Assembly (NCBI GenBank): GCA_025933855.1
Contig: JAICZD010000003.1
Coordinates: 1-36,512, forward strand
From: Modestobacter sp.
Lineage (GTDB): Bacteria; Actinomycetota; Actinomycetes; Mycobacteriales; Geodermatophilaceae
DNA: 36,512 bases
Direction of reading: 5' to 3'
Shown: piece by piece, positions 1 to 36,512 of the stretch
How positions within the stretch are numbered: position 1 is the stretch's first letter
How the letters are laid out: each line of letters starts with the position of its first letter
The notes under the pieces: model-generated
Told to the model about the DNA's origin: nothing
What the model saw: the letters and a program-made list of their open reading frames with translations, nothing else
Databases searched by the model: none
Made by a program: the position numbers and the translations under genes

Positions 1-2
1 AC

Positions 3-1148
3 GCCGAGCAGCCGGTGTCCTCACCGGGCGTGTGGAACCGGGTCGACCACCGGCCGCTGGAGGGCCCGGTCTACGCGGTCACCCCGTTCAACTTCACCGC
101 GATCGCCGGCAACCTGCCCACCGCCCCGGCGCTGATGGGCAACACGGTGATCTGGAAGCCGGCGCCCACCCAGCAGTTCGCCGCGCACTTCCTGATGCAG
201 CTGCTCGAGGCCGCCGGGCTGCCGGCCGGGGTGATCAACATGCTGCCCGGCGACGGCGTCCCGGTCTCCGAGGTCGTGCTCGCCGACCGCGACCTCGCCG
301 GCATCCACTTCACCGGCTCCACCGCCGTCTTCCAGCACCTGTGGCGGACCGTCGGGCAGAACATCGCGAAGTACCGCGCCTACCCGCGGATCGTTGGCGA
401 GACCGGCGGCAAGGACTTCGTCGTCGCCCACCCCTCGGCCGACCTCGACGTGCTACGCACCGCCCTGGTCCGCGGCGCGTTCGAGTACCAGGGGCAGAAG
501 TGCTCGGCGGCCTCCCGGGCGTACGTGCCGCGCAGCATCTGGAGCCGGCTGCGCGACGACCTGGTCGGGGTCACCGAGTCGCTGCCGATGGGCGACGTCA
601 CCGACTTCTCCAACTTCATGGGCGCGGTCATCGACGGCCGGTCGTTCGCCAAGCTGTCCAAGGTCCTCGACGCCGCCGAGAACGACGACAAGCTCACCGT
701 GATCGCCGGCGGCACCGCCGATGACAGCGAGGGCTTCTTCGTGCGGCCGACCGTCATCGAGGGCACCGACCCCGGCCACGAGGTGTTCACCACCGAGTAC
801 TTCGGCCCGGTGCTCGCGGTGCACGTCTACGACGACGCGGACTACGACACCGTGCTGCGCCAGATGGAGTCCGCGGCGCCCTACGCGCTCACCGGCGCCG
901 TCATCGCCCAGGACCGCACGGCGATCGCACACGCGCAGCGGTTCCTGCGGCACGCGGCCGGCAACTTCTACGTCAACGACAAGCCGACCGGCGCCGTCGT
1001 CGGCCAGCAGCCCTTCGGCGGCGGCCGGGCCTCGGGCACCAACGACAAGGCCGGCGCCGCGCAGAACCTGCTCCGCTGGACCAGCACCCGGTCGATCAAG
1101 GAGACCTTCGTGCCGGCCACCGACCACCGCTACCCCTATATGAGCTGA
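3..1148 (+). CDS. pruA: L-glutamate gamma-semialdehyde (delta-1-pyrroline-5-carboxylate) dehydrogenase, 5'-truncated by window edge
   Basis: Aldehyde dehydrogenase motifs: VYAVTPFNFTAIAGNLPTAPALMGNTVIWKPA, HFTGSTAVF, GETGGKDF, GQKCSAASRAYVP, EYFGPVLAVHVY; frame open to window start. Confidence 0.93.
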   Translation, partial: AEQPVSSPGVWNRVDHRPLEGPVYAVTPFNFTAIAGNLPTAPALMGNTVIWKPAPTQQFAAHFLMQLLEAAGLPAGVINMLPGDGVPVSEVVLADRDLAGIHFTGSTAVFQHLWRTVGQNIAKYRAYPRIVGETGGKDFVVAHPSADLDVLRTALVRGAFEYQGQKCSAASRAYVPRSIWSRLRDDLVGVTESLPMGDVTDFSNFMGAVIDGRSFAKLSKVLDAAENDDKLTVIAGGTADDSEGFFVRPTVIEGTDPGHEVFTTEYFGPVLAVHVYDDADYDTVLRQMESAAPYALTGAVIAQDRTAIAHAQRFLRHAAGNFYVNDKPTGAVVGQQPFGGGRASGTNDKAGAAQNLLRWTSTRSIKETFVPATDHRYPYMS

Positions 1149-1156
1149 GGTCTGGT

Positions 1157-1193
1157 GGCCGCGGTAGCGGCCTCCGGCCCGACGACGGGGCCG
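1157..1193. terminator. Candidate bidirectional terminator: two adjacent hairpins between convergent pruA and gntK
   Basis: GGCCGC-ggta-GCGGCC (1157-1172) then CGGCCC-gacgacg-GGGCCG (1175-1193); no clear U-tract. Confidence 0.45.
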
Positions 1194-1223
1194 CAGGCTC
1201 CCTGAGGAGGGCCGGGCAACGGC

Positions 1224-1802
1224 TCAGCGGCGGTCGGGACGGCTCCTGGTCGCGGTGCGGCCCGAAGGGTCGCGATGTGCATCGCCCAGGGCCGCGAGGA
1301 GGTCGTCGGCGGTGTCGGCGACCGAGCCCTCACCGGGGACGGCGGTGCCCGGCTCGTCGTCAGCCAGCGGCTCCAGGGTGGCCAGCTGGCTGCCGAGCAG
1401 GGACGCCGGCATGTAGTGCCCGGTCCGCTCCTGCAGCCGCTCGGTGAGCACCGCCTCTGAGGTGGCGACGTGGGCGAACCACACCGACGGGTGCCCCGCG
1501 CGGAGCAGGTCGCGGTAGCTGCGCTTGAGCGCCGAGCAGGTGACCAGGAAGGACTCGCCGGCCGCCTCGTGCTCACCGATCACCTCGGCGATGCGGCGCA
1601 GCCACGGCCAGCGGTCCTCGTCGTCCAGCGGAACGCCGCTGTGCATCTTGGCCACGTTCGCGGCCGGGTGCAGGTCGTCGCCCTCGATGTACTCCCAGCC
1701 GAGGCGGCGCGCGAGCTCCTCGGCCACGCTGGTCTTGCCGGATCCGGACACCCCCATGACGACGATCGAGGTGGTCCCGGGGATGCTGGCGGCAGGCTGC
1801 AT
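1224..1802 (-). CDS. gntK: Gluconokinase
   Basis: VVMGVSGSGKTSVAEELARRLG P-loop, EGDDLHPAANVAKMHSGVPLDDEDRWPWL, TCSALKRSYRDLLR; ATG at 1802. Confidence 0.92.
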   Translation of the reverse strand: MQPAASIPGTTSIVVMGVSGSGKTSVAEELARRLGWEYIEGDDLHPAANVAKMHSGVPLDDEDRWPWLRRIAEVIGEHEAAGESFLVTCSALKRSYRDLLRAGHPSVWFAHVATSEAVLTERLQERTGHYMPASLLGSQLATLEPLADDEPGTAVPGEGSVADTADDLLAALGDAHRDPSGRTATRSRPDRR

Positions 1803-1860
1803 GCCCCTGACCGTAGGCAACAGCGGCCGTCCATGGGCTGGGAAGGGGAGCGGGGACGAC

Positions 1861-3039
1861 GTGCAGGGGACGACGGGGACGGGCGCCGGCTCGCTGTGGC
1901 GGCTGCCGGCGGTGCGGTCCCTGGCCGCACTCACCGTGCTCGGCTTCCTCAGCTACTCGCTGCTGATCTCGGCGCTGCCGGCCTACGCCGCGGCCGGCGG
2001 AGCGGGGCTGACCGCCGCCGGATCGGTGACCACCGCGCTGCTGGTGACCACCGTGCTCGCGCAGGGGACGGTGCCGGCCATGGTGCGCCGGCACGGCCTG
2101 GGACGCGTGCTCACCGTAGGTCTGCTGGCACTCGGCCTGCCTGCGCCGCTGTACCTGGTCGCGGACGACGTCCGCTGGCTCGCCGCGGTGTCCGCGGTGC
2201 GCGGCATCGGCTTCGCCGTCCTCACCGTGCTGGGCTCGACGATCGCCGCCCGCGCCGTCCCGGCCGGGCGGCGGGGCGAGTCGATCGGCATCTACGGGTT
2301 GGCGGTCGCCCTCCCGACGCTGGCGGCGGTGCCCGGCGGCGCCGCGCTCACGCTGGCCGGCCACTTCGGCTGGGTGGCGCTGCTGGCCACCGGGACCGTG
2401 CTCGCGGTGGCCTTCGTGCCCGGGCTGGTGCGGGCGATCGGCCCGCCGGCCGAGGGTGGGCACGTCGGCTCCCGGGCGGCGGCGTCCGCGGCGGTCGCCC
2501 CGTCCGCCGTCCTGCTGGTCGTCACCCTCGCCGGCGGTGGGCTGGTCACCTTCCTGCCCATCGAGCGGCCGGACGGCGCGCTGGCCGCGGCCGCGCTCCT
2601 GGCGTTCGGGCTGACCGGCGCCGTCAGCCGCTGGCAGGCCGGGGTGCTCGTCGACCGGGTCGGCGCCCGCGTGCTGCTGCCCGGCTCGCTGCTCACCGGC
2701 ATCGCCGGGCTGCTGCTGGTCGCCGCCGGGCTGCACGCGGGAACCGGCGGCGATCCCGTGGTGCTGGCCGGCGCGGCCGCGTTCGGGCTGACCTACGGCG
2801 CCGTGCAGAACCTGACCCTGGTGATCGCCCTGGCGCGCGCCGGGGAACGCGGCACCGAGACGGTCAGCGCGGTGTGGAACGCCTGCTACGACAGCGGCAC
2901 CGCGATCGGCGCGCTCGCCGTGGGCGCCGTCGCCACCCAGCTGGGGCTGCCGCTCACCTACGCGGTGGTGGCCGGGCTCCTCGCGCTCGTGCTGCCGATG
3001 GCACTGACGCTGCCGCGGGCGCTGCGGTCAGCCCGCTGA
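1861..3039 (+). CDS. MFS transporter
   Basis: Repeated hydrophobic segments typical of a 12-TM MFS protein; GTG start at 1861 inferred; divergent from gntK. Confidence 0.85.
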   Translation: MQGTTGTGAGSLWRLPAVRSLAALTVLGFLSYSLLISALPAYAAAGGAGLTAAGSVTTALLVTTVLAQGTVPAMVRRHGLGRVLTVGLLALGLPAPLYLVADDVRWLAAVSAVRGIGFAVLTVLGSTIAARAVPAGRRGESIGIYGLAVALPTLAAVPGGAALTLAGHFGWVALLATGTVLAVAFVPGLVRAIGPPAEGGHVGSRAAASAAVAPSAVLLVVTLAGGGLVTFLPIERPDGALAAAALLAFGLTGAVSRWQAGVLVDRVGARVLLPGSLLTGIAGLLLVAAGLHAGTGGDPVVLAGAAAFGLTYGAVQNLTLVIALARAGERGTETVSAVWNACYDSGTAIGALAVGAVATQLGLPLTYAVVAGLLALVLPMALTLPRALRSAR

Positions 3040-3420
3040 CCCTTCCTCGCGCAGCCGGGCGGCTGCCTCGGCGAGGCGCTGCACGGTGCGCACCTCCTGG
3101 GCGGCCTCGCGCAACCAGCTGCGCAGCCCGTCGACGTCGCGGCGGTTGCGGTCGCGCAGCTGACCGAGCAGCACCTGGCGGGTGCTGGCCTGCGCCCGCA
3201 TCGCGGTCGGCAGCGTCCGGCCGGTGCGCCGGGCCAGCACGGTGAGGCCGGCACCGAGGAACACCAGCTCGCGGGGGTCGGACAACCCGGCCAGCAGTTC
3301 CTCGGCCTCGTCGGCGCGGCCGTCCTCGATCAGGTGCAGGTAGGTCCGGGCGCGGCGGGCCCCCACCTCGGCGGGGGTCTCGGACGGTGCGGTCACCTCC
3401 TCACTCTGCCTGCCGGTCAC
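3028..3420 (-). CDS. Hypothetical protein (130 aa, helical, charged)
   Basis: ORF directly downstream of the enoyl-CoA hydratase gene with 4-nt ATGA overlap; no family recognised. Confidence 0.6.
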   Translation of the reverse strand: MTGRQSEEVTAPSETPAEVGARRARTYLHLIEDGRADEAEELLAGLSDPRELVFLGAGLTVLARRTGRTLPTAMRAQASTRQVLLGQLRDRNRRDVDGLRSWLREAAQEVRTVQRLAEAAARLREEGSAG

Positions 3421-4217
3421 CGACCGGCCCAGCGGGGGGCCCGCTTCTCCAGGTGCGCGGCGATGCCCTCCCGGCGGTCCTCCGACAGGTACGGGTTGGG
3501 CCCGACGTCCAGCCGCAGCGCGGTTGCCAGCGGCAGGTCCAGCGACTTCACCGCGGTCTCCTTCATCCGGCGCACCGACAGCGGGGCGTTGGCCGCGATC
3601 CGTTCCGCCAGCGCGAGAGCGGCCGGCAGCACCCCGTCCGCGGGCACGATCCGGTTCACCAGCCCCCAGCGCTCGGCGTCCTCGCTGGTCACGTACTCGC
3701 CGGTGAGCAGCATCTCCAGGGCGATGCCCATCGGCACCCGCTTGGGCAGCACCACCGAGCCGTAGTTCGCGCCCATCCCGATCGTGGCCTCCGGCAGACC
3801 CAGCTTGATGCCCGGTGCGGCGATCCGGATGTCGCAGGCCAGGGCCAGCTCGAAGCCGCCGGCGACCGCGTGCCCGGCCAGCGCGGCGACGACGGGCACG
3901 TAGGTCTCACCCACCACCTCGAACAGGTTCCGTCCGGCCCGGTTCATCGGCGGCCGGAAGTGCTCCCCGCGCCGGTCGGACTCGCGGATCTCCTTGAGGT
4001 CGAAGCCGGCGCAGAAGGCGGGTCCGTTGCCGGCGAGCACGATCGCCCGGACCGCCGGGTCCTCCGCGCACGCCAGCAGCTCCTCCACCAGGTCGGCCTG
4101 GACCGCCGAGGACAGCGCGTTGCGCCGCTCCGGCCGGTCCAGGGTGAGCACCCGGACGTACCCGCGGCTCTCGGTGACCAGGCCGGAGTCGTGGCGCTGC
4201 GCCGTCTGCTCGCTCAT
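3417..4217 (-). CDS. Enoyl-CoA hydratase/isomerase family protein
   Basis: Crotonase fold motifs: VLTLDRPERRNALSSAV, GNGPAFCAGFDLKEI, ALAGHAVAGGFELALACDIRIA; ATG at 4217. Confidence 0.88.
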   Translation of the reverse strand: MSEQTAQRHDSGLVTESRGYVRVLTLDRPERRNALSSAVQADLVEELLACAEDPAVRAIVLAGNGPAFCAGFDLKEIRESDRRGEHFRPPMNRAGRNLFEVVGETYVPVVAALAGHAVAGGFELALACDIRIAAPGIKLGLPEATIGMGANYGSVVLPKRVPMGIALEMLLTGEYVTSEDAERWGLVNRIVPADGVLPAALALAERIAANAPLSVRRMKETAVKSLDLPLATALRLDVGPNPYLSEDRREGIAAHLEKRAPRWAGR

Positions 4218-4438
4218 GGCCGCGATCCTGCCGTTCCCGGCGGCCCCGGGCTCGGCGGGGCGGGACCACCCCGGTCCGCACGACCTGCTCGGCGACGTGG
4301 CAGGTGCCCCCGACCGGCCTGCGGAACAGCCATAAGGACGCCGGCCGGCGTGCCGGTCCGGCGTGCGGTCCGGTGGACGTGGCGGACGATCCGGCGTTGG
4401 ATCCACCAGACCAGCGCGGACGGACGACGGGAGACCGG

Positions 4439-4825
4439 GTGAACCTGGAGAAGGTGGTCTTCGGCTTCTTCGTCGTGCTGGCCGCCACGCTGAACTTCGG
4501 CTTCTTCATCGGTGACATCTCCGACCCGTCACTGCACAACCCCTACGAGCTGTTCGCGGCGGTGGTGGTCAACCTGATCGCCACGGTGCTGAAGTTCGGT
4601 GACCGCACGCAGATCGGCGCGGTGCACCTGGCGACCAGCCTGGTCGCCGACCTCCAGCTGATCGGCGCATCGCTGGTGCTCGGCTACGCCGTCTACGTCT
4701 CCTCGGCGGGGCTCAACGCCGACTGGACGGCGAGCGTGGTGTCGCTGTCCGGCGGGGCACTGCTGGCCAACGTCGTCTCGGTGGTGCTGCTGGTCATCGA
4801 GACGGTGTCGTTCCACCGCGGCTGA
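4439..4825 (+). CDS. Small multi-TM protein resembling DUF6394
   Basis: MNLEKVVFGFFVVLAATLNFGFFIGDI...; hydrophobic ~128 aa, GTG start; directly upstream of the K+ channel gene. Confidence 0.7.
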   Translation: MNLEKVVFGFFVVLAATLNFGFFIGDISDPSLHNPYELFAAVVVNLIATVLKFGDRTQIGAVHLATSLVADLQLIGASLVLGYAVYVSSAGLNADWTASVVSLSGGALLANVVSVVLLVIETVSFHRG

Positions 4826-4836
4826 GCGAGGCCGAC

Positions 4837-6648
4837 GTGGGCAATCCGCTGCTGACCTTCTGGGCCAACCTGTTCGAGCGCCGGGAGGAGCCGCGCCCCC
4901 GGCGCACCGCGCTGCGCGTCGCCGCCGCGTCGGCGGCACAGGCATCGGCCACGATCTTCCTGATCATGCGGCGGATGCGCGCGCCGCTGATCGTGCTGAT
5001 CGCCATCTTCGCCGTCAGCGTGCTCGGCCTGACCCTGATCCCCGGTCAGGACGACGCCGGCCGGCCCTGGCGGATGGGCTTCTTCGACGCGTTCTACGTG
5101 ATGAGCTACACCGCGTCCACCATCGGCTTCGGTGAGATCCCGTACCCGTTCACCTACAGCCAGCGGATGTGGGTGACGGTCTCCATCTACCTGACGGTGA
5201 TCGGCTGGGCGTACGCCATCGGGTCGCTGCTGTCGCTGGTGCAGGACCGCGCGTTCCGCCAGGCGCTCGCGCTGCAGCACTTCACCCGCAAGGTGGCCCG
5301 GCTGCGCGAGCCGTTCCTGCTGATCGCCGGGTACGGGCGCACGGGGGAGCTGCTCGGGCACTCCATCGACGCGCTGGGCCGCCGGTTCGTCGTCCTGGAC
5401 ATCGACGGCGAGCGGATCGACAGCCTGGAGCTCGACTCCTACCACGCCGACGTCCCCGGCCTGACCGCCGATGCGCGCGACCCGGGGCACCTGGCCGTCG
5501 CCGGCCTGGACCACCCGTGGTGCGAGGCCGTGGTCGCCCTCACCGACGACGAGGAGGCCAACCTCGCCGTGGTGATGGCCGCCGAGCTGCTGCGCCCGGG
5601 GGTGCCGGTCATCGCCCGGGTGACGTCCCGGACGCTGGCCGAGCGGATGCAGGCTTTCGGCGAGCCCAGCACGGTCAACCCGTTCGACCGGTTCGGTGAC
5701 CACCTGCGGCTGGCACTGAAGGCCCCGGCGTCCTACCAGCTGCTGACCTGGCTGGAGAGCGGCCCGGGCGCGGAGCTGGAGCGCCGCGGCACGCCGCCAC
5801 GCAGCGGCCGGTGGGTGATCTGCGGGTACGGCCGGCTGGGTCACGAGCTGACCTCGGACCTGCGCGCCGAGGGGCTGGAGGTCACCGTCGTCGATCCGAA
5901 CCCGGCCGGCGCGGCCGATCACGGCGTGCTCGTCGGCGACGGCTCCGACCCGTGGGTGCTGGCCCAGGCCGACCTGGACGCCGCGGTCGGGTTCGTCGCC
6001 GGCACCGACAACGACACCACCAACCTGTCGCTGGTGGCCTCGGCCCGGCGGAGCAACCCGTCGCTGTTCATCTGCGCCCGGCAGAACCGGGCGGCCAGCG
6101 CGCCGCTGTTCGCCGCGATGGACATCGACGCCCGGCTGGTACCCAGCGAGGTGGTCGCCCACGAGGTCTACGCCCAGCTGTCCACACCGCTGCTGTGGCG
6201 GTTCCTCAAGGAGATGCCGGGCCAGGGCAACGACTGGGCGGCCGAGCTCACCGACCGCCTCACCGCGGTGTGCGGCCGGCACCTGCAGGCGCTGTGGAAG
6301 GTGCGGCTCAACGCCGCCGAGGCACCGGCCCTCGGCGCCTGGCTGGCGTCGGGGGAGGCCCGGCTGGGGGAGCTGATGCGCAATCCGGAGGACCGCGACC
6401 AGCCGCTGCACGCCGTGGCGCTGCTCGTGCTGCGCGGCGGCAGCGCCACGCTCGCCCCGGGTGGGGACTTCGTGCTCGCGCCCGATGACGAGCTGCTGCT
6501 GGCCGGCTGGCCGGCCGCCCGTCGCGCGCTGGGCATCACCCTGGTCGTGGACGCCGTCCTGGAGTACGTGGTGTCCGGCCGGCGGGTGCCCTCCAGCTGG
6601 ATCTGGCGCCGGCTGAGCCGCCGTCCCCGGCCGGTCACCAGCCCCTGA
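4837..6648 (+). CDS. Two-TM potassium channel family protein with two TrkA-N (RCK) domains
   Basis: Pore region YTASTIGFGEIPYPFTYSQRMWVT; two Rossmann motifs LLIAGYGRTGELLG and WVICGYGRLGHEL. Confidence 0.9.
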   Translation: MGNPLLTFWANLFERREEPRPRRTALRVAAASAAQASATIFLIMRRMRAPLIVLIAIFAVSVLGLTLIPGQDDAGRPWRMGFFDAFYVMSYTASTIGFGEIPYPFTYSQRMWVTVSIYLTVIGWAYAIGSLLSLVQDRAFRQALALQHFTRKVARLREPFLLIAGYGRTGELLGHSIDALGRRFVVLDIDGERIDSLELDSYHADVPGLTADARDPGHLAVAGLDHPWCEAVVALTDDEEANLAVVMAAELLRPGVPVIARVTSRTLAERMQAFGEPSTVNPFDRFGDHLRLALKAPASYQLLTWLESGPGAELERRGTPPRSGRWVICGYGRLGHELTSDLRAEGLEVTVVDPNPAGAADHGVLVGDGSDPWVLAQADLDAAVGFVAGTDNDTTNLSLVASARRSNPSLFICARQNRAASAPLFAAMDIDARLVPSEVVAHEVYAQLSTPLLWRFLKEMPGQGNDWAAELTDRLTAVCGRHLQALWKVRLNAAEAPALGAWLASGEARLGELMRNPEDRDQPLHAVALLVLRGGSATLAPGGDFVLAPDDELLLAGWPAARRALGITLVVDAVLEYVVSGRRVPSSWIWRRLSRRPRPVTSP

Positions 6649-6664
6649 CCTCCTGCCGGGACGG

Positions 6665-6701
6665 CGAAGCGGCTCCCCCCCCGGAGGAAGGAGCCGCTTC
6701 G
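6665..6701. terminator. Bidirectional hairpin terminator between convergent K+ channel gene and catC
   Basis: Perfect 12-bp inverted repeat CGAAGCGGCTCC (6665-6676) / GGAGCCGCTTCG (6690-6701). Confidence 0.7.
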
Positions 6702-6728
6702 TCCCGGCCGGCGCCGTGTGCCGCTGGG

Positions 6729-7034
6729 TCAGCCGGCGTCCGCGGGTACGTACGCGATGTCGGACGGATGCGCGGCCAGCGGCGTCACCGTGACGGTCAT
6801 GTACGGGAACAGCGGCAGGCCCCAGAGGATCTCGTGCAGCTGGTCGTTGCCGTCCACCTCGAAGATGCTGAGGTTGGCGTACTCACCCACGCAGCGCCAG
6901 ATGTGGGGCCAGTGCCCCGAGCGTTGCCAGCCCTGGGAGTAGGCCTTCTCCCGGGCCAGCAGGTCGTCACGCTGCGCCGGGTCCATGTCCGGCGGGAGCG
7001 CCACCACCATGTGGACGGCGTACCGCTGGGTCAT
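6729..7034 (-). CDS. catC: Muconolactone delta-isomerase
   Basis: 101 aa; MVVALPPDMDPAQRDDLLAREKAYSQGWQRSGHWPHIWRCVGEYANLSIFEV; adjacent to catA and catB. Confidence 0.95.
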   Translation of the reverse strand: MTQRYAVHMVVALPPDMDPAQRDDLLAREKAYSQGWQRSGHWPHIWRCVGEYANLSIFEVDGNDQLHEILWGLPLFPYMTVTVTPLAAHPSDIAYVPADAG

Positions 7035-7068
7035 CTGCCGACCTTCCCGCGGACCTGCCAGGAGCCGG

Positions 7069-9109
<2,041 letters not shown>

Positions 9110-9113
<4 letters not shown>

Positions 9114-10045
9114 CGGGATCCTCCGAGGGGGACGGCGAGCGGGTCGGCGAGGTCGACGTCGGGCGTGGTGAAGCCGTTGGCCTCCAGCGCCTCCAGCAGC
9201 CGGGCCAGGGCGGGGGACCGGTCGTCGCAGCGCCAGGCGAGGGCCAGGTCGATGTGCACGTCGTCGGCGACCGGCACGTACCGGACGCCGTCCACCCGCA
9301 GGGCGAGGGCGGACTCGGGCAGCAGCGCCACGCCCAGACCGGCCGCGACGAGGGTGAGCATGGTGGAGGACTCGGCGGCCTGGTGGACCTGCCGCGGCGC
9401 GAAGCCGGCGCCGAGACATGCCTGGGTCACCACGGCGTTGACCGCGGAGTCCGCAGCGCTGTACAGGACGAAGCCCTCGTCGCGCAGCTCGGCCAGCCCG
9501 ACCGGCTCCTCCCCGGCCAGCCGGTGCCCCTGGCCCACGGCGAGCACCAGCCGCTCGCGGGAGACCAGCCGGGCGGACAGGCCGGTGCGGCGCAGCGGCG
9601 GGCGGAGCACGGCCAGGTCGATCCGGTCCTCCACCAGGGCGAGTTCCTGCGCCGGGGTGAGCAGGTCGGGCTGGAACCGCAGCACCAGGCCCGGCATCTC
9701 GCGGGCGGCGATCCGCGCCAGCCGGGGCACCTGGCGGAAGGCGGCGAGCCCGGTCGCCCCGACGCGGAGCAGACCGGTGCTGCCGGCGGCGACGAGCGTG
9801 ACCCGCCGCTGGGCGTCCTCGACGGAGGCAAGGATCCGCAGGGCGTCGCTGAGCAGCGACTCGCCCGCGGCGGTGAGCTCGACCCGGCGGGTGGTCCGGT
9901 CGAACAGCGTGGCCCCGACCTCACCCTCCAGCTGGCGGATCGCCTGGGACAGCGGCGACTGGGCCATGTGCAGCCGCTCGGCCGCTCGGCCGAAGTGCCG
10001 GGTCTGGGCGACGGCGACGAAGTAGCGCAGCTGACGGATCTCCAT
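9110..10045 (-). CDS. LysR-family transcriptional regulator, upstream of catB in the same orientation
   Basis: MEIRQLRYFVAVAQTRHFGRAAERLHMAQSPLSQAIRQLEGEVGATLFDRTTRRVELTAAG; 4-nt TTGA overlap with catB. Confidence 0.93.
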
Positions 10046-10100
10046 CGGCCCCTCCTCCGTCGACGGTGTGACCAGGCCAACGTAAGACCCGAGAGCATGT

Positions 10101-10123
10101 AGCCGCAAAGACCGAATTCGGCT
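10101..10123. promoter_or_regulatory. Candidate LysR-type operator in the lysR-benA intergenic region
   Basis: AGCCG-N13-CGGCT inverted repeat enclosing the perfect palindrome CCGAATTCGG (10112-10121). Confidence 0.35.
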
Positions 10124-10240
10124 GGATCCAGACGCTGTGGATCTCGATGAGTGCCGGGTCAGGACTAGGCAATCTGCCGACGCGCTGGGTGAGGCCCGTC
10201 ACCAAGAGTGGACCGCACTGCACTCCATGTCCGCCACCGC

Positions 10241-10283
10241 ATCGAGGGGTGCCACTCGACGTCCCTCGGACGTCCCCCTCGAT
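10241..10283 (+). promoter_or_regulatory. Candidate hairpin just upstream of benA RBS
   Basis: ATCGAGGGG (10241-10249) pairs with CCCCTCGAT (10275-10283); inner GACGTC (10258-10263) pairs with GACGTC (10269-10274). Confidence 0.4.
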
Positions 10284-10310
10284 GTCCCACCGAAGCCACC
10301 GGAGGCCCCC

Positions 10311-11693
10311 ATGTCTGCCGACCTGACGCACGTCCGCCAGGTTCTCTCCGACGCCGTCATCGACGACCCGGAGGCCGGGATCTACCGGGCCAACCGCCGG
10401 ATCTTCACCGACGAGGAGATCTTCGAGCTGGAGATGACGCACATCTTCGAGGGCAACTGGATCTACCTCGCGCACGAGAGCCAGCTGCCCAACCCGGGTG
10501 ACTACTTCACCACCTCGATCGGTCGCCAGCCGGTGGTGATCACCCGGGACCGCAACGGCGAGCTGCACTGCCTGATCAACGCCTGCGCCCACCGCGGCGC
10601 GATGCTGTGCCGCCGCAAGGTGGACAACCGGATGACCCTGACCTGCCCCTTCCACGGCTGGACGTTCCGCAACGACGGAACGCTGCTGAAGGTCAAGGAC
10701 CCCGAGGGGGCCGGCTACCCGGACAGCTTCGACCGGGACGGCTCGCACAACCTCACCGCGGTGGCCCGGTTCGACAGCTACCGGGGATTCCTGTTCGGCA
10801 GCCTCAACCCGGACGTGAGCTCGCTGGCCGACCACCTCGGCGACAGCACCAAGGTGATCGACATGCTCGTCGACCAGTCGCCGGAGGGCCTGGAGGTGCT
10901 CCGCGGCTCCTCCACCTACACCTACGACGGCAACTGGAAGGTGCAGGCGGAGAACGGCGCCGACGGGTACCACGTCAGCGCGACGCACTGGAACTACGCA
11001 GCGACCACCTCGCGGCGCAGCACCGGGGAGTCGGCCAACACCACCAAGGCGCTGGACGCCGGCGGCTGGGGCAAGTCCGGCGGCGGCTACTGGTCGTTCC
11101 CGAACGGCCACCTCTGCCTGTGGACCTGGGCGGCCAACCCGCAGGACCGGCCGCTGTGGGACCGGATGGACGAGCTCAAGGCGAAGTTCGGGGACGCCAA
11201 GGGCGAGTTCATGGTCAAGGGCTCCCGCAACCTCTGCCTCTACCCGAACGTCTACCTGATGGACCAGTTCAGCACCCAGATCCGGCACTTCCGCCCGATC
11301 GCGCCGGACCGGACCGAGGTCACCATCTACTGCATCGCGCCCAAGGGGGAGAGCGCCGAGGCCCGGGCGCACCGGATCCGCCAGTACGAGGACTTCTTCA
11401 ACGCCTCGGGCATGGCCACCCCGGACGACCTCGAGGAGTTCCGCTCCTGCCAGCTCACCTTCCGGGCCACCGCGGCACCGTGGAACGACATGAGCCGGGG
11501 TGCCGAGCACTGGCTGCACGGGCCGGACGAGGTCGCCGAAGCCCTCGGCATGGACGGCGTCATCTCCGCCGGGGTGCGCAACGAGGACGAGGGCCTCTTC
11601 CCCGTGCAGCACGGCTACTGGCTCGCCACGATGCGGGCCGCACTGGAGCGACAGGCCGGCACGGCCGCCGCGACCGCGACTTCGAAGGGCTGA
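10311..11693 (+). CDS. benA: Benzoate 1,2-dioxygenase large (alpha) subunit
   Basis: Rieske motif [55 protein letters not shown] upstream of ATG. Confidence 0.94.
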
Positions 11694-11699
11694 CCGGCG

Positions 11700-12275
11700 A
11701 TGACCACCACCCAGAGCGCCCCGCACACCACTCCGCAGACCGGCGCCCCGGCCGGACCCGGCCAGGCCGGATCGACCGGCGGCACGCTGATCACCCAGAA
11801 CGCGATCGAGCAGTTCCTCTACCGCGAGGCCCGCTACCTCGACGACCGCGAGTTCGAGAAGTGGCTGGACTGCTACGCGGACGACGTCGTCTTCTGGATG
11901 CCGGCCTGGGCCGACGACGACCGGCTCACCGAGGATCCCCAGCGCGACATCTCGCTGATCTACTACGGCAACAAGGGCGGGCTGCAGGACCGGATCTTCC
12001 GCATCCGGACCGAGCGCTCCAGCGCCACGTCACTGCCCGAACCCCGCACGAGCCACAACATCTCCAACGTCGAGGTCATCGAACGCCGGGGCGACCTGGT
12101 CGACATCCGGTTCAACTGGCACACCATGTACTTCCGGTACAAGACCGTGGACCCGTACTACGGGACGTCGTTCTACGTGATCGACTTCTCCGGGCCGTCG
12201 CCCCTCATCCGGCGCAAGACCGTGGTGCTGAAGAACGACTACATCCACCACGTCGTCGACGTCTACCACATCTGA
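11700..12275 (+). CDS. benB: Benzoate 1,2-dioxygenase small (beta) subunit
   Basis: EQFLYREARYLDDREFEKWLDCYADDVVFWMPAW...; immediately downstream of benA. Confidence 0.94.
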   Translation: MTTTQSAPHTTPQTGAPAGPGQAGSTGGTLITQNAIEQFLYREARYLDDREFEKWLDCYADDVVFWMPAWADDDRLTEDPQRDISLIYYGNKGGLQDRIFRIRTERSSATSLPEPRTSHNISNVEVIERRGDLVDIRFNWHTMYFRYKTVDPYYGTSFYVIDFSGPSPLIRRKTVVLKNDYIHHVVDVYHI

Positions 12276-12293
12276 TCGGAGGCGAGAGATCCC

Positions 12294-15044
12294 ATGGACC
12301 ATCGTGTGGCACTCGCGTTCGAGGACGGCGTCACCCGGTTCATCACCTGCCGGGACGACCAGACCGTCGCCGACGCGTCCTACCGGGCGCGGATCAACAT
12401 CCCGCTGGACTGCCGGGACGGCGCCTGCGGAACCTGCAAGGCGCTGTGCGAGTCGGGGGACTTCGACGGCGGCAACTACCTGGAGGACGCGCTCTCGGCC
12501 GACGAGGCGGCGGACGGGTACGTGCTGCCCTGCAGCATGAAGCCCCGCTCGGACCTCGTGCTGCAGATCGCCACGACCTCGGCGGTCGCGAAGACCAGCG
12601 CCGGCACGCACCGCGGCACGGTGACCCGGCTGGACCGGCTCTCCCCGACCACGATGGGGCTGTCCGTCGAGATCGACGACCGCGACGCGCTGGCCTTCCT
12701 GCCCGGCCAGTACGTGAACATCGCCGTGCCGGGCACGGAGGAATCACGCTCCTACTCCTTCAGCAGCGCGCCGCAGGACAAGGAGCTGACCTTCCTGATC
12801 AAGCTGACGCCCGGCGGGGTGATGTCGGAGTACCTCGGGTCCCGCGCCGCCGTCGGTGACGAGATCACCTTCACCGGCCCGCACGGGAGCTTCTTCCTGC
12901 GCGAGTCCGACGCGCCGCTGATGCTGCTGGCCGGAGGCACCGGGCTGGCGCCGGTGCTGTCCATCCTGCGGACGCTGGAGGCCGGCGGCAGCACCCGGCA
13001 GATGCACCTGCTGTACGGCGTCACGACCGACGACGACCTGGTCGGGATGGACGACATCAAGCAGGTCGCCGACTCCCTCGAGGGGCTGACCTGGGACTAC
13101 TGCGTCGCCGACGAGGCGACGACGGCCCCCAACCACGGCTTCGTCACCGGCCTCATGGCACCCGAGCACCTGCACGGTGGGGACACCGCCGTGTACCTCT
13201 GCGGGCCACCGCCGATGGTGGAGGGGGTCCGCCGGCACATCGCCGGACTCGGCGTCACCCCGTCCGGCTTCTACTACGAGAAGTTCGCCCTCGCCGCACC
13301 CGAGGCCGCGGTCGAGGCCGAGCCGCAGGTCGATCTCGAGGTCGCTGCCGTGGCGCCGGAGCCCGCTCCCGAGGCACCGGCCCAGGCCGCCCCGGCCGAC
13401 GGCAGCGACCTCCGCACCCTGGCGGGCCGGGAGGGCCGGACGTCGGCCGGGCAGCTGCTGCTGCCCCCGGAGGAGCTGACCCCCTCCGGCGCCGGCGCGC
13501 CGGCGCGCCCCGCCGACCCGCCGGCCGAGATGCGGCGGCTGGCCGGCCAGGTGCTGGGACAGCCCGCCGGCACCGGCGAGGCCCTCCCGGTGGCCGACGC
13601 CGACGACCTGCTGCCCGCCGGCGGCGCCCGCTCGCTCGCCGGCCAGGAACTGTTCTCCGCATCGGCGCTGGAGCCGCTCACCGCGCCGGCCCCGGAGGTG
13701 CCGGCGGACCGGCCCCGGCCCGCGGCGGCCGCCGAGGGCTTCGAGATCACGGCCGACGGCTACCAGATCGGGGAGGAGCACCCCTCCGTGCACGAGTCCG
13801 ATGCCATCTTCGACGCCCGCCGGGCGCTGGAGCTGGGGGCTCTCGAGCTCACGATCGGGCGGCTGACCCACCACCAGCTGGTGGGTTACCGGCTGCTCGC
13901 CGAGGCGACGGTGCCCTACGTCGAGGGCGACAGGTTCGTCGACGCGGCCGCCTACACCGAGACCAACGCCGCCTTCCACGACTACCTGTTCACCCTCACC
14001 GGCAACGAGCACCTGCTCCGCGCCTACCAGGCGCTGGGCGTCAAGGGGCACATGGAGGACTCGCTGCGGACGGCGACCTGGGTCCACCCGCGGTGCGCCC
14101 AGGACCACCTCGACATCGTCACGGCCTTCACCGACGGCGACCGCGAGCGCGCCCGCACCCTGGTCGTGGAGCACGCCGAACGGTCCAAGGAGACCACCCG
14201 ACGGGCCATGGCCGACAGAACCAGGGCCGACCAGGCCACGGCCGGCCGGCCGCGCTTCCTCAGCCCCGGGCGCTTCGACGGCAAGGTCGTGGTCGTCACC
14301 GGAGCCGCGCAGGGCATCGGCCGGGCGGTGGCCGAGCGGATCTCCGCCGAGGGTGGCCGCGTCGTCCTCCTGGACCGGTCCCCGCTGGTGCACGAGGTCG
14401 CCGACGGGCTGCTCGCCGCGGACCGGCCGGCGCTGCGGCTGGAGGCGGACCTGGAGGACTACGCCTCCGCCGACGCCGCACTCCGGGAGGCGCAGGCCTG
14501 GCACGGCCGGATCGACGTCCTGGTCAACAACGTCGGAGGGGCGATCAACTTCAAGCCGTACGTCGAGTTCACCGAGGCCGAGATCGCCGCGGAGATCAAC
14601 CGGTCGCTGATGCCCGCGCTGTGGTGCTGCCGGGCGGTCCTGCCCGGCATGGTGGCCCGCGGTGGCGGCGTGATCGTCAACGTGTCGTCGGCGGCCACGC
14701 GCGGCATCCACCGGGTGCCCTACTCCGCGGCCAAGGGCGGCATCAACGCGCTCACCGCCTCGCTGGCCCTGGAGTACGCCGGCGCCGGGATCCGCGTCGT
14801 CGCCACCGCTCCCGGCGGGACCGAGGCGCCGGCGCGGCGGATCTCCCGCGGAACCCCGGAGCCGCGTACCGAGCAGGAGCGGGCATGGTTCCAGGCGCAC
14901 ATCGACCAGACGCTCGGGTCCTCGCTGATGGGCCGCTACGGCACGCTGGAGGAGCAGGCGGCCGCCATCGCCTTCCTGGCGTCGGACGAGGCCTCCTACG
15001 TGACCGGAACCGTGCTGCCGGTGGCCGGCGGCGATCCGGGCTGA
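12294..15044 (+). CDS. Fusion: benzoate dioxygenase reductase (BenC) + linker + FCD domain + dihydroxycyclohexadiene carboxylate dehydrogenase (BenD)
   Basis: Uninterrupted 916-aa frame: 2Fe-2S LDCRDGACGTCK, FAD site ESRSYSFSS, NAD site LLAGGTGLAPVLSIL; FCD-like NAAFHDYLFTLTGNEHLL...DHLDIVTAFTDGDRERARTLVVEHAE; SDR VVVVTGAAQGIGRAVAE, VNNVGG, YSAAKGG. Confidence 0.88.
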   Translation: MDHRVALAFEDGVTRFITCRDDQTVADASYRARINIPLDCRDGACGTCKALCESGDFDGGNYLEDALSADEAADGYVLPCSMKPRSDLVLQIATTSAVAKTSAGTHRGTVTRLDRLSPTTMGLSVEIDDRDALAFLPGQYVNIAVPGTEESRSYSFSSAPQDKELTFLIKLTPGGVMSEYLGSRAAVGDEITFTGPHGSFFLRESDAPLMLLAGGTGLAPVLSILRTLEAGGSTRQMHLLYGVTTDDDLVGMDDIKQVADSLEGLTWDYCVADEATTAPNHGFVTGLMAPEHLHGGDTAVYLCGPPPMVEGVRRHIAGLGVTPSGFYYEKFALAAPEAAVEAEPQVDLEVAAVAPEPAPEAPAQAAPADGSDLRTLAGREGRTSAGQLLLPPEELTPSGAGAPARPADPPAEMRRLAGQVLGQPAGTGEALPVADADDLLPAGGARSLAGQELFSASALEPLTAPAPEVPADRPRPAAAAEGFEITADGYQIGEEHPSVHESDAIFDARRALELGALELTIGRLTHHQLVGYRLLAEATVPYVEGDRFVDAAAYTETNAAFHDYLFTLTGNEHLLRAYQALGVKGHMEDSLRTATWVHPRCAQDHLDIVTAFTDGDRERARTLVVEHAERSKETTRRAMADRTRADQATAGRPRFLSPGRFDGKVVVVTGAAQGIGRAVAERISAEGGRVVLLDRSPLVHEVADGLLAADRPALRLEADLEDYASADAALREAQAWHGRIDVLVNNVGGAINFKPYVEFTEAEIAAEINRSLMPALWCCRAVLPGMVARGGGVIVNVSSAATRGIHRVPYSAAKGGINALTASLALEYAGAGIRVVATAPGGTEAPARRISRGTPEPRTEQERAWFQAHIDQTLGSSLMGRYGTLEEQAAAIAFLASDEASYVTGTVLPVAGGDPG

Positions 15045-15048
15045 CCGC

Positions 15049-17829
15049 GTGCGGTCCGCGTCCCCGCGCCCGCTCATCCCGACCTACGGTCGGACCGTGA
15101 CCTCGGGGGACGACGACGTCCACGTCGTGGGGCAGGCCGCGGAGGCCGCGCGGCTGGACGCACTGCTCACCCGGGCCGGTGCCGGGCGAGCCGTGATGGC
15201 GCTGGTCGAGGGGCCGGCCGGGGTCGGCAAGACCATGCTGCTGCGACGGTTCCTCCGCCGGAACCCCGGGCTGCAGGTGTCCTCGGCGGCCGGGCTGGCG
15301 TGGGAGAGCCGTCGGGCGGGCGCGCTCGCGCTGCGGCTGCTCGAGGACGACGGCGACGGTGCCCCGCCGTCGACGACCGGCACCGATCCCGCGGACCTGG
15401 GCATCGAGCTCGCCGGGCGGTGGGCGGCCCGGACAGCGGAGGGGCAGCTGCTGGTCGCGGTCGACGACGCGCACTCCGCCGATCCGACGTCCCTGCGCGC
15501 GATCACGTCCGCGGCCGCCCGCAGCTGCGGCGCCGGGACCCTGCTGCTGCTCGTCCGGACCACCGGATGGCCGCCCGCGGGGGACCCCGAGGCCGTGGAC
15601 CTGCTCGACCGGCTGCCCGCCGTGCACGTCCGGGTGCCCGCCCTGGGACCGGAGGACACCCGGCTGCTGGCGGCGCGGATGGCGGCCGTCGACCTGCCGC
15701 TGCCGGTCGCCCGCCGGCTGTGCGAGCACGCCGCCGGGATCCCGCGCCACCTGCTGGAGATCCTCCGCGACACCTCACCGGCCCGGTTGTCGGACTGGCA
15801 GAGCCGGCTGCCCGCCCCGGGGTCGGTGCAGCACCGGGTCCAGCGGGCGCTCAGCGACTGCTGCCCGGCGACCCGGGCCCTGGTCGAGGCGGCGGCCGTG
15901 CTGGGGCCGACCCCGGTGCTCGCCGAGGCCGTGGCGCTGGGGGACGTTCCGGATCCGATCGCCGCGCTGGAGGAGGCCTGTGCGGCCGGGCTCCTCGCCC
16001 CCGGAGCCGGGCACGGCCTGGACGCGCTGGCCTTTCCCGGGCGGTTCGTCCGCGACGCCGTGCACGCCACCCTCGGTCCGCGTCGGCGTCACGACCTCCA
16101 CCTGCAGGCGGCGGCCGTGGTTCCCGACGAGACCCAACGGCTGCGTCACCGGGTCGAGGCGGCACCGCTGCCCGACGCCCGGCTCGCCGAGGAACTGGTG
16201 CAGCTGGCGCACCGCAAGGCCGACGAGGGCGCGTGGGCCGTGGTCGCGGGTGCGCTGATCGACGCCAGCCGGATCAGCCCCAGCCGGGTCGAGCGCGAGG
16301 ACCGCCTGATCGAGGCCGTCGACGCGCTGGCCGGCGCCGGGCTGCTCGGCCAGGCCGTCGACGCCATCGCCGACGTGGAGGCGCTGCCCTCCGGACCCCG
16401 GCGGGACGCCGTCCTGGCCTACATCGCCATCCAGCGCGGCCGGCGGGCCGAGGCCGCTTCCTACCTGGACGCGGCCTGGCGCCGCCGGGGGTCGGACCGG
16501 GATGCCGCCGCCGTCGTCTGCCAACGCCAGGTGCTGCACGCCCTCGCCGACTGGAACGGCGGTGAGCTGCTGCGGTGGGCCGGCCGCGCGGTGGAGCACG
16601 CCGAGCCCGGCGCGCCGGCCGCGGTCGAGTCACGGGCGATCATCGGGCTGGGCCATGCCGCCTGCGGTCACCTCGACGAGGCCTTCACCGCCTACCGCCA
16701 CGCCGTGGCCGAGAGCCCGTCCGGGCCGCAGCACCAACGCGCCCGGATGGGACTGGGCTGGCTGTACCTGGCGCAGGACGATCCCGAGGCGGCCCGGCGG
16801 GAGCTGGAGTACGCCGCTCCCACCGCGCGGCAGTCCGGCTCCAACCGGGTGTCGCTGTGGGCCCTGGCGTGGCTGGCCCGCACCCGCTTCGTGCTGGGGG
16901 ACTGGCTCGGCGCGCTGCAGGCGGTGGACCAGGCGGAGCTGCTGCTCGGCGCGACCGGGCTGGACCTGCTGCGGCCCCTCGTGCACTGGACCGGTGCCCA
17001 GATCCGGGCGCTGCGCGGGGAGCAGGAGGCCGCGGACGGCCACCTGTACGCCGGTGCCGCCGCGGAGCACGACTACACGGTCATGACCGTTCCGGCGCTC
17101 CTCGCCCGGGCGCAGGTCGCCGAGTCCCGCGGGGACCACCACGCCGTCGTCCGGCACCTCGCGCCGCTCGCCGTCCGCCCGTTCCGCGCCGGCCTGGACG
17201 AGCCCGGCTTCTGGCCCTGGCACGACGTCTACGCCAACGCCCTGGTCCTGGGCCACCGCCTGGCCGAGGCCGAGGCGTTCCTCGAGCCGCTCGAGCAGAC
17301 GGCCCGGGCCCGGGGACATCGATCGACCCGCGCCCGGCTCGGCGTGGTGCGGGGCCGGCTGCTGGCGGCGCGCGGGGACATGGCAGGCGCCGAGGAGGCA
17401 CTCGGCCGGGCGCGGGCCGAGCTCGCCGCGCTGCCGGTTCCGTACGAGCAGGCCCGGGTCGACCTCGCCCTCGGGCTCACCCTGCGCCGGGCCGGCCGCC
17501 GACGGGATGCGACGGAGATGCTCACCACGGCCCGCTCGGCCTTCGCGGCACTCGGCGCGCAGGTCGACGTCGACCGTTGCGACCGGGAACTGAAGGCCGG
17601 CCGGCCGGCGCACGGCGGTGGCCCGCCCGCCGCGGACACCCTCACCGAGCAGGAGCGGAGCGTCGCCTCGCTGGTGGCCACGGGGATGGCCAACAAGGAG
17701 GTCGCCGGCGCGATGATGCTGTCGGTCAAGACGGTCCAGTTCCACCTGACCCGGGTCTACGCCAAGCTCGGTGTCCGGTCCCGGTCGGAGCTGGCGGCGC
17801 GCTTCGCCCGCCGCCCCGCCGACCAGTGA
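15049..17829 (+). CDS. LAL-type LuxR-family ATP-binding transcriptional regulator (BenR-like by position)
   Basis: N-terminal P-loop VEGPAGVGKTMLLRRF; C-terminal HTH LTEQERSVASLVATGMANKEVAGAMMLSVKTVQFHLTRVYAKLGVRSRSEL; start GTG 15049 or GTG 15097. Confidence 0.85.
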   Translation: MRSASPRPLIPTYGRTVTSGDDDVHVVGQAAEAARLDALLTRAGAGRAVMALVEGPAGVGKTMLLRRFLRRNPGLQVSSAAGLAWESRRAGALALRLLEDDGDGAPPSTTGTDPADLGIELAGRWAARTAEGQLLVAVDDAHSADPTSLRAITSAAARSCGAGTLLLLVRTTGWPPAGDPEAVDLLDRLPAVHVRVPALGPEDTRLLAARMAAVDLPLPVARRLCEHAAGIPRHLLEILRDTSPARLSDWQSRLPAPGSVQHRVQRALSDCCPATRALVEAAAVLGPTPVLAEAVALGDVPDPIAALEEACAAGLLAPGAGHGLDALAFPGRFVRDAVHATLGPRRRHDLHLQAAAVVPDETQRLRHRVEAAPLPDARLAEELVQLAHRKADEGAWAVVAGALIDASRISPSRVEREDRLIEAVDALAGAGLLGQAVDAIADVEALPSGPRRDAVLAYIAIQRGRRAEAASYLDAAWRRRGSDRDAAAVVCQRQVLHALADWNGGELLRWAGRAVEHAEPGAPAAVESRAIIGLGHAACGHLDEAFTAYRHAVAESPSGPQHQRARMGLGWLYLAQDDPEAARRELEYAAPTARQSGSNRVSLWALAWLARTRFVLGDWLGALQAVDQAELLLGATGLDLLRPLVHWTGAQIRALRGEQEAADGHLYAGAAAEHDYTVMTVPALLARAQVAESRGDHHAVVRHLAPLAVRPFRAGLDEPGFWPWHDVYANALVLGHRLAEAEAFLEPLEQTARARGHRSTRARLGVVRGRLLAARGDMAGAEEALGRARAELAALPVPYEQARVDLALGLTLRRAGRRRDATEMLTTARSAFAALGAQVDVDRCDRELKAGRPAHGGGPPAADTLTEQERSVASLVATGMANKEVAGAMMLSVKTVQFHLTRVYAKLGVRSRSELAARFARRPADQ

Positions 17830-17925
17830 TCGGACGGCGCGGGAACCGGCGCCGGCCGGTCAGCCGAACGGACGGATCCGCCAGCGCTCGTGCACGACCT
17901 CCGAGTCGACCGACCGGCTGTGCTG

Positions 17926-18006
17926 GTCCAGCGAGAGAGCGTCCGTGGGCGGCACCGTGTCTCCTGGCGGGTGGACGGTGGCGCGTGCGCCGCGGAGACG
18001 CCCGTC
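17926..18006. repeat. 81-bp direct repeat, copy 1, flanking FAD monooxygenase gene
   Basis: gtccagcgagagagcgtccgtgggcggcaccgtgtctcctggcgggtggacggtggcgcgtgcgccgcggagacgcccgtc; 79/81 identical to copy 2 by hand alignment. Confidence 0.95.
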
Positions 18007-18090
18007 ACCTGCATTGCGGAACGGCAGGTGGGACCGCGCGAAGACCTACCACGCGCGCACTCACTGCCGTAGCGTCGTTCGTCCCCGCCT

Positions 18091-19365
18091 GTGAGTCGGG
18101 AAACCCCGATGAAGCCGATGAAGTGCGACATCCTCATCTCGGGTGCGAGCATTGCCGGGCCGACCCTGGCGTACTGGCTGTCTCGATATGGGTTCAGGGC
18201 CATAGTGGTCGAGCGCACGCCGGCGCTTCGCGCCGGGCTCGGCGGTCACGCCGTGGACCTGTTGGGGCCGGCGGTCGACGTGGCGGAGTGGATGGGCATC
18301 CTTCCGCAGGTCATGGCCGCCCGTACCGGCACGGACGTGATCAGCATCGAGCGTCCCGGCCGGTCTCCCGTCGTCGTCGACGTCGGTCGGGCGGTGACCG
18401 GAATCGCCTCCCGGCATGTCGAGATCATGCGCGGCGAGCTGACGTCGATCATGTACGAGGCAACCAGGGACGACGTCGAATACGTCTTCGGTGACTCGAT
18501 CCGCACCCTCGACGACGACGGCGACCGAGTCGCGGTCACCTTCGAGCACGGGCCCGCGCGTGACGTCGACCTGGTGGTCGGCGCCGACGGGTTGCACTCG
18601 AACGTGCGCCGATTGACCTTCGGTGACGAGTCCCGGTTCCGCCATTACCTGGGCGGCTATCTCGGCGTGTACACGCTGCCGAACTACCTCGGACTCGACG
18701 GGCGGATGGTCATGCACCACAGTCCCGGCAAGTTCGTCGCGATGTATCCGGTCCGCCAGACCGGTGCTGCCCGGGCGCTGTTCCTGTTCCGGCGGGCGGA
18801 GGAGCTGCACTACGACCACCGGGACATCGAGCAGCAGAAGCGGTTGCTCCGGCAGGCGTTCGCCGAGGACGGCTGGGAAGCACCACGCATCCTCGCCGAA
18901 CTCGACGAAGCCCCGGATCTCTACTTCGACTCGATCAGCCAGATCCGCATGGAGTCCTGGTCGCGCGGGCGCGTGACCCTTGTCGGCGACGCGGGATACT
19001 GCCCCGCTCCCGCGGTCGGCGGTGGAACGGCCGTCGCGGTGCTGGGCGCATACGTCCTCGCCGGCGAGCTTCGCGCGGCGGGTGGCGATCACACCACGGC
19101 GTTCCCCATCTACGAACAACAGTTGCGGCGCTTGGTCGCTCGTACCCGCGCCCTCGCCCCGACGATGATGAAGACCCTCATCCCCCGCAGCCGGCGGCAG
19201 GTGTGGGCGACCACCCAGGCAATGCGGGTGCTGCCGCACCTACCGGCGACGGTTCAACGTGGACTTTCCTCCTTCGTCAGGGCACCCGCCCGGGCGCTGG
19301 CATCCGTCGACATGAACCGGTACGGGGCCGCCAAGGCCGCCTCTGAAGAGCCCACGGCGCAATGA
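18091..19365 (+). CDS. FAD-dependent monooxygenase (aromatic hydroxylase-like)
   Basis: ILISGASIAGPTLAYWLSRYGFRAIVVER, DLVVGADGLHSNVR, VTLVGDAGYCPAPAVGGGTAVA; start GTG 18091 or ATG 18109/18118. Confidence 0.88.
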   Translation: MSRETPMKPMKCDILISGASIAGPTLAYWLSRYGFRAIVVERTPALRAGLGGHAVDLLGPAVDVAEWMGILPQVMAARTGTDVISIERPGRSPVVVDVGRAVTGIASRHVEIMRGELTSIMYEATRDDVEYVFGDSIRTLDDDGDRVAVTFEHGPARDVDLVVGADGLHSNVRRLTFGDESRFRHYLGGYLGVYTLPNYLGLDGRMVMHHSPGKFVAMYPVRQTGAARALFLFRRAEELHYDHRDIEQQKRLLRQAFAEDGWEAPRILAELDEAPDLYFDSISQIRMESWSRGRVTLVGDAGYCPAPAVGGGTAVAVLGAYVLAGELRAAGGDHTTAFPIYEQQLRRLVARTRALAPTMMKTLIPRSRRQVWATTQAMRVLPHLPATVQRGLSSFVRAPARALASVDMNRYGAAKAASEEPTAQ

Positions 19366-19537
19366 GGCCGTCGTGCGCCGGAACCCAGGCGCGGCGGGGA
19401 GGGTGCCCGCGCTCCCGCCGACCAGCGTGCTCCTCCACGAGGACGGTGCAGCCGCTGCACGGATCCCCGATCGCGGCGCCCAGGCCCTTGACCCACCGGA
19501 TCCGGCCGAACAGCATGGGCGGCAACCGGTGCACCGC

Positions 19538-19618
19538 GTCCAGCGAGAGAGCCTCCGTGGGCGGCATCGTGTCTCCTGGCGGGTGGACGGTGGCGCGTGC
19601 GCCGCGGAGACGCCCGTC
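19538..19618. repeat. 81-bp direct repeat, copy 2
   Basis: Differs from copy 1 at 19553 (c vs g) and 19567 (t vs c). Confidence 0.95.
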
Positions 19619-19679
19619 CCAGCGCCGGGCGAGCCAGCGTGGTCGCTGACTGCGGGCGCCGGGTCGGGAAGGGCGGCGT

Positions 19680-20906
19680 TCAGCCCCCGGCCGGGGCCGG
19701 GGCGGACAGGTCGAAGACGTGGCCCGGACTGATGATCCGGGTGATCGCGGTGCCGAACGCGGAGGAGGGCTCCGGTACGCCCGGCGCCGGCTCGTCGGTG
19801 TTGAGCAGCACGACCAGGGTCATCTTCTGCGGTGGCAGGTACAGCGTGAGGCTCTCGTAGCCGGGCAGCGATCCGTTGTGACCGATCCACCCTTCGGCGT
19901 CGAAGATGCCCAGGCCGTAGCCGGTGTCGGGGTTGGAGCCGGGAGGCGTGACGGTCTGCAGGCGTTGCCCCTGGGTGGCGGGTTCGAGCAGCGTGCCGGT
20001 GGCGACCGCGCGGGCCCAGGTCCGCAGGTCCTCGAGCGTGGAGATCATCGCGCCGGCCGCCCATCCCCAGGACGGGTCCCAGTCGGTGGCCGTGGTCTCG
20101 CTGCCGTCCGGTGTCTGCCGGGTGTATCCCTGCGCGTGAGGCTCCGGGAAGGCGTTGTCGGTGGGGAAGCTGGTGTGCTCCAGTCCGAGCGGCTCGATGA
20201 TGCGTCGCTGGATGAATTCGTCGAGGGGCAGCCCGCTGACCTTCTCGATGACCAGCCCGAGCAGCACGTAGTTCGTGTTGTTGTACTGCCAGCCCTGCCC
20301 GGGCGGGAACACCGGCGGATGGGCGAAGGCGACGTCCAGCAGCTGTTGCGGGGTCCAGGGCCTGTGCGGATCGCTCTGCAGCGCGCGGACGAAGTCCTCG
20401 TCCGCGCTGTAGTTGAACAGCCCGCTCTGCATCCGGGCCAGCTCGCGCAGCGTGATCTGGTCCCCGCCGGGGACGCCGGGTACGTACTTCGCGATCGGGT
20501 CGTCCAGGCCGACCTTGCCGTCGTCGACCAGCTGCAGGATCCCGGTTGCGGTGAACGTCTTGGTCTCGCTGCCGATCCGGCTGTAGAAGTCCGTGCGCAT
20601 GGGGACTCCGGTCGTCTTGTCCGCGACACCGAAGGCCTTCTCGTACCGGCAGTGCGGTCCCCACAGCCCGACGAGTGCTCCGGGCGCCCCCGTCTGGGAG
20701 AGCGTGTCGGCGATCGCCTGGTCCAGCCGTGCGGTCGTCGCGCTGCTCCGGCACCAGGCGGCGGATTCGGGAGAGCCGGTGGACTCCTGCGCCCGGGCCG
20801 GACCCAGGCCACTGAGGGGCGAGAGGACCAGGGCGCCGGCGGTGAGCGCGGCGGCGAGGGCACGCACTCCCCGTGAGCTCCGGGCGGAATGAGCTCCTGC
20901 GACCAC
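19680..20906 (-). CDS. Secreted serine hydrolase, class C beta-lactamase / D-Ala-D-Ala carboxypeptidase family
   Basis: Signal-peptide-like N-terminus; SETK (SxxK) in GSETKTFTATG; YNN in WQYNNTNYVLLG; GHNGSLPGY. Confidence 0.88.
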   Translation of the reverse strand: MVAGAHSARSSRGVRALAAALTAGALVLSPLSGLGPARAQESTGSPESAAWCRSSATTARLDQAIADTLSQTGAPGALVGLWGPHCRYEKAFGVADKTTGVPMRTDFYSRIGSETKTFTATGILQLVDDGKVGLDDPIAKYVPGVPGGDQITLRELARMQSGLFNYSADEDFVRALQSDPHRPWTPQQLLDVAFAHPPVFPPGQGWQYNNTNYVLLGLVIEKVSGLPLDEFIQRRIIEPLGLEHTSFPTDNAFPEPHAQGYTRQTPDGSETTATDWDPSWGWAAGAMISTLEDLRTWARAVATGTLLEPATQGQRLQTVTPPGSNPDTGYGLGIFDAEGWIGHNGSLPGYESLTLYLPPQKMTLVVLLNTDEPAPGVPEPSSAFGTAITRIISPGHVFDLSAPAPAGG

Positions 20907-21025
20907 GGCAGCCTCCTCGGGAAGAGTTGCGGGGAGGAGCCTGGTGCAGCAGCCGCAGAGCAGTCAAGGCACGGCCCGCACCGCCTGATGCCGATGAGGT
21001 CCAGCTCGCCCCTGCCCGGGACGCG

Positions 21026-21631
21026 TCAGACCCAGCCATGACGACGGGCGATCTCCACTGCGGCGTGCCGGTTGGGTGCGCCCAGCTTCGCGGCCGCCGC
21101 GGACAGGTAGTTGCGCACCGTTCCCGGCGAGAGGTGTGCACGGGCGGCGATCTCCTCGACCGGCGCCCCCCCGGCGGCGAGCTCGAGCACATCGGCCTCG
21201 CGGGGGGTCAGCGGGCTGTCTCCGGCGCTGATCGCCTCGGCGGCCAGCTGCGGGTCGACGTACCGGCCTCCGCGGTGCACGGTACGGACGACGTCGGTGA
21301 GCACGGCCGCGCTGACGGTCTTGGGGAGGAAGCCGCGGACGCCGGCCGACAGCGCCCGTTTGAGGTGCCCGGCCCGGCCGTGCCCGGTGACGATCACCGT
21401 CGCGCACCCCGGCATCGTGGTGGTGAGCTCCGCGGCGACGGAGATGCCGTCGCGGTCGGGCATCTGCAGGTCCAGGACGGCGACGTCCGGGTTGTGCGCC
21501 CGGGCCATGGCCAGCGCTTCGGCCCCGGACGCGGCCTGGGCGACGACGTCGAGGTCCTCCTCGAGCGCGAGGAGGGCGGCCAGCGCCGTGCGGATCAAAT
21601 TCTCGTCGTCGGCGAGCAGCACCCGGATCAT
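21026..21631 (-). CDS. NarL/DesR-type response regulator
   Basis: VLLADDENLIRTAL, DVAVLDLQMPDRDG, C-terminal LuxR HTH LTPREADVLELAAGG...LSPGTVRNYLSAAAAKL. Confidence 0.92.
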   Translation of the reverse strand: MIRVLLADDENLIRTALAALLALEEDLDVVAQAASGAEALAMARAHNPDVAVLDLQMPDRDGISVAAELTTTMPGCATVIVTGHGRAGHLKRALSAGVRGFLPKTVSAAVLTDVVRTVHRGGRYVDPQLAAEAISAGDSPLTPREADVLELAAGGAPVEEIAARAHLSPGTVRNYLSAAAAKLGAPNRHAAVEIARRHGWV

Positions 21632-22842
21632 GCCGGCACCGGGACCGGAAGGGTCGCGGTCAGCTCGAACCGGCCGTCCTCGCGGCAGGCCGTGAGCCGG
21701 CCGCCGGCGGCGTCCAGCCGCTCGGCGACGCCGGTCAGCCCGTTGCCCCAGCGCCGGCCCGCCGACTCGGCGGCGCCGTCGTTGACCACCCGGAGTTCCG
21801 TCTCACCGGCAGCGGAGCTCAGGGTGATGGTGCAGGTCGTCGCCCGGCTGTGCCGCAGCACGTTGGTCACCGCCTCCCGCACCACCCAGCCCAGCGCGAC
21901 CTGGGTCGTCGCCGGCAGCAGGGGTGCCTCCTCGTCACCGCGCACGGTGCAGGACACGCCGGCGGCGCGGAGCACGGAACGGGCGCCGGCCAGCTCGCCG
22001 GGGAGGCTGGCGCTGCGGTAGCCGCCGACGACGCCGCGGAGCTCGCGCAGGGACTCGTCGGCGATCCGGCTGATCCCGGTCACCTCCTCGGCCGCCTCCA
22101 CCCGGCCCCGCCGCACCAGCTCGGCGGCCAGCTGACCCTTGACCGCGATCGCCGAGAGGTTGCGGCCCATGACGTCGTGCAGGTCGCGGGCGAAGCGGAG
22201 CCGTTCCTCCGCGACGGCGAGCCGGGCCTGCACGTCCCGGCCGCGCTCCAGCTGCGTGACGACGTCGAGCACCCACACCGAGAAGCGGAACGACAACGCG
22301 GTGGCGGTGGAGGTGAGCCCGTTCAGCGCGCCGAGGGCGAGCGCCAGGCCCGGTGGGCGCCCGACGCCGAGCAGCACGGCGGCCACGAGGACGCCGATCC
22401 CGGCGCCGCCGACCGTCAGGGTTCGGGCCGGCCAGACCGTGCTGCAGGCGATGAGCACGACCGACGGTGCCAGCAGCACGACCCACGGCAGCACCGAACC
22501 CTCATCGCCACCGTCCGGAACCACGGCCACGCCCGCGGCAACGGTGGCCAGCGCAGCCGCGGCGGCGGCCATGAGCAGCCACGGCGGAAGCCTCTTGTCC
22601 GGCCCTGGGGCCGTCAGCCCGGCCCGCGCGAGGAGGAGGGCGGTGACCGCGACGGCGACCGCCCCGAGGAGGAACAACGCCGTGGCGAACGGGGGCGGGC
22701 CGGGCGAGGACCCGACGACCAGCAGCGCGAAGACGGGGGAGGGGGCCAGCACCGCGTAGTACGACGAGCGGGTGTACAGGGCTATCCGCTGCGGGTCGGA
22801 CCGTCCTGCCCACCAGCCTGCGACGCTCGGCACGCGGACCAT
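21628..22842 (-). CDS. DesK-type sensor histidine kinase
   Basis: HisKA_3 RFARDLHDVMGRNLSAIAVKG; multiple TM segments; HATPase GNGLTGVAERLDAAGG; 4-nt overlap with response regulator. Confidence 0.92.
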   Translation of the reverse strand: MVRVPSVAGWWAGRSDPQRIALYTRSSYYAVLAPSPVFALLVVGSSPGPPPFATALFLLGAVAVAVTALLLARAGLTAPGPDKRLPPWLLMAAAAAALATVAAGVAVVPDGGDEGSVLPWVVLLAPSVVLIACSTVWPARTLTVGGAGIGVLVAAVLLGVGRPPGLALALGALNGLTSTATALSFRFSVWVLDVVTQLERGRDVQARLAVAEERLRFARDLHDVMGRNLSAIAVKGQLAAELVRRGRVEAAEEVTGISRIADESLRELRGVVGGYRSASLPGELAGARSVLRAAGVSCTVRGDEEAPLLPATTQVALGWVVREAVTNVLRHSRATTCTITLSSAAGETELRVVNDGAAESAGRRWGNGLTGVAERLDAAGGRLTACREDGRFELTATLPVPVPA

Positions 22843-22899
22843 GGTCCCGTACCGACCGTCGTCCTCGGCCCCCGATGCCACGGTTTCAGCGCTTCCGGC

Positions 22900-23733
22900 T
22901 CATCGACGGGGTGCCCAGCGGAACACCCGGCGGGCGACGACGGAGCCGACGACCAGCCATCCGGCGAGCACGGCCAGCGGCACCGGCGCCGCGGCCCAGG
23001 CACCGGCGGTGCCGACCGCCTGTCCGCTCCACGTCTTCCCGACCAGCCCGAGCTGGCTCAGTTCGATCACCGGCGTGAGCGGGAGGAAGCGGAAGGCCTC
23101 GGCGACCCGCTCCGGGAAACCGGACAGTGGGACCAGCAACCCGGAGAACAATGTCGCCGCGAGGACCAGGGGCAGGGTCGTGAACTGAGCCGCCTCCACC
23201 GTGCGGGTGACGGACGTGCTCGCGGCGGCCAGCACCACCATCAGGGCACCGCCACCCAGGAGGGCGAGGAGCGGCAGGACGACGTCCACGGGAGCCGACC
23301 ATCTCCCCAGCGCGACCACTCCGACCCCGACGACCACGACCTGCACGACGGTCACGAGCAGGGTCGGGACGGCGGTGCCGAGCAGGATCTCCCCGTCGGT
23401 GAGCTCGCCGGTACGCATCCGCTGCAGCACCAGCTCCTCGCGCCGGGCGACGAACGTGGTGACCAGGTTGTAGTAGGCCACCAGGATCAACGTGATGCCG
23501 ATGGCTTTGGCGATGAAGCTGGGTCCGTCGAGTTCCATACCGTTGGACACGGCGATCGCGGCGACGCTCCCCAGCAGCAGGGCCGGGCCGAGCAGGGAAT
23601 TCACGGCGGCGGTGCGGTTGCGCAGCAGCAGCCGGATCTCGGCGGAGGCGAGCGCGAGCACGCGGCGGCGCGCGCTCCCTCGGGAGCCGAGGTCGCTCGG
23701 CGACGTGTCGGCGACGGGCAGGGTTGCGGTCAT
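22900..23733 (-). CDS. ABC-2 type transporter permease
   Basis: Six-TM ABC-2 pattern; ALASAEIRLLLRNRTAAVNSLLGPALL...LFSGLLVPLSGFPERV. Confidence 0.9.
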   Translation of the reverse strand: MTATLPVADTSPSDLGSRGSARRRVLALASAEIRLLLRNRTAAVNSLLGPALLLGSVAAIAVSNGMELDGPSFIAKAIGITLILVAYYNLVTTFVARREELVLQRMRTGELTDGEILLGTAVPTLLVTVVQVVVVGVGVVALGRWSAPVDVVLPLLALLGGGALMVVLAAASTSVTRTVEAAQFTTLPLVLAATLFSGLLVPLSGFPERVAEAFRFLPLTPVIELSQLGLVGKTWSGQAVGTAGAWAAAPVPLAVLAGWLVVGSVVARRVFRWAPRR

Positions 23734-23756
23734 GGCAGGGCTCCTGGGGCGCGGGG

Positions 23757-24689
23757 TCACGCGGCGGTGGGGACGGCGCCGTCGGCGACGGCGAGGAATG
23801 CCTGCTCGAGGGAGGCGGGGCGGGCCTGGAGGCCGGGAAGGTCCAGACCGTGCCCGCCCGCCCAGGCCAGGAGAGCGGCGAGGGTCGACTGCAGGTCGTC
23901 GGTGCGCAGCTCGACGTGCGGGGGCCCGACGGCGACCGCGACCCCGGGCAGGTCGGGTAGCGGAAGCCCGCCGTCGCCCAGGGTGAAGCGGATCGTGGCG
24001 GACTGGCCGGCGGCGATCTCGGCCTGGGTGCCGGCGAGCACGATCCGGCCGGCGCGCATCACGGCGATCCGATCGGCGAGCTGCTCGGCCTCCTCGAGGT
24101 GGTGGGTGGTCAGCACGACGGCGGCGCCCCCGCTCACCAGGTCGCGGATCAGCTCCCAGACCGTGCGTCGGCTCTCCGGGTCCAGCCCGGCCGTGGGCTC
24201 GTCCAGGACCACGACCCGCGGCCGGCCGAGCAGCGCCAGGGCGAGGTCGAGCCGGCGCCGCTCGCCGCCGGAGAGGCTGCGGACCCGGATGCCGGCGCGG
24301 GCGCCCAGGCCGACCTGGGCCAGCGCCTCGCCGACCGGGCGCGGCCGGGTGAGGGTGTGGGCCCAGGTCCGCAGCGTCTCCTCGACGGTGAGGTCCCCGG
24401 GTAGCCCGCTGGACTGCAGCAGCACGCCGAGATGTGGCCGCACCCGGGACCGCTGGGTGACCGGATCAGCGCCGAGGATGCGGACCGAGCCGCCGTCGGC
24501 GCGGGCCAGCCCTTCGACCACCTCCAGCACGGAGGTCTTGCCGGCGCCGTTGACTCCGAGCAGCGCGAAGACCTCTCCGGGCCGCACGGTGAAGGAGACG
24601 CCCCGTACGGCCTCGAAGGCGCCGTACCGGCGGTGCAGGTCGACGACCTCGACGGCGACGTCGCCGTGCGCGGGATGAGCAGTGAGCAC
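23757..24689 (-). CDS. ABC transporter ATP-binding protein
   Basis: Walker A LLGVNGAGKTS, signature LSGGERRRLDLALALLG, Walker B VVVLDEPTAGLDP; GTG at 24689 with GGAGG upstream (in-frame ATG at 24797 possible). Confidence 0.93.
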   Translation of the reverse strand: MLTAHPAHGDVAVEVVDLHRRYGAFEAVRGVSFTVRPGEVFALLGVNGAGKTSVLEVVEGLARADGGSVRILGADPVTQRSRVRPHLGVLLQSSGLPGDLTVEETLRTWAHTLTRPRPVGEALAQVGLGARAGIRVRSLSGGERRRLDLALALLGRPRVVVLDEPTAGLDPESRRTVWELIRDLVSGGAAVVLTTHHLEEAEQLADRIAVMRAGRIVLAGTQAEIAAGQSATIRFTLGDGGLPLPDLPGVAVAVGPPHVELRTDDLQSTLAALLAWAGGHGLDLPGLQARPASLEQAFLAVADGAVPTAA

Positions 24690-24770
24690 GAGGTGCCTCC
24701 AGTGGACATGCGGGCCGGTGCCCGTCGGGATGGGTTGCGGCCGGTCTCGGTTCGACGGTGTCATCCGGCC

Positions 24771-24800
24771 GGGCGTCCCACAGGTGCCGCAACTCATCGG
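24771..24800 (-). repeat. 30-bp block upstream of ABC ATPase, copy A
   Basis: Minus strand CCGATGAGTTGCGGCACCTGTGGGACGCCC; 26/30 identical to 28245-28274. Confidence 0.8.
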
Positions 24801-24829
24801 TCGGGCCACCAGCCGCACGGCAGGAGCGG

Positions 24830-24841
24830 TGACATCTGTCA
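24830..24841. promoter_or_regulatory. Inverted repeat TGACA-N2-TGTCA, candidate operator or promoter element
   Basis: TGACATCTGTCA, 29 nt upstream (minus-strand sense) of block A. Confidence 0.55.
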
Positions 24842-25854
24842 TGGCCGGAACCCGGTCGATCCGGCGAGGGAGGCAAGCAGGCGGACGCCGGCGCGGTCCA
24901 CCGACCGTGCCGTGTCGGCCAGGACGACGACGCCTGCCTCGGCTGCGGGCAGCAGCGCCAGGTAGCCGGCGAAGCCCCCGGTGCCGCCGTTGTGCCACAG
25001 GGCGGTGTGCCCGGTGGACCGGACCGGAGAGAGGAACCAGCCGAGGCCGACCTGCAGCCACCGGTTCCTCCGAGCCCGGGTCTCTGCACCAGACCGAGGG
25101 CGTCCCGGAGGGTGGTGCCGTCGGGCTCCAGATGGGCACGCAGCAGGGTGAGCAGGTCGGGAACGGTGGAGTACAGCGCCCCGGCCCCCGGCATGGCGCC
25201 CAGGTGCCAGTCCGGCACGACCCGTCCCCGGCGGGAGTGACCGGCGGCCTTCCGGGTCAGCTGGTCCGGGCGCAGGTCCACGGCGGTGTCCGGCAGCAAG
25301 AGGGGACCGGTGATGCGGTCGGCGATCAGTTGGGCGTACGGCCGGCCGGTGTGCCGGCTGAGGGCCTGCCCGAGCAGTGCCGCGCCGAAGTCGGAGTACC
25401 GCACTCTGGTGCCCGGCGCCGAGCGCAGCCGGGTCGCGGCGAGGGCCTCCAGCAGGTAGTCGGTGGTGACGTCTCGGTAGGGGTCGGAGCGGGAGCGCAG
25501 TGCCCGGCGCAGCAGCCCCGGGGGCAAGCGCGGCAGTCCGGAGGTGTGGGTCGCCAGGTGGCCGAGCGTGATGGGAGCGCCGGTCGCGGGGGTCGGGGTC
25601 CCGGGCAGCAGGGCCGCCAGTGGGGTGTCCAGGGTGACCTCCGTGCGGGCGACAGCGTCGGCCAGGGCCAGAGCCGTGAAGACCTTGGTGACCGACCCGA
25701 TCTGGAACAGGCTGTCGCCACTGACCGGACCGGTGGTGTGGACGACGGTCTGCGGCCCGGCGAACGCGCCGACCGCCAGACCGATCCGGCGCCGGGCGGC
25801 CGCTCGCGTCGCCGCGTGCACCGCCTCGGTGAGCGCGTCGGTCGTGGCGGTCAC
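24839..25854 (-). pseudogene. Serine hydrolase (beta-lactamase family) with apparent frameshift near 25073-25081
   Basis: N-part (GTG 25854) has GSVTKVFTALALADA (SxxK) and YSD; C-part RWLQVGLGWFLSPVRSTGHTALWHNGGTGGFAGYLALLP lies in another frame; one extra C in AGACCCGGGC restores a single frame. Confidence 0.75.
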
Positions 25855-26417
25855 GGCCGACCATCCCGGCCGAGCACACGGTCCAGCAGCCGCCGGACGG
25901 CGCCGGCGGGGACCTCGGTCGGCCAGTCGGGCACCGGCGCGCCGTCCGGCACCATCGCGGCCAGCACCAGCGGCCGGACGTCGTCCGGCTCGATACCGAG
26001 TGCGGCGAGGGCGCCGGCCGACGCGGTGGCCGGCTCCAGCACGGTCAGCCACAGCTCGCCGGTGCCGAGCTTGACGCCCGGCCGCAGCTGCCGGTCGCGC
26101 ACCAGCGGCCGCCACTTCGCGGTGAAGTCCCGCGCGGCCCGGCGGAACTCGACCGCAGGCTCCGGGGTGGAGCGGCGGCCAGGTGCGGTGCCGTCGTCCA
26201 CCTCCGGAACCTGCACCGGGGGGGCGCCGAGGGCGGCGCGAGCGCCGTCGACGGTCAGCTGCGGATGGTCGGCGGTCACGGTCTGCGTGACCGGATCTCC
26301 CGTCCGCAGCAGACCCAGGAGGACGTGCGCGGTGCCGTACCTGTTCTCGCCGCGCCGCCGGGCCTCGTCTGCGGCCGCCTGCAGCACTGTGGCAGCCGTG
26401 TCGTCGTAGAGCAGCAT
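25851..26417 (-). CDS. Clp N-terminal (ClpA/ClpC N-domain) protein without AAA domain
   Basis: TAATVLQAAADEARRRGENRYGTAHVLLGLLRTGDPVTQTV; 4-nt GTGA overlap with downstream serine hydrolase. Confidence 0.8.
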   Translation of the reverse strand: MLLYDDTAATVLQAAADEARRRGENRYGTAHVLLGLLRTGDPVTQTVTADHPQLTVDGARAALGAPPVQVPEVDDGTAPGRRSTPEPAVEFRRAARDFTAKWRPLVRDRQLRPGVKLGTGELWLTVLEPATASAGALAALGIEPDDVRPLVLAAMVPDGAPVPDWPTEVPAGAVRRLLDRVLGRDGRP

Positions 26418-26503
26418 TCGATTCCCTCTCTCGGGGTCGTCATGGGAGATCTCCGAGGCTGCCGGCGGCCCGAGCCCGGCCGTCCGCTCGGTGCCGACAG
26501 TGG

Positions 26504-28164
26504 TCACGCGGGTGGTTGGTCGAAGGGCGCCAGGTCCTGCCCGCAGGCGGTCCCGGGCGGCGGGACGGCCCCGGTGAGCAGGTACTGCGCGGTCGCGTCC
26601 GAGGCGCAGGAGCTGAGCGGGAGCGCTCCGTGGCCGACGCCGTCGACGGTGAGCAGTGCACTGTTCGGCAGCAGGTCGTGCACGTGGACGGCGTTGCCGT
26701 ACGGGGTGGCCGGGTCGTAGCGGTTGTTCAGCAGGAGCACCGGTGCGGACGTTCGGGCGGTCCAGGGGCCGGCGTAGCGCTCGCTGGAGCGGCCCTGCCA
26801 GGGCCCGCAGACCCGCGCCTGGGAGGCCCACCAGGAGCCGAAGAAGGGGGCGACCGTGGCGTCCCGCTCCCGGCCGATGACGCCGTAGCGGTGCATATCG
26901 CGCGGATTGTCGGTGTCGGCGCAGGCGATCGCCGCATTGGCTTCGACGATGTTGTCGTATCCCGTGGCGTCCGGCGGTGGGATGACCTCTGCCAGGGCTG
27001 CGGCCCCGGCTTCGGCATCCGCGATGTCGACCGCGTGCAGGAACCGGCCGAGCGTCTCCCACGCCCAGCCGAAGTAGAGGATCTTGCCGGTGATGATGAC
27101 CAGCTCGTCGTAGCCCAGCTCCCGCACGGGTTGGCCCGGGAGGCTGATCGCCAGGGGGGTCGTCCGGAGGCGGGCCGCCAGGTCGGCGAAGCGTCGCTGC
27201 GGGTCGCCGTCGGCGGCGAACGCGCAGCCCCGCGCGCCGGCCTCGGCGCACAGCTGGAAGAAGCGCTGGAGCGTCGCATCGCTGCCCACGTCGGCGTTCT
27301 CCCGGATCCAGTCGACGCTGCCCCGGGCGCCGGTCGCCCATGCCGGGTCGACGACCGAATCGAGCACGATCGCGCCGGTGCGGTCGGGGAAGACGTTGGC
27401 GACCACCTGCCCCAGGAAGGTGCCGTAGGAGAACCCGAGCAGGTTGATCCGCGCGTCACCCAGTGCCGCGCGCAGCACGTCCAGGTCGCGCGCGAACGCC
27501 AGGGTGCCGACGTGGTCCAGCAGGTCGCCGTTGCGCGCCCGGCACTGCGCCGCGAACCGGGCAGCCTGCGCAGCGGCCTCGGCCTCCTCAGCCGGATCGG
27601 TGGGGAACTCCTGGCCGCTGACATAGGGCAGGCTCTGCTGCTCCTCGGTGCTGCTGTCGGCGCAGCGGATCGGCTCGCTCTCGCCCGTGCCTCGGGGTCG
27701 ACACCGACCAGGTCGTAGCGGGCCAGCACCTCCGGTGGCAGCAGCGCCTCCCCCGCCGTACGCACGGTGTCGGCAGCCGGGTAGCCGGGGCCGCCGAAAT
27801 TGACGAACAGGCTCCCCATGCGGTGCGCGGGGTCGGTGGCCGGCCGGCGGACCAGGTGCAGGCTGAAGGCGCGCCCGCGCGGCCGGGCGTAGTCGTAGGG
27901 CACCTGTGCCGTCGCCTGCTGGTAGCCGTCACCGGCATCGGCCCACTCGACGGCGGGCACCGGGACACCGGGAACGCCACCGGGCGGGAGGTCGGCCGCG
28001 GTGCTCGTGTCCACGGCCGCAGGAGCCGGGGCTGAGGACCACGCCGAGACGAGCACGGTCACCGCAGCGCACAGCACCGCCACGAGGGACCGGAGCAGGC
28101 GTCCCGGCCCCGACCGGGTGCGGCGGTCGGGTGGGAGGGGGTGGGTCGTTCCAGGAGTGCGCAT
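26504..28164 (-). pseudogene. Secreted alpha/beta hydrolase (tripeptidyl aminopeptidase-like) with apparent frameshift near 27694-27697
   Basis: N-part FVNFGGPGYPAADTVRTAG...RYDLVGVDP; C-part NLLGFSYGTFLGQVVANVFPDRTGAIVLDSVVDP with TAP-like C-terminus APVLLLNNRYDPATPYGNA in another frame; one extra C in GACCCCGAGG gives VDPRGTGESEPIRC. Confidence 0.8.
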
Positions 28165-28244
28165 GGGATGCCTCTGACGGGAGTGCCCGCCGCCCGTGGT
28201 GCGGGCGGTCCTTGTGGGGGTGGTTCGAGGTTGTCGTGCGCCTT

Positions 28245-28274
28245 GGGCGCGCCACAGGTGCGGAAACTCATCGG
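28245..28274 (-). repeat. 30-bp block upstream of alpha/beta hydrolase, copy B
   Basis: Minus strand CCGATGAGTTTCCGCACCTGTGGCGCGCCC; 26/30 identical to copy A. Confidence 0.8.
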
Positions 28275-28302
28275 TTGCCGGGCTGGCCGCGCGGCCGACC
28301 CC

Positions 28303-28314
28303 TGACACGTGTCA
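28303..28314. promoter_or_regulatory. Perfect palindrome TGACACGTGTCA (TGACA-N2-TGTCA), candidate operator or promoter element
   Basis: 28 nt upstream (minus-strand sense) of block B; same arrangement as 24830-24841 / 24771-24800. Confidence 0.6.
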
Positions 28315-28338
28315 CCGGCGGGGTCTGATGGGCGCGGT

Positions 28339-29319
28339 TCAGGTCACGGTGATGACGACCTTGCCGCGCGCGTGTCCCTCCTCCAGGTGGCGCAGGCCGG
28401 CGGCGCTGTCGGACAGGGGGTAGGTCCGGCCGAGGACGGGGGTGAGCTTGCCGACCTCGATGAGGTCGGTGACGGCGAGCAGGTGCTCCCGCGTCCAGGT
28501 GTACGGCAGCGGTCGGAGCCGCTGCCGGAGGAGAACGTCGACGACGACCACGCGGAGGATCCCCGCGATCGGGCCGAACAGGTGGCCGTCGGGTGAGCCC
28601 CCCGCGTTGGACACGAGGGTTCCGGTCGGGGTCAGCGCCCGGCGCAGGCGGCGCAGCGGCTGGTTGCCGACGTTGTCGAGGATCACGTCGTACCGCTCGC
28701 GTTCGTCGGTGAAATCGTCCCTCGTGTAGTCGACGACGTGCGCGGCGCCGATCGACCGGACGAGCTCGACGTTGCGCGTGCTGCAGATCCCGGTGACCTC
28801 GGCGCCGAGCGCCGTCGCGATCTGCACGGCGAAACTGCCGACCCCGCCCGCGGCTCCGTTGATCAGCACCCGGTGCCCGGGCTGCACCCCGCCGGCGTCG
28901 CGGACCGCGCGGAGCGCGGTCTGCCCGGCCATCGGAACGGCCGCCGCCTGCTCGAAGGTCAGCCTCGCCGGCTTGGGCACCACCTTGTCCGCCGCGGCGC
29001 GTGCGTACTCGGCGAACGCACCCTCGAACCGGCCCAGCACCTCGTCCCCGGGGGCCGTCCCGCGCACGTTGGCGCCGACGGCCTCCACGCGCCCCGCCCC
29101 GTCGACCCCGGCCACCCGGGCCTTGGGCTTGGTCAGTCCCACGGTTCCACCGAGGCGAGCGACGTAGGGGTCGCCGCGCAGGACGTGCCAGTCGTAGGGG
29201 TTGAGCGCGGCGGCGTGCACGCGGACCAGCACGTCGTCGGGCCCGCACGCGGGCGGGTCGGTGTCCACGAACCGCAGGACGTCGGGGGAGCCGAACCGCT
29301 CCTGGACGATCGCCTTCAT
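28339..29319 (-). CDS. Quinone oxidoreductase-like, zinc-independent MDR-family NADPH reductase
   Basis: MKAIVQERFGSPDVLRFVD, AALNPYDWHVLRG, GHRVLINGAAGGVGSFAVQIATALGAEVTG. Confidence 0.92.
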   Translation of the reverse strand: MKAIVQERFGSPDVLRFVDTDPPACGPDDVLVRVHAAALNPYDWHVLRGDPYVARLGGTVGLTKPKARVAGVDGAGRVEAVGANVRGTAPGDEVLGRFEGAFAEYARAAADKVVPKPARLTFEQAAAVPMAGQTALRAVRDAGGVQPGHRVLINGAAGGVGSFAVQIATALGAEVTGICSTRNVELVRSIGAAHVVDYTRDDFTDERERYDVILDNVGNQPLRRLRRALTPTGTLVSNAGGSPDGHLFGPIAGILRVVVVDVLLRQRLRPLPYTWTREHLLAVTDLIEVGKLTPVLGRTYPLSDSAAGLRHLEEGHARGKVVITVT

Positions 29320-29540
29320 CAGTGCTCCCTCATCGTGTTGGCGTGCCGGTGGGAGGAGGACCCCCGGTCGGGTGGCCTGGCGTAGCCCGGGCGGGGCGGC
29401 GGTGCCGGGAAGGCTGCGGTCCGGCGTCGGCTCGGCCCCGTTCGCGGATCTCCTTCCGCCCGCGGCTCCGGCGGGGCCCAGCTGGTTCTCGCGGGCTCGC
29501 TGCTACGAGCGGAAGGTAGGAGCCGATGGGGTGAGGCCGG

Positions 29541-29580
29541 ATCACCTGGCCGGGTGATCTGTGCGGTGACGTCACCGCAC
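29541..29580. promoter_or_regulatory. Two adjacent palindromes between MalT-like regulator and oxidoreductase gene
   Basis: ATCACCTGGCCGGGTGAT (29541-29558, 16/18 self-complementary) and perfect 20-bp GTGCGGTGACGTCACCGCAC (29561-29580). Confidence 0.6.
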
Positions 29581-29651
29581 GGCAAGGGGTGAGGCGGTGG
29601 TTCCGCCCGCAGGGCGCCGGAGCGGTTCGCCCGCGACGTGAGCCGCCGTGG

Positions 29652-32363
29652 CTAGAGGAGGCCCAGCTGCTCCGCGCGGCGGACGGCGGCCGGACGGCTG
29701 CCCACCCCGAGCTTCCCGAAGATGTGCTTGTTGTGCGTGCGCAACGTGTTGAGGGACAGGAAGAGTTCGCGGGCGATCTCCGGCCCGCTCAGGTCGGTCT
29801 GCAGCAGCCCGAGCACCTGTAGTTCCCGCTTGGTCAGCGGTTCCGTCAGGTGCCGTGTCACGGCGGTCGCTCGGTCACCTTCCGATGCCCGAAGCAGTCG
29901 TCCCACGTGCTCCGGGGCGATCCCCTGCTGGGCGGCCGCACGCAACAGAGCCACCATGGGTGCCCCCTCGTCCAGGAAGAGCCGGACGTGGCCCTCGGGT
30001 CGGGTCTGGGTCAGGGCCCGGTCCAAGGCTGCGAGAGCCGGCGCACGGTGTCCTTGCGCCGCGTCGGCGAGGGCCTGGAGCACGAGGATCTCGTTCACAC
30101 TGCCCGTTCGTCCGGAGGCCTCCGCGGCCGCGAGCAGTCGCTCCAGCAGACCGACGGCGTCGCGGAGGGCGGCCTGCCCTCCGTGCAGCCGGTGCTCGGC
30201 GAGGAGCAGTCGTGCGAGTGTGAGGTGCTCGAACTCGTGCAGGTAGCTGAGGTCGTCCGCGGCCGACAGCCCGCGTTCGCGGGACCACTCGACAGCTTCG
30301 GGCAGTCTTCGCTGCCCGATCCGGATCCGCGCCTTCATCGCAGGGATGGGGCGCACGATCGGGAAGAATCCCCGCACGTACCGGCGCTCGGCCTCATCCA
30401 GGAGTTCCAGGGCGCCGTCCAGGTCACCCTCCGCCTCCCTGATGCGCGCCATGGCCACGAACCAGCGGTACCGGTTCTCCGTCAGGGACGTGTGCTCACC
30501 CAGTGCCCTGCTGGTCTGCAGGTGATCGGTCGCGGCATCCAGGTCGCCCTGTTCGCGGAGGACTTCGCTGAGCCCCACGTGCAGGTCGGCCGTCGCCCGT
30601 GGTCGCCCGTGTGCGGTCGCCAGGTCCAGGGCCCGCTCGTGCAACCGTCGTGCCTCCCGTAGCCGCCCTCGCGCGATCTGCATGTCAGCGAAGACCAGAG
30701 TGCTGCTCAGCTCGTCGGCCAGGTTGCCGGCTGCGCGCAGGCCGGTCACGGCAACCGAGAACGTCTGCACGGCCGTCTCGAGGTCGCCACTCGCCCACGA
30801 GGCCAGCCCCAGCAACCCCGCCGCGGCGCCGCGTTCCAGGTGGTCACCCGGCTCGGTCAGTTCGAGCGCGTGCCGGGCATGTTCCCCCGTGCCAGGGATA
30901 TCGCCCCTCGCCTGCGCCAACGACGACCGGTAGATGGCGATCGTCACCGGCAGCAGGTGCAGGTCCGCTCCCTCGACGGGCGAGTAGGGGGCAGGAGCTC
31001 CCGTCGGGTGATCCGTCGGGAGCGCGGTGCCGAGCCCCCGTTCGGCCTCGTCCAGCCAGGGCTCGACTGCATCGAGGTCGCCGGCGACGAGCAGCAACCA
31101 GGCGCGGACGACGCTGAGCACGGGCCTGCGTCGGACGAGCTCGTCCGGCAGTGACGTCAGCCACGCCAGCAGCATCGCGTCGTGCCGGCTGCGTCGGGCC
31201 TCGGGCAGGGCGCTCTCCATGAGGCCGGCCGCGCGGTCGAAGTCCCCGGCCGAAAGGGCGTGCCGCACCGCGTCTTCCGCGAAGCCGTTGCGCTCGTACC
31301 ACTCGCTGGCCGCGGCATGCAGCGCCGGCACCCGGTCGAGGTGCTCCTGCAGGACGCGTGACCGGAGCACGTCCGCGAACAGGTGGTGGTAGCGGTACCA
31401 CTGCCGCTGGTCGTCGAGTGCGCTGACGAACAGGTTGTCGCGGTCCAGGCTTGCGAGCATCGCGCTGCCGCCGTCCAGCCCGGTGACGGTGTCGCACAGC
31501 GGCCCGGTCAGCCGGTCGAGGAAGGCGGTACGGAGCAGGAATTCCCGGACGTCGTCCGGCTGGTGCTGGAGGACCTCCTCCACCAGGTAGTCGATGACGA
31601 AGCGGTGGCTGCCGGTGAACGTGGAGATGAACCCGGCGACGTCCTGGTGCTGGCGAAGGGAGAGGGCGGCCAACTGGAGACCGGCGATCCACCCTTCGGT
31701 GCGGGTCTCGAGGGCTTCGATGTCGTCGGCCGAGAGACCCAGATCCATTGCCCGGTTGAGGAAGTCCACGGCTTCCTCGCGCGTGAAGCGCAGGTCCGCG
31801 GCGCGGAGCTCGGTCAGCTCCCCACGACTCCGCAGGCGGGCCAGCGGGAGGGGTGGATCCGACCGGCTGGCGATCGCCAGGTGCAGCTGCGGCGGCAGGT
31901 GGTCGAGCAGGAAGCCGACGGCCTGGTGTACCGGTCCTGCGTCGATCACGTGGTAGTCGTCGAGGACGAGGACCACCCGCCCCTGCGCCGTTGCTGCGTC
32001 GTTGATCAGCGCAGTGAGGGCAGCGTCGACCGGCAGCGCCGGGACGTCGGCCAGGAGGCTCAGCGCCTCCGAACCGAGGTCGGCGTCGAGGGTCTGCAGC
32101 GCGGCGACGACGTAGGCCAGGAATCGGGACACGTCGTTGTCCCCGTCGTCCAGCGACAGCCAGGCGACGCGCAGGTCGGGTTCACATTGCCCGTTGCGTG
32201 CGATCCATTCGGCCAGGAGGGTGGTCTTGCCGAAGCCGGCGGGAGCGGAGACGAGCGTCAGCGTGCGGAGCGGACCGAGCCGATCGAGCAGCCGCGGTCG
32301 CGGGACGAGCTGGCTCCGGGGCGCGGGGACGTGGAGCTTCGTGGCCAGCAGCCGCGTCGGCAT
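29652..32363 (-). CDS. MalT-like ATP-dependent LuxR-family transcriptional regulator
   Basis: LLATKLHVPAPRSQLVPRPRLLDRL, P-loop SAPAGFGKTTLLAEW, C-terminal HTH LTKRELQVLGLLQTDLSGPEIARELFLSLNTLRTHNKHIFGKLGV. Confidence 0.93.
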   Translation of the reverse strand: MPTRLLATKLHVPAPRSQLVPRPRLLDRLGPLRTLTLVSAPAGFGKTTLLAEWIARNGQCEPDLRVAWLSLDDGDNDVSRFLAYVVAALQTLDADLGSEALSLLADVPALPVDAALTALINDAATAQGRVVLVLDDYHVIDAGPVHQAVGFLLDHLPPQLHLAIASRSDPPLPLARLRSRGELTELRAADLRFTREEAVDFLNRAMDLGLSADDIEALETRTEGWIAGLQLAALSLRQHQDVAGFISTFTGSHRFVIDYLVEEVLQHQPDDVREFLLRTAFLDRLTGPLCDTVTGLDGGSAMLASLDRDNLFVSALDDQRQWYRYHHLFADVLRSRVLQEHLDRVPALHAAASEWYERNGFAEDAVRHALSAGDFDRAAGLMESALPEARRSRHDAMLLAWLTSLPDELVRRRPVLSVVRAWLLLVAGDLDAVEPWLDEAERGLGTALPTDHPTGAPAPYSPVEGADLHLLPVTIAIYRSSLAQARGDIPGTGEHARHALELTEPGDHLERGAAAGLLGLASWASGDLETAVQTFSVAVTGLRAAGNLADELSSTLVFADMQIARGRLREARRLHERALDLATAHGRPRATADLHVGLSEVLREQGDLDAATDHLQTSRALGEHTSLTENRYRWFVAMARIREAEGDLDGALELLDEAERRYVRGFFPIVRPIPAMKARIRIGQRRLPEAVEWSRERGLSAADDLSYLHEFEHLTLARLLLAEHRLHGGQAALRDAVGLLERLLAAAEASGRTGSVNEILVLQALADAAQGHRAPALAALDRALTQTRPEGHVRLFLDEGAPMVALLRAAAQQGIAPEHVGRLLRASEGDRATAVTRHLTEPLTKRELQVLGLLQTDLSGPEIARELFLSLNTLRTHNKHIFGKLGVGSRPAAVRRAEQLGLL

Positions 32364-32573
32364 CGGACAACCATAGGAGCGTCAGCGCCTCACCAGCCGA
32401 CGTTGGAGGCCCGTCGCCGAGCCCGGTCGGCGGACCCGACCCGGACCAGGGGGAGTCGGAGGGACACGCGCAGGGCTCTCGACTCCGCACGCTGGGCCGC
32501 GCCCGCACGGGCGGCCTCCGCCACGAGATGCCCGACCTGGCCGGTCGGCCTCGTCGGGACTCGGCCGACGCCG

Positions 32574-33785
32574 TCAGCCGTTCACCCTACCGACGGCGTT
32601 CCTGCCGAGGCTGAGAAGCCGCTGCACGGCCTTCCGGGCCGGCACGGTGATCCCGGGCGCACTGAGTGCGACGTCGGACAGCCGAAGAAAGGCTGCCGTC
32701 GGCAGGTAGGACTGGGCGGCGGAGAAGCGGCGCTGGAGGAGATCAGCGAACCGGTCCTGCTCCACATAGCGCGGGAGGTGTTCGAACCAGGTCGCACTGC
32801 TGTCGGCCATGCGTTGCGTCCGGCGCAGAGCAGCTCTGCGACGCCGCCCGTACGCCTCGAGGGATCGCTCGATGTCGTCGTGCCCGGCAAGCGTGTCCGC
32901 GAGCGCCATCGCGTCCTGGAGAGCGAGACGCGTGCCCGAGCCGATGGTGAAGTGAGTGGTGTGGGCGGCATCGCCCATGAGCACCAGGCGGCCTGCGTGC
33001 CAGCGTGCGTTCGTGATGCTCTGGAACTGCAACCATGGCGCGGCGTCTCTCGTCCCGTGCTGCGGTCGCAGTGCGTGCCCCTCGAGCGTCGGGGCGAAGA
33101 TGGCTTCGAGACGGCGCATCGTTGCGTCTGTCCCGAGGCGATCGAAGCCAAGCCCACGCCAGGTCTCCGATGAGGTCTCGACGACGAACGTGCTGGTGCC
33201 ACCGTCGAACCCGTAGGCATGTGCCCATACCCAGCCGGCGTCGGTCTCGACGAACGGAAAGGTGAAGGAGCCGAACACGCGGCTGGTCCCCAGCCAGATG
33301 TACTTGTTGCGCCGCTGGACGACATCCGTACCGAATGCTCCCGGGTGGCGACCGCGGACGGCGCTGTTCACCCCATCGCTGGCCACCACGAGGTCGACGG
33401 TCTCGGCCAGGTGGGAGACGTCGTGCAGCGCCTGGCCGTACTGGATCCGGACACCGAGCTCGCGGGCCCGGTCCGCGAGGATTCGCAGCAGCGTCTGACG
33501 GGCCATGCTGTAGCCGTGGTCGGGGATCCGTACCGGCTCACGGCCCCGAACGTCGATCACCTGGTCCTCCCAGCGGACCGCGTGCGACCTGACCCTCTGC
33601 GCCGTGGGCAGATCCTGCCGGCCCAGCTGATCCAGCAGGTCGTCCCAGAAGACGACGCCCCAGCCGTAGGTCACCCCCTCGGGGAACCGCTCGTACACGG
33701 TGACGTCGTGGCCTGCGCCGAGCTGGCTGGCCAGGATCCCGAAGTAGAGACCGGCTGGACCGCCTCCGACGCAGGCGATCCGCAT
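32574..33785 (-). CDS. FAD-dependent monooxygenase resembling the flavin domain of anthraniloyl-CoA/salicylyl-CoA hydroxylases
   Basis: MRIACVGGGPAGLYFGILASQLGAGHDVTVYERFPEGVTYGWGVVFWDDLLDQL; ASDGVNSAVR; LMGDAAHTTHFTIGSGTRLALQDAMAL; GTG 33803 also possible. Confidence 0.85.
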   Translation of the reverse strand: MRIACVGGGPAGLYFGILASQLGAGHDVTVYERFPEGVTYGWGVVFWDDLLDQLGRQDLPTAQRVRSHAVRWEDQVIDVRGREPVRIPDHGYSMARQTLLRILADRARELGVRIQYGQALHDVSHLAETVDLVVASDGVNSAVRGRHPGAFGTDVVQRRNKYIWLGTSRVFGSFTFPFVETDAGWVWAHAYGFDGGTSTFVVETSSETWRGLGFDRLGTDATMRRLEAIFAPTLEGHALRPQHGTRDAAPWLQFQSITNARWHAGRLVLMGDAAHTTHFTIGSGTRLALQDAMALADTLAGHDDIERSLEAYGRRRRAALRRTQRMADSSATWFEHLPRYVEQDRFADLLQRRFSAAQSYLPTAAFLRLSDVALSAPGITVPARKAVQRLLSLGRNAVGRVNG

Positions 33786-33954
33786 GCCGAGTGATGGTGG
33801 CACATCCCTCGCGCAGTGAGCGGGGGGAGCGCAGCAACGGCGATCAGGGCTGCCTGAGGTCCAGCGGGCAGTGGCTGGTGAGCGCCGGCCGACGCCGAGG
33901 CCTCGTCGGCCCGGCCCCGATCCGAGGTCCGGCGGAGCGAGGAGTCGGCTGCCG

Positions 33955-34476
33955 TCAGCGTGTGGTCCGGCGGCGGTGGCGGAGGTGGCGCACGGAGGCC
34001 ACGCTCGCGGCCAGGATCAGGACGACCAGGTAGAGGGGATAGGCAACGAGGAAGCTGTCCTGGACCACCGGCCACAGCAGCGGAATGCCCGGTCCCGTGG
34101 CCGCGTCCCGGAGGAGGTGCAGCGCAACTCCACCGGCTAACCCCAGCGCCCAGGTCCGGCACGGTCGCGCTGCGCTCACCACCAGGAGCAGCACGATGGT
34201 CAACAGGCCGTGAGTCGGCGGTCGCCCTCCGTCCACGGCGAAGCCGGGGTCCCAGGTGTACTGCGGCACATGATCTGCATCGATGCCGACCGACGCGGCC
34301 AGGACCCACGGCCAGACCGAAGGTGGCGTGAGTCGCTCGGGCAGCGCCATGAGGATCAACCAGGCCGTGAGCAGATGGGCAGGTTCGTCGGCGAGACCAG
34401 CGATGAGAAGGGGCCAGGGCCGGAAGGTGGCGAGGGCATCCAGGACGACGACCGCGGTGACCGCGATCCACGGCAT
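33955..34476 (-). CDS. Multi-TM protein, possibly membrane-bound metal-dependent hydrolase (YdjM/DUF457-like)
   Basis: Several TM segments with scattered conserved-looking H/D residues (DEPAHLL, GIDADHVPQYTWDP, PTHGLLT, HLLRDAATG); ATG 34476. Confidence 0.65.
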   Translation of the reverse strand: MPWIAVTAVVVLDALATFRPWPLLIAGLADEPAHLLTAWLILMALPERLTPPSVWPWVLAASVGIDADHVPQYTWDPGFAVDGGRPPTHGLLTIVLLLVVSAARPCRTWALGLAGGVALHLLRDAATGPGIPLLWPVVQDSFLVAYPLYLVVLILAASVASVRHLRHRRRTTR

Positions 34477-34600
34477 CAGCCACCCACGGTCGGACTCCGC
34501 ACGCGTCAGCAGGTGCGTCCTCCGCCGAGAGTCGGGGCAAGGAACCGCGTCAGGATCCCGGTGCGGTCGGTGCGGCCGTGTCCGGTCCACGCCCCGGCGG

Positions 34601-34885
34601 TCAGGAGAGCCCGGCGTCGTAGTACACCTCCGGGGCGAGCGGCGCGTCCGGGATCGTGGCGACCGCGAGGGTCCCGCGTTCGGTCTCCCGCCGGATCAAC
34701 CCCTGGTCCGTAAGGACGGCGTCGCCCACGTGCGGCGAACGGCGAGCCAGCGCCCCTCGGATGCCGGCACGCCTGAACCCGAGGGGACGGGCCACCGTCC
34801 CCTGCCGGGTCGTCCGGTACAGCTCGACGGCTGCCCCGGCGGAACTCCTGCGGGTACCTCTTCCTCTTCCTCGCCACCGTGGCAT
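34601..34885 (-). CDS. Hypothetical protein
   Basis: 94-aa ORF with plausible composition only in its C-terminal half (VGDAVLTDQGLIRRETERGTLAVATIPDAPLAPEVYYDAGLS). Confidence 0.3.
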   Translation of the reverse strand: MPRWRGRGRGTRRSSAGAAVELYRTTRQGTVARPLGFRRAGIRGALARRSPHVGDAVLTDQGLIRRETERGTLAVATIPDAPLAPEVYYDAGLS

Positions 34886-34930
34886 CTTCCCGCTTCCTCC
34901 AGGCCGGGCCTGGATCGAGCATGTCCACGA

Positions 34931-36040
34931 TCAGGGGTGGAGGCCCCGTCGCGTCGCGGGAGTGAGCCGTTGCAGCACGGCACGCGCGCGCTGGTCGAGG
35001 TTGGTCAGCGGCAGACGTTCGAACCGGAGCGCGTTGTAGCGGAGCGGCGTTCCGCCGAGAGCCGCTTTGGACGATTCCACGCCGGAACCGGGATCTGATT
35101 CCCCCATGTGGAAGTAGCGGGCCCCCTTGTTGCACGCGTCCTCGATGGCCATCGATTGCAGGAGCGTGCTACCGGAGGTTCGATTGGCGAGTTCCCGGTC
35201 CATCGCCGCGAGCCAGCCGACCGCTTGCTGACCGAAGTGCAGGGAGGCCACGACGGCGACGGGTCGGCCGTGCAGGTGCGCCGACCGGACCACGCACATG
35301 TCGCCCAGCGCCGCCGACGCGGTGGTCAGTTGCCCGACCCGATCCCTGCACCGTTCGACCAGACGGGCCGCCCACAGCGGTTGACCGCGTTGAGCCGCCC
35401 ATCTCTCGACCGAGCGGGCGTTCAGCTCGGCGAAGGCCTCGACGATGGCGGGGTCCGGATACCGGCGGATGTCCAGACCGGACTTCAGGGCCTTTCGGAG
35501 CTTGCTTCGCGTCTGGCTCCGGTATCTCTCCGACCACACCGACTCGAAGCCGCCCGCCAGGTCGACGAACTGGCACAGGAACGGCAGCCGGACGGCGCTT
35601 GCCGGAGCGTTGTCCTCCCATGGTCCTGCGTTGAGCGGATTGGGGACCAGAGAGGCGCGGGCAGCGGGGCGGTCTGCCAGGTCGCCGAGTATCGCGCGGA
35701 TCTCGCCGGCGGTCGGCCGACCGCCGGTCACGAGCGCTCCGCCGTATCCGAACCCGTAGGGCATCGACTCCTCACTCAGCAGAAGCCCACCGCAGGTCCT
35801 TGCCACCAAGGGCAGGACGAGTTGCCGTCCGCCCGGGAATTGATAGAGCCGGCTCGCGTCGGTGCGGCCACGGGTGGCACAGAGCCAATCCACCCATTCG
35901 GGCGTCTGACTCGGGAGGGCGGTCGGGTCTCCCGCGAGGGCCTGCCGCCAGATCTGCCGCGGGGCGGGACTGACGATGCGCAGTCCCGCCGTCTCGTGGG
36001 GGACTGGTCGCGATCGGTGGTGGCCGTTCCCCAGGGTCAT
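34931..36040 (-). CDS. GNAT/FemAB-like acetyltransferase (CelD/BcsL-type)
   Basis: SERYRSQTRSKLRKALKSGLDIRRY, VVASLHFGQQAVGWLAAMDRELANRTSGSTLLQSMAIEDACNKGARYFHMGESDPG. Confidence 0.8.
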   Translation of the reverse strand: MTLGNGHHRSRPVPHETAGLRIVSPAPRQIWRQALAGDPTALPSQTPEWVDWLCATRGRTDASRLYQFPGGRQLVLPLVARTCGGLLLSEESMPYGFGYGGALVTGGRPTAGEIRAILGDLADRPAARASLVPNPLNAGPWEDNAPASAVRLPFLCQFVDLAGGFESVWSERYRSQTRSKLRKALKSGLDIRRYPDPAIVEAFAELNARSVERWAAQRGQPLWAARLVERCRDRVGQLTTASAALGDMCVVRSAHLHGRPVAVVASLHFGQQAVGWLAAMDRELANRTSGSTLLQSMAIEDACNKGARYFHMGESDPGSGVESSKAALGGTPLRYNALRFERLPLTNLDQRARAVLQRLTPATRRGLHP

Positions 36041-36269
36041 CTCGGACCTCCGGCCGACTCATCCGGAGCGTCCTCGCCGAGCCGCGCCGGCCAGCGCGGC
36101 TGACCGCGGCGTCGCGCCCCGCGTTCCGCTCGACGGTTCAGCTCGGGGGAGTCTGCCGACCAGCTGTTCCTGCTCGTCCGACTGCTGCGGACGATGCTGC
36201 CGGCGCCGAGGTTCCTGGCGGACGTGGGAGGACCACCGCTACGTGAACGTCTGGTCGAAGTGTCGGTGA

Positions 36270-36506
36270 TCATGTTTCGGACCCAGCTTCCAGGCCAAGC
36301 GGATGGATGGGCTTCACCCTTCGTGCCGTGGGCCGCCTTAGGCGGTGCAACACGAAGAGACCGGACAGGGCGGCGAGCGCCAGCCACACGACGACGTGAC
36401 CTCGCACCAGGTCGAGGACGAACGCCCAACCGGCGGCCGCGACCAGCGCCCCCGCAGCCAGGCGGTTCACACGCGGCGGTAGCAACGAATTCGCGAACAG
36501 CCACAT
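36270..36506 (-). CDS. Hydrophobic membrane protein, possibly truncated by window edge
   Basis: NRLAAGALVAAAGWAFVLDLVRGHVVVWLALAALSGLFVLHRLRRP: two TM-like segments then basic tail. Confidence 0.5.
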   Translation of the reverse strand: MWLFANSLLPPRVNRLAAGALVAAAGWAFVLDLVRGHVVVWLALAALSGLFVLHRLRRPTARRVKPIHPLGLEAGSET

Positions 36507-36512
36507 GACGAT

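Follow-up and report, generated by a model that had tools for sequence, protein, structure and literature searches.

Proteobacterial BenC (about 340 aa) and BenD (about 260 aa) are separate proteins, with neither an FCD domain nor a repeat linker. In a draft genome of Modestobacter sp., the same catalytic modules, in the same operon role, lie in one frame around a linker and an FCD domain. We asked whether this frame is a genuine gene, how it arose, and what the inserted segments may contribute. The stretch of DNA analysed, hereafter the window, comprises 36,512 nucleotides (GCA_025933855.1, contig JAICZD010000003.1), and all coordinates refer to it.

The fusion gene and its neighbourhood

The genes around the frame are as follows:

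7072..7905, minus strand: catA, catechol 1,2-dioxygenase (actinobacterial equivalog above cut-off)
8019..9107, minus strand: muconate cycloisomerase family protein in the catB position (profile search)
9110..10045, minus strand: LysR-type regulator, divergent from benA (Pfam, NCBIfam)
10311..11693, plus strand: benA, benzoate 1,2-dioxygenase large subunit (Pfam, NCBIfam)
11700..12275, plus strand: benB, benzoate 1,2-dioxygenase small subunit (Pfam, NCBIfam)
12294..15044, plus strand: benC-linker-FCD-benD fusion gene, 916 aa (ORF, Pfam, NCBIfam, related loci)
15049..17829, plus strand: large LuxR-type regulator (AAA, TPR-like, GerE HTH), start codon uncertain

The order is benA, benB and fused benCD, with benAB directly upstream of the fusion gene and the LuxR-type gene directly 3' of it. 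A finished Tsukamurella plasmid (NZ_LR134459.1) has the same gene order, and its fused gene is annotated just "benC". Separately, the FAD-dependent monooxygenase at 18091-19365 reached 283 bits with tetracycline destructase models, below their cut-off of 550, and is probably an ordinary flavin hydroxylase.

The fusion gene was read as 916 codons in one frame without interruption, and it divides into four parts:

12294..13298, plus strand: BenC reductase module (Fer2, FAD- and NAD-binding), residues 1-335, with C40, C45, C48 and C80
13299..13763, plus strand: linker, residues 336-490 (155 residues), mostly of low confidence in the AlphaFold model
13803..14243, plus strand: all-helical FCD domain, residues ~504-650 (Pfam, residue conservation, fold search)
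14271..15041, plus strand: BenD short-chain dehydrogenase module, residues 660-916, with SDR motifs present

Pfam profiles matched in the order Fer2 (residues 10-84), FAD_binding_6 (109-200), NAD_binding_1 (211-313), FCD (505-629) and then adh_short (664-848) or adh_short_C2 (670-913). The BenC and BenD identities given in the initial annotation hold under the NCBIfam equivalog models: NF040810 (BenC) scored 468 bits against a cut-off of 430 over residues 3-332 (model 1-331 of 333), and NF040811 (BenD) scored 410 bits against 380 over residues 660-916 (model 1-256 of 256). The reductase module is 44% identical to the benzoate dioxygenase reductase of known structure (1krh). Several functional positions are invariant in 81 fused sequences, namely the cluster cysteines C40, C45, C48 and C80, the FAD and NAD sites R152-S153-Y154-S155 and G214-G215-T216-G217, the BenD motif TGxxxGIG (T669-G670...G674-I675-G676) and the catalytic residues S798/S799 and Y810-x3-K814. 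From family membership we infer both enzyme activities.

The fused frame in relatives and in the literature

The source genome is a draft in 307 contigs, 70% complete, and the BenD part of the gene has a phylogenetic affinity unlike the rest, as might be seen if the frame were a product of sequencing or assembly error or a pseudogene. We consider such an artefact extremely improbable. The initial annotation had named 14200-14280 as the place where a stop or indel could separate benC from benD, and none is there. All cofactor and catalytic residues are intact in the window protein, and the flanks of the BenD part (benABC-FCD on one side, the downstream LuxR gene on the other) both score best against Geodermatophilaceae. 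BenC, FCD and BenD lie in the same single frame in 80 of the 80 best related loci from other genomes, so a frameshift or other artefact was rejected. Fused frames on finished replicons include the complete chromosome of Amycolatopsis sp. 2-2 and the Tsukamurella plasmid.

The 80 relatives came from a scan with one genome per species; because they were chosen as the best matches, the set is biased towards full-length architecture. They were 60-72% identical in the top segment, with matches spanning essentially the entire length, and represented over 15 actinobacterial genera. These genera were Geodermatophilus, Blastococcus, Pseudonocardia, Amycolatopsis, Prauserella, Saccharopolyspora, Mycobacterium/Mycolicibacterium, Gordonia, Skermania, Williamsia, Nocardia, Aldersonia, Antrihabitans, Nocardioides, Kribbella, Kitasatospora and Flexivirga. 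In a less biased search with the BenC model, using a frame length of at least 858 aa as a proxy for fusion (checked on a sample), 77 of 133 BenC frames in 401 sampled genomes of one large family reached this length. In a second family none of the 23 BenC frames exceeded 676 aa.

The fusion is thus real and well conserved, and its architecture was already known. It was reported in silico in 2019 for Gordonia alkanivorans YC-RL2 (PMC6362181); the accessible text of that report gives the same domains, a benABCD operon and LysR and LuxR regulators, without linker motifs, a phyletic survey, a metal-site analysis or a mechanism. The corresponding locus of G. alkanivorans NBRC 16433 falls within the fused clade described below. 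A figure legend for Rhodococcus ruber Chol-4 calls benC a ferredoxin reductase component/diol dehydrogenase (PMC6498646); in the accessible part of that paper a further benD stands beside benC, and the FCD domain and linker are not described. The genome survey and PMC6362181 together reject uniqueness of the fusion to this window, since it forms one clade over many genera.

A second, likewise conserved kind of fusion was also observed. In several genomes of one genus, a BenC/AntC-like reductase is joined to a FAD-monooxygenase-like domain in proteins of 854-932 aa (L094:4804-7575, L097:5327-7921, L099, L100 and L101; frame and domain search). We rejected these as cases of the BenC-FCD-BenD fusion, as they carry the FAD-monooxygenase-like domain instead.

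Origin of the fusion and exchange of the BenD module

In a BenC tree (fast search with SH-aLRT support, without bootstrap), 87 fused sequences and two de-fused sequences formed one clade with SH-aLRT 99, and the window protein, in its single frame, lies inside it. The fused clade adjoins BenC-FCD lineages. Unfused relatives have BenC alone or BenC-linker-FCD, with benD separate. The initial annotation had noted that some actinobacterial BenC proteins are longer, and BenC-FCD with a separate benD is indeed common in other actinobacterial genera. At five unfused loci (L104, L105, L109, L123 and L130) the stop of benC-FCD and the start of benD overlap by four bases (ATGA); among the junctions inspected, some have GTGA instead, including both de-fused cases. 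With such an overlap, a small frame change would be enough for fusion. The tree gives a single origin of the fusion, from lineages that had BenC-FCD and a separate, overlapping benD. Since the fused clade adjoins BenC-FCD lineages, acquisition of the FCD domain would most simply predate the fusion to BenD.

Score comparison and a BenD tree revealed a segment of different affinity in the window gene:

14211..15041, plus strand: Pseudonocardia-like BenD segment (score comparison and tree)

BenA, BenB, BenC, FCD and the downstream LuxR protein have their best scores against Geodermatophilaceae, and the window gene outside the BenD module is Geodermatophilus-like. From residue ~640-660 onward, BenD clusters instead with the sequences of Pseudonocardia oceani and P. 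kujensis (SH-aLRT 99), with 82-83% identity to those Pseudonocardia against a comparison value of about 61%. The window gene is a mosaic. Because both flanks agree on Geodermatophilaceae, we favour a swap of the BenD module inside the fused gene over a chimera introduced during assembly. Among fused sequences, the BenD types VGGT and VGGA changed four times on the BenC tree.

The FCD domain retains a metal-site pattern

The FCD domain (PF07729) passed the Pfam gathering cut-off with 52.6 bits against 24.3 (E 7.8e-14). No GntR winged-helix model matched in the 916-aa protein, which places it outside the GntR/FadR regulators and bears out the initial description of an FCD domain without a winged helix. 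In a fold search with a model that included the disordered linker, the matches listed from the PDB were GntR-family regulators or FCD domains (DhdR, PdhR, VanR, TM0439 and LldR), with probability 1.00 and a best E of only about 1e-3. The helical fold and a histidine triad are common to the window FCD and LldR, TM0439, DhdR and VanR; the window FCD differs from these GntR/FadR-type proteins in lacking the winged helix, in its setting within a metabolic enzyme and in an Asp to Asn change. For the fusion together with its FCD domain, a search of the open-access literature found nothing relevant.

The metal-binding histidines are 148, 196 and 218 in LldR and 134, 174 and 196 in TM0439 (PMC4746285), and those of the window FCD correspond to them. 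The metal-site pattern Asp/Asn-x3-His ... His-x21-His is present as N558-x3-H562 ... H605-x21-H627, with Asn558 in the aspartate position in all members. These four residues are invariant in 87 fused sequences, as are the pocket residues R509 and E513, and the four are also kept in 27 unfused sequences except for one gap at H627. Given such invariance, in fused and unfused proteins alike, the FCD probably still functions as a metal-dependent domain that binds carboxylates; Asn558 may weaken metal binding.

Alternatively, the FCD could be kept purely as a structural spacer or dimerisation module that senses no ligand. The loss of the winged helix and the replacement of the metal aspartate by Asn would fit this, as would the dispensability of the domain, given that some actinobacteria (L108, L117, L132 and L137) keep a complete benABCD cluster without it. 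However, a mere spacer would not be expected to retain a buried histidine triad, and the conservation just described, in fused and unfused sequences, makes this explanation rather unlikely. We favour a binding domain; the allosteric sensor proposed in the initial annotation is plausible, and the conserved metal-site residues favour ligand binding without naming the ligand.

The linker carries three evenly spaced motifs

No Pfam family matched the linker, even with E relaxed to 5, and we rejected the presence of a known domain. The initial annotation was right that a Pro/Ala-rich linker is present, but it overlooked three conserved motif repeats, as it did the exchanged BenD module:

13434..13463, plus strand: repeat motif 1, GRTSAGQLLL, residues 381-390 (linker profile, DNA repeat)
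13530..13559, plus strand: repeat motif 2, MRRLAGQVLG, residues 413-422, 96 nt after motif 1
13626..13655, plus strand: repeat motif 3, ARSLAGQELF, residues 445-454, 96 nt after motif 2

The consensus is A/G-R-x-[ILV]-A-G-Q-x-hydrophobic-F/L. Counted with a leave-one-out profile in 81 linkers, the motif occurred three times in 65, twice in 14, once in one and four times in one; the same profile gave four single matches in 405 shuffled linkers. Median spacings across linkers were 30 and 32 residues, and the window has exactly 32 and 32.

Clustered copies appear to be confined to the ben linker. The strict motif R-x-[ILV]-A-G-Q occurs 14 times genome-wide in the source genome versus 13 in a control, with clustering only in the ben linker, so we rejected it as a feature of the genome at large. 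Across the loci retrieved, every other protein frame had at most one match. Of 42 unfused loci, 40 lacked the motif; the set also included the fused controls L128 and L129. The two exceptions (L095 and L127) encode de-fused BenC without FCD and a separate BenD, and their tail is ARCIAGQLVF followed by five residues. These come from related species (BenC 88% identical), so retention of the motif could be inheritance. Linkers of unfused BenC-FCD proteins are ~40-70 residues in most cases and longer in one genus.

A different repeat was seen in six unfused BenC-FCD proteins of one genus with a long Pro/Ala linker, in a neighbouring part of the BenC tree (L119, L120 and L149-L152). These carry the motif ARP-x-G-[YFHL] three times, at intervals of 28-32 residues. 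We found no earlier report of either repeat in the open-access literature, and the triple-motif linker appears to be a new, testable part of the system.

One could regard the linker as a flexible tether and its repeats as the trace of an early duplication within Ala/Gly/Pro-rich sequence, without any role in binding. It is disordered in the model and variable between motifs, and in the window the repeats show as a 96-nt DNA repeat. However, the motif Arg, Gly and Gln stay fixed across genera while everything else drifts, the spacing holds at ~30 residues across genera, and 144 strict motifs were observed in the 81 linkers versus 0.03 in shuffles. We think a simple tether unlikely.

A second possibility is that the motifs bind FCD or BenD in cis, in which case they would serve to arrange the fusion protein and not to dock a partner. 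They come with the fusion, are absent from short-linker BenC-FCD proteins, and, although weakly ordered in models (pLDDT about 50-70), are somewhat more ordered in the linker and FCD model than in the full-length one. Speaking against binding in cis, L095 and L127 keep a terminal ARCIAGQLVF although they lack an FCD and their BenD is separate, and we doubt this explanation to much the same degree as the tether. We prefer to read the motifs as candidate docking peptides for a partner.

A proposed mechanism

On balance we lean towards a bifunctional, NADH-recycling reductase-dehydrogenase with a metal- and ligand-binding FCD and docking peptides in its linker, for which BenAB would be the best guess as partner. 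No experimental work on any fusion member was found in the open-access literature. What the analysis establishes is the architecture, the family membership, the conservation, the single origin and the repetition and spacing of the motifs; the NADH loop, the ligand binding and the docking partner are inferred. The N-terminal BenC module would take electrons from NADH and deliver them to BenAB, a separate oxygenase that forms the benzoate cis-diol, and the C-terminal BenD module would oxidise the cis-diol to catechol and give back one NADH. BenC spends one NADH for each ring dihydroxylation, and BenD yields one for each diol oxidised; having the NADH-using and NADH-making steps in one polypeptide would fix their ratio at 1:1. 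The local NADH/NAD+ recycling suggested in the initial annotation is plausible; NADH is freely diffusible, so the fusion need not bring real channelling. There is a demonstrated example of an SDR, TsaC, returning NADH to a Rieske oxygenase (PMC10579966).

The FCD most likely binds a metal and an aromatic acid, either benzoate or the corresponding diol acid, tuning or assembling the enzyme, and from its place between linker and BenD it could gate either activity. Oxygenases of the BenAB family are trimers of heterodimers. The three evenly spaced R-x-[ILV]-A-G-Q motifs are most likely repeated docking peptides, with trimeric BenAB as the putative partner; their number and fixed spacing suggest multivalent binding, and a docking linker would hold the mobile reductase near its oxygenase. 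By analogy, CsoS2-type scaffolds are disordered and carry short motifs in several copies, through which docking to an oligomeric enzyme has been proposed; in the window the repeats lie inside an enzyme, docking is putative, and we claim no sequence relation. More speculatively, a trivalent linker on trimeric BenAB might assemble a ligand-gated oxygenase/reductase/dehydrogenase metabolon with the FCD as its switch, and the other motif of the sister lineage might act likewise; we consider this unlikely.

If the proposed mechanism is true, a widespread aromatic-acid pathway of soil bacteria would rest on a single-chain enzyme found in nature that gives NADH back to its Rieske oxygenase, senses its own substrate via a domain borrowed from a regulator and docks its partner via repeated peptides. 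It would offer a ready design for biocatalysis with Rieske oxygenases, whose use is limited by the supply of NADH and by the pairing with a reductase, and the role of orphan FCD domains would become directly testable.
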